DNA of 39,605 nt, taken from NCBI GenBank assembly GCA_018673955.1, contig JABHBJ010000060.1, forward strand, positions 1 to 39,605. The letters run 5' to 3'. The notes beneath the pieces were generated by a model, which saw only the letters and a list, made by a program, of their open reading frames with translations, did not search any database and was not told where the DNA came from. Positions 1 to 39,605 of this stretch are shown here, piece after piece; the stretch's first letter is position 1; the number at the start of each line of letters is the position of its first letter. Source of the DNA: Chloroflexota bacterium. Its GTDB lineage: Bacteria; Chloroflexota; Dehalococcoidia; Lucifugimonadales; Lucifugimonadaceae. Position numbers and translations under genes: made by a program.

Positions 1-1155
1 CGCAGCTAGCAAATCGGCAACTGACGGATTCATCGTGTCGCCGCCTTCGAGCACGGAAGTAACGCCCATTCCGGTGCTGATGATCAGATCGTTCAAGCCG
101 TCGCCGGCGGCAACAGCAACCACGGCGATTTCGACCGGTGTGGCTGGAGTTGCTTCTATTTCACTGCCACTACCGCGCCGAGCAGATGCCCAATCTGATG
201 CTTGCTCGTCCATATTGGCGATTTCGATGTTCGATATCTCGCCGTACGAAATACCAGCAGTAAGGGCGATGCCAGGGTCTTCCATGTGCACGTGCACTTT
301 GGCGATGCCTTCAACGGCATTGCCATCGACGATCGGTGAACGACCGATTTCCGCCATGTGGTTACGAATTTTGTCGATATCGAGCGATTCAGCTTGAATG
401 GCGAATACCGTGCAGTAGCCCCATTCGATCTCTTCTGAAGCGTCAACAAAGTCGGCTTTTAGCGATCCTGTGAAGCTCTTGCCGTCTGGCATCGGTACGT
501 CGACTATTCTGCCGACCGGTTCCTCTCCTCGAAGGGCTCTTAGTGCGCCATCGAGCATTACGGCGAATCCGAATCCGCCGGAATCAACGACCTCGGCTTC
601 AGCCAGAATAGGAAGTAAATCAGGTGTGCGGCGTACTGAATCGATCGCTTCTACAGCGACTGCCTCCAAAACACTCACTAGTTCTTTGTTTTTCGTCGCC
701 GCTCGTTCGGCTACTTCGGCACATTCCCGGTAGACGGTGAGCATTGTTCCTTCGACTGGGTTAGGCAGAGCGTTGTAGGCGCTGTCGGAAGCTATGCGAA
801 TCGACTTAGCGAAGTGTTCACCAGTCAGTTCTGTGTCATCACCGATAGCCTGGGCAAGACCTTTAAAATATTGAGCGAGTATTAGTCCTGAGTTGCCACG
901 AGCACCAAGTAGGGCTGATCTAGCGATAGATTTCGCCACACTGTTGGCAGAATCGTTTGAATTCGTTGGTAGTGCTTCGACTATCGAGCGCAAGGTCAGC
1001 AGCATGTTTGTGCCCGTGTCACCATCGGGAACCGGGAACACGTTTAGGGCGTTAATAGTATCTCGATTGGCTTCGAGAGCTTTCGTGGTGGCGCGAATCA
1101 TGTCGGTTAGCCGTGATGAGGTGCTACTTGATATTCTTGTTTCAGAACGTGTCAT
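1..1155 (-). CDS. fakA: DAK2-domain fatty acid kinase-like protein FakA/YloV (3' part cut by window start)
   Basis: Reading the minus strand from the ATG at 1155 gives an open frame of 385 codons running off the left edge. Residues about 37-50 contain NVFPVPDGDTGTNM, the nucleotide- and Mg-binding signature of the DAK/DhaL family. It is followed by GARGNSG near residue 86 and VDSGGFGF near residue 188, both typical of YloV/FakA. The family phosphorylates fatty acids bound to a FakB partner, for phospholipid synthesis from exogenous fatty acids. The N-terminal DAK2 domain is complete and the C-terminal DegV-like part is only partly inside the window. The gene is divergent from rpmB; rpmB and yloV are also neighbours in many Firmicutes, which supports both calls. 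No FakB is visible here. Confidence 0.88.
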   Translation of the reverse strand, partial: MTRSETRISSSTSSRLTDMIRATTKALEANRDTINALNVFPVPDGDTGTNMLLTLRSIVEALPTNSNDSANSVAKSIARSALLGARGNSGLILAQYFKGLAQAIGDDTELTGEHFAKSIRIASDSAYNALPNPVEGTMLTVYRECAEVAERAATKNKELVSVLEAVAVEAIDSVRRTPDLLPILAEAEVVDSGGFGFAVMLDGALRALRGEEPVGRIVDVPMPDGKSFTGSLKADFVDASEEIEWGYCTVFAIQAESLDIDKIRNHMAEIGRSPIVDGNAVEGIAKVHVHMEDPGIALTAGISYGEISNIEIANMDEQASDWASARRGSGSEIEATPATPVEIAVVAVAAGDGLNDLIISTGMGVTSVLEGGDTMNPSVADLLAA

Positions 1156-1372
1156 TAGTTTGCCGACCTGATTTGGTCGAAGCTATTGCAGTTAAAATGT
1201 TGTACACATACTCGTTTTTCAGTGAGCAATATTTCTGTTGTTCCGTCGCGACTTGCATGGTAGCGTTAATCACTGGAGTCTCATTTGAGAATTGCAGCTC
1301 GTTCGGATCTGCTGAGATTTTCGTTTAGAGACGCTCCTACTATTTAGAAGTTATCTCGAGAGTTTAATCGTT

Positions 1373-1597
1373 ATGCCTAGCTCCGACCAGATTAGGGCAA
1401 AATTGGGTCTTGGACCCCGCCCTAAGCCATTGTTCGGTCACAACCGATCACATGCTTTGAACGCCACGCAAAAGATTTCAAAGCCTAACCTGCAGAATAA
1501 GTGGGTTGTTGTCGATGGTCAACGCTACCGAGTGAAATTGACTGCTCGTGAGATGCGTACTCTCGACAAAAAAGGAATCTCTCTCTTCGTTGATTAG
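1373..1597 (+). CDS. rpmB: 50S ribosomal protein L28
   Basis: A 74-residue basic protein. The segment around residues 16-47 (GPRPKPLFGHNRSHALNATQ, then KPNLQNKW) matches the L28 pattern of a G-x-G-N-x-x-SH-x core followed by KPNLQ. The C-terminus carries an R-V-K-L-T-A-R-E-M-R-T-L segment equivalent to the usual V-C-T-R-C-L-K region. The zinc-binding Cys pairs of classical L28 are absent, so this is a zinc-free form. The N-terminus is slightly extended and the ATG at 1373 has no strong ribosome binding site. The gene is monocistronic and closed by a strong terminator 26 bp after its TAG stop. Confidence 0.88.
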   Translation: MPSSDQIRAKLGLGPRPKPLFGHNRSHALNATQKISKPNLQNKWVVVDGQRYRVKLTAREMRTLDKKGISLFVD

Positions 1598-1622
1598 AGA
1601 ACCTCGAGTCAAGATTTGGATT

Positions 1623-1655
1623 AAAGCCCTTCTCGTTTGAGAAGGGCTTTTTTTT
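1623..1655 (+). terminator. Rho-independent terminator of rpmB
   Basis: A perfect 12-bp stem (1623-1634 with 1639-1650) around the tetraloop GTTT is followed by a T run to 1655. It lies 26 bp after the rpmB stop and is a textbook intrinsic terminator. Confidence 0.93.
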
Positions 1656-1820
1656 GCCATTTTTTATGCCGAACGGTGATTGCCCGTCCTCTTGCTTCTA
1701 AATTACGGGCGAAATGTAGACAACCGATGTTTGCAAGTAATCATTTAACGATGGGTTGAAATAGATCAGTAATGGTCCAAGTTCCTTAACTTCTTGATCA
1801 TATTACGTCTTTTAAAGTCA

Positions 1821-1842
1821 AATTCGTGAATGATCACGAATT
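1821..1842. promoter_or_regulatory. Perfect 9-4-9 inverted repeat, operator candidate
   Basis: AATTCGTGA-ATGA-TCACGAATT is perfectly palindromic in its 9-bp arms. It sits 26 bp upstream of the -35 hexamer of the binding-protein promoter, where an activator or upstream repressor dimer could bind. The 354-bp gap 1656-2009 otherwise holds this promoter and a partly structured 5' leader. No regulator gene is adjacent. Confidence 0.5.
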
Positions 1843-1868
1843 ACATCGTACCCTGCGCACATTTCCTG

Positions 1869-1897
1869 TCGACAAGATCATGTGAGTTGCTTATAAT
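1869..1897 (+). promoter_or_regulatory. Sigma70-type promoter of the peptide ABC importer operon
   Basis: TCGACA (1869-1874), a 17-bp spacer and a perfect TATAAT (1892-1897) match the housekeeping consensus in 11 of 12 positions. The predicted transcript starts near 1904, giving a leader of about 105 nt before the ATG at 2010. The leader contains a GCTGC-aaac-GCAGC hairpin. I recognise no known riboswitch in it. Confidence 0.72.
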
Positions 1898-2009
1898 CCG
1901 CCGGCTTACAGTAGGCGTGACGTGCTGCAAACGCAGCGTGCCGAGGGAGCGATGCGACCGATTATTTGGTCCGTAGCGATCGTTTAAACGCCTTAATGAG
2001 GGAGAAAAT

Positions 2010-4007
2010 ATGAACTTTTGTAAAATGCGACTTCTTATTGCACTCGCTATGTTCGCGGCTTTGCCAATTGCGCTAGCCGCGTGTAGTAGCGATCCAGAAA
2101 TCGTAGAGGTCACTCGAGAAGTCACAGTCAAGGGCGACACCGTTGAGGTGATCAAAGAAGTCGCAGTCAAGGGCGACACCGTTGAGGTGATCAAAGAAGT
2201 TGAAGTCCAAGTCAAGGGCGACACAGTTGAGGTGATCAAAGAAGTCGAAGTCCAAGTCAAGGGCGATACCGTTCAGGTCGTAGTTACAGCAACTGCGATT
2301 CCAACTGCAACGGCGTTGCCAATTGCGCCTTTAGAGCCAGCACCGGCACCGGTCAACCCGTCAGGTACTTTGAGCATTGCGGTGTTCGATGTTGGACCTG
2401 GGGTTGGATTGGGTAGCTCGCAGGCTCCTGTCGAAGCAATGCAGTACTTTGGCGTTGGTGAAGGGCTCTTCGCTATGGATGACGGCGGAACGGTAATTCC
2501 CCGTTTGGCGACAGGATTCACAGTTGCTAGTGACCTTTCCTACGTTGATATCGACATTCGAGCTGGCGTGAAATTCCATACCAATAATGGTGATTTTGGC
2601 GAATTAAGTGCAGATGACGTTGTCTGGTCAATGAACGATGCAAATGCAAGCACTAATCCGACCAGTATTCATGGTCAGGCTGGTGACTTTGCAGCGCTGT
2701 TCAAATCAACCGAAAAAATTGACGATGATACTGTAAGGTTCCATTTCAATTCGTTTGATCTGCGTTGGAACGGTAACTTCTTGAATGAGCAGGCTCAGGG
2801 AACAGCAATGCTTCCGAAGTCCGCTTGTCCTGAGTACACAGATGACAATAGAAACTGTGCATTCTTGCAAGACACCATCGTTGCTACCGGGCCTTACCAA
2901 GTCGACGAGTGGGTTCAGGATGACCGAGTTGTAATTAGCAAGGTTGGATACGACCACTGGCGAAAGAATGCAAACGCCGAAACCATTCGAGTTATCGAGG
3001 TTCCAGAGCCTTCAACTCGTGTTGCATTGCTCCGAACAGGTGAAGTTGACGTTGCAGACTCTATTCCGCTGAAGGACATTCGTCCTCTGGCAGAAAGTGG
3101 ATTCAAGGCCGAATCGATCACTCGAGCTGGTCGAGTTCACGAAATCATCTTCTCGGGTAACTACTGGGAAGAGAACCATGCTGTTACCGGTGAGGACCTG
3201 AAACGAACAGGTTCTGGTTACTGTGTTCACGACCTTCCTTGGGTTGGTTGTAACATCGAAGGTAAACAGCCTGGCGACATGGAAGAAGCAAAAGATGTTC
3301 GATGGGCGCTTGCTAAGGCAATCGACAGAGAGCTTCTTGCAGACACCATTCTTGATGGTTTCGGAACAGTTGGTTCGATGGAATACGTCGACACAACCGC
3401 TCCTTGGTTCAAAGACCGATGGTTGATCCCGTACGACCCAGCAAGCGCCATGGAACACATGGCAAATACTGCTTGGGAGGACGGTGCGTTTACTATTGGT
3501 ATCTGGACTGGTGGAGAACTTGGTGGATCCAGCGGGTCAAATGCTGAAATTAACGACGCTATCGCTGGTATGTGGCTCTCGTTGTGGCCAGACATGGACG
3601 TTCAGGTGTTCAAGTCTGCCTACTCGATCATCCGACCTGGCTTGGTTGGTCGAACTAACACGATCCCATACGCTGGTGACTGTGACGAAGGTTCAACAAC
3701 AATTCCGTTCGACTGGCCGCACGGCCTGACTGAGACAAGCCGCACGCGTGGTGGTTTCGGTTGCGGAATTGAGATTCCTGAAATTTCGGATGCATTCGGC
3801 GAGGTCTCTTTGATGACAGACCCTGTTGAGCGTTCGGCACGAAACGTTGAGATGGTCGACTACTTGTACGACCAGATGATCTTTGCCGGTACCGTTCAGG
3901 TTCCGACACTGGTTGTGTACAACCCCAACTCAATTTCAGGTTGGTTAGGTACCCCGTCAATGTTCGCTACGATGAACGAGTTTGAGTCAATCGAACTCGC
4001 CCGATAG
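2010..4007 (+). CDS. Family 5 solute-binding lipoprotein of a peptide/oligopeptide ABC importer
   Basis: A 665-residue extracytoplasmic substrate-binding protein. Residues 1-24 form a lipoprotein signal peptide ending in the lipobox L-A-A-C (lipidated Cys at about 24). Then comes a repeat spacer (residues about 30-95) rich in Val, Glu and Lys with a KGDTVEVIKEV unit, and a Thr/Ala/Pro linker. The remaining ~560 residues have the SBP_bac_5 (DppA/OppA) plan, including a V-A-T-G-P-Y-like segment near residue 295 and an acidic V-R-W-A-L-A-K-A-I-D-R segment near 430. The ATG is chosen because GAGGGAG lies 6 bp upstream. Two permease genes follow in the same direction. The binding protein is expected to be tethered to the outer face of the membrane. 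Substrate cannot be deduced; peptides, opines and sugars are all possible in this family. Confidence 0.9.
   Translation: MNFCKMRLLIALAMFAALPIALAACSSDPEIVEVTREVTVKGDTVEVIKEVAVKGDTVEVIKEVEVQVKGDTVEVIKEVEVQVKGDTVQVVVTATAIPTATALPIAPLEPAPAPVNPSGTLSIAVFDVGPGVGLGSSQAPVEAMQYFGVGEGLFAMDDGGTVIPRLATGFTVASDLSYVDIDIRAGVKFHTNNGDFGELSADDVVWSMNDANASTNPTSIHGQAGDFAALFKSTEKIDDDTVRFHFNSFDLRWNGNFLNEQAQGTAMLPKSACPEYTDDNRNCAFLQDTIVATGPYQVDEWVQDDRVVISKVGYDHWRKNANAETIRVIEVPEPSTRVALLRTGEVDVADSIPLKDIRPLAESGFKAESITRAGRVHEIIFSGNYWEENHAVTGEDLKRTGSGYCVHDLPWVGCNIEGKQPGDMEEAKDVRWALAKAIDRELLADTILDGFGTVGSMEYVDTTAPWFKDRWLIPYDPASAMEHMANTAWEDGAFTIGIWTGGELGGSSGSNAEINDAIAGMWLSLWPDMDVQVFKSAYSIIRPGLVGRTNTIPYAGDCDEGSTTIPFDWPHGLTETSRTRGGFGCGIEIPEISDAFGEVSLMTDPVERSARNVEMVDYLYDQMIFAGTVQVPTLVVYNPNSISGWLGTPSMFATMNEFESIELAR
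2121..2282 (+). repeat. In-frame tandem repeat in the lipoprotein spacer
   Basis: Four units of 39, 39, 45 and about 39 bp encode variants of V-K-G-D-T-V-E-V-I-K-E-V. The third and fourth units add E-V-Q (9 bp) and diverge at the end. They sit between the lipidated Cys and the folded domain, so they most likely form an extended stalk. Near-identical DNA between units suggests recent slippage or unequal crossover. A long antisense frame here is only a consequence of the repeat. Confidence 0.85.
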
Positions 4008-4026
4008 GCGAACAGACAAGAAAATC

Positions 4027-4076
4027 AATCGGGAACGTTCCGCTTTATTGCGGGGCGTTCCCGATTTCTTCTCTTA
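4027..4076 (+). terminator. Strong intercistronic stem-loop between binding protein and permease
   Basis: A 17-bp stem (4027-4043 with 4050-4066, two G-U pairs, loop TTTATT) is followed by a pyrimidine tract TCTTCTCTT. It lies 20 bp after the binding-protein stop and 50 bp before the permease start. Such hairpins commonly act as leaky terminators or 3' RNA stabilisers, giving much more binding protein than permease. Confidence 0.75.
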
Positions 4077-4126
4077 CTCGGTACATTCTGAGTAAGTTCT
4101 ATTTTTATACAGATTTCGAGTAGCAC

Positions 4127-5077
4127 GTGCGGAAGTACCTAATTCAACGCTTCTTCTTCGGTGTCCTGTCGCTAATCGCAGCGACTCTCATAGTGTTCGT
4201 GCTCTCGAGAGCCCAGGGTGACCCTCTGCTGCTATACGCGAAGCCGGGTGGCTACGGCGTTTCTCCTGAACAGATTGCAGCTCTCGAAGAGAAGCTGGCG
4301 CTCGACAGGCCGCTCATCGTCCAATATTTGATTTGGTTAGGAAGAGTCGTTCGGGGTGACTTAGGGGAGACCCTGCTAGCAGAACGTCCCGTATCGGATG
4401 TGATTATCGAGAAGCTTGGTGCCACGATGCAGTTGGGAGTTCTAGCGTGGCTATTTGCCACGCTCATAGGAGTTCCACTAGGCGTGCTATCCGCAGTTAA
4501 ACGCGGATCGGTCTGGGACTATATAGGTCGTGCGTTCGCGTTATTTGGGCAAGCCGCGCCCGTTTTCTTCTTGGGAATTCTAGGAATTCTGCTATTTGCG
4601 GTGCAGTTGGGGTGGCTTCCCGCGGGAACGCGACCTATCCAGGATCCATTCTGGCCAAATCAGGCTAAAGCGCTTGTGATGCCTACAATTGCGCTAGGTT
4701 GGCTGCCGGCTGCGGTTTATTTACGTTTGACTCGTTCGGCGATGCTAGAAGTTCTCGATTCTGAATATGTAAAACTCGCTAGAGCCAAGGGAGCTTCCCA
4801 AGGGGCTGTAATTTGGCGGCATGCGCTGCGAAATGCACTGATTCCTCCGATCACTGTTTCTGCGCTAGTAATTGTAGGATTCTTAGAGGGATCGGTCGTA
4901 GTTGAAGCAGTATTCGCTTGGCCGGGAATTGGTCGAATGGCCGTTGAATCGATTCACAACAACGACTTCCCATTGCTCACTGGCATCATTCTGATGTTCG
5001 CTGTGCTTTACGTTGTCGGTAGCTTTGTTGCAGACGTCGCATATACGATCGTCGATCCGAGGATTAGGTACGACTAA
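4127..5077 (+). CDS. ABC importer permease, DppB/OppB type
   Basis: A 316-residue integral membrane permease. The N-terminal helix (M-R-K-Y-L-I-Q-R-F-F-F-G-V) begins in the way typical of DppB. About six membrane segments follow. The cytoplasmic EAA-type loop A-R-A-K-G-A-S-Q-G near residue 222 contacts the ATPase, and the C-terminus ends in the family-typical V-D-P-R-I-R-Y-D. The start is GTG at 4127, right after the intercistronic hairpin. The stop lies 2 bp before the next permease, so the two are translated as a pair. The hydrolysing ATPases (DppD/DppF) are not in this window. Confidence 0.9.
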   Translation: MRKYLIQRFFFGVLSLIAATLIVFVLSRAQGDPLLLYAKPGGYGVSPEQIAALEEKLALDRPLIVQYLIWLGRVVRGDLGETLLAERPVSDVIIEKLGATMQLGVLAWLFATLIGVPLGVLSAVKRGSVWDYIGRAFALFGQAAPVFFLGILGILLFAVQLGWLPAGTRPIQDPFWPNQAKALVMPTIALGWLPAAVYLRLTRSAMLEVLDSEYVKLARAKGASQGAVIWRHALRNALIPPITVSALVIVGFLEGSVVVEAVFAWPGIGRMAVESIHNNDFPLLTGIILMFAVLYVVGSFVADVAYTIVDPRIRYD

Positions 5078-5079
5078 CC

Positions 5080-6057
5080 ATGACAGAGAAAACAGTACCT
5101 AACGACATATCGCAGTCTGAACCGATTGACGGAATCCAACAGTCAAGTTTGATGACTTCGCAAGTCATCGGCATTCAGGAACAAACATTTAACCAGAAGT
5201 TTTGGTATGTCTTACGACGTTGGCCAATTATTCCTTTGGTTGTGCTATTCGTTATGGTGATCGCAGCAGTGTTCGCACCGCTTCTATCGCCTACTGGTCC
5301 GCGAGACATCAACTTGCGTGGTCGTGCGGCACCACCTGTGTGGCAGAGCGAGTGGTACGAGGCGAATCCAAAGAACGAGCAGATCTATCTTCTCGGTGCC
5401 GATCACGTTGGTCGAGATGTTCTAACTCGGATGCTTTATGGCGCACGAATATCACTGATGGTCGCCGTTATTTCACTATCGGTGGGAGTCGTTATCGGCT
5501 CAGCAGTGGGGCTCGTTGCCGGATACTACGGTGGTTGGATCGACGAGTTTGCAATGAGAGCGGTCGATGTTTGGAACGCTTTGCCATTCTTGTTAATTGC
5601 TATTCTCGCAGCCGTAACGTTTGGCCAATCGGTGAGCATAGTTATGATACTTCTCGCGCTCATTGCGTGGGCGGGAGGAGTTCGAAACGTTCGTGCAGAA
5701 GTGCTGACGTTGAAGACTCGCGACTATATTTCTTTGGCTCGAATCGTGGGGGCATCTGACTTCCGGATTATCATGCGACACATCCTTCCGGGTGTTGTTA
5801 ATACGATCGTTGTATTGGCAACTCTCAGAGTTGGAGGTCTTATTCTTGCCGAAGCGTCGCTAAGCTTCCTTGGAGCGGGAATTCCTGCTGCAACACCTAC
5901 TTGGGGCAACATGATCTCTGAAGGTCGTGAGTGGCTAAGCACAGCATGGTGGATCGCCGTGTTCCCTGGAATCGCTATCTTGCTAGTCGTGATGAGTGTC
6001 AACTTCTTGGGCGATTGGCTCCGTGATCGTTGGGATCCGAAATTGCGTCAACTGTAA
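5080..6057 (+). CDS. ABC importer permease, DppC/OppC type
   Basis: A 325-residue permease partner. It has a hydrophilic ~45-residue N-terminal tail, a first membrane helix (P-L-V-V-L-F-V-M-V-I-A-A-V-F-A-P-L), a periplasmic loop containing L-G-A-D-H-V-G-R-D-V-L-T-R (the DppC signature for residues before helix 2), and then the transport domain. The EAA loop A-R-I-V-G-A-S-D-F-R is near residue 222. It ends with D-R-W-D-P-K-L-R, typical of the family. It starts 2 bp after the upstream permease stop and completes a binding protein-permease-permease operon. The ATPase subunits must be encoded elsewhere. Confidence 0.9.
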   Translation: MTEKTVPNDISQSEPIDGIQQSSLMTSQVIGIQEQTFNQKFWYVLRRWPIIPLVVLFVMVIAAVFAPLLSPTGPRDINLRGRAAPPVWQSEWYEANPKNEQIYLLGADHVGRDVLTRMLYGARISLMVAVISLSVGVVIGSAVGLVAGYYGGWIDEFAMRAVDVWNALPFLLIAILAAVTFGQSVSIVMILLALIAWAGGVRNVRAEVLTLKTRDYISLARIVGASDFRIIMRHILPGVVNTIVVLATLRVGGLILAEASLSFLGAGIPAATPTWGNMISEGREWLSTAWWIAVFPGIAILLVVMSVNFLGDWLRDRWDPKLRQL

Positions 6058-6132
6058 GGCGGCTTAGTCTTGGGAGTTTCTCCGTGGAAGGATCGTTGTC
6101 CACTCTTTCAGTAGGAGAAGGCTAGGATCAAT

Positions 6133-6164
6133 GTGAAATCGTCTGATAGGCGAGTTTCACTTTT
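6133..6164 (+). terminator. Probable terminator of the ABC importer operon
   Basis: GTGAAA (6133-6138) pairs with TTTCAC (6155-6160), extended by TCG/CGA, and is followed by TTTT. It lies 75 bp after the last permease stop. The T run is short, so this call is moderate. Confidence 0.5.
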
Positions 6165-6206
6165 ACTGTTCGCCACTATCAAAAAGATCGATCCAAGATA
6201 TATCCA

Positions 6207-6389
6207 CCTCTGGCACCTAGATTCAGTGCGGCATTCTTCGGTCTTGACGGAACGTTGATCGATACTGGCCCCTCACACCGGGCAGCCGAGCTGGCGACGC
6301 TTCAATTTTTTGGAGTAGACGCATTCTCAGACGGCATTGGATCGTGTCAGAACCGCTGTGACCAACCGCAACGAGTTCACCACAGTTGA
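6207..6389 (+). pseudogene. HAD-family phosphatase, N-terminal remnant with lost nucleophile
   Basis: One frame reads ...R-F-S-A-A-F-F-G-L-D-G-T-L-I-D-T-G-P-S-H-R-A..., which is HAD motif I and the start of the cap domain. In intact HAD enzymes the motif is F-D-L-D-G-T-L. Here the catalytic first Asp is Gly (GGT, one transition from GAT). The similarity fades after about 35 residues and a TGA closes the frame at 6389. No start codon with a ribosome binding site is visible, and HAD motifs II-IV are absent downstream. The 6058-6680 interval otherwise holds only the terminator; at 6390-6680 I see no supportable gene. Confidence 0.6.
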
Positions 6390-6680
6390 AAGGATGCACT
6401 CGGATTCAGCAATGACTCGTCGATGGGTTGACTATCCGGATATTGAGATCACCGAGTCCACGCATTTGAAGTGTGATGGGGTTCTTTGTAAGATTTGGCT
6501 TGACGGTGTATCGTACCCACCTGTAACGAATCACGTTCAAGGTCAGGATTTCAACTTCGGTATCGAGATGCAGCTCTTCTTCAGGTGAGTCAATGGAGTA
6601 TTCCTCGAAGATCTGACCCACGATACGTGGACTGACGAGTGGTAGAGCACGTACCGGGAGTAGTGGTAAGCGAACTGAGG

Positions 6681-7346
6681 CTAGCTACCAGCGTTTCGAA
6701 TTGCTTCGATGCCGATTTTCATGCCATCTGCGAAGTTGAACACGCCTGTTCCGGAGACGAGCGTGGTCGCTCCGGCGTCGATCGCTTCACCAGCGGTATC
6801 GACTTTTATGCCGCCATCGACCGCTATTTCGAGTTCATGACCTGCTATTCGTGCCATGTTCTGAATCTCAGTGATTTTAGGCATCATTTCCCGTATGAAT
6901 GACTGACCGCCAAATCCGGGCTCGACTGTCATTACGAGCACTCGATCGATGAGCGGGAGGCTTGCTTGTAGTACGGATGCCGGGGTATCTGGCTTCAATG
7001 AAACACCCGCCGACATTCCAGAGACTCTGGCGTCTCCAAGCGAAGCTTCGAGATCGTCGCAGGCTTCGACGTGCATTGTGAATATGTCGCCACCTGCATC
7101 AGCGAACGCCTTAGCGTAACGGGCAGGTTCTAGGACCATCATGTGAACGTCGATTGGCAGTTTTGTAAGAGGGCGAATCGCTTCGAGAACGGGAATACCG
7201 ACAGTGATGTTTGGTACGAAACTTCCGTCCATCACGTCAAAGTGAAGCTCATCGGCTCCGGCTTCTTCGACTGCGGCTATCGAATCGGCAAGATGCGCAA
7301 AATCCGCAGCTAGCAGTGAAGGAGATATTTTGATGTGAGGAGCCAT
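6681..7346 (-). CDS. rpe: Ribulose-phosphate 3-epimerase
   Basis: A 221-residue TIM-barrel enzyme interconverting ribulose 5-phosphate and xylulose 5-phosphate in the pentose phosphate pathway. Visible family motifs: I-S-P-S-L-L-A-A-D-F at residues 6-15 (Ser7), H-F-D-V-M-D-G-S-F-V-P-N near 35-46 (metal-binding His and catalytic Asp), V-D-H-M-M-like segment I-D-V-H-M-M near 65, P-G-F-G-G-Q-S-F near 143, and V-D-G-G-I near 175 with the second catalytic Asp. Length is normal. It is the last gene of a minus-strand run argG-argH-GDPD-rpe, 55 bp after the GDPD stop. Confidence 0.95.
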   Translation of the reverse strand: MAPHIKISPSLLAADFAHLADSIAAVEEAGADELHFDVMDGSFVPNITVGIPVLEAIRPLTKLPIDVHMMVLEPARYAKAFADAGGDIFTMHVEACDDLEASLGDARVSGMSAGVSLKPDTPASVLQASLPLIDRVLVMTVEPGFGGQSFIREMMPKITEIQNMARIAGHELEIAVDGGIKVDTAGEAIDAGATTLVSGTGVFNFADGMKIGIEAIRNAGS

Positions 7347-7401
7347 TTGTGTTCATTGAACCTTGCTGAAACGACCTAAGGGACAGATCGACTATAGAAA
7401 A

Positions 7402-8133
7402 TCAGGCGAGCCTATCGGCTATTGCTTGGGGGTGGTATGCCATGATCGTGTCGGCACCAGCTTCGGCACTTGCCACCATATTGTCGAGATTTTCCATCAC
7501 GTCAGGGCCCGACGCAATGACCTTCATATCGCCATCGTGAGCAGCCTTTACGTCGTCGGAACTCATCAGGTATCGAACGTAAATCCACGAAGCGTACGGG
7601 TCTGCAATAGCACCGGGCAGTTCAGCTGCTGTGTTTGCAACAGAAGCGCACTGGAAGTCAGGGCTTCCGCCGTAGAAGCGTCGACGAACATCGACCGACA
7701 TATGAATAAGACCGATGCCCACCGTGCTGCCGAGTAGTCCTCGTTCGGCGAGTCCATCGCAGATCTTCGAGATGCAGCCGGGATCGAGTGTCTTCATCTC
7801 GATGATGAGAGTCGTTTCGGCAGTTCCGTACTCTTTGACCACGTCGACCGTTTCCATCAGAGTCGGGATTCGTTCGCCAGCGAACTCTTCACCCCACCAG
7901 CTACCAGCATCGAGTGCTTTCACTTCAGCGAGAGTCATCTGAGCGACTCGACCTTCGCCGTCGGTCGTTCGGTCTACCGTGTCGTCGTGTAGCACGACTA
8001 GCTCTTCGTCTTTGGTCCCTCGAACGTCGATTTCAATAGCCATACCCTTCTCGAGAGCGGCTTTGAAAGCAATTAAGGTATTCTCAGGATAGGTTTCGTC
8101 GAGACCACGGTGGGCGATGATGATTGGTGTCAC
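7402..8133 (-). CDS. Glycerophosphodiester phosphodiesterase (GDPD/UgpQ-type)
   Basis: A 243-residue cytosolic TIM-barrel phosphodiesterase that releases glycerol 3-phosphate from deacylated phospholipids. The N-terminus has the HRG motif (A-H-R-G, residues 7-10) and P-E-N-T. The metal site is E-I-D-V-R near 34-38 and the GDPD insertion reads V-L-H-D-D-T-V-D-R-T-T-D-G near 48-60, with the second catalytic His. There is no signal peptide, so it is probably a cytoplasmic UgpQ-like form. It lies between argH and rpe on the same strand with gaps of 171 and 55 bp. Co-occurrence with plsY at 14 kb makes glycerol-phosphate recycling a plausible link (inference). Confidence 0.9.
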   Translation of the reverse strand: MTPIIIAHRGLDETYPENTLIAFKAALEKGMAIEIDVRGTKDEELVVLHDDTVDRTTDGEGRVAQMTLAEVKALDAGSWWGEEFAGERIPTLMETVDVVKEYGTAETTLIIEMKTLDPGCISKICDGLAERGLLGSTVGIGLIHMSVDVRRRFYGGSPDFQCASVANTAAELPGAIADPYASWIYVRYLMSSDDVKAAHDGDMKVIASGPDVMENLDNMVASAEAGADTIMAYHPQAIADRLA

Positions 8134-8304
8134 TTGGTGACTTTCTGGTGAGGACGTGCACTGATTGCGCCGGGCAAGTTTGAATTATTGTTTGAACGAG
8201 ATTGTAAGCGCGTCTGGGCATCTAGTTCCGAGTAAAGGCGAATTCCCGGCGGAATGTTCGGTCAATACAGGAGAGTTCGATTCACGCTGAAAAACAACTG
8301 GTCA

Positions 8305-9711
8305 CTAACCCGCTCCGGCGTCGGCGAGAAGTTGTTTTGCTTCTTCGATTGCTTGGCGGACACGGTCAGGTGCTGTGCCACCGGGTACATTACGGGCTGT
8401 AACGGAAGATTCAAGAGTGATTTCCATCACTCCCTCATCGAATAGCGATGAAGCCTTTTGGAAATCACTCAGTGAAAGTTCGCCGAAGCCTACGCCGTCG
8501 GCGATGCACTGTTTCGAAAGATCGCTCACAGCGATGTACGCCTCGCGGAACGGCACGCCTTTCCCTACTAGGTAGTCTGCGATGTCGGTTGCGAGCACGA
8601 AGCTGTTAGAAGCTGCCTGACGCATGCGATCGACATTGACCGTCAAGCCAGCGACCATGCCTGCGGCAGCTTCCAAGGCCGCTATAACGGTATCGGCGGC
8701 GTCGAATAGACCTTCTTTGTCTTCCTGCAAATCACGGTTATACGTTAGCGGGAGACCTTTGATCGTTGTGAGCAACCCCATAAGGGAGCCGTACACGCGA
8801 CCTGTCTTGCCTCTTATTAGCTCGGCGAAATCAGGATTGCGCTTTTGCGGCATGATGCTGGATCCGGACGTGAATTCGTCGGACAGCTTGATGAATCCGA
8901 ATTCGTCGGACGACCAAATGACCAGTTCTTCGGCGAGGCGCGATAGGTGAGCCATCGCGAGTGATGACGCTGTTAGAAATTCGACGATGAAGTCACGGTC
9001 GGATACGGCGTCCATTGAATTGCGAGATATATCGGTGAAATCGAGTTGCTTGGCTACCCATTCGCGGTCGATATCGTACGGCACGCCTGCCATTGCGCCT
9101 GAGCCCAGCGGCATTATGTCGGCACTTTCAGCGGTTTGGGCAAAGCGGGTCGCATCGCGATCGAACATCTCGAAGTATGCCATCAGGTGATGGCCTAGAA
9201 CGACCGGCTGACCGCGCTGCATGTGGGTGTAGCCGGGAACGATGGTGTCGACGTGCTGCTCGGCGAGATTTACGAGAGCAGCTTGAAGTTGAACAGCCGC
9301 ATCGAAGGCGCGACCGCAAGCGAGTTGCGTCCAGAGACGTGTGTCGGTGGCGACTTGATCGTTGCGGGAACGGGCTGTGTGCAAGCGTCCTGCTGCATCA
9401 CCGATCAGCTCGTAGAGGCGGGATTCCACGTTCATGTGGATGTCTTCGAGCTCTTCTTTCCACTCGAACTCGCCGGATTCAATCTCTTCTACGATTGCCG
9501 ACAGGCCTTCGACTATCTTCTCGACTTCGTCTGACTCGATGATGCCCTGACGGCCCAGCATGCGGGCATGCGCGATCGATCCAGCGATGTCCTCACGGTA
9601 GAGGCGACTGTCGTAGTGAATCGACACCGTGAAATTACTGGCAAGCTCTGAGCCGCGTGCAGCAGCAGCAGGGTTTTTATTTTCGTTCGAGCCGTCGTTT
9701 TGGCTGGTCAT
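8305..9711 (-). CDS. argH: Argininosuccinate lyase
   Basis: A 468-residue member of the fumarase/aspartase superfamily that splits argininosuccinate into arginine and fumarate, the last step of arginine synthesis. Signatures: S-R-N-D-Q-V-A-T-D near 116-124, T-H-M-Q-R-G-Q-P near 162 (catalytic His), and the mobile loop G-S-S-I-M-P-Q-K-R-N-P near 284-294. Oddity: the usual N-terminal L-W-G-G-R-F segment is missing. It is replaced by an Asn/Ala-rich start before N-F-T-V-S-I-H-Y-D-S-R-L, where homology begins, and no such motif occurs in frame upstream. It is 175 bp downstream of argG on the same strand. Confidence 0.95.
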   Translation of the reverse strand: MTSQNDGSNENKNPAAAARGSELASNFTVSIHYDSRLYREDIAGSIAHARMLGRQGIIESDEVEKIVEGLSAIVEEIESGEFEWKEELEDIHMNVESRLYELIGDAAGRLHTARSRNDQVATDTRLWTQLACGRAFDAAVQLQAALVNLAEQHVDTIVPGYTHMQRGQPVVLGHHLMAYFEMFDRDATRFAQTAESADIMPLGSGAMAGVPYDIDREWVAKQLDFTDISRNSMDAVSDRDFIVEFLTASSLAMAHLSRLAEELVIWSSDEFGFIKLSDEFTSGSSIMPQKRNPDFAELIRGKTGRVYGSLMGLLTTIKGLPLTYNRDLQEDKEGLFDAADTVIAALEAAAGMVAGLTVNVDRMRQAASNSFVLATDIADYLVGKGVPFREAYIAVSDLSKQCIADGVGFGELSLSDFQKASSLFDEGVMEITLESSVTARNVPGGTAPDRVRQAIEEAKQLLADAGAG

Positions 9712-9886
9712 TGAATCTGATCTTTGAACTGGCGATGGAGCACGAACAAATTCGTACTACGTGCAACATTATCGCTGTTAGCGGGATATTTTAAAGAAGC
9801 AGGAAGGATCGGTCGGTTAAAGCGCGATACCAACCTACTGTACAGGCAACATCCGAACCCCAGTAAAAGTGGCTAAGCCACCTTCG

Positions 9887-11110
9887 CTACCGCTGTTCGG
9901 AGTTGGTTTGTTTGCGGCTTTGCGTTCGGGCTGAGAGTGAGTAGATGTCAATGAATCCAGTTGCTGCCTCGTGATCGAACGAATCGGTCGTTGAGTAAGT
10001 AGCCAGATCGAAATCGTACAAGCTGAACGGCGAACGTCGTCCAACAACAAGGCAAGTGCCCTTGTGTAGACGTAGACGAACGTCACCGGTCGAGAACTGG
10101 TGAGCACTATCCATGAACGCTGCGATGTTCGTGCGAAGCTCGGTGAACCAGCGCCCATCGTAAACGAGATCGGAATAGATAGCCGAGAGATTGTCTTTCA
10201 CACGCTGCTGCTCACGAGACATCGTCGATGTTTCGAGCGCCTTCAAGGCGGTGTGCAGAACGATAGCGGCTGGAGTTTCGTAAACCTCGCGTGACTTGAT
10301 GCCGACCAAACGGTTCTCGACGTGGTCGATTCGACCCACACCGTGTTCACCAGCCATGTCGTTCAAGATAGCGATCAACTCAACGCCACCCTTTAGCGAA
10401 CCATCGAGAGAAACCGGAACGCCCTTTTCGAAACCAACTACGACTTCGATGCCCTCGTCTGGAGTGTCAGAAATCTGCTTGACCCACGAGAAAGCGTCCT
10501 CTGGCGGAGCAAGCCAAGTGTCTTCGAGGTCTTCGCCCTCGATAGCCTGACCCCACAGGTTGCGGTCGATCGAGTACACACGCTGGTCGGAACCAACTTC
10601 GCGTAGTTCGAGTCCTGCCTTCTGGGCGTAAAGCTTTTCTTCGTCACGGGTCATGCCCCATTCACGGGCAGGTGCAACGATCTTTAGGGGTTCACCGGCT
10701 GCGGAAAGAGTCATGATTCCAGAATCGAAACGAACTTGGTCGTTTCCTTTTCCTGTGCAGCCGTGGGCTACTGCAGTGGCTCCGACTTCACGTGCGGCTT
10801 CGACTAGCTTCTTCGCCATTAGCGGACGTCCAAGTGCAGTCGAAAGGGCGTAAACGCCTTCGTACATGGCTCCGGCTTTTAGGCCAGGGAATACATATTC
10901 GTTTACGAACTCGTCCCGAACGTCCCAAACGAGTGACTGAATGGCGCCTGCTTGAGCCGCCCGTTCCTTCACTCCGACGATTTCGGGTCCTGCGCCTAGA
11001 TCGACCGTAAGAGTTACAACGTCCATGTTGTAGTTCTCTTGGATCCAGACGGTTGAGATTGTTGAGTCCATGCCCCCACTGTAAGCGAGGACGCACTTTT
11101 CCCTTGCCAT
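9887..11110 (-). CDS. argG: Argininosuccinate synthase
   Basis: A 407-residue ATP-dependent ligase joining citrulline and aspartate. The N-type ATP pyrophosphatase P-loop is A-Y-S-G-G-M-D-S-T at residues 9-17. Other family segments are L-T-V-D-L-G-A-G near 35, A-H-G-C-T-G-K-G-N-D-Q-V-R-F near 115-128 (citrulline/aspartate binding), Y-S-I-D-R-N-L-W-G near 180 and the C-terminal D-L-A-T-Y-S-T-T-D-S-F-D-H-E-A-A. The last ~20 residues are a variable hydrophilic tail. The ATG at 11110 has a GGAC ribosome-binding sequence 12 bp upstream. It is followed by argH. The 262-bp region between it and the HxlR gene must carry its promoter. Confidence 0.96.
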   Translation of the reverse strand: MAREKCVLAYSGGMDSTISTVWIQENYNMDVVTLTVDLGAGPEIVGVKERAAQAGAIQSLVWDVRDEFVNEYVFPGLKAGAMYEGVYALSTALGRPLMAKKLVEAAREVGATAVAHGCTGKGNDQVRFDSGIMTLSAAGEPLKIVAPAREWGMTRDEEKLYAQKAGLELREVGSDQRVYSIDRNLWGQAIEGEDLEDTWLAPPEDAFSWVKQISDTPDEGIEVVVGFEKGVPVSLDGSLKGGVELIAILNDMAGEHGVGRIDHVENRLVGIKSREVYETPAAIVLHTALKALETSTMSREQQRVKDNLSAIYSDLVYDGRWFTELRTNIAAFMDSAHQFSTGDVRLRLHKGTCLVVGRRSPFSLYDFDLATYSTTDSFDHEAATGFIDIYSLSARTQSRKQTNSEQR

Positions 11111-11372
11111 GTTTTCGTTCGTGTCCTTTTTGATTGCGGCTGTTATTACGCCGATATAGGAATGCCGCTTCCCGATTGTTGCCTAGTCTTGATTGAAAGG
11201 ACAACCTGACTATTCTCTCGCTAGTTGGGAGTATTGTCATCTTCGGGTGTCACATTGATTTTGAAATCGACAAGTTCCTGATTGAACCTGATTCACAATT
11301 ACCGTGATGTCGAACAATCCAGATTTCTATGTACAGTGGACTTCGATTTGACAGAGGTAGAGATAACTAGCT

Positions 11373-11723
11373 CTAGTCTCGGTTAGCTGGCATCCACTTT
11401 TCGGCCCAGTTTTGTAACGCTTCGAATACTGGCGAGAATTCACATGCCATTTCGGTAGAGGAATATTCGACTAGTACAGGGCGCTGGGCGGCGTCGACTT
11501 TTCGTTCGATCATGCCGATTTCTTCGAGTTCTACGAGTCGCTGCGAAAGCATGCGATCGCTAACACCTTCTACTGCGCTACTGATTTCAGAAAATCTCGT
11601 AGGGCGTTCTTGTAGTGCGGTCAGGATCAGGCCTGTCCAGCGTCGGGCGAGTAGTTCCATCGCCGCTTTGTAGTGCGGGCACATTCCCGCGGGCGATTCG
11701 TGTGTAGCAGTCTGCTCAGTCAT
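11373..11723 (-). CDS. HxlR-family winged-helix transcriptional regulator
   Basis: A 116-residue DNA-binding protein with the HxlR layout: an N-terminal single Cys (Cys15 in G-M-C-P-H-Y), then L-L-A-R-R-W-T-G-L-I-L near residues 25-35, the recognition helix region R-F-S-E-I-S-S-A-V-E-G-V-S-D-R-M-L-S-Q-R, and a wing near E-R-K-V-D. Family members YodB and HypR of Bacillus use a Cys at this position to sense quinones, diamide or hypochlorite and derepress azoreductase/nitroreductase genes. Here the gene is divergent from exactly such a flavin reductase, which makes local redox-sensitive repression likely (inference). Expected to act as a dimer. Confidence 0.88.
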   Translation of the reverse strand: MTEQTATHESPAGMCPHYKAAMELLARRWTGLILTALQERPTRFSEISSAVEGVSDRMLSQRLVELEEIGMIERKVDAAQRPVLVEYSSTEMACEFSPVFEALQNWAEKWMPANRD

Positions 11724-11761
11724 AACTTCAACCCTACACCAATTTACGTTATTAGGAAGTA

Positions 11762-11778
11762 ACTAAACAAAAGTTAGT
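11762..11778. promoter_or_regulatory. ACTAA-N7-TTAGT inverted repeat, candidate HxlR operator
   Basis: In the A/T-rich 187-bp divergent region between the HxlR gene (start 11723) and the reductase (start 11911), ACTAA (11762-11766) is mirrored by TTAGT (11774-11778). Further TTAGT/CTAAT half sites occur near 11799 and 11852. YodB-type operators are similarly short A/T-rich dyads. The assignment to this regulator is inference. Confidence 0.4.
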
Positions 11779-11910
11779 AAGCGTGCGAATGAATTTCACT
11801 AATCTGATAATCGTAACTGTTAGGGTGTTACGTAATTATAGTTGCTATATATTAGTTAGAAGGTATTATTACTTTAGTGTCAAATACCAACAGGTGTGGA
11901 GAGAAAAACG

Positions 11911-12483
11911 ATGTCCGATCGGAAATTGAAAGTGTTAGCGATCTCCGGATCAGTACGTAGTGACTCTGTGAATACGGCCCTATTAGAGACTCTGAAAAAC
12001 GTGTCGTCGGACAATTTTATCGTTGAGATATACGAACATTTGGCTGAATTGCCAATATTCAATCAGGATCTTGAAGGCGAGAACATCCCAGATTTTGTGG
12101 CCGAACTTGGCAGATCAGTTTCTGAGGCTGACGCTGTGTTGATATCAACTCCTGAGTACAATGGAGCAATTCCGGGTGGATTGAAAAATCTTCTTGATTG
12201 GGGATCACGCCCGTGGGGTAAAGGTGCTTTCAGTGGTAAGCCTGTCGCCGTGATTGGGGCGAGTCCCAGTGAGTACGGCGCTTCTCGTGCAGTTGCGATG
12301 ACTTACACTATTTTGGAAGCAATGAGTGCAACTGTGATCAATCGTAAATTGACTGTTGGTAACGCTCCTGATCGAGTCGCTGTTGGCGGTGAGATCATCG
12401 ATGAAATGGTCGCAAAGTCCCTTTCCGATGTCCTTGAAGGCCTAGAGATAGCGGTAGAGAACTTGACCCCGGTCTCTCAGTAG
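11911..12483 (+). CDS. NAD(P)H-dependent FMN reductase (azoreductase/quinone reductase, ChrR/YieF-like)
   Basis: A 190-residue flavodoxin-like reductase. The phosphate-binding loop for FMN is S-G-S-V-R-S-D-S-V-N near residues 11-20; S-T-P-E-Y-N-G-A-I-P-G near 83 and L-K-N-L-L-D-W-G are the classical FMN_red signatures, followed by G-A-S-P-S-E-Y-G-A-S-R. Enzymes of this family reduce quinones, azo dyes or chromate. The ATG at 11911 is preferred over the in-frame GTG at 11896 because GGAGAG lies 7 bp upstream of the ATG and would itself be inside the longer reading. Divergent from a Cys-containing HxlR regulator and terminated by a strong hairpin. Confidence 0.9.
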   Translation: MSDRKLKVLAISGSVRSDSVNTALLETLKNVSSDNFIVEIYEHLAELPIFNQDLEGENIPDFVAELGRSVSEADAVLISTPEYNGAIPGGLKNLLDWGSRPWGKGAFSGKPVAVIGASPSEYGASRAVAMTYTILEAMSATVINRKLTVGNAPDRVAVGGEIIDEMVAKSLSDVLEGLEIAVENLTPVSQ

Positions 12484-12506
12484 ACCGGTTTGCGTGAAAT
12501 ACAAAA

Positions 12507-12543
12507 AAACAGCCCCTATCGACTCGTTCGATAGGGGCTGTTT
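12507..12543. terminator. Bidirectional intrinsic terminator between the reductase and argD
   Basis: A perfect 16-bp stem (12507-12522 with 12528-12543, loop CTCGT) is flanked by an A7 run on the left and T-rich sequence on the right. It therefore works for the plus-strand reductase and for the convergent minus-strand argD. Confidence 0.92.
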
Positions 12544-12565
12544 CGTTTCAGCGATAAGTAACCGA

Positions 12566-13768
12566 CTAAGCGCCAGTAACTGCCAGAACCTTGTCGAGTA
12601 TGGCTACTGCTTCGTCGATTTCGTCTCGGGTTACATTCAGTGGTGGCATGAAGCGAATCATGTTCGGTCGAACTGCGTTGATGAGGAGCCCCTCTGGCAG
12701 TGCGGCGGTAACCGTTGCACCAGCAATATCGACGTTCATCTGAAGTGCGATGAGCATGCCCATTCCACGAACTTCGGTGATGAAATCGTACTTCTCAGCG
12801 AGCGAGTTCAATTTGCCTTGGAAGTAAGCACCGGTTTCATTTGCGAGCTCAGGAATATTCTCATCGACGATAACTTTGGCTGCTGCAGCACCGGCCGCAG
12901 TTGTCAAAGCGTTTCCGCCGAACGTGGAACCGTGGTCGCCTGGCTCTAGAACTGAGCAGAATTCCTTTGTCAGGAATGCGCCAAGTGGAGCGCCTGAACC
13001 AAGTGCCTTCGCCAGCGTCATTACGTCAGGCTCAACACCTTCGAACTGCTGGTAACCGAACATGGTTCCGAGTCGGCCCATTCCGGTCTGAACTTCGTCG
13101 AGAATGAACAAAATGTTCTTCTCGTGGCAGAAATCCATAACGTCCTTCAGGTATGTGTCGGAAGGAATGTTTACTCCGCCTTCGCCCTGAACAGGTTCGA
13201 GCATTACTGCACAAGTCCGACCTTCAACATAAGCATCTTTGATCGCTTGTAAATTGTTGTAATCCACATTTACGAATCCCGGCATAAGCGGGGTCCACTT
13301 TTCCTGATACGCAGGCTGGCCAGTTGCTGCCATCATTGCCTGAGTACGGCCGTGGAACGAATCGAACGTGGTGATGATTTCGTACGCGCCGTCGAGCTTA
13401 GTTTTGCCCCATTTACGAGCGACTTTGCAGGCGCCTTCGTTTGCTTCTGCGCCTGAGTTGCAGAAGAAGACGCGGTCGACGTCTGAGTTGTCGATGAGAA
13501 TCTTCGCTAGCGGAAGCTGCGGGGTTGTGTAGAACAAATTCGACATCTGCAGGATTTTTCCTGCTTGGTCGCGTATGGCTTCTGTAACGGCAGGGTGGTT
13601 GTGTCCGATGTTTAGGACTGCCCAGCCTGCGGTGAAATCTAGATAGCTCTTGCCATCGTTGTCGAACACTCGGGTGCCTTCGCCTCGAACTAGTACAGGT
13701 GGCATTCGGTTCACCACTTGCATGTAGTACTTGGATTCGAGGGCTTTATAGTCATCCGAGGTAGTCAT
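12566..13768 (-). CDS. argD: Acetylornithine aminotransferase
   Basis: A 400-residue class III PLP aminotransferase that converts N-acetylglutamate semialdehyde to N-acetylornithine. Visible signatures: D-G-K-S-Y-L-D-F-T-A-G-W-A-V-L-N-I-G-H near 32-50, F-C-N-S-G-A-E-A-N-E-G-A near 98, L-F-I-L-D-E-V-Q-T-G-M-G-R (PLP Asp) near 213-225, the Schiff-base Lys in L-A-K-A-L-G-S-G-A-P-L-G near 248, and G-S-T-F-G-G-N-A-L near 273. The open frame extends 21 codons further upstream, but that part has no homology; the ATG at 13768 starts M-T-T-S-D-D. Last gene of the argJ-argB-plsY-argD run. Confidence 0.95.
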   Translation of the reverse strand: MTTSDDYKALESKYYMQVVNRMPPVLVRGEGTRVFDNDGKSYLDFTAGWAVLNIGHNHPAVTEAIRDQAGKILQMSNLFYTTPQLPLAKILIDNSDVDRVFFCNSGAEANEGACKVARKWGKTKLDGAYEIITTFDSFHGRTQAMMAATGQPAYQEKWTPLMPGFVNVDYNNLQAIKDAYVEGRTCAVMLEPVQGEGGVNIPSDTYLKDVMDFCHEKNILFILDEVQTGMGRLGTMFGYQQFEGVEPDVMTLAKALGSGAPLGAFLTKEFCSVLEPGDHGSTFGGNALTTAAGAAAAKVIVDENIPELANETGAYFQGKLNSLAEKYDFITEVRGMGMLIALQMNVDIAGATVTAALPEGLLINAVRPNMIRFMPPLNVTRDEIDEAVAILDKVLAVTGA

Positions 13769-13988
13769 TGTTCTTCTCTTTTTTCTATATTGCGGGTCGA
13801 CGCTCGGAATGACTCTCCCGAACGTTCGCAATTACGAACACTGCCGCCTAATAGTGGCGAGCACTGCGAATCACAAACCGCGATTTGCAGAAGGAGAACT
13901 ATATCGCAGGGGCCGAGCAAACGGGGTTTTGTTGCCTGTCATTGCCGCATCGCATCAGGACTGGCTGTTCGCAGTGACAGGAATTTGG

Positions 13989-14588
13989 CTAATCTTGATC
14001 TTTTCGTCCGGGTTTCCAGCCTCGTGCTGCGGCTCGTCCGAAGAGGATTAACGCGAGTACGACTGTGGCAGCCATTGCCGGCCATTCAGCGTCTAGCGGC
14101 CAGTCGGCATCGATTAGTGCGGCGGCGATTAGGATTGTTATCAAGCCGGTGAGTGCTCCGTGACCACTGCTTTTCAGCTTGGCGATTACGAGCATTCCTA
14201 GCGTCACACCTATTAATCCTGGCAAGGGCAGTAGTGCGATGGCTACACCGGCTCCACTGGCGAGTCCTGCTCCACCTTTGAATCGATTGAACACCGGGTA
14301 CCAGTGACCCAATACTGCTGCGTATCCGCCGACAAACCAGAAATCTTCCGACACGCCAATTGCCCAAGCGACCGAGATGGGAAGCGCGCCTTTGAGACCA
14401 TCAGCGATGAAGACCAAGGCACCAATTCGTTTGTCGACTTTGCGAAATACGTTTGCGGCACCGGGGTTGCCGGTTCCGGTTTCGAATAGATCGACACCTG
14501 TCCGCATCGTTAAGAGCTTGGCAAAGGAAATCGATCCCAGCAAATAGCCGAGTATCAACATCGCAACGACGAGACCGGCTGTGTCCAT
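13989..14588 (-). CDS. plsY: Glycerol-3-phosphate acyltransferase PlsY
   Basis: A 199-residue polytopic membrane protein of the PlsY family, which transfers acyl from acyl-phosphate to glycerol 3-phosphate. The three conserved loops are visible: G-Y-L-L-G-S-I-S-F-A near 14-23, G-T-G-N-P-G-A-A-N-V near 40-49, and G-H-W-Y-P-V-F-N-R-F-K-G-G-A-G-L-A near 99-115. The start is the ATG at 14588; the open frame upstream overlaps argB and lacks homology. It lies between argB (50 bp) and argD, an unusual place for a phospholipid gene, so co-transcription with arginine genes is likely. Confidence 0.93.
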   Translation of the reverse strand: MDTAGLVVAMLILGYLLGSISFAKLLTMRTGVDLFETGTGNPGAANVFRKVDKRIGALVFIADGLKGALPISVAWAIGVSEDFWFVGGYAAVLGHWYPVFNRFKGGAGLASGAGVAIALLPLPGLIGVTLGMLVIAKLKSSGHGALTGLITILIAAALIDADWPLDAEWPAMAATVVLALILFGRAAARGWKPGRKDQD

Positions 14589-14637
14589 GACTAAATTTCC
14601 TGAGTTCTGATCTGGTGCTGACGACCAGAACTGTCGA

Positions 14638-15444
14638 TTAGATAATGCGAGTTCCGATGTCCTCGCCAAGTGCACAGGCTAGCAGTGCCCCGGCGAGTCG
14701 ACCGTCAATGATGTGACCTGAACCGACGACTGATACAGCGTCGGCACACGCTTCGATCTTGGGAATCATCCCTCCGGCTGCGATTCCACCGGAGATTAAA
14801 TCTCGTGCCTGACTGCGAGTCATCCTTGGGATAAGCCTTCTGCGGGCGTCGAGAACGCCTTCAACGTCGGTTTGGAAAACCAACTGGTCGGCACCGACTG
14901 CTTTTGCAATGTGCCCCGCTGAAGTATCGGCATTTACGTTCAGTATGCGGTCTTCACCCGACACCGAAGGGAATAGATGAAGCGCTGTGGGAGCAATCAC
15001 TGGAATGCTGCCACAGTTGAGAATGGTTTCGATGGGCTTTGCGTTGGCTTTTACGATTTTGCCTACGTAGCCGAGATCGGGATCAAGTACTTCAGCTTGC
15101 AGGAGTCCGCCAGATACTCCCGATACTCCTGTTGCGTCGGCTCCATTTGCTTGAAATTCAGCAACAAGCTGTGAGTTTACTAGTCCGGCTAGAACGGCGA
15201 TCGCTACTTCGAGCGTTGCTTCATCGGTGCGTCTTAGACCGCGAACAAACTCTGGATGTATGCCTTGTTTTTTGACCCAGTCGCTAATGACCTTACCGCC
15301 GCCGTGAACAACGACTGGACGGGCACCCTGTTTCCATAGATCAACAATGTCCGGAACAGTGCTATCGCCTTCGCCAAGAGTACTGCCACCGATTTTGATT
15401 ACGATCGTCTTGCCCGAAAGGTCGCGTTTGTTCGAAGTAGTCAT
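14638..15444 (-). CDS. argB: Acetylglutamate kinase
   Basis: A 268-residue amino acid kinase catalysing the second step of arginine synthesis. Signatures: V-I-K-I-G-G-S-T-L (Lys and Gly-rich loop, residues about 13-21), P-V-V-V-H-G-G-G-K-V-I near 43-53, R-G-L-R-R-T-D-E near 69 (acetylglutamate site), N-V-N-A-D-T-S-A-G near 176, and a C-terminal G-G-M-I-P-K segment near 225. The ATG at 15444 (M-T-T-S-N-K-R-D) is chosen over an upstream in-frame start because the leading eight residues have no homology. The presence or absence of the arginine-feedback N-helix cannot be judged firmly. Confidence 0.94.
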   Translation of the reverse strand: MTTSNKRDLSGKTIVIKIGGSTLGEGDSTVPDIVDLWKQGARPVVVHGGGKVISDWVKKQGIHPEFVRGLRRTDEATLEVAIAVLAGLVNSQLVAEFQANGADATGVSGVSGGLLQAEVLDPDLGYVGKIVKANAKPIETILNCGSIPVIAPTALHLFPSVSGEDRILNVNADTSAGHIAKAVGADQLVFQTDVEGVLDARRRLIPRMTRSQARDLISGGIAAGGMIPKIEACADAVSVVGSGHIIDGRLAGALLACALGEDIGTRII

Positions 15445-15579
15445 GATGACGCTACTTTGAAGAAGCAATTATTGAAGTTGCTTGAAAACGAATAGGTGGG
15501 TTTAGTGAGCAATAGCTCTCCCCAATGAGTCAAATCAGAATGACTTGCGCCTGTCACAACGATGTCCCTTTGATGACGG

Positions 15580-16800
15580 TTACGTCGTGTAAGCCGAGTT
15601 AAAGACCACGTACTCTTCCGTGAGGTCACATCCCCACGCAACGCCCGTTTCGTCGCCAACGTTGAGATCGACCCGCAGCCGCACCTCGTCGCCTGCTAGC
15701 GCACTAACTACGCTTTGGACGTTATAGGAAATCGCCTTGCCTGCATGGACAATCTGTATATCGTTAACGAAGCAATCGATTTTCGATTCGTCGAGTGGAA
15801 TCTGCGACTTGCCGACCGCCATGAAAATTCGACCCCAATTCGGGTCACGTCCGTAGACGGCGGTTTTTACGAGCATTGAAGCCGCACATGAGCGCGAAGC
15901 GCTCAGGGCGTCGTCGGCCGAGTGTGCACCATTGACGGTAACTTCGATCAGCTTCGTAGCACCTTCGCCATCGCGTGCTATTTCGATAGCTAGGTATTGA
16001 GTTACTTTACGAACGGCTTCAACAAATGCTGTTGAAGCATCGTTACCACCGGAGATTACAGGGCCACCAGCCGCACCGTTTGCCATGAGCAGTACGGTGT
16101 CGTTCGTACTCTGGTCGCCATCAACATCGATCTGATTGAAAGATAGTTTTACTGATTCCGAGAGTGTCTCCTGCAAGAACGCAGGGTCTACATCGGCATC
16201 GGTTGTTACGTACGCCAGCATTGTCGCCATGTTCGGGTGAATCATTCCTGAACCCTTCGAAACTCCGCCAACTGTATGAGTCACGTCATCGACATCGAAC
16301 GAAACTGCGATTTCTTTGGTGCGTTTGTCTGTAGTGAGTATCGCTTTGGCGAACTCTCCACCACCGTCTGCGCTGACTTCAATCTGCGGGATGAATTCGC
16401 GCATGAGCGCCATTGGAATTTCGACACCGATTACTCCGGTCGAACTTACAAGGGTCTTTTCGCTGGCTACACCGAGATGAGCACCTGTGATGTCGGTCAT
16501 CTCTTTGGCATCGATCATTCCCTGATCGCCAACGGCGGTGTTAGCACAGCCGCTGTTTACTACAACGGCGTGAATCTTCTTGTCGGTGCCTACGCGCTGT
16601 CTATCAAGAGTGACAGTGGGCGAGATAATGCTGTTCTGGGAGAAGGTTCCGGCGATTGCACAGGCTTGCTCAGAGTAGAGAAGTCCGATGTCTTTTTTAT
16701 CGACACCGGGTGTTTTGATTCCGGCGAATATTCCGCCAGCTGAGAAGCCTTTTGGCGACGTGATTGTGCCGTTTGGAACTGATGCGATAGGGAGTGTCAT
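15580..16800 (-). CDS. argJ: Bifunctional glutamate N-acetyltransferase/amino-acid acetyltransferase
   Basis: A 406-residue ArgJ precursor. It transfers acetyl from acetylornithine to glutamate and thereby recycles the acetyl group. The self-cleavage site is plain: H-P-N-M-A-T-M-L with Thr193 as the new N-terminal nucleophile of the beta chain. Other signatures are the oxyanion-hole-like T-G-V-I-G near 121-125, N-Q-I-D-V-D-G-D-Q-S-T-N-D-T near 238, and G-R-D-P-N-W-G-R near 335. The ATG at 16800 starts M-T-L-P-I-A-S-V-P-N-G; 21 upstream in-frame codons lack homology. First gene of the argJ-argB-plsY-argD set; argC, often next to argJ, is absent. Confidence 0.95.
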   Translation of the reverse strand: MTLPIASVPNGTITSPKGFSAGGIFAGIKTPGVDKKDIGLLYSEQACAIAGTFSQNSIISPTVTLDRQRVGTDKKIHAVVVNSGCANTAVGDQGMIDAKEMTDITGAHLGVASEKTLVSSTGVIGVEIPMALMREFIPQIEVSADGGGEFAKAILTTDKRTKEIAVSFDVDDVTHTVGGVSKGSGMIHPNMATMLAYVTTDADVDPAFLQETLSESVKLSFNQIDVDGDQSTNDTVLLMANGAAGGPVISGGNDASTAFVEAVRKVTQYLAIEIARDGEGATKLIEVTVNGAHSADDALSASRSCAASMLVKTAVYGRDPNWGRIFMAVGKSQIPLDESKIDCFVNDIQIVHAGKAISYNVQSVVSALAGDEVRLRVDLNVGDETGVAWGCDLTEEYVVFNSAYTT

Positions 16801-17239
16801 GGCGATTATTGAGGTGACTCGTAAGGTTGACTGCGAGCGAGCACAGCACTTGACTGTAATCACAAACTAGCGAATACCTACGTTTGTGGGAGTGAAATTA
16901 GAGAACCCATTGGATTTAGTACGAACCTGGTTCATATGATCGGATCGAAATCGATGGCTATCGAATGGGATGATCAAATAAACGAACTTTAGCAGTTCAA
17001 ATCGAATAGGGAGTATACAGCAGAGAGTCAGGCGATTTCCTCAGAAATTAGGCTGCGGAATCGACGTCCGAGACTTCGTTCATTCGCCGTACAGCAAATC
17101 AATGTTTCAAAACACTTAGATTTGGTTAATGCTGGGTCTTATTAGGCGTGACGCCTATCGACACAAATGCATGGTGCTTCTAAGCTAGCCATAAGTGAAC
17201 TGCGTCAAAATCAAGTCCATACAGGCGTTGTGAGGGAAC
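16801..17239. other. Divergent intergenic region argJ / thioredoxin reductase-like gene
   Basis: A 439-bp gap between two divergently transcribed genes must contain both promoters, but I see no convincing consensus pair. The perfect hairpin TAGGCG-TGA-CGCCTA at 17143-17157 lies 82 bp upstream of the plus-strand gene and could be an operator or attenuator. A 70-codon plus-strand frame (16936-17145) is interrupted by one TAG and has no recognisable homology, so it is not annotated as a gene. Confidence 0.5.
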
Positions 17240-18235
17240 ATGAGCGAAATCAAGCAGGTTGATGTATTGATTGTTGGGCAGGGCGCAGCAGCGTTCTCTG
17301 CCGGCCTATACTCGTCCCGGTATCAAATGGAAACACTGATTGCTGGTGAGCAGTTTGGTGGCGAAACAGCGATTGGTGGAATGATAGAAAACTATCCGGG
17401 CCAGCCTGATATCGACGGTTTTGATCTTATGATGAAGTTCAAGGAGCAGGTCGACAAGCTTGAAACTCCTACCGAGTACTCTAACGTCACAGCTGTCGAA
17501 AAGAACGGCGACGTGTACCGAGCAACCCTCGAAAACGGTACTCAGGTCGATGCAATATCGATCATATTAGCTGTTGGGCGTGAGCGTCGGAAACTCTCTC
17601 TACCCAAAGAAGAAGAGTGGACAGGAAACGGCGTTTCTTACTGTTCTACTTGCGATGCCCCTCTCTATCGAAACAAAAAATCTGCAGCTGTTGTTGGTGG
17701 TGGTAATGCCGCTGTTGAAGGTGCAGTGCTTTTGGCGAAGTACGCAGAGACTGTCTACCTAATTTATCGACGCGACAAGCTGACTCGACCAGAGCCCATT
17801 TTATTGAAGGTTCTTGCTCAGACCGACAACGTTAAGGTTCTGTATTCCACGGAAGTCGCCGAACTTCTCGGTTCCGACGATGCTGGCCTTACGGGAATTC
17901 GTATTAGCCAGCCTTGGGAAGGACATGATGAACTGACGATCGACGGCCTGTTTGTTGAAGCGGGTGCCGATCCACGATTAGAAATCCCTGATCAGTTGGG
18001 CTTGGAAATAAACCCGGACACAGGCGAAGTTCATGTCGATAAGGGCCTGAACACTTCGGTTCAGGGTATCTACGCTGCGGGTGATCTCACAGACGGTACA
18101 GAACTCAAACAGACGATCACGGCTGCGTCTCAAGGAGCGATAGCCGCCCTTTCTGCCTACCAGCATGTGCTGGAAGTGAAGTCGGGCTGGCAAGAAGCTG
18201 CAACGTCGACGCCTGCTGGCGTTTCCGGCGACTAA
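17240..18235 (+). CDS. Thioredoxin reductase-like NAD(P)H:disulfide oxidoreductase
   Basis: A 331-residue two-Rossmann flavoprotein of TrxB type. The N-terminal FAD loop reads V-G-Q-G-A-A-A-F-S-A near 12-21 (the usual GxGPAG Pro is Ala). The redox-active disulfide is C-S-T-C-D at residues 135-139, matching TrxB C-A-T-C-D, and the NADPH loop is V-V-G-G-G-N-A-A near 151-158. The C-terminal FAD motif G-I-Y-A-A-G-D is near 274. ATG 17240 is preceded by GAGGGA, a good ribosome binding site. A thioredoxin gene is not adjacent. It probably delivers electrons to thioredoxin or a peroxiredoxin; the altered first loop leaves room for a related ferredoxin/flavodoxin-type role. Confidence 0.87.
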   Translation: MSEIKQVDVLIVGQGAAAFSAGLYSSRYQMETLIAGEQFGGETAIGGMIENYPGQPDIDGFDLMMKFKEQVDKLETPTEYSNVTAVEKNGDVYRATLENGTQVDAISIILAVGRERRKLSLPKEEEWTGNGVSYCSTCDAPLYRNKKSAAVVGGGNAAVEGAVLLAKYAETVYLIYRRDKLTRPEPILLKVLAQTDNVKVLYSTEVAELLGSDDAGLTGIRISQPWEGHDELTIDGLFVEAGADPRLEIPDQLGLEINPDTGEVHVDKGLNTSVQGIYAAGDLTDGTELKQTITAASQGAIAALSAYQHVLEVKSGWQEAATSTPAGVSGD

Positions 18236-18418
18236 ACGATTAGATCGCTCTCAGTTTCAGCGTGTTTCGTTGCTCATGCACTTTTCTACTCGGTGTTCGC
18301 TCGCATAAAGATTCGTGGTTGCCCGCAGCAGTTCGTATCGCTTGCACGGGAAGTTGATTATGCTTCCGGTATATCGTGGTTAATCTGAAGCTGTGCGAAG
18401 TCTCACGTAACCAAGGTG

Positions 18419-18541
18419 ATGAAACTGGTGAAAGAGCCGAAATTTACGAAATGTCTTGTTTGTGGTGTTGAGCCTCACCCGATTCGAGACAATAGCGAAG
18501 AGCTTCGACTGTAGTGCGACAAGTGCGGGTTTAATCCGCCA
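18419..18541 (+). pseudogene. Small zinc-ribbon protein interrupted by TAG
   Basis: From ATG 18419 the frame reads M-K-L-V-K-E-P-K-F-T-K-C-L-V-C-G..., then after 31 codons an in-frame TAG (18512-18514), and continues C-D-K-C-G-F-N-P-P. Two CxxC knuckles spaced 20 residues apart make a clear zinc ribbon that only works if the TAG is read or was once a sense codon. After about 18541 the frame runs antisense to the next decayed gene. I do not recognise the protein. Upstream, 18236-18418 shows nothing. Confidence 0.55.
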
Positions 18542-18918
18542 TTTGCTGATGCGAGCGTTCAGCAACGGCGACTTCCTTCGAATGTTCTTTCTTGCCGAGT
18601 ACGTAGCAAACCGCCATTACGGCTGTAATTCCTATATCGGCGGCTATCACTAGAAAAACCGGATTCAGAATACCCGCCCCTGTGCATACCAACGAAAGCA
18701 CCGGCACAGGAATCGTTACAGTGACACTTCAGAGAAACCCTAGAATTATGATCGCTGAGATTCCGACAGCCTCAATAATTTTCCGGGCTCAACAGAACGT
18801 ATTTTTCGATTGCGACTGGTAGGACACAAGCGATAGCGATCACGGCGAAAGTGACCAACCCTTCGGCGCTAAGATAACTGGAATCGGTTGGGATTTTAAT
18901 GACGCTCTGAATTTGCAC
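18531..18918 (-). pseudogene. Small multi-span membrane protein with a frameshift and an in-frame TGA
   Basis: Starting at GTG 18918 (GGAGAG 11 bp upstream), about 46 residues read as a soluble start and a membrane helix (G-L-V-T-F-A-V-I-A-I-A-C-V-L-P-V-A). The frame then stops; dropping one A of an A-rich run near 18779 restores I-I-E-A-V-G-I-S-A-I-I-I-L-G-F-L, a TGA follows, and then two more hydrophobic helices and a charged tail ending at TAA 18531. Hydrophobic pattern and tail look like a genuine ~128-residue membrane protein that has decayed. It converges on and slightly overlaps the broken zinc ribbon. Between 18919 and 19083 I see nothing. Confidence 0.6.
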
Positions 18919-19083
18919 TTGTATTGGTACTCTCCGCTAACTGGGGTGCAAGTTGTTATTTCACACTGCACGGTCCTATGACGTCTTTGGAGTGAGGTTG
19001 GGTTGGATTACGGAGAGAGTAAGCGAGGATTGACGCTGAATACGAGCTTCATAATTCAGGCGGAAAAGTTCGTTCGCTCCTGA

Positions 19084-20403
19084 CTAAATAGCGCCAGTTT
19101 TGCGAAGAATATCGCCCGCAATCAAGAAGCAACCGGCGTGGAATCCTATTACGCTCAGACCCGTGCCCTGGGCCGAGTATCCGGCCGGGTATAGACCTTG
19201 AATATCGACAGATTCGAACGTTGCTTGATCGACTACTAGTTGGTTCAACTGGAACCGGAAATTGTCGTGTTTAGCGTGGAACGTAAGGTCTCTGTACGAT
19301 CTGAGAATTTCGTAGTCGGGATCGCCACCGATCTCGACTACGGCGTGATCGATCTGAAGCTGTATCAGGCCTTCTCTGGTGTTGATTGTCGTTAGGCCGC
19401 CGGGTTCGAATGCTGTGACATTCGATTCATACAGCAGACCCATTCGTTCTTGCTCACCAGCTAGGATTTCGCCCCAGCGTTGGTAGTACGGAAGGAACTG
19501 TGAATCATTGATGAGCTTCAGGTGGGATTCTGGATTTTGCCGCATCACGTACACAACGATTTTTCCGGCGTCGTGTAGTTCCTGGGCCGCCCAGTCTGCA
19601 GATCTTCCACCACCAACGACCATCACGCGCTCCCCGGGGTAGTCTTCAGGGTGCTTGTATGCGAGCGAAACATAGTTTTGGTCCGATCCGTTGGCTTCTA
19701 GCTTTCGGATGGCAGAGCGTGGTCCGACACCGAAAACGACATAGTCACAGGAATATTTCGTCTCTTCACCGGTTGCCTGATCGACCGCTTCAACGGTGAA
19801 CCGTGCGTTGATGTGTTCATCGGCAGGTGAAACGTTAGTGACCTTTACGCCAGAGAGTATGTGGTCGTTAAGCCCGAGTTCTTCAGCGAATGCCTGATAA
19901 TAAGAGACGAGATCGTTTCTATGAACTAAAGCGTTGGTGTCACGATCTCGGCCAGTCTGTTCGTAGAACTTTGCAATCGGGTATTGCGCAAGCTCCATCC
20001 AGTGAGCAGGTCCGAGCGTCATCTGCTCTTTGGGTGTCTTGTTCCAAAGTCCACCGGGACCATCAGTAGTAAGCATTAGCCAGTCGGCGCGGTCGTTCTT
20101 CGTGAATTTTAGAGTCCACTCGTCGAGAGGAAGCGCGTCCTGAATCGGATGATGACGCATTCGATAGAACTCGATCGGACGGTGTCCACGTTCGAGCAGT
20201 TCGTGCAGATCAAACGCTAACGGGTTTTGCTCGTGTGTTCTTGCAAAATTTTGAACTTCGGGTGAAGGAAACTCGTAGTCGCCCTCAAATCGTGGATGCC
20301 AGCCTTCGAGAGTTGCCGCAACACCAAGGCCACCGGGGCCGCCTCCCGCAATAATCACACTGTGGTGCTGCAAAGTTTTTCCTAGTTCGTCGATACTCTG
20401 CAC
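19084..20403 (-). CDS. FAD/NAD(P)-dependent oxidoreductase, flavin monooxygenase-like
   Basis: A 439-residue flavoprotein. The first dinucleotide fold is V-I-I-A-G-G-G-P-G-G-L-G near residues 16-27 (FAD) and the second is V-M-V-V-G-G-G-R-S-A-D-W near 253-264 (NAD(P)H), the two-domain plan of FMO/TrkA-like proteins. A C-terminal G-L-Y-P-A-G-Y-S-A-Q-G-T-G segment near 400 closes the FAD site. The exact FMO fingerprint is not seen, so monooxygenase activity is an inference; pyridine-nucleotide oxidoreductase is the safe level. SAR202-type genomes are known to be rich in such flavoproteins. A palindromic TetR-type operator candidate lies 144 bp upstream. Confidence 0.8.
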   Translation of the reverse strand: MQSIDELGKTLQHHSVIIAGGGPGGLGVAATLEGWHPRFEGDYEFPSPEVQNFARTHEQNPLAFDLHELLERGHRPIEFYRMRHHPIQDALPLDEWTLKFTKNDRADWLMLTTDGPGGLWNKTPKEQMTLGPAHWMELAQYPIAKFYEQTGRDRDTNALVHRNDLVSYYQAFAEELGLNDHILSGVKVTNVSPADEHINARFTVEAVDQATGEETKYSCDYVVFGVGPRSAIRKLEANGSDQNYVSLAYKHPEDYPGERVMVVGGGRSADWAAQELHDAGKIVVYVMRQNPESHLKLINDSQFLPYYQRWGEILAGEQERMGLLYESNVTAFEPGGLTTINTREGLIQLQIDHAVVEIGGDPDYEILRSYRDLTFHAKHDNFRFQLNQLVVDQATFESVDIQGLYPAGYSAQGTGLSVIGFHAGCFLIAGDILRKTGAI

Positions 20404-20749
20404 CGCCGATTAGGGTTCGTACAGTTGGTGAAGTTCAGCGAACGATTCTAAAGAACATGCTCGTAGTGTGTGCCGAAACGAACGGGCGGTTACTGCTGTT
20501 CACTGAATATCGACTGCACGATTTGCGAGGGTGGCGTATAACAATGACTGACTGGTCAGTTTAAACAAGTGCGACAGGGTGATCTTTCAATCGATTGCTC
20601 GCTTTGCCCATACAAATCATGGTGCCCTTCGCTAATGAAAGCACGGGGCACGCACATTTAACGAGGACTGACAACAACAACATTAGCCAAGCAAGTGAGA
20701 ACGCTACTACGCGGCGGCTGCGCGGGCAATCCTGCCCTGCGGGTTCGTT
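20404..20749. other. Intergenic region upstream of the FMO-like gene
   Basis: A 346-bp gap between the FMO-like start and the receiver-domain remnant. It contains the palindrome at 20547-20560 and, read on the minus strand, a TATAC-like -10 a few bases downstream of it. No coding sequence is supported. Confidence 0.5.
20547..20560. promoter_or_regulatory. ACTGAC-TG-GTCAGT palindrome, TetR-type operator candidate
   Basis: A perfect 6-2-6 inverted repeat. This sequence class (CTGAC...GTCAG) is typical of TetR/AcrR-family operators. It lies 144 bp upstream of the FMO-like gene, next to TTATAC on the minus strand. No TetR gene is adjacent; the only TetR gene in the window, at 39.3 kb, has different operators. 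Confidence 0.5.
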
Positions 20750-21080
20750 TTACGAGATCGTCGCGCCCCAAGGCTTAGGCAAGAAGTCGCTCGCACCCAT
20801 CTTGTGGGCTTTGATCCGATCATCATCGCTGCTCAGATATGATGATCGGATCAAAGGTATACCCAGTGTCGTCTCGTGGATTTTTAGATCGCCTAGGGTC
20901 GTACACCCATCGGAGCCAAGCATGATCAAGTCGAGCATGATTACATCGGGTTGTTCAGAGATCGCCCACTTGAGAACGGTTGTCCCGTCCACAGTTTCGA
21001 TCACGTCGTACCCTGCTGATAGAACTCGCCAAAGCCGATTATTCGCCATCCTTTATTACCCATATTCTTGAGTCTGCCAT
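20750..21080 (-). pseudogene. Response-regulator receiver domain, frameshifted and degenerate
   Basis: The frame ending at 20750 shows a receiver (REC) fold: A-G-Y-D-V-I-E-T-V-D-G, then Q-P-D-V-I-M-L-D-L-I-M near residue 34 with the phospho-acceptor Asp, and G-A-S-D-F-L-P-K-P-W-G near 86 with the conserved Lys. The first strand is in another frame: M-A-D-S-R-I-W-V-I-K-D-G from ATG 21080, corresponding to I-L-V-V-D-D. One frameshift near 21045 separates them, and the acidic pocket has become K-D-G. No output domain follows. Confidence 0.6.
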
Positions 21081-21144
21081 CTTGCCCCTGAGCCATATTA
21101 TTTCGTGCCGTACTTGAGTTAAACGATTGAATTGTGTTGAGAAT

Positions 21145-22287
21145 TTAGCTCACTGTGCGGCTTCTCACTACGTCCATATCGAGCTCTATGCCCAGGCCGG
21201 GACCTGTTGGTGGGGTGATGAACCCATCTTCGAAAGCCAAGGATTCTTTGAATATGGTTTTGTGCAGTGAACCTTGGTTGGCCTCTTGAATGAGGAAGTT
21301 CGGCGAGCAGGTATCTATCTGAATGGCAGCCGCTGCAGCAATAGGGCCACAGTACATGTGCGGTGCGATCATTGCGTAGTGGGCTTCGGCGATAGCGGCG
21401 ACTTTCTTCGCTTCAAGAATTCCGCCAGCTTGCCCGACGTCGATCTGGATGATCGATGCGGCTCCTTTTTCGATTAGCTGCGAGAATTCGTATTTGGTTG
21501 CTAGTCGTTCGCCAGAAGCGATTGGGATGCTTGTATGAGCGGCAACACGCGCCATTTCATCGTAGTTTTCGGGTGGGACTGGCTCTTCGAACCAGAACGG
21601 GTTGTACTCCTCAAGAATGTTTGCAACTCGAATGGCAGAGTAGGTCGTTAACTGGCCATGAGTGCCGATTCCAACTTCGAGATCGTCACCGACTTCTTTA
21701 CGAATTGCCTCGAATATATTTGCGGCATTTCGAATTTCTGGAAGAGAGATGTCGCGTGGCCCAGGATGAAGTGGGGTGAACGGATCGAGCTTGCAGGCGG
21801 TGTTGCCTTCTTCGAGCAGTTGTCGAGCGATTTCACCAGCTCTTTGAGGGCTATCCTGCCATCCCGAAGGCATATAGGCGTAGGCACGAAGTTTTTCGTG
21901 GAACTGCCCACCCAGAAGTTTGTAAATGGGCTGATTCGCTGCCTTGCCGACGATGTCCCAGCACGCCATATCGATTGCGGCTAGAACTGATGTGTAGTGC
22001 AGGCTTGGGTGTCGGTAGTCGTGGCGACTGCCGTAGGCGTCTGACCAGATCTTCTCGATATTGAAAGGATCTTGCCCGATGAGGAACGCTTCACAGGTTT
22101 CGTGAATCAGCTGAATTTGAGATGTGAACTCTTGCCAACCGCTCTGGTTGAAAGAGCTACCGGTTACCTTCTCACCAAGTCCTGTGATTCCTTCATCGGT
22201 TTCGACTTCCAGAAAAAGAAAGTATTTTCCGCCTATGTACGGAGCTTCGTTTTCAACAACTGTTGTTTTGACGCCAGTGACTTTCAA
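21145..22287 (-). CDS. Mandelate racemase/enolase-superfamily sugar-acid dehydratase
   Basis: A 380-residue enolase-superfamily member. The N-terminal capping domain has G-I-T-G-L-G-E near 35. The barrel shows A-C-K-L-D-P-F near 165 (catalytic-strand Lys/Asp region as in galactonate dehydratase-like enzymes), G-I-G-T-H-G-Q-L-T near 206 in the first metal position region, W-F-E-E-P-V-P-P-E-N near 232, G-E-R-L-A-T near 258 and A-P-H-M-Y-C-G-P near 313. E-E-P and G-E-R supply metal ligands. By motif order it is closest to galactonate/mannonate/rhamnonate dehydratase groups; the substrate cannot be fixed from sequence. Divergent from an MFS transporter that may import its substrate. Confidence 0.85.
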   Translation of the reverse strand: MKVTGVKTTVVENEAPYIGGKYFLFLEVETDEGITGLGEKVTGSSFNQSGWQEFTSQIQLIHETCEAFLIGQDPFNIEKIWSDAYGSRHDYRHPSLHYTSVLAAIDMACWDIVGKAANQPIYKLLGGQFHEKLRAYAYMPSGWQDSPQRAGEIARQLLEEGNTACKLDPFTPLHPGPRDISLPEIRNAANIFEAIRKEVGDDLEVGIGTHGQLTTYSAIRVANILEEYNPFWFEEPVPPENYDEMARVAAHTSIPIASGERLATKYEFSQLIEKGAASIIQIDVGQAGGILEAKKVAAIAEAHYAMIAPHMYCGPIAAAAAIQIDTCSPNFLIQEANQGSLHKTIFKESLAFEDGFITPPTGPGLGIELDMDVVRSRTVS

Positions 22288-22376
22288 ATCGTTACCCTCG
22301 AAGATCTCGTTTACTGCCCATTATTGCGAAGTTTTCCCACTGTGGATTGTAGTTTGGCGGGAGTGTATACCCGTAA

Positions 22377-22389
22377 TTCACAGTGTGAA
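22377..22389. promoter_or_regulatory. TTCACA-G-TGTGAA palindrome between dehydratase and MFS genes
   Basis: A perfect palindrome with one central base in the 248-bp divergent region; a further GTGTGAA half site lies about 23 bp downstream (around 22408). Its place suggests joint control of the divergent dehydratase and transporter. The regulator is not in the window. Confidence 0.4.
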
Positions 22390-22535
22390 CCGTTGTTTCG
22401 GCGGAGGTGTGAACTCAGCCGAATGCGCCGACAAGCGACACTTTAACAGTAGTAGTTGCTAGTTGGTTAGTGACAATATCGAGCGTATAACGATTTCGCT
22501 GCAGCCCCTTAGCTACCCACGGATCGCAATTTAAT

Positions 22536-23690
22536 TTGAGTATTTTGATTGCTCTTGCCGCGCTGGCAATGATCGGATTCGGTATGCCCACGGGCGTGCT
22601 GTCGGTTGCTTGGCCATCGATGAGTGATACGTTCGGTGTGGCTATAACCTCCCTCGGAACCGTGGTTGCCTCGTACACAGTTGGCTACATCATTTCGAGT
22701 TTTTCGAGCGGATGGCTTCTTCGTATTACCAGCTTTGGGTTGTTCTTAACTTTTGGTGCTGCCGTTTCGGGATTGGGATACGTGGCGTTTGCCTTCGCTC
22801 CTAGTTGGTGGTTTCTGTTGGCTGTATCGGCAATGGCTGGAGCTGGACACGGCTATCTCGACACCGGAATCAATCTCTATGCCGCTACACGGTTGAGCGC
22901 TCGTGCTACCAACTGGATTCATGCTTTCTTCGGACTCGGATCGCTCGGTGGCTCAAGTATGATGACCGGCATTCTATTAGTCGGGATAGGTTGGGAATGG
23001 GGCTACGGAATCGTCGCTACGCCGTTCATTGTTTTGATCTTCGGATTTACCGCAACGCGATCTCGCTGGTCGACCACAGAGATTCACGAAGAAGATGAAT
23101 CACTCGAAGTTGCTCTGGCCGGAACGTTCGAAACTCTGATGGTTCCCGGTGTTTGGATGGGTATTGCGGCTTTCGTTTTGCACACGGCACTGGAAGTAGC
23201 TGCGGCTGTGTGGTCGTTCACGTTACTCACTGAATCTCGTGGCTTATCGGTCGGTTCGGCGGGAGTTTGGGTTACTGCTTATTTTGGTGGACTGGTTGCG
23301 GGTCGAATCGCACTCGGAACGTTCGCCGATAAATTGTCGTTGATTACATTGTTTCGACTCGCTGGGGTGCTTTCGTTGCTAGGCACGCTGCTGTTCTGGC
23401 AGTTCACTGTGGTCGAATTGAGCTTCATTGGTTTGGTTCTTTTGGGGTTCGGATTGGGTCCGATATTTCCGACATTGGTTTCGGCGACTCCTCGCTACGT
23501 GGGCAAGCGTCATACGCAGAATTCGATGGGAATTCAGATGGGAGCATCGGCTATTGGCGGTGGACTACTTCCAGCGGGAGTTGGGATTCTCGCTGCTTCG
23601 ATTGGACTCGAAGCGGTGAGTGTTTCGCTGATGGCATTCGCGATGATGATGTTGATCATATTGTGGATATTCGATCGATTCGTTCGGTAG
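22536..23690 (+). CDS. Major facilitator superfamily transporter
   Basis: A 384-residue membrane protein with about 12 hydrophobic segments in two halves joined by a charged loop near residues 170-195. G-W-L-L-R near 62 sits where the loop 2-3 signature of MFS proteins lies; the second half has G-R-I-A-L-G-T-F-A-D-K near 255, the equivalent A-like motif, which is typical of FucP/NarK-like carriers. Start taken as TTG at 22536; there is no ATG or GTG before the first helix and the ribosome binding site is weak. Divergent from an enolase-superfamily dehydratase, so import of a sugar acid is a reasonable guess. Confidence 0.85.
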   Translation: MSILIALAALAMIGFGMPTGVLSVAWPSMSDTFGVAITSLGTVVASYTVGYIISSFSSGWLLRITSFGLFLTFGAAVSGLGYVAFAFAPSWWFLLAVSAMAGAGHGYLDTGINLYAATRLSARATNWIHAFFGLGSLGGSSMMTGILLVGIGWEWGYGIVATPFIVLIFGFTATRSRWSTTEIHEEDESLEVALAGTFETLMVPGVWMGIAAFVLHTALEVAAAVWSFTLLTESRGLSVGSAGVWVTAYFGGLVAGRIALGTFADKLSLITLFRLAGVLSLLGTLLFWQFTVVELSFIGLVLLGFGLGPIFPTLVSATPRYVGKRHTQNSMGIQMGASAIGGGLLPAGVGILAASIGLEAVSVSLMAFAMMMLIILWIFDRFVR

Positions 23691-23755
23691 GTCGTGGCTT
23701 CGCCTTATTTGGGGGCTTCACCTCGTTGGTCTTCACCGATTGTGGGAGTGACTGA

Positions 23756-24172
23756 TTAGTCTAATCCGCTGGTGACGATGCTTTCGGGCTTGAGGCGAAT
23801 GATGCCGCGTCCAGGTCGATCGTTCCTGACGGTTTTCATATAAGGCTCAAATTCATTGCCCAATTTGTACTTCCGAACGATTTCTGTTGTGACCTCGTGA
23901 GGAGCGTTTTCGGTCCACATATCAACGACGCCGATGACAGGTAAGTACCGTCCGTTCGGGGCATCGACCACTCCTATGCATCGTGGGTCACGAATAAGGT
24001 TCTTCCACTTGGCTGTCGATGGTGTGGTCTAGATCAAAAACTCGTTGTCTTGCTGAATAAACCAGACCGGTGAAAGTTGCGGTCGGCGGTCGCTACGTAT
24101 CGTCGCAAGAACCATGTTTGGGGGTTCGGTGAAGTATTTTTCGGCAGATGTTGATATCTGTAAATTTGTCAT
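23756..24172 (-). pseudogene. PNPOx-fold (PPOX-class, possibly F420-dependent) protein, broken by frameshift and TAG
   Basis: From ATG 24172 the first ~37 residues (…M-V-L-A-T-I-R-S-D-R-R-P-Q-L-S-P-V-W) show the split-barrel PNPOx start. One base is missing after V-W (near 24061); in the shifted frame I-Q-Q-D-N-E-F-L-I is followed by TAG (24030-24032) and then T-T-P-S-T-A-K-W-K-N-L-I-R-D-P-R, the cofactor-binding segment. The last 71 residues (G-V-V-D-A-P to stop) are intact. Its ATG overlaps the TGA of the upstream lipoprotein gene (ATGA), showing it was once translationally coupled to it. Confidence 0.75.
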
Positions 24173-24780
24173 TCGGCTACTATCGGATCGACTGCGGCCA
24201 TGATCGCTGCGCAGTGTTCGAGTGCTTGCTCTTCGTTGGCTCCTTCGCAGAGTAGGACCATATTCCCGTAGATGGCGTAACTGCCGTACATCGGCTGGAT
24301 GGTGCCGCTGCCGTGAGACGAGGGAGCAGAAAAATATGCTCGACGATCCTTCAAGCCTTCAAGCCATGTGGCGTCTTCTTCATCGAGTAGTGCCGTTTCG
24401 CCCGAGGCTTCGAGTGCCAAGCTCGTGCCCAGCTCTATCGCATCGGTGTGCGAGGGATAGAAGCGCATTTCGAATTCTTTTGCAACCGTTCCCGATGGTG
24501 TCCAGAAACCGTTCCACGCGCTTATGACCCCGGTTAGTTCTTCAACATCGTATTCATTCGAGGTTTTGAATCTGATCTTCTGAAAATCCTCTATTGAGAA
24601 TATTTTTTCTGTGGGGGTTATCTTTGCAAAATCATTGATTTGTGACTCGGAATCGTCGCCAGATCCACAAGCGGTTAGCGCGACGGCGAAGAGGGCTAGT
24701 GCGGTAAGTGGAAGTATGCGACGTGTGGAGTGCAAAGGACTAATAATTCCGAAGTTCTTCAAAGTAATTTTCGACAGCAT
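24169..24780 (-). CDS. Secreted lipoprotein of unknown function
   Basis: A 203-residue protein from the ATG at 24780. A positively charged start (…S-T-R-R-I-L) precedes a hydrophobic stretch P-L-T-A-L-A-L-F-A-V-A-L-T-A-C near residues 24-38, with lipobox L-T-A-C and a Gly/Ser/Asp linker. The mature part is acidic, without motifs I recognise; two Cys near the C-terminus (C-E-G and H-C-A) may pair. The open frame extends upstream through the tRNA-Pro gene, which cannot be coding, so the shorter start is used. No clear ribosome binding site. It overlaps the broken PNPOx gene by 4 bp. Confidence 0.72.
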   Translation of the reverse strand: MLSKITLKNFGIISPLHSTRRILPLTALALFAVALTACGSGDDSESQINDFAKITPTEKIFSIEDFQKIRFKTSNEYDVEELTGVISAWNGFWTPSGTVAKEFEMRFYPSHTDAIELGTSLALEASGETALLDEEDATWLEGLKDRRAYFSAPSSHGSGTIQPMYGSYAIYGNMVLLCEGANEEQALEHCAAIMAAVDPIVAE

Positions 24781-24822
24781 TATATCTGTACACACGGTTA
24801 ATTTCGTTTTATGAACTGGAAC

Positions 24823-24874
24823 AAAAAAAGCCCCACATGGAATTCGTCCAACTGAGACTTTTGTTTGCGATATG

Positions 24875-24878
<4 letters not shown>
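24823..24878 (-). terminator. Possible terminator downstream of tRNA-Pro
   Basis: On the minus strand, after the tRNA, CCACAT is mirrored by ATGTGG about 33 nt later, with an inner TGGA/TCCA, and is followed by GGC and T7. The long loop makes it imperfect, and the outer arm would include the tRNA CCA end. Confidence 0.35.
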
Positions 24879-24951
<73 letters not shown>

Positions 24952-25010
24952 ACATGTCGGGATTTTAAATTATAGCGACGGTTGGAGTGAGGTTGCTGTG
25001 TGAATGCGTG

Positions 25011-25160
25011 TCCCGAGCGGCAGCCGAGGGGTCTGGTGCCGAGGGGTTGGATAGTAGAGGAAATCTTGAGCTGTGTCGTGTTAGCCGCGCTCGTCATCAT
25101 ATGGCTCGGCTCTTAGCGGCAATCTACCCTCCCCCTGGCTCGCTCTCGGCGGAGGGAGAA
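25011..25160. repeat. Composite intergenic repeat, copy A
   Basis: 25011-25038 (TCCCGAG...CCGAGGGGTCTGGTG) closely matches 37517-37543, about 24 of 28 bases. Downstream, about 25128-25160, CCCTCC is mirrored by GGAGGG in a C- then G-rich dyad. Both look like short dispersed intergenic elements of the REP type rather than coding DNA. Confidence 0.55.
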
Positions 25161-25185
25161 CCATCGAATTAGCAGACCTAGCACT

Positions 25186-26178
25186 CTAAACTGGTTTTAC
25201 GATCCAGTCGGCGTCTTCGCCTCCGACTACTCGTCCTACGTTTTCCATTGTAAACTGAGCTGCGTTCCATTCGGATTCAATTGCGCGAGTCGCCAAGTGC
25301 GGTGTGACCACGACGTTCCTCATGGTTGGCAGTGGGTTGTCGGCTTCGATCGGTTCGATTTCTGTAACGTCGAGTCCTGCGGCGAATATCTTGTTCGATT
25401 CGAGTGCCCGAATTAGAGCTGATTCGTCGACTACAGGGCCACGGCACGTGTTGATGAGGATAGCGGTCGGTTTCATCATTTCGAATTCACGATCCGACAT
25501 GATGTGCTCTGTCACCCGATCGAGCGGAACGTGGAGGGTGATGATGTCGCAGGTTGAAACTAGCTCGTCGAAATCGACTCTCTTCGCTCCGGTTGCGGCA
25601 ACGTACTCTGCATCATGCTCAACAACATCATGATAGACGAGCTCGCACTCCCACCCAGCGAGTCGCTTGGCAACCCGTGAACCGATGCGACCTAGACCCA
25701 CAATTCCGATTTTTTTACCGACGAGTGTGTGGAATTCTGCTCGATCGCCTTCGACGCCCGCCATCCACGTGCCGTCCTTTACGCTTTGGATCTGAACGTC
25801 GAGCTTGCGGTTCGTCGAGAACATTAGGCCAATGGCGTGCTCGGCAACGGCTACAGCGTTCGCTCCACCGTTGTTGGATACATTGACTCCCATCTCGGCG
25901 AGTCCTGCCTTGTCGATGTAGTCTGTGCCGGCACTGAATGTCTGAACCAGTTTTACCGTTCCGACCTTCTCAGCGAGTTCCGCCATGCCCTTCAGGTGAC
26001 CTGTTGGCAGTAGTACAACCGCACCTTTGCATTGCGCCACAATATCGTCGAACGGCTGTGTGCTATCAACGAATCGAAGATCGATCCCTCCAACTTTTTC
26101 GGCAGCTTCCGATGTTTCTTTGAATCGGATTTGAGTTCCTTCATTATCAGGGCCGAGGATGACTGCGATGTTCGACAT
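25186..26178 (-). CDS. D-isomer-specific 2-hydroxyacid dehydrogenase
   Basis: A 330-residue NAD(P)-dependent reductase of the 2-keto acid / 2-hydroxyacid family. The Rossmann loop is G-I-V-G-L-G-R-I-G near 159-167, with D near 189 suggesting NAD preference. Catalytic residues are visible in N-T-C-R-G-P-V-V-D-E (Arg near 248), V-T-E-I-E-P (Glu near 277) and T-P-H-L-A (His near 297). An N-G-G-A-N segment near 104 binds substrate as in this family. It may act on phosphoglycerate, glyoxylate or another 2-oxoacid; motifs do not decide, and no ACT domain is present, so it is not a classical full-length SerA. Confidence 0.9.
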   Translation of the reverse strand: MSNIAVILGPDNEGTQIRFKETSEAAEKVGGIDLRFVDSTQPFDDIVAQCKGAVVLLPTGHLKGMAELAEKVGTVKLVQTFSAGTDYIDKAGLAEMGVNVSNNGGANAVAVAEHAIGLMFSTNRKLDVQIQSVKDGTWMAGVEGDRAEFHTLVGKKIGIVGLGRIGSRVAKRLAGWECELVYHDVVEHDAEYVAATGAKRVDFDELVSTCDIITLHVPLDRVTEHIMSDREFEMMKPTAILINTCRGPVVDESALIRALESNKIFAAGLDVTEIEPIEADNPLPTMRNVVVTPHLATRAIESEWNAAQFTMENVGRVVGGEDADWIVKPV

Positions 26179-26396
26179 GTTGATGGGCTGCTTTACTTTG
26201 GCTTTTTGGATATGTGCGAGCTAGTTGGTAAAAACGGATTACTAAAATAGCGTCGGTATGTACGACGGCAGATTATACTTACAAGATTGGTTCGAAATAC
26301 AAGTAGATTTTCGAACTGGCGAATCCGCTGCCGAGGTGTGATCGCTGGCAACGGTCAATAATTCAACATATTTAGTCTTTTCTTGTAATCACGCAT

Positions 26397-27302
26397 TTGA
26401 ACTCAGTAACAGTAAGCGCTCCAGCAACAACAGCTAATCTCGGGCCCGGTTTCGATAGCATCGGCATGGCTCTCGATGTGTGGAATGATCTCACTATCAC
26501 CCGAGGAGAGTTTAGTGTTTCATCGACAGGAGAGGGTGCGGATTTAGCACCGAAAGATACCCGTAACCTCGCAGTTACAGGTGTTGAGGCTGTGTTCAAC
26601 CACATCGGCGAACCTGTTCCGGGCTTGAAATATGAACAACACAACCGGGTTCCGTTTTCACGCGGGATGGGTAGTAGTTCATCAGCGATCGTGAGCGGCT
26701 TGGTTGCCGGATCGGCTATTTCGGGTGCTGATCTTTCGAAGGAAGAGCTAACCGTTTTGGCAGCCGATATCGAAGGCCACCCCGACAACGTTGCGCCAGC
26801 AATTTACGGTGGATGCACTGTTGGCGTTCGGAACGGGGTTGATAAATGGATTGTTGATCAGGTTAAGCTTCCTGAAGAGCTGTACGCAGTGCTGTTTATT
26901 CCTGAAATGAAGATGAACACTCACGAATCGAGAGCTCGACTACCAGATCAGATAAGCCGAACCGATGCTGTTTACAACATTGGCCGAGCTGCACTTTTGG
27001 TGAATGCACTTTCATCAGGTCGTTTGGAGTTGCTGAAGTACGCTACTGACGATCGACTCCACCAGCCTCACCGTGCGCAGGCGTTTACCGCCATGCCACA
27101 GCTTATTGAGGCAGCAATGAAGGGGGGCGCTCATGGTGCTTTCCTTTCGGGTGCAGGGCCTACTGTTTTGGCATTGGCGACCGGACGTGAAGTGACGATT
27201 AGTTACGAAATGGCTGAGTCTGCCCGTATATTGGGTGTCGAAGGCAAACCGATGATCGTTAGTGTTGCGCACGAAGGCGCATCAGTGGTTTCGAGTTCAT
27301 GA
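26397..27302 (+). CDS. thrB: Homoserine kinase
   Basis: A 301-residue GHMP kinase phosphorylating homoserine for threonine synthesis. Motif 1 is S-A-P-A-T-T-A-N-L-G-P-G-F-D near residues 7-20. Motif 2, the ATP-binding loop, is V-P-F-S-R-G-M-G-S-S-S-S-A near 85-97. Motif 3 is H-G-A-F-L-S-G-A-G-P-T near 246-256. The start is a TTG at 26397, with no ATG/GTG nearer the homology start and no good ribosome binding site. It overlaps lysC by 4 bp (ATGA), so the two aspartate-family genes are coupled. Confidence 0.95.
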   Translation: MNSVTVSAPATTANLGPGFDSIGMALDVWNDLTITRGEFSVSSTGEGADLAPKDTRNLAVTGVEAVFNHIGEPVPGLKYEQHNRVPFSRGMGSSSSAIVSGLVAGSAISGADLSKEELTVLAADIEGHPDNVAPAIYGGCTVGVRNGVDKWIVDQVKLPEELYAVLFIPEMKMNTHESRARLPDQISRTDAVYNIGRAALLVNALSSGRLELLKYATDDRLHQPHRAQAFTAMPQLIEAAMKGGAHGAFLSGAGPTVLALATGREVTISYEMAESARILGVEGKPMIVSVAHEGASVVSSS

Positions 27303-28549
27303 CGATCTTTCAAGAATCTCAACGACGTCCCGTCATTGTTCAAAAATATGGAGGGAGCTCGCTCGCCACATCCGAACATATTCACAACGTAGCTGCTCGT
27401 ATTCAGGCTCGTAAAGACGAAGGCGTTGACGTAATAGTTGTCGTTTCAGCAATGGGTGATTCTACGGATGATCTCATTGCGCTTTCTGATGCCGTTACGA
27501 ACGGTCAAACTCCTGATGCCCGCGAGATGGACACCCTACTCTCTACAGGCGAGCTCGTTAGTTCGACTCTGATGGCAATGGCCTTGAAAGCACGCGGATA
27601 CGATGCAATTAGCCTGAGCGGTATTCAGGCAGGTATCAAGACCGATATGGTTCATGGATCCGCTCGAATCGCAGATATCAACACTGATCGCCTACGACGA
27701 GAGCTCGATAACGACAGAATCGTCATTGTTGCCGGTTTTCAAGGCTTGGCGGAGTCGGGCGATATAACGACTCTTGGTAGAGGTGGATCAGACACAACAG
27801 CTGTCGCTCTCGCGGTTGCTTCTGAAGCGGAACGCTGTGAGATTTATACTGACGTTGATGGCATATATACAACGGACCCACGACTAACCGATAGGGCGCG
27901 AAAACTTTCTGAAATCGGTTTTCAAGAAATGCTGGAAATGGCTGTGCTTGGGGCCAAAATGAATCCGCGTTCGATTGAACTTGGCGCTGTTTACGATATG
28001 CCGGTTTACGTGGCGTCATCATTCTCGAACGAACCCGGAACGCTTATACACGGAGGAGAGCACACAATGGAAGTCCGCAAGGCGGTAACTGGAATCGCAA
28101 TCGACCGAAATGTTGGCAAGATCACCGTTCGGGGGGTTATTGATCGACCCGGAGTCGCTGCCGGCTTGCTGCAACCACTCGCCGATGCTGGCGTAAGCGT
28201 TGACGTTATCGTTCAGAATGCCAGTTCGGATGGCACGACCGATTTCACATTCACAGTCGCTCAGGCAAGCGTCGACAGGGCGGCTGAAGTGATTGGACGC
28301 GATTCAACTGTCCAATACGCCGAAGTCGTTACTGGTTCCGATCTCGCCAAAGTGAGTATTGTTGGCACGGGTATGGAAAATGCCCCCGGATACGCAGCAA
28401 GGATGTTCTCGACGCTTTCCGAAGTTGGTGTGAATATCGATATGATCACAACATCTGAAATCCGGATCACTACGATCATTGATCGAGATCAGGTTCAGAA
28501 AGCAGTTAAAGCGTTGCACGATGCATTTGAACTCGAAAAATCCGAGTAG
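27299..28549 (+). CDS. lysC: Aspartate kinase (monofunctional, two ACT domains)
   Basis: A 416-residue kinase catalysing the first step of lysine, threonine and methionine synthesis. The catalytic amino-acid-kinase domain has V-Q-K-Y-G-G-S-S-L-A near 14-23, G-R-G-G-S-D-T-T-A near 166-174 and E-I-Y-T-D-V-D-G near 188-195. Two regulatory ACT domains follow from about residue 265 (G-K-I-T-V-R-G-V-I-D-R-P-G) and 345 (V-S-I-V-G-T-G-M). It starts in the last codon of thrB. Feedback control by lysine/threonine is typical of the family; effector specificity cannot be read here. Confidence 0.96.
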   Translation: MTIFQESQRRPVIVQKYGGSSLATSEHIHNVAARIQARKDEGVDVIVVVSAMGDSTDDLIALSDAVTNGQTPDAREMDTLLSTGELVSSTLMAMALKARGYDAISLSGIQAGIKTDMVHGSARIADINTDRLRRELDNDRIVIVAGFQGLAESGDITTLGRGGSDTTAVALAVASEAERCEIYTDVDGIYTTDPRLTDRARKLSEIGFQEMLEMAVLGAKMNPRSIELGAVYDMPVYVASSFSNEPGTLIHGGEHTMEVRKAVTGIAIDRNVGKITVRGVIDRPGVAAGLLQPLADAGVSVDVIVQNASSDGTTDFTFTVAQASVDRAAEVIGRDSTVQYAEVVTGSDLAKVSIVGTGMENAPGYAARMFSTLSEVGVNIDMITTSEIRITTIIDRDQVQKAVKALHDAFELEKSE

Positions 28550-28598
28550 ACTCTCTTCCGATTAGACACCAGAAGCAATATTTCCACGAATTCGTAAT

Positions 28599-29363
28599 TT
28601 GACCCACCCGTACTTGAGCGTTGTGATTCCCGCCTACAACGAGGAAGCTCGGATCGCGTCGACGGTAAAGGCGTTGGTCGAGTATCTGGCGATATGGTCG
28701 GCTGAAGTGAAAGATCGTGCATGGGAGCTAATCGTGGTGAGCGATGGCTCAACTGATTCGACTGCCAAGATTGTTTCTCAAATATCGAATTCTGACAGTC
28801 ACGTTCGTCTTATCGACGCTCCTCACGGTGGTAAAGGCGCTGCAGTTCGCCGTGGAATGGACGAGGCGACAGGCGATTGGCGGTTCCTTTGCGATGCAGA
28901 TCTTTCGATGCCTGTCGATAATTTGGGTCGTTTCTTTGGCGATAGCGGTGGGCATCCACCGTTCGATGTCGCAATTGGCTCTCGTGAAGCTCCTGGCGCT
29001 CGGCGGTTCGATGAACCCCGAAGTCGACACATCAAAGGCAGGCTATTCAACTTCGCTGTCAAGGGTCTTGCGATTCGAGGTATAGAAGACACTCAGTGCG
29101 GTTTCAAGCTGTTCTCTGCTGAATCGGCACAGAAGCTATTCCCGCATCAATCACTCGATGGTTGGGCGTTCGATGTCGAACTGCTTGTGATGGCGAAGAA
29201 CGCAAAGTTCTCAGTAGGTGAAGTCCCTATCGATTGGTACTACGGTGAAGGTTCGAAAATGACTTTCTCAAAGGGAATTATCGCCGTTTTGGATGTGGCG
29301 CGTGTGGGAGTAAATAACTTGATGAGGAAGTACCGAGTCGTTGAGAAGAAGCGAGAGGCATGA
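28599..29363 (+). CDS. Family 2 glycosyltransferase, dolichyl-phosphate glucosyltransferase (ALG5)-like
   Basis: A 254-residue GT-A enzyme likely transferring a sugar from a nucleotide sugar to polyprenyl phosphate on the cytoplasmic membrane face. Motifs: V-V-I-P-A-Y-N-E-E-A-R near 7-17, V-V-S-D-G-S-T-D-S-T near 46-55, the DXD-like F-L-C-D-A-D-L-S-M-P near 95-104, and D-T-Q-C-G-F-K-L-F near 162 with D-G-W-A-F-D-V-E near 180, both characteristic of the ALG5/Dpm group. No C-terminal membrane helix. TTG start, 49 bp after lysC. Its stop overlaps the start of the CoA-binding gene by 4 bp. Confidence 0.87.
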   Translation: MTHPYLSVVIPAYNEEARIASTVKALVEYLAIWSAEVKDRAWELIVVSDGSTDSTAKIVSQISNSDSHVRLIDAPHGGKGAAVRRGMDEATGDWRFLCDADLSMPVDNLGRFFGDSGGHPPFDVAIGSREAPGARRFDEPRSRHIKGRLFNFAVKGLAIRGIEDTQCGFKLFSAESAQKLFPHQSLDGWAFDVELLVMAKNAKFSVGEVPIDWYYGEGSKMTFSKGIIAVLDVARVGVNNLMRKYRVVEKKREA

Positions 29364-29791
29364 ATATTTTTTCAAACCCTTCGAGAAACGAAATACGCGG
29401 CATACTTCGAGATTCAAAAACTATCGCCGTGGTAGGTATTTCCCAACGTGAGACACGGGCGAGTAAGTATGTTTCTGAATACCTGCAGCGCGAGGGTTAC
29501 ACGATCTACCCAGTGAATCCCAGCCTCGATACTTGGAACGGCTTGAAGGTTTACGACTCAGTCGCCGATCTTCCCGAAAAGGTCGATATTGTGGATGTTT
29601 TCAGGAGATCGTCGCAAGTTCTACCCCTAGCGGGTGATGTAGTGGAAGCCGGAGTGAAGGTAATGTGGCTTCAGCAAGGGATAGTCGACGAAGAAGCGGC
29701 AGAAATCGTATCTGATGCTGGGATCAAAGTGATAATGGATTCCTGCATTATGGTTGAGCACAAATCAATGAAGTTGGATTTTTCAGGGTGA
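29360..29791 (+). CDS. CoA-binding domain protein (YccU/CoA_binding_2 family)
   Basis: A 143-residue single Rossmann domain. Signatures: I-A-V-V-G-I-S near 22-28 followed by R-A-S-K-Y-V near 33, I-Y-P-V-N-P near 50-55, V-D-I-V-D-V-F-R near 75-82 and V-M-W-L-Q-Q-G near 99-105, ending in a conserved D-S-C-I-M-V-E-H near 127-134. The family binds CoA or its derivatives; the physiological role is unknown in bacteria. It is wedged with overlap between two polyprenyl-phosphate glycosyltransferase genes, so it is certainly co-expressed with them. Confidence 0.9.
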   Translation: MNIFSNPSRNEIRGILRDSKTIAVVGISQRETRASKYVSEYLQREGYTIYPVNPSLDTWNGLKVYDSVADLPEKVDIVDVFRRSSQVLPLAGDVVEAGVKVMWLQQGIVDEEAAEIVSDAGIKVIMDSCIMVEHKSMKLDFSG

Positions 29792-29801
29792 CCGTAGAGA
29801 C

Positions 29802-30539
29802 GTGCAAATGAACGATAGTTCTAAAAATCCACTGAAGGTTGCCATTGTTGTTCCGACCTACAACGAAGCGGAAACATTGCCAGTTTTGATCGAAAAGGTC
29901 ATCAATCAGAACATCACTGGGCTCGGTTTTGTTGTCGTCGATGATGGATCTCCTGATGGAACCGGCGATATTGCCGATCGACTCGCCGACGAGTTCGATG
30001 GAGTGTTCATCGTTCTGCATCGTGAAGGTAAGCAAGGGCTTGGTACTGCCTATACGGCTGGGTTCCAGATTGCGCTCGATGCCGGTGCAGATCGAATCGT
30101 CCAGATGGACGCGGATCTTTCACATCCACCCGAAGTCTTAGATGGGCTTATCGGAGAACTCGGCAACGCAGATGTGGTAATTGCTTCTCGCTATGTGAGC
30201 GGCGGTGGTGTCGATCCTGAATGGAGCTGGGGGCGTAGGCAGATCAGCTACTGGGGTAATATCGGTATTCGCACGATACTTGGGTTGAAAGTGAAAGACA
30301 CTACATCAGGATTCAAGGGGTTTCAACGAAAAACCCTTGAATTGATTGGTATTGATCGACTTACTCTCTCAGGATTTGGGTTCCAAGCGGAAGTTGCTTA
30401 CCGATGTCAGCAGGCTGGCATGGATGTTATTGAGCAGCCGTATGTCTTTATGGAGCGAACGGCAGGTAAATCCAAAATGTCCTTAGGTATCGTCGTCGAA
30501 GCTTTTTTTGCGCTTTCCTGGATGCGCATTCGCGGCTAA
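29802..30539 (+). CDS. Polyprenol-phosphate mannosyltransferase (Dpm1-like GT2)
   Basis: A 245-residue GT-A transferase. Motifs: V-V-P-T-Y-N-E-A-E-T-L near 16-26, V-V-D-D-G-S-P-D-G-T near 45-54, Q-M-D-A-D-L-S-H-P-P near 103-112 (DXD metal site), D-T-T-S-G-F-K-G-F near 166, and G-F-G-F-Q-A-E near 190 with F-M-E-R-T-A-G-K-S-K-M near 217. This is the prokaryotic Dpm1 pattern without a membrane anchor; it makes polyprenyl-phosphomannose as donor for protein or glycolipid mannosylation. The GTG at 29802 or the ATG two codons later may be the start. Final gene of the thrB-to-Dpm cluster. Confidence 0.9.
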   Translation: MQMNDSSKNPLKVAIVVPTYNEAETLPVLIEKVINQNITGLGFVVVDDGSPDGTGDIADRLADEFDGVFIVLHREGKQGLGTAYTAGFQIALDAGADRIVQMDADLSHPPEVLDGLIGELGNADVVIASRYVSGGGVDPEWSWGRRQISYWGNIGIRTILGLKVKDTTSGFKGFQRKTLELIGIDRLTLSGFGFQAEVAYRCQQAGMDVIEQPYVFMERTAGKSKMSLGIVVEAFFALSWMRIRG

Positions 30540-30593
30540 TTAAAGCCGTTTTGTATGACTTGTCATAGATAGCTCGACTGGAATGCCGGTTTA

Positions 30594-31388
30594 GTGATGG
30601 CTGTACGCTCCACACCATGGGCACAAGTTATTCAAAGCCAATCATTTGCAAGCCCATGCTTATTCAAGACCATTGAAGAAGAAGCTATCGGGCAACCTCT
30701 AGCTGGACGCTGGGACGACGCAATCGATGTGAACATCCGCGGCGTAGATATCGATTCCAACAACCAGCGCTGTTGGAATCGACTTGGTAAGGCTTATCTA
30801 GAACTTAGCAAGTACAAAGACCCCCGAGTGTCGCTTGAAAGAGCTCTTGCGATAGATCTGCATAATCGAGTAGTTACGAGACAGCTCGAACGTTTGTCGA
30901 ATCTCAACTCAAATTGAATCTTCCGACGGACATCAGGAGAGGCTGCAATCAGTTCTGTATTGTTCATTTCAGACCCTGCAGTCGCAACCGTTTCGTAATT
31001 GAAAAAAGTTGCTTCACCAGAAGTTCTTGCAGCCGTTTCTCCCGGTGACAAGTTAAAGTTGGTGATCGACTCTACAATCGTTTCAGTTGCTACTCATACT
31101 AGCGAATACGTTGGAACCCCTTAGGTTCGTATAGCCACCCGACTTACTAAAACGATCACTGGTGGTAACAAATACGAAGTGTTCGCTGCCAAGTTGACTG
31201 ATTCAGAAGTTGTAGTGCTGGTGAGAGAAACGAAGCGTTCGCCAGATCAGGCTCGAATCGCTTCCTTCGCTTCGTATCTTCGGAAGAAAATCGGTGATTT
31301 AGATCTCGATGATCCAATTGAGATCAACGACGAACTTCGCATGGAAGACGACATAGATTCGGCTGAGGATTCCAGCCTGCGGTACTAG
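30594..31388 (+). pseudogene. TPR protein with C-terminal nucleic-acid-type domain, interrupted by three stop codons
   Basis: A single reading frame of 264 codons spans this interval without any frameshift but contains TGA (30915-30917), TAA (30996-30998) and TAG (31122-31124). The N-terminal ~107 residues are TPR-like (A-G-R-W-D-D-A-I-D-V-N, then W-N-R-L-G-K-A-Y-L-E-L near 63 and A-L-A-I-D-L-H-N near 85). The C-terminal part (E-V-L-A-A-V-S-P-G-D-K-L, G-G-N-K-Y-E-V-F, V-V-V-L-V-R-E-T, an acidic tail ending S-S-L-R-Y) matches, as I remember it, a TPR family common in Chloroflexota. The remaining open pieces are 30594-30917 and 31179-31388. Confidence 0.72.
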
Positions 31389-31389
31389 A

Positions 31390-32742
31390 CTAGGCGTAAC
31401 CGATTCTGGCGATCACGTTTCGAACAGCGGTAACGAGTGCATCGACATCGTCTTCGGTATGCACAGTCGAAACGTTTCCGGCGCAACGATTCGACATCAA
31501 GAATCCTTCGTTAAGTAGGCCGATGAACATCATGTTAAGCAGCTTCTTGTCGTTGGTAGCGAATGATCTGTAGTCGGTTACTTCCGTCGAAGTGAATTGA
31601 AGGGCGAATAACGACGCAACGCCAGTCACACCCATTGGCACTTCTAATTCAGTGAATAATGCACGTAGCTTCGAACGAAGCGATTCCCCCAAATTATCTA
31701 GATATTCAAACTTATCTGGAGTTAAATTTTCTAAAGTTGCAACTCCTGCAGCAGCGGTCATCGGGTTTCCGTTAAACGTCCCGGCGTGTTGAACAGTCGC
31801 ACCGCCGTTTGTTGGATCCCACATCGACATGATGTCTTCTCTGCCACCGAATGCACCTACTGGCATTCCCCCGCCAATTACTTTGCCGAAGCAGGTTAGG
31901 TCGGGCGTGATTCCGTAATAATCTTGCGCACCGCCATAGGCGATTCGGAACGCGATCACTTCGTCGAATATCAGTACGATTCCGAGCTCTTTAGTTACTC
32001 GGCGAAGGCCTTCAAGAAATTCTGGGGTGCCGGGCACCATTCCGCATTGACCGTTTACAGGCTCAACGATTACTGCTGCTAGCTCATCCGCATGTTCGCG
32101 AATTATTCGTTCAGCCGAAACGATGTTGTTGAACGGTGCAATAAAAATATCGTCGATCGAGGTTCTAGAAATACCCGGGAAAGCCTTTATCGCCTCGGGC
32201 GATTCGGCATCGCCGGCTTGGTCGAGCGGCGGCACAACGCTGATCTGAATCGCATCATGGTTGCCGTGGTAGGCGCCTTCGCACTTCACCAATTTCTCCT
32301 TCCCCGTAAACGCCCGTGCAGCACGAATGGCATTGAGAGTCGCTTCAGTGCCGGTGTTGACGAATCTGACCTTATTGAGTGAAGGAACACGTTCGCAAAG
32401 TAGTTCAGCCCACTTTACGACTGAAGGGCTTGGTGCTGGGAACGATAGCCCGTGGTTGATCTGCTCGGCGACGGCGCTAATGACCTCTGGCGGTCGGTGC
32501 CCAAGTATCAGCGTCGTCATGTTGTTTACAAAGTCGGTTCGTTTGTTGTCATCGGCGTCGATCAGGGTCGTGCCTGTTCCGTCGGTGATGTAGAGCGGGA
32601 ACGGATCCCAGTAGATCGAATTTCGAGTGTCGCCGCCGGGCATGAACTGTGTTGCTTTTTCGTGCAACTCTGCCGATTTAGGATTGGCCGCCGTGTAGTT
32701 GGCGATTTCATTTTTAAGCGCGTTGTCGAGCGAAGTGGTCAT
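31390..32742 (-). CDS. Class III aminotransferase, glutamate-1-semialdehyde aminomutase-like
   Basis: A 450-residue PLP enzyme. Signatures: F-M-P-G-G-D-T-R near 33-40 (as in HemL), F-V-N-T-G-T-E-A-T near 128-136, K-C-E-G-A-Y-H-G-N-H-D near 152-162, I-F-D-E-V-I-A-F-R near 262-270 (PLP Asp), and the Schiff-base Lys in F-G-K-V-I-G-G-G-M-P-V-G near 289-300. The N-terminal and active-site pattern is HemL-like, but many family members in this group are not the haem-pathway enzyme and act on other amines; no other haem gene is nearby. Lies 40 bp downstream of sir2 on the same strand. Confidence 0.85.
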   Translation of the reverse strand: MTTSLDNALKNEIANYTAANPKSAELHEKATQFMPGGDTRNSIYWDPFPLYITDGTGTTLIDADDNKRTDFVNNMTTLILGHRPPEVISAVAEQINHGLSFPAPSPSVVKWAELLCERVPSLNKVRFVNTGTEATLNAIRAARAFTGKEKLVKCEGAYHGNHDAIQISVVPPLDQAGDAESPEAIKAFPGISRTSIDDIFIAPFNNIVSAERIIREHADELAAVIVEPVNGQCGMVPGTPEFLEGLRRVTKELGIVLIFDEVIAFRIAYGGAQDYYGITPDLTCFGKVIGGGMPVGAFGGREDIMSMWDPTNGGATVQHAGTFNGNPMTAAAGVATLENLTPDKFEYLDNLGESLRSKLRALFTELEVPMGVTGVASLFALQFTSTEVTDYRSFATNDKKLLNMMFIGLLNEGFLMSNRCAGNVSTVHTEDDVDALVTAVRNVIARIGYA

Positions 32743-32782
32743 TTCGAAATTCTTGATTCGTTTCTAACAGGCTGTTTTTAGA

Positions 32783-33586
32783 TCAGGCTGAGAGCGATTG
32801 AAGCAGCATTGGCAGTGCTTCTCCCGCGGTCGAGCGCAAAGATACCTTACAAATCGACGTAAGTTTCGTTTCGGTGGGGTTGATCTCGATAATAGTTGCG
32901 CCCGATGCCTCAGCGATCCACAGCAGCCCGCTAGCAGGTCGAACGGTGGCAGAGGTGCCGATTGCCAGTACGCAGTCGGCTTTGTCGATTTCCGCTCGGG
33001 CAGAGGCCATCACGTCGCTAGGTATAGGTTCGCCAAACATCACGGTGTCGAACTTGACTAGTCCATCGCACTTTTTGCACGGGTCGGGAGCGAACAACGG
33101 AACGAAATCGCCTAGCGACTCGCGATCTCCACATTCGATACAGCGGAGCTTTGTTCGATTACCGTGGATTTCGATTAGATTTTCGAGTCCGGCTTTTTCA
33201 TCGAGTGCATCGATATTTTGCGTTACTAGTGATCGAATCGAGCCGATTTTCTCTAATTCTGCGAGGGCGTAATGACCAGCGTGCGGTTCAGCAGTTGCGA
33301 GCGCGTCTCGTAGTTCGATTATGTGATCGTCGATCTTTTCGTTCGTTCGACGATTCCACCAGCCAGTAGGATCTTTTTTGAACTGCGAATAGCCGTCCAT
33401 TTTTGGAGCGCCGTACTTGGTCCAAAGACCGTCGACTCCTCGAAACGGTGGTATTCCGCTTTCGACCGACATGCCCGCTCCGGTCATTCCAACGACGTAG
33501 CTGGATTCTCTGACGATCTCGGCAATTTGTTCGATGCCGTTGTTCAGTTCGGAATTTGGTGAACCGCTTGCTTGGATATTAGTCAT
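32783..33586 (-). CDS. Sir2-family NAD-dependent protein deacylase (sirtuin)
   Basis: A 267-residue sirtuin. Visible: G-M-T-G-A-G-M-S-V-E-S-G-I-P-P-F-R-G near 33-50 (NAD Rossmann loop), V-T-Q-N-I-D near 119-124, catalytic His in E-I-H-G near 138-141, the structural zinc site C-I-E-C...C-K-K-C (near 148-151 and 169-172), and V-M-F-G-E near 182. Removes acetyl or other acyl groups from lysines using NAD; acyl preference is open. Starts inside the end of recF (8-bp overlap), so it is co-transcribed with recF. Confidence 0.93.
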   Translation of the reverse strand: MTNIQASGSPNSELNNGIEQIAEIVRESSYVVGMTGAGMSVESGIPPFRGVDGLWTKYGAPKMDGYSQFKKDPTGWWNRRTNEKIDDHIIELRDALATAEPHAGHYALAELEKIGSIRSLVTQNIDALDEKAGLENLIEIHGNRTKLRCIECGDRESLGDFVPLFAPDPCKKCDGLVKFDTVMFGEPIPSDVMASARAEIDKADCVLAIGTSATVRPASGLLWIAEASGATIIEINPTETKLTSICKVSLRSTAGEALPMLLQSLSA

Positions 33587-34778
33587 TCGAAAGAGGGGTG
33601 GCGATGGCGTCTTGAGTGACTCGTCCGTTCATGACTGTGTAGATATCGGCGGTTTCGAGATATTCCTGCGGAACGATGCCCGGTTCGGTAGATGTGAGCA
33701 GGACTTGCTCGTGCTTGGTTGCAGCTTCGATCACCAATAAGCGTCTTTCGGGATCAAGCTCAGAGAGAATATCGTCGAGGGCAAGGACGGGCGTTCGACC
33801 TGTCGAGCGAGTAACGAATATCGCTTCAGCCAGCTTTAGTGAAAGGGCAATAGTGCGAGATTGCCCACGTGAAGCAAGGTTCTGGGCAGGTTTGTCGTTT
33901 AGGCGAATTTCTAGGTCGTCTCTATGCGGCCCCATCACCGTCACGCCCTGCGCAATTTCGCGTCGGCGTAACCCGGGTAGAGCTTTCTTCATCTCTTGCT
34001 CGATCATTTCGGCGGTCATGGCGCCAACGTTCGGTCGATCGTCAGATGATGCCGTGATCCGAGGGCGATACTCGAGTTCGAGCTTATCGCCGTTGGTTAG
34101 ATCGCTATGGGCGGGAACTGCGTGTTCGTTGAGTCCATCGATAGATCGCCTGCGGGAATCGGTTACTCGTGCGCCTTCGTACGCCAGCCGATCATCCCAA
34201 AAAGTTAGTTCGTCAGGCTCAGATAGACCGTCACGAACCCGACGCAGCAGTTGGTTTCGCTGGGTAACGACTTGCCCGTATCGCTGGAGCGATTTCAGAT
34301 AGGCGGGATCGGATTGTGAGATTAGAATGTCGAGGTATCGACGGCGTCGACCGGGCGATCCGTGAATTATTTCGAGATCGTCTGCTTCGAAAAATACGAT
34401 ATTCAGGTTGCCAACGAAATCGATTGCTGAACGTTTGATTCCGTTCACTCGCAGTCCCTTACGGAAGCCAACGTTGCCGTTGGTGGTCGTAGCCGCAGTT
34501 ACATCGACATCGATTTGTGCCTGCGTGGTCGTGTCGCCTTCTCGGCCTACCCCGAGCACCTGCATGTGCCCGCCAGTTTCCGCAAGTGACCAGTTTACGA
34601 GCTCTCGTTCGTGAGACGACCGGGAAGATTTTGCAATTGCCAGCATGTAGGCGGCTTCGAGCAGATTGCTTTTGCCGTGACCGTTTTGACCCTGAAACAG
34701 CGTTAATCCGGGTCGCAACTCTAGCTCGGTATTTGTGTGGTTTCGAAAACCAGTTAGCGATAGCCGAGACAGATAGAT
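33579..34778 (-). CDS. recF: DNA replication and repair protein RecF, apparently starting at AUC
   Basis: A 399-residue SMC-like ATPase that loads RecA at gaps. Walker A is G-Q-N-G-H-G-K-S-N; the ABC signature region is L-A-S-R-G-Q-S-R-T near 305, and Walker B is L-A-L-D-D-I-L-S-E-L-D near 340-350, typical of RecF. The frame around TTG 34718 begins in the middle of the N-terminal beta strand; the family start M-Y-L-x-x-L-S-L-T-x-F-R-N is found upstream in frame as I-Y-L-S-R-L-S-L-T-G-F-R-N-H. The Met position is ATC at 34778, with AAGGG 8 bp upstream; no ATG/GTG/TTG occurs before the upstream TAG. First gene of recF-sir2-aminotransferase. Confidence 0.9.
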   Translation of the reverse strand: MYLSRLSLTGFRNHTNTELELRPGLTLFQGQNGHGKSNLLEAAYMLAIAKSSRSSHERELVNWSLAETGGHMQVLGVGREGDTTTQAQIDVDVTAATTTNGNVGFRKGLRVNGIKRSAIDFVGNLNIVFFEADDLEIIHGSPGRRRRYLDILISQSDPAYLKSLQRYGQVVTQRNQLLRRVRDGLSEPDELTFWDDRLAYEGARVTDSRRRSIDGLNEHAVPAHSDLTNGDKLELEYRPRITASSDDRPNVGAMTAEMIEQEMKKALPGLRRREIAQGVTVMGPHRDDLEIRLNDKPAQNLASRGQSRTIALSLKLAEAIFVTRSTGRTPVLALDDILSELDPERRLLVIEAATKHEQVLLTSTEPGIVPQEYLETADIYTVMNGRVTQDAIATPLSND

Positions 34779-34982
34779 CGGAGTGCCCTTTGCTTTATAG
34801 CTAAACGAAGGTAGCTGGAACGTGCAGTTGAGATTCTAGTTCAATGACGCAGAATTTTAGCATCGTGTTGTATCCGAAAGACTAATACGTGGCATCCAAC
34901 GTATTACCAAGCACGGGTCGATCAGCTGCGAGTCGTGTGTTCTTTCGCAGCAAACAGTGATTTATCGAGCAGTGAGGCAGTG

Positions 34983-36065
34983 ATGCATAAGGTTGTTGGG
35001 TTAGGGCTGATGGCTCTATTAATTGGATACGTGTTGTGGATCGCGACGGCTGGCACGACGGTTCCTGCGGCGGAGACGGTTGTGGTGAATTCAGATACCG
35101 CTCGTAACGCTTCAGAAGAGCAAACTCTGGATATTGTGACATTGCTCGGCTTCGACGCTATTGTTTCGATTGAAAATCCTAGGTTCGTCGATCAATCCAC
35201 GGCAGACGAAACATACGATCCAGGCGAGTTGGTGCTTGGTGTCGAGATCGACGGTGATGCACGCGCATATTCGGTACCGCTGTTGAGTCGACATGAGATT
35301 GTGAACGATGTGGTCGGAGGAAAACCGATCGCGGTCACTTGGTGACCTCTTTGCTTTACTGGAATCGGGTATTCCAGAGAAATTAGCGGCGTTGTTCACG
35401 AGTTTGGCGTTTCGGGCAAGTTGATCATGAACGCTCTGGTTATGTACGATCGCGAGACTGGGTCGCTATGGAGCCAGTTCTTGTCGCAATCAGTTCAAGG
35501 TGAGCTTGCTGGAACCAAACTAGAAACGGTTCCACTCACTCTCACCACGTGGGATAAGTGGAAAGATACGCATCCTTCGACAGTCGCCTTGCGAAAAGGT
35601 AGTCGCGGGGCTGATCCGTACGACGGGTACTACTCTGGTCGCTCGGCGGGGGTGATTGGCGAATCGAATCGTGATGATCGACTGCCGACGAAGGAGTTGG
35701 TTCTAGGACTAGGTTTTGATTCAGAACCGGTAGCGTTTCCGCATTCCGAACTACGAACCGAGCAACTTGTTCAGCTTTCTCATTCGGGTCAGTCAACTGT
35801 GGTTTATTTTGATACTGCGTCCGACACTGCCCTCGCTTACAGCGCGGTAGTTGATGGCAAGGAGTTGGATTTCGAGTTGGTAGAACGAGATGGTCGTGAG
35901 TGGTTTCAAGACATTCAGACGAAAACACTGTGGGTGCCGTTTACGGGGCAGGCAGTTGAAGGCGAACTGGCAGGAAGCGCGCTGGAACGACTTCACGCGA
36001 TCAACGTGTTCTGGTTCGCTTGGAACGATTTCTATCCAGAAACTGCAATTTGGGGAGTCGGTTAG
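34983..36065 (+). CDS. DUF3179 protein with in-frame UGA at the first Cys of CPLC (candidate selenoprotein)
   Basis: One reading frame of 360 codons, interrupted only by TGA at codon 121 (35343-35345). ATG 34983 has GAGG 9 bp upstream. Residues 5-22 are a membrane anchor or signal. The DUF3179 domain follows: L-V-L-G-V-E-I-D-G-D-A-R-A-Y near 83-96, H-E-I-V-N-D-V-V-G-G-K-P-I-A-V-T-W near 104-120, then UGA-P-L-C. In this family that motif is normally C-P-L-C. Y-S-R-E, then L-V-M-Y-D-R-E-T-G-S-L-W-S-Q near 150 and a second, Cys-free half-repeat with N-V-F-W-F-A-W near the end are intact. Either UGA encodes selenocysteine at 121 or the gene has one nonsense mutation. Extracytoplasmic location is likely; the family function is unknown. 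Confidence 0.75.
35346..35381 (+). promoter_or_regulatory. SECIS-like stem-loop directly downstream of the UGA
   Basis: Seven perfect base pairs (CTGGAAT 35359-35365 with ATTCCAG 35371-35377) close the pentaloop CGGGT. After an A-A mismatch three weaker pairs (35355-35357 with 35379-35381) extend it. The loop starts 20 nt after the UGA and contains GGU, as in the E. coli fdhF SECIS (loop AGGUCU, 17 nt after UGA). Spacing and loop fit the bacterial SECIS pattern; recognition by SelB is inference. Confidence 0.5.
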
Positions 36066-36145
36066 CTGAAATCACCGAACTAGCCCATAGTGCACGGCTA
36101 GAATGGTTTGAGTTATCTGCTTATAAGAATTTCTGGCGGTGTTAA

Positions 36146-36661
36146 TTGGATCTCAAAGCGCTGATTCGTGACGTTCCTGACTACCCTTCCGAGGGCATAC
36201 TTTTTCGCGATCTGACGCCTGTTATGGCCGATCCGAAGGCGATGCTGCACATCACCGAGACCCTGTCGGAGCGTTTACGTTCATTGAACGTAGAAGCGCT
36301 TGCTGCGATCGACTCGCGTGGGTTCATTTTCGGCGCCCCGGTCGCTGCCGCCCTCGATATTCCGTTCGTGCCGATTCGTAAGGCAGGAAAACTTCCGCCT
36401 CCCGTTGTCGGCGTTGATTATTCGCTCGAATACGGAAGTGCTCGATTGGAAATGACGACCACAGCGGTCGGAAAAGGACAACGAGTGGCGGTCGTAGACG
36501 ATCTGCTTGCCACCGGCGGCTCGGCTGGTGCTGGGGTGAAGCTGGTAACCGAACTAGGTGCGGAAGTCGTTTCGATAGCATTTTTGGTTGAACTCGAGTT
36601 CTTGAACGGCAGATCTGTACTGCCAACCGGTATCGATGTGTTCAGCATGGTGAAGTACTAG
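36146..36661 (+). CDS. apt: Adenine phosphoribosyltransferase
   Basis: A 171-residue type I phosphoribosyltransferase converting adenine and PRPP to AMP (purine salvage). The N-terminus I-R-D-V-P-D-Y-P-S-E-G-I-L-F-R-D near 7-22 is diagnostic for Apt. Next are I-D-S-R-G-F-I-F-G near 54-62, I-R-K-A-G-K-L-P near 76-83, and the PRPP loop V-A-V-V-D-D-L-L-A-T-G-G-S near 116-128. The start is a TTG at 36146; a ribosome binding site is poor. The HAD gene follows after 2 bp. Confidence 0.95.
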   Translation: MDLKALIRDVPDYPSEGILFRDLTPVMADPKAMLHITETLSERLRSLNVEALAAIDSRGFIFGAPVAAALDIPFVPIRKAGKLPPPVVGVDYSLEYGSARLEMTTTAVGKGQRVAVVDDLLATGGSAGAGVKLVTELGAEVVSIAFLVELEFLNGRSVLPTGIDVFSMVKY

Positions 36662-36663
36662 AT

Positions 36664-37449
36664 TTGGGCGCATCAGACGATTCGACGAACGCCGCTGTCA
36701 CTTTCGATTTGTGGCAGACGTTGGTGTTTGAGGCCGACGGCACGGCAACTTCGACGGTGCGTCGAGACGCCCGCTCGAAACAGACGGTTCAGAGGCTTTC
36801 GCAACTGGGCGTGGAACTTGAGCTATCGGTGGTCAGGGAGAGCTTTAATTCTCTCTCCAGCGAAATTACTGCTGGGCACGACGATGGATTCGATGCTCCC
36901 TACGAAGAGTGGATAGCAATTCTGATCGAAAGGCTTGCACCAGAATTGGCTGGAAAAATCGACTCCACGGAAATCGCACATATCGGCAAGCTCGTCGATC
37001 AGACTTTCCTCGACACACCGCCTCAATTGCTCGATGGAACGAAAGAGCTATTGGGCGAACTCAAGAACCGTGGTTTGAAGATTGGATTGATCTCAAATAC
37101 CGGTCTTACTAGCCCGCAGACGTACAGCGAATGGTTCTCTGAACACGGAATTCTGGACGGCTTTGATTTTCTTGCGTTCTCGAACGGACAGTCTGTAGCG
37201 AAACCTGATGCTGCGATATTCGAGGTCACGCTTACGAATCTTGGCATAGATGCGAGTAGATCGCTTCATGTTGGCGACAACATGCACACCGATGTAGCGG
37301 GAGCTGCCGCAGTCGGGATGTCGACTGTTTGGGTACGCGGTGGAACAAACTCGCCGGTCGAAACCACTGTAGAGCCGAACTACTCGGTCGATTCCGCTAT
37401 CGAACTACCGACGATTGTCGACGACTGGCTAGCGTCGTTGGACGGGTGA
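36664..37449 (+). CDS. HAD-superfamily hydrolase with DxWxTL motif
   Basis: A 261-residue HAD hydrolase with C1 helical cap. Motif I is F-D-L-W-Q-T-L near residues 15-21: the nucleophile Asp is present but the +2 acid/base Asp of phosphatases is Trp, as Tyr is in haloacid dehalogenases. Motif II is L-I-S-N-T-G near 144-149, motif III Lys is in S-V-A-K-P-D near 181-186, and motif IV is V-G-D-N-M-H-T-D near 203-210. Motif I points to dehalogenase-like or other non-phosphatase chemistry, but D-x-W types are poorly characterised. TTG start 2 bp after apt, so co-transcribed with purine salvage. Confidence 0.85.
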   Translation: MGASDDSTNAAVTFDLWQTLVFEADGTATSTVRRDARSKQTVQRLSQLGVELELSVVRESFNSLSSEITAGHDDGFDAPYEEWIAILIERLAPELAGKIDSTEIAHIGKLVDQTFLDTPPQLLDGTKELLGELKNRGLKIGLISNTGLTSPQTYSEWFSEHGILDGFDFLAFSNGQSVAKPDAAIFEVTLTNLGIDASRSLHVGDNMHTDVAGAAAVGMSTVWVRGGTNSPVETTVEPNYSVDSAIELPTIVDDWLASLDG

Positions 37450-37516
37450 ATGACGGGTGCTGGTGGCTTATATATGGTCATTGCCACCGGTATTGATCAT
37501 CCACAACCAGTTGATT

Positions 37517-37609
37517 TCCCGAGTGCATCCGAGGGATCTGGTGGGCGGGGAGCGCGTTAGGCGTAGAGATACTTCGTACTCCGCCGAGATCCTGAATCGA
37601 GCTCAGGAT
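37517..37609. repeat. Dispersed intergenic repeat, copy B, with hairpin
   Basis: 37517-37543 matches copy A at 25011-25038. It continues into ATCCTGA-ATCGAGC-TCAGGAT (37589-37609), a 7-bp hairpin of the widespread short intergenic repeat type. The element marks the boundary between the ordinary chromosome and the G+C-richer tail. Confidence 0.55.
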
Positions 37610-38063
37610 GACGTGTACTCAATAGACTGGAATGATGTCCATCTGATGGGATGACCGTCTCAACTCTGACTGAAGTTTCCTTGACGATGACCCGTTCAAT
37701 AACCAGCCGAAGTAACTTCTGGCGCTCTTCGAAAGCCAGCAAGCCCAATCCGGCCGAAACCTTGCTACAAAACCGCTCCAGGTGCTCAAGGGCCGATTGC
37801 CCTGACTCCTCCTGAACCATACGGAACTGCATCTCCTCTTGTTGTTTCTCCAGTCCTTTTGTGCGCTGGCTCAGCCTCTGCATATCTGTCTTGAACCTAT
37901 CCAACTCGATCGCAACCTCGGGGCTTAGTCCGCTGGCAAGGTTCTCCTCTCTCCGAGTGATTCGGGTTCGACTGATAGTCATGGCGGCGGGCGAGGGGCA
38001 GCCAGTCGCTGGAACAGCCTCCGCGGCCTTGCGGCCATAAATGATCGCACCAGTTGAGGGCAA
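37557..38063 (-). pseudogene. Serine recombinase, C-terminal remnant
   Basis: A 168-codon open frame. From about residue 45 it shows a coiled coil (A-I-E-L-D-R-F-K-T-D-M-Q-R-L-S-Q-R, then E-K-Q-Q-E-E-M-Q-F) and the segment F-C-S-K-V-S-A-G-L-G-L-L-A-F-E-E-R-Q-K-L with L-R-L-V-I-E-R-V-I-V near 136-145 and V-I-P near the end. This is the C-terminus of large serine recombinases of transposon/phage type. The catalytic resolvase domain and zinc ribbon are missing, and the first ~45 residues do not fit the family, so this is a truncated relic. The last residues come from the intergenic repeat. From 38064 to 38242 I find no gene. Confidence 0.65.
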
Positions 38064-38242
38064 TCCACAGGCCTCAGCTAACGCCGAGGTGGTCGCGGGT
38101 TTCTTCCAGGGACATGCCGGTGGTCTTACCCACGGCAGCTTTCTTTAATTTTCTAATTACGTCGAAAAGAGGTCAGCGCGATATTCGGCGCGGCGGGTGG
38201 TGAGGACTTTCAGAAGATCTCGTCCTCCCCGTGGGCGGCGGT

Positions 38243-38866
38243 TCATGTGCCGCTGAGCTGGACTCCGCCTGTCCCGTCCCACTGATCGTCTGTCGCGGCG
38301 TCTAAAAGAAATCTTGCTAGATCCGATCTAGGAATGGGCTTCGCAAAGAGACCGATTTTTCCATTTGTGGCGCTGTAATTACCGGTTCCGGGCTTGTTGC
38401 GTAATGCTGACGGGCGTATGAGCACGCAGGGCACATTCGTCTCAGAACGGACGCGGCTGTCGGCCTTTTCATAGTCGCCCCAACTGGCCCTGCCATTGAT
38501 GAGGGCCAGTAAGATCTTTACGATCCGAGACGAGCCACCACACCCGAGGCTGGTGATCATCAGGCATCTCGGTATGGCTGGCTGAGCGGCTGCGGCGGTG
38601 AGGATGTTGTCGAATGAACTTGCCATTATTCTCGCCTTGGCCACGTTGCCAAGACAGCTCACAACCACATCCGCACTTTCGACTGCCCGGGTAACGTCCT
38701 CGAGGTTCGTGGCGTTGCCCTCGATCACGGTGATTTCCGGACGTTCGGAGTGCTCGAATTTTTTCCGGTCCCGGACGAAAACGGTAAGACCGTGTCCTGC
38801 TTCGAGAGCCTGTGCGCAGAAGAGTTTGCCAACTGCACCGGTTGCTCCGAACACTGCAACTTTCAT
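38243..38866 (-). CDS. NAD(P)H-binding Rossmann oxidoreductase (atypical SDR, NmrA/BVR-B-like)
   Basis: A 207-residue NAD(P)-binding protein. The nucleotide loop is V-A-V-F-G-A-T-G-A-V-G-K near residues 3-14; V-F-V-R-D-R-K-K near 30-37 with Arg supports NADPH; A-D-V-V-V-S-C-L-G near 67-75 and L-M-I-T-S-L-G near 101 are typical of atypical SDRs, and L-I-R-P-S-A-L-R near 149-156 follows. The Tyr-Lys catalytic pair is not evident, so redox or sensor functions are both possible. The sequence is richer in G+C than the main part of the window. It lies downstream of a truncated relative and a small membrane ORF. Confidence 0.85.
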   Translation of the reverse strand: MKVAVFGATGAVGKLFCAQALEAGHGLTVFVRDRKKFEHSERPEITVIEGNATNLEDVTRAVESADVVVSCLGNVAKARIMASSFDNILTAAAAQPAIPRCLMITSLGCGGSSRIVKILLALINGRASWGDYEKADSRVRSETNVPCVLIRPSALRNKPGTGNYSATNGKIGLFAKPIPRSDLARFLLDAATDDQWDGTGGVQLSGT

Positions 38867-38869
38867 TAT

Positions 38870-39013
38870 TCAATCTTTCTCGCTTTCGTGAACGGGAGTT
38901 TTCATCTCGCTGGCTCCATAGAAGAGCAAGTGGCCGGCGTCGAGTGCGAGGCGGGCATAGTGTCCGCCGACGTTTCCGGTGGCGCCGAGGAGGGCGATGC
39001 CACGCAAGTCACG
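38870..39013 (-). pseudogene. Truncated Rossmann-fold reductase fragment
   Basis: The frame reads R-D-L-R-G-I-A-L-L-G-A-T-G-N-V-G-G-H-Y-A-R-L-A-L-D-A-G-H, a clear G-A-T-G-x-V-G-x nucleotide-binding start resembling the intact neighbour. After about 28 residues it switches to L-L-F-Y-G-A-S-E-M-K and ends at TGA (38870-38872), 3 bp before the start of the intact gene. Only a TTG at 39007 could start it. It looks like a deletion derivative or a fused end of another gene. Confidence 0.5.
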
Positions 39014-39073
39014 TTTGCTCTGACTGGCGCTCTACATTGCCATCGGGATCGACCCAACGGGCAAAAAGGGTGA

Positions 39074-39205
39074 TCAAAACTGTAAAACACCTGTCGCCCA
39101 CAGCATACCGACCACGACCCACAGCACGATGTCAAAAACGCTCCAGGCGATCAAAGCCGTGGCGAGCTGTTTCCGGTTGATCCGAAATGTGGGCGTTCTA
39201 GTCAT
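39074..39205 (-). CDS. Small single-span membrane protein
   Basis: A 43-residue open frame from ATG 39205: a basic start (M-T-R-T-P-T-F-R-I-N-R-K) and one or two hydrophobic segments (A-L-I-A-W-S-V-F-D-I-V-L-W-V-V-V-G-M-L-W-A). It begins 7 bp from the first of three tandem operator-like dyads, opposite the TetR gene, so it is probably the first gene of a regulated transcript. It could also be the remnant of a longer membrane protein. I do not recognise a family. Confidence 0.45.
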   Translation of the reverse strand: MTRTPTFRINRKQLATALIAWSVFDIVLWVVVGMLWATGVLQF

Positions 39206-39211
39206 CCGTTA

Positions 39212-39282
39212 TGAGACGTCATGTCTCAAATCATGTTGTGAGACATTCTGCCCCAAATTCGGATGTGAGTCAACCTGTCTCA
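39212..39282. promoter_or_regulatory. Three operator-like dyads repeated every 27 bp
   Basis: TGAGAC-GTCAT-GTCTCA (39212-39228), TGAGAC-ATTCT-GCCCCA (39239-39255) and TGAGTC-AACCT-GTCTCA (39266-39282) are 6-5-6 dyads starting exactly 27 bp apart. The outer two are near perfect. They fill the 105-bp divergent region between the small membrane ORF and the TetR gene, a classic place for TetR autoregulation. Confidence 0.6.
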
Positions 39283-39310
39283 TGGCCGATGGGTGATGTA
39301 CCGTGGGTAG

Positions 39311-39605
39311 ATGGCTGTTAGCACTGTCGAGCATACCGGCGGGATGCCGTCGATCGATGCCCGGGTAGTTCGGACTCGGGCGGTGGTGCTCGAGGCCGGG
39401 GCACGGCTGTTGTTCACCGATGGATGGCATGCGGTGACCCATCTTCGGGTGGCCGAAGAAGCCGGTGTTGGGCGGGCCACGATGTATCGGCATTGGCCCA
39501 CGGTTGAGGATCTGCTGGCTGACGTTCTGGTCGACTGTCAGGAACCGTGGGGGGCCGGCGAGCCGACCGGGGACTTGCGCGTGGATCTGATCACTGAGCT
39601 CGACG
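39311..39605 (+). CDS. TetR-family transcriptional regulator (3' end cut by window)
   Basis: 98 codons are visible from ATG 39311. A tetracycline-repressor-type N-terminal helix-turn-helix is clear: V-L-E-A-G-A-R-L-L-F-T-D-G-W near residues 27-40, then L-R-V-A-E-E-A-G-V-G-R-A-T-M-Y-R-H-W-P-T near 46-65, followed by V-E-D-L-L-A-D-V. The ligand-binding C-terminal domain lies outside the window. Divergent from a small membrane ORF and Rossmann-type reductases, which it probably represses through the three dyads between them. Confidence 0.88.
   Translation, partial: MAVSTVEHTGGMPSIDARVVRTRAVVLEAGARLLFTDGWHAVTHLRVAEEAGVGRATMYRHWPTVEDLLADVLVDCQEPWGAGEPTGDLRVDLITELD

Follow-up and report, generated by a model that had tools for sequence, protein, structure and literature searches.

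A DUF3179 gene with an in-frame UGA at a conserved cysteine position as a probable selenoprotein gene in a relative of Candidatus Lucifugimonas marina

The DUF3179 locus and its surroundings

The stretch of DNA analysed here (39,605 nucleotides, hereafter the window) contains a 360-codon frame on the forward strand at 34983-36065, running from ATG to TAG and interrupted by a single in-frame stop, the TGA of codon 121 (35343-35345). When the UGA is read through, the predicted protein contains the sequence VTW-U-PLC. The whole frame matches the Pfam family PF11376 (DUF3179) with 291.4 bits and an E-value of 1.1e-86, compared to a curated cut-off of 27 bits, and all 46 homologues in our alignment belong to the same family. 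The close orthologues can be aligned over residues 1 to 360, while no NCBIfam model meaningfully matched the window protein. U121-P-L-C124 corresponds to the C-x-x-C motif of DUF3179, with the putative Sec at its first position. The initial annotation had described a DUF3179 frame whose only UGA replaces the first Cys of CPLC at codon 121, a description borne out by both the frame and the PF11376 match.

Several features can be placed along this frame, all on the forward strand. Codons 2-22 (34986-35048) encode a hydrophobic helix, modelled by AlphaFold2 as H2-22 with a pLDDT of 60-76, which is probably a membrane anchor or signal sequence. Model secondary structure and an HH comparison of the two halves of the protein define a first repeat (residues about 83-196, 35229-35570), which contains U121-x-x-C124, and a second repeat of the same topology but devoid of Cys (residues about 239-350, 35697-36032). 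Cys124 (35352-35354) is the sole cysteine of the window protein. Downstream of the UGA lies a candidate bSECIS hairpin (35359-35377), identified by folding, pairing and covariation, with a 7-bp stem (35359-35365/35371-35377) and a CGGGT loop (CGGGU in RNA; 35366-35370, with a G at 35367). The stem begins 13 nt and the loop 20 nt after the UGA, confirming the position, stem length and loop given in the initial annotation.

The gene is flanked by a divergent RecF-like gene on the reverse strand (33579-34718, PF02463) and followed by an apt-like phosphoribosyltransferase gene on the forward strand (36146-36661, PF00156), each belonging to a BLAST cluster found in nine loci including the window. 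Among close relatives, SIR2-like, RecF-like, apt-like and HAD genes recur (clusters of 8-9 loci). No neighbour gene is common to most of the loci compared (the window stretch and L058-L107), the largest cluster other than DUF3179 itself comprising 10 loci. These ten (L067, L068, L069, L071, L073, L075, L080, L085, L087 and L096) have a gene of 219-316 aa from a single cluster upstream, which we take by eye to be acetyltransferase-like. A selD-like gene is located 1.8-3.4 kb from the UGA-containing DUF3179 gene in L058, L059, L060, L061, L101 and L091; the distance is ~3 kb in the five loci taken as genus members and ~1.8 kb in L091, whose selD-like gene falls in the same BLAST cluster. The window itself also carries two genes of flavin/pyridine-nucleotide oxidoreductase families according to Pfam (17240-18235 and 19084-20403), about 15-18 kb upstream. 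Among 28 stretches from viral contigs, no relative was found.

Sec machinery, the UGA codon and the hairpin

The window is a contig of a 2,208,531-base metagenome-assembled genome (MAG; 103 contigs, completeness 87.1%), which belongs to the same genus as Candidatus Lucifugimonas marina (SAR202). The MAG SI053_bin14 (85% identity) and the complete Ca. L. marina JH1073 genome (83%) contain the closest orthologues, and several of the named records matching the window protein carry a SAR202 label. Ca. L. marina is described as a cultured SAR202 bacterium, and SAR202 bacteria as ubiquitous in the ocean (PMC10444878); the main text of that paper contains no occurrence of ‘selen’.

A full set of Sec genes is present in the MAG, as the initial annotation had proposed to check. 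It comprises selA (515.9 bits), selB (326.9 bits, or 345.8 with its neighbour in frame), selD (363.2 bits) and tRNA-Sec (Rfam 66.4 bits, with anticodon TCA, i.e. UCA, according to ARAGORN). A second Rfam tRNA-Sec match above the cut-off is a tRNA-Ser according to ARAGORN. The selD gene, located on a contig other than the window (C96), has one in-frame UGA of its own in CAGUAGK, presumably the Sec site of SelD.

At the level of the order, selA lies above the cut-off in 201 of 250 genomes and is therefore too common for its presence to discriminate much; co-occurrence with selA is uninformative. A hand tally of rows down to E 1.3e-59 finds a TGA-containing DUF3179 row in 76 genomes (including G112, whose TGA falls outside the Sec column). 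Strong selA matches occur in 65 of these, and the remaining 11 genomes are MAGs of 56-90% completeness. Fourteen genomes contain DUF3179 but no selA above the cut-off: nine with a TGA copy (G010, 90% complete, G014, G055, G066, G141, G205, G215, G222 and G244, with G215 counted by a TGA of unplaced column) and five without (G150, 91% complete, G245, 97% complete, G053, G197 and G212). With a TGA copy in nine of these fourteen genomes, the comparison does not speak in favour of Sec. Most of these nine are incomplete MAGs (60-90%), and genes missing from such assemblies may account for TGA copies without selA.

An order-wide search detected DUF3179 matches in 165 of 250 genomes. The best 33 rows all contain TGA, so that the closest relatives do not carry TGC/TGT alone, and the first TGA-free row is the Cys twin from a tandem pair. 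From 193 alignments covering column 121, 150 with distinct local DNA were kept, rows with the same 48 nt being dropped. The codon at this column is TGA in 102 rows, TGC/TGT in 37 and another codon in 11, some of the latter being repeat-2 or poor alignments. At +3, all but one of the 102 TGA rows have Cys, and a further stop within the aligned stretch is seen in one (L162, from L. marina); the removal of duplicates hid one more broken copy from this count (L033/L061, in which residue 86 is an additional in-frame TGA and the frame breaks near residue 299). The 150-row set was baited with the Sec protein and its UGA share is biased as a result. A less biased count was obtained by a Pfam-profile search of 17 genomes of the order consisting of one or two contigs, picked for completeness, which yielded 56 matches, merged by hand into 51 DUF3179 genes. 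In these genes column 121 is TGA in 36, Cys in 11, Ser in three and Trp in one (TGG, L278), and each of the 17 genomes has at least one TGA-type gene. L. marina possesses six DUF3179 copies, four with TGA at the Sec column. In its paralogue L162 (G108:C1:2386800-2389200) a second in-frame TGA lies eight codons before the Sec UGA, which may be either a recent lesion or an exceptional arrangement.

The motifs among UGA rows of the order are UPLC, UTLC, UPIC, UILC, UIKC, UVLC, ULLC and UPVC, and several Sec subfamilies exist (UPLC-F/Y, UPIC, UTLC, UILC/UIKC/UVLC and UPLC-N). In a quick tree built from 132 proteins (96 with Sec, 33 with Cys and 3 other, all covering residues 70 to 330 and drawn from a set with bait bias toward Sec), the Sec label must change at least seven times, four of these changes being forced by starred branches; with shuffled labels the mean is 31.7. 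On this tree, Sec and Cys forms of DUF3179 have replaced each other a few times. Two adjoining UGA-bearing DUF3179 genes occur in L094 (4923-5711 and 5593-6942) and in G018:C1 (near 969086 and 970317). TGA-containing copies, with the TGA column unplaced, are also present outside the order (e.g. G630, G498, G539 and G381).

The hairpin of the window taken alone is within chance: the 48-nt stretch folds with -10.1 kcal/mol (z -0.41), a value equalled by 66 of 200 shuffles. Published rules for bSECIS elements specify a loop of 3-9 nt, a stem of 4-16 bp, a G in the first two loop positions, a distance of 16-37 nt from the UGA and an MFE of at most -7.5 kcal/mol (PMC13188914). The window hairpin conforms with its CGGGU loop, 7 bp, spacing of 20 and -9.4 kcal/mol (45 nt after the UGA). 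The same rules are satisfied by 84 of 102 UGA rows, the other 18 failing, and by 6 of the 37 rows with Cys; if folding is restricted to the local hairpin, the numbers are 70 UGA rows and 4 Cys rows. When six or more of the seven stem pairs are demanded at the fixed place, 82 of the 102 UGA rows qualify but none of the 37 TGC/TGT rows, any of which forms at most four. In a first set of 62 distinct UGA stretches, all 62 have G as their second loop base and each stem pair is formed in 59 to 62. When the rows are ranked against synonymous-codon shuffles, the lowest 5% is reached by 45% of those with UGA and by 16% of those with Cys.

The stem furthermore covaries. In an alignment of 42 rows, 98.0% of 294 stem cells pair and five of the seven pairs have changed on both sides. 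The number of double-changed compensatory cells (35) was matched by none of 500 shuffles. The covariation score is 0.396, compared to 0.102 for shuffled rows and at most 0.080 with the partner slid, the signal being lost on sliding by one to three columns. Four of five covariation measures lie above all 500 shuffles, while the fifth (pairs with double change) was reached by 5 of 500. The amino acids encoded by the stem track the RNA pairs: G-I-G-Y-S is found with GGA/UCC, G-I-G-Y-A with GGC/GCC, A-I-V-Y-G with GCC/GGC, A-I-V-Y-S with GCU/AGC and S-I-V-Y-A with AGC/GCU. The 23 nt covering the hairpin (ACTGGAATCGGGTATTCCAGAGA) are identical in the window, G119 and G108, despite a pS of ~0.67 after the UGA between the window and these two genomes. 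In G098 (L049/L064; JAQBUX010000064.1), a UGA copy with the stem stands in tandem with a TGT copy without it, a pair that can be considered a natural Sec/Cys control at the sequence level. It is the conservation of the UGA column (102 of 150 rows) together with the covariation of the stem that lifts the window hairpin above chance, and the earlier proposal of a bacterial SECIS element gains its support from these and from the agreement with the published rules.

The frame after the UGA is under purifying selection. Between the window and G119 (L057) or G108 (L058), dN/dS amounts to 0.053 and 0.064, respectively, in the part that follows the UGA; before the UGA it is 0.067 for G108 and saturated for G119, all values being approximate as synonymous sites are near saturation. 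Within the 19 genomes of the genus, an intact UGA orthologue is present in six (G000, the window assembly, G108, G119, G120, G121 and G124) and a broken one in four (G116, G122, G112 and G125), i.e. in 4 of 10 orthologues, those of G112 and G125 also being cut by contig ends and that of G125 lacking Cys124. The other nine genomes contain distant DUF3179 copies only. Judged by selection and this distribution, the gene is useful but dispensable. Contig C46 of the window assembly contains a decayed Cys-type paralogue (28275-29215; L111, L112), whose frame is broken and includes a TAG.

Such decay might suggest UGA-121 is itself a recent nonsense mutation in a pseudogene resembling the C46 paralogue and the four broken orthologues, and the initial annotation had named decayed genes nearby, together with lesions in sister copies, as points in favour of this alternative. 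Decay is indeed found among the DUF3179 relatives examined, but the window copy is intact and six intact UGA copies stand alongside the four broken ones, whose lesions are elsewhere in the frame (the G112 column encodes Arg, with no stop). A TGA at one and the same column in both row sets, the covarying hairpin and purifying selection that is similar after and before the UGA make a nonsense mutation very improbable, and the preference for Sec expressed in the initial annotation is upheld. We consider it just as improbable that the UGA is decoded as another amino acid, be it Trp through near-cognate read-through or any residue through genome-wide UGA reassignment. Read-through would likewise keep the downstream frame under selection, and one paralogue (L278) has Trp at the column. 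However, of the 61 distinct UGA-type DUF3179 frames with at least 300 codons, 24 terminate in TGA, only one of the 15 non-UGA genes at the site has Trp (compared to 11 with Cys and three with Ser), and the only UGA of the window frame falls exactly at the Cys column. Decoding as another amino acid would also leave the hairpin and the complete sel set unexplained.

The conserved UGA column, the covarying bSECIS hairpin at standard distance, the Sec machinery and purifying selection after the UGA hence all support UGA-121 as a Sec codon, and we assign a probability of roughly 0.93 to the window DUF3179 gene encoding a selenoprotein. In the proposed mechanism, SelB would bring Sec-tRNA-Sec to UGA-121 at the hairpin.

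Predicted fold and function

An AlphaFold2 model based on 46 sequences (mean pLDDT 92.1) consists of the N-terminal helix followed by two repeats with similar strand order. The two halves of the protein match each other in an HH comparison with a probability of 99.9 and an E-value of 8.2e-36, and DUF3179 is therefore an internal tandem duplication in which only the first repeat contains the redox motif, the second lacking it. Searches of solved structures by sequence gave no match with the single query and seven chance-level rows with a profile. By structure, NirD-like and Rieske proteins rank first among Foldseek matches of the whole model to the PDB, with a best E-value of 6.5e-3 and a probability of 1.00 for seven of the first eight rows. 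Repeat 1 folded alone yields the same class at a weaker E-value of 0.083 (rmsd 2.8 over 86 columns, probability 1.00 for one row). No Foldseek E-value lies under 0.001 for either the whole model or repeat 1, and the TM-scores by target length for 3c0d_C (0.53 and 0.57, respectively) accompany these weak E-values of 6.5e-3 and 0.083. The likeness of the DUF3179 model to Rieske and NirD proteins is thus a lead and no proof.

Rieske proteins bind their cluster through the motif C-x-H-X(15-17)-C-x-x-H. The C-x-H and C-x-x-H ligands of a [2Fe-2S] centre are absent from the window protein. With a single Cys (124) and a single Sec (121), it cannot form a 2Cys-2His cluster of the Rieske type. We considered the H104-X16-U121-P-L-C124 stretch as a mimic of the Rieske spacing and rejected it, there being no such HH alignment, no significant match for repeat 1 and no Cys at position 102. 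Rieske-domain matches are numerous in three genomes of the order (59 in G047, 55 in G161 and 37 in G145), with none to three in the 18 other genomes searched.

As the only cysteine, Cys124 is the one residue with which Sec121 could pair within the molecule. We consider it probable that Sec121 and Cys124 work as a redox pair, in which case the U-x-x-C centre would pass through a selenenylsulfide and the product would act as a thiol/selenol oxidoreductase. It is also conceivable that the protein is a selenoprotein in which Sec121 and Cys124, instead of forming a redox pair, bind a metal or serve a structural purpose within a Rieske/NirD-like fold. The Foldseek ranking of both the whole model and repeat 1 points in this direction, but none of its E-values is below 0.001, and HH comparison with the Rieske domains of related genomes is unsupportive (probability 0.7 for repeat 1 and 8 for repeat 2). 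We judge the metal or structural role unlikely and favour the Sec121-Cys124 redox pair. The predicted oxidoreductase is probably anchored in the membrane or exported: the N-terminal helix might hold the product at the membrane, or the product might be transported across it.

A broader proposal can be formulated only tentatively, and is in its entirety more doubtful than the redox pair. In this proposal, DUF3179 would combine a tandem Rieske/NirD-like fold devoid of Fe-S ligands with a U-x-x-C redox centre and would have become one of the chief selenium-using families of SAR202. Each genome would encode several paralogous exported selenol oxidoreductases, with UGA in ~70% of the copies, which would take part in redox chemistry on the surface of these widespread ocean bacteria.

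Relation to known selenoproteins and structures

DUF3179 is already known as a selenoprotein family. A ‘DUF3179 domain-containing protein, UxxC/T’ appears in lists of bacterial selenoproteins in two reviews, both crediting work by Zhang and Gladyshev (2007) on a symbiont of Olavius algarvensis (PMC9312934, PMC13188914). Together with the RefSeq product name ‘DUF3179 domain-containing (seleno)protein’, these lists overturn the suggestion of the initial annotation that the gene is a candidate for a new selenoprotein, in a family for which it was aware of no described example. The window gene is a member of this listed family and one of several UGA paralogues in the order. A table in a paper on Idiomarina names a DUF3179 protein, and a paper that mentions SAR202 reports SelA and SelB from bins of sponge symbionts. 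In the open-licence literature, preprints excluded, no paper was found that combines ‘selenoprotein’ with ‘SAR202’, and the portions of text available there gave nothing on SAR202 DUF3179 selenoproteins beyond the two reviews. Within that same literature, as far as its accessible text extends, the scale observed in the order (36 of 51 genes with UGA, and 17 of 17 genomes) was not found in print.

It is the spread of Sec-DUF3179 through this SAR202-relative order that merits specialist attention. A mostly UGA-encoded paralogous family in all 17 genomes would tie SAR202 physiology to selenium, and with a cultured species in the genus of the window, the function of DUF3179 could be tested in a grown strain. 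Gene calling with UGA as a stop would be expected to split most DUF3179 genes of the order.

The listed DUF3179 selenoprotein belongs, like the window protein, to the Pfam family PF11376 and has its Sec as the leading residue of U-x-x-C. According to the entries in the reviews it derives from a deltaproteobacterial symbiont, whereas the genes described here belong to SAR202 Chloroflexota, whose genomes contain several paralogues each and in which the motif varies. The RefSeq ‘(seleno)protein’ records are of the same family and are marked by NCBI as possible selenoproteins; those matching the window protein are six haloarchaeal plasmid proteins (28-32% identical). Cys-type DUF3179 proteins, such as that of the same genome on contig C22 (L109), have CPLC at the same column. 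Cys-type genes differ from the window gene in having TGT/TGC in place of UGA, and in forming four or fewer of the seven stem pairs at the SECIS position (37 rows). The best structural matches, the Rieske ferredoxins and NirD proteins (PDB 3c0d, 4aiv, 3d89 and 5cxm), reach TM-scores by target length of 0.39-0.63 with weak E-values. In contrast to these, the window protein has no C-x-H...C-x-x-H ligands but is a tandem duplication containing U-x-x-C instead.
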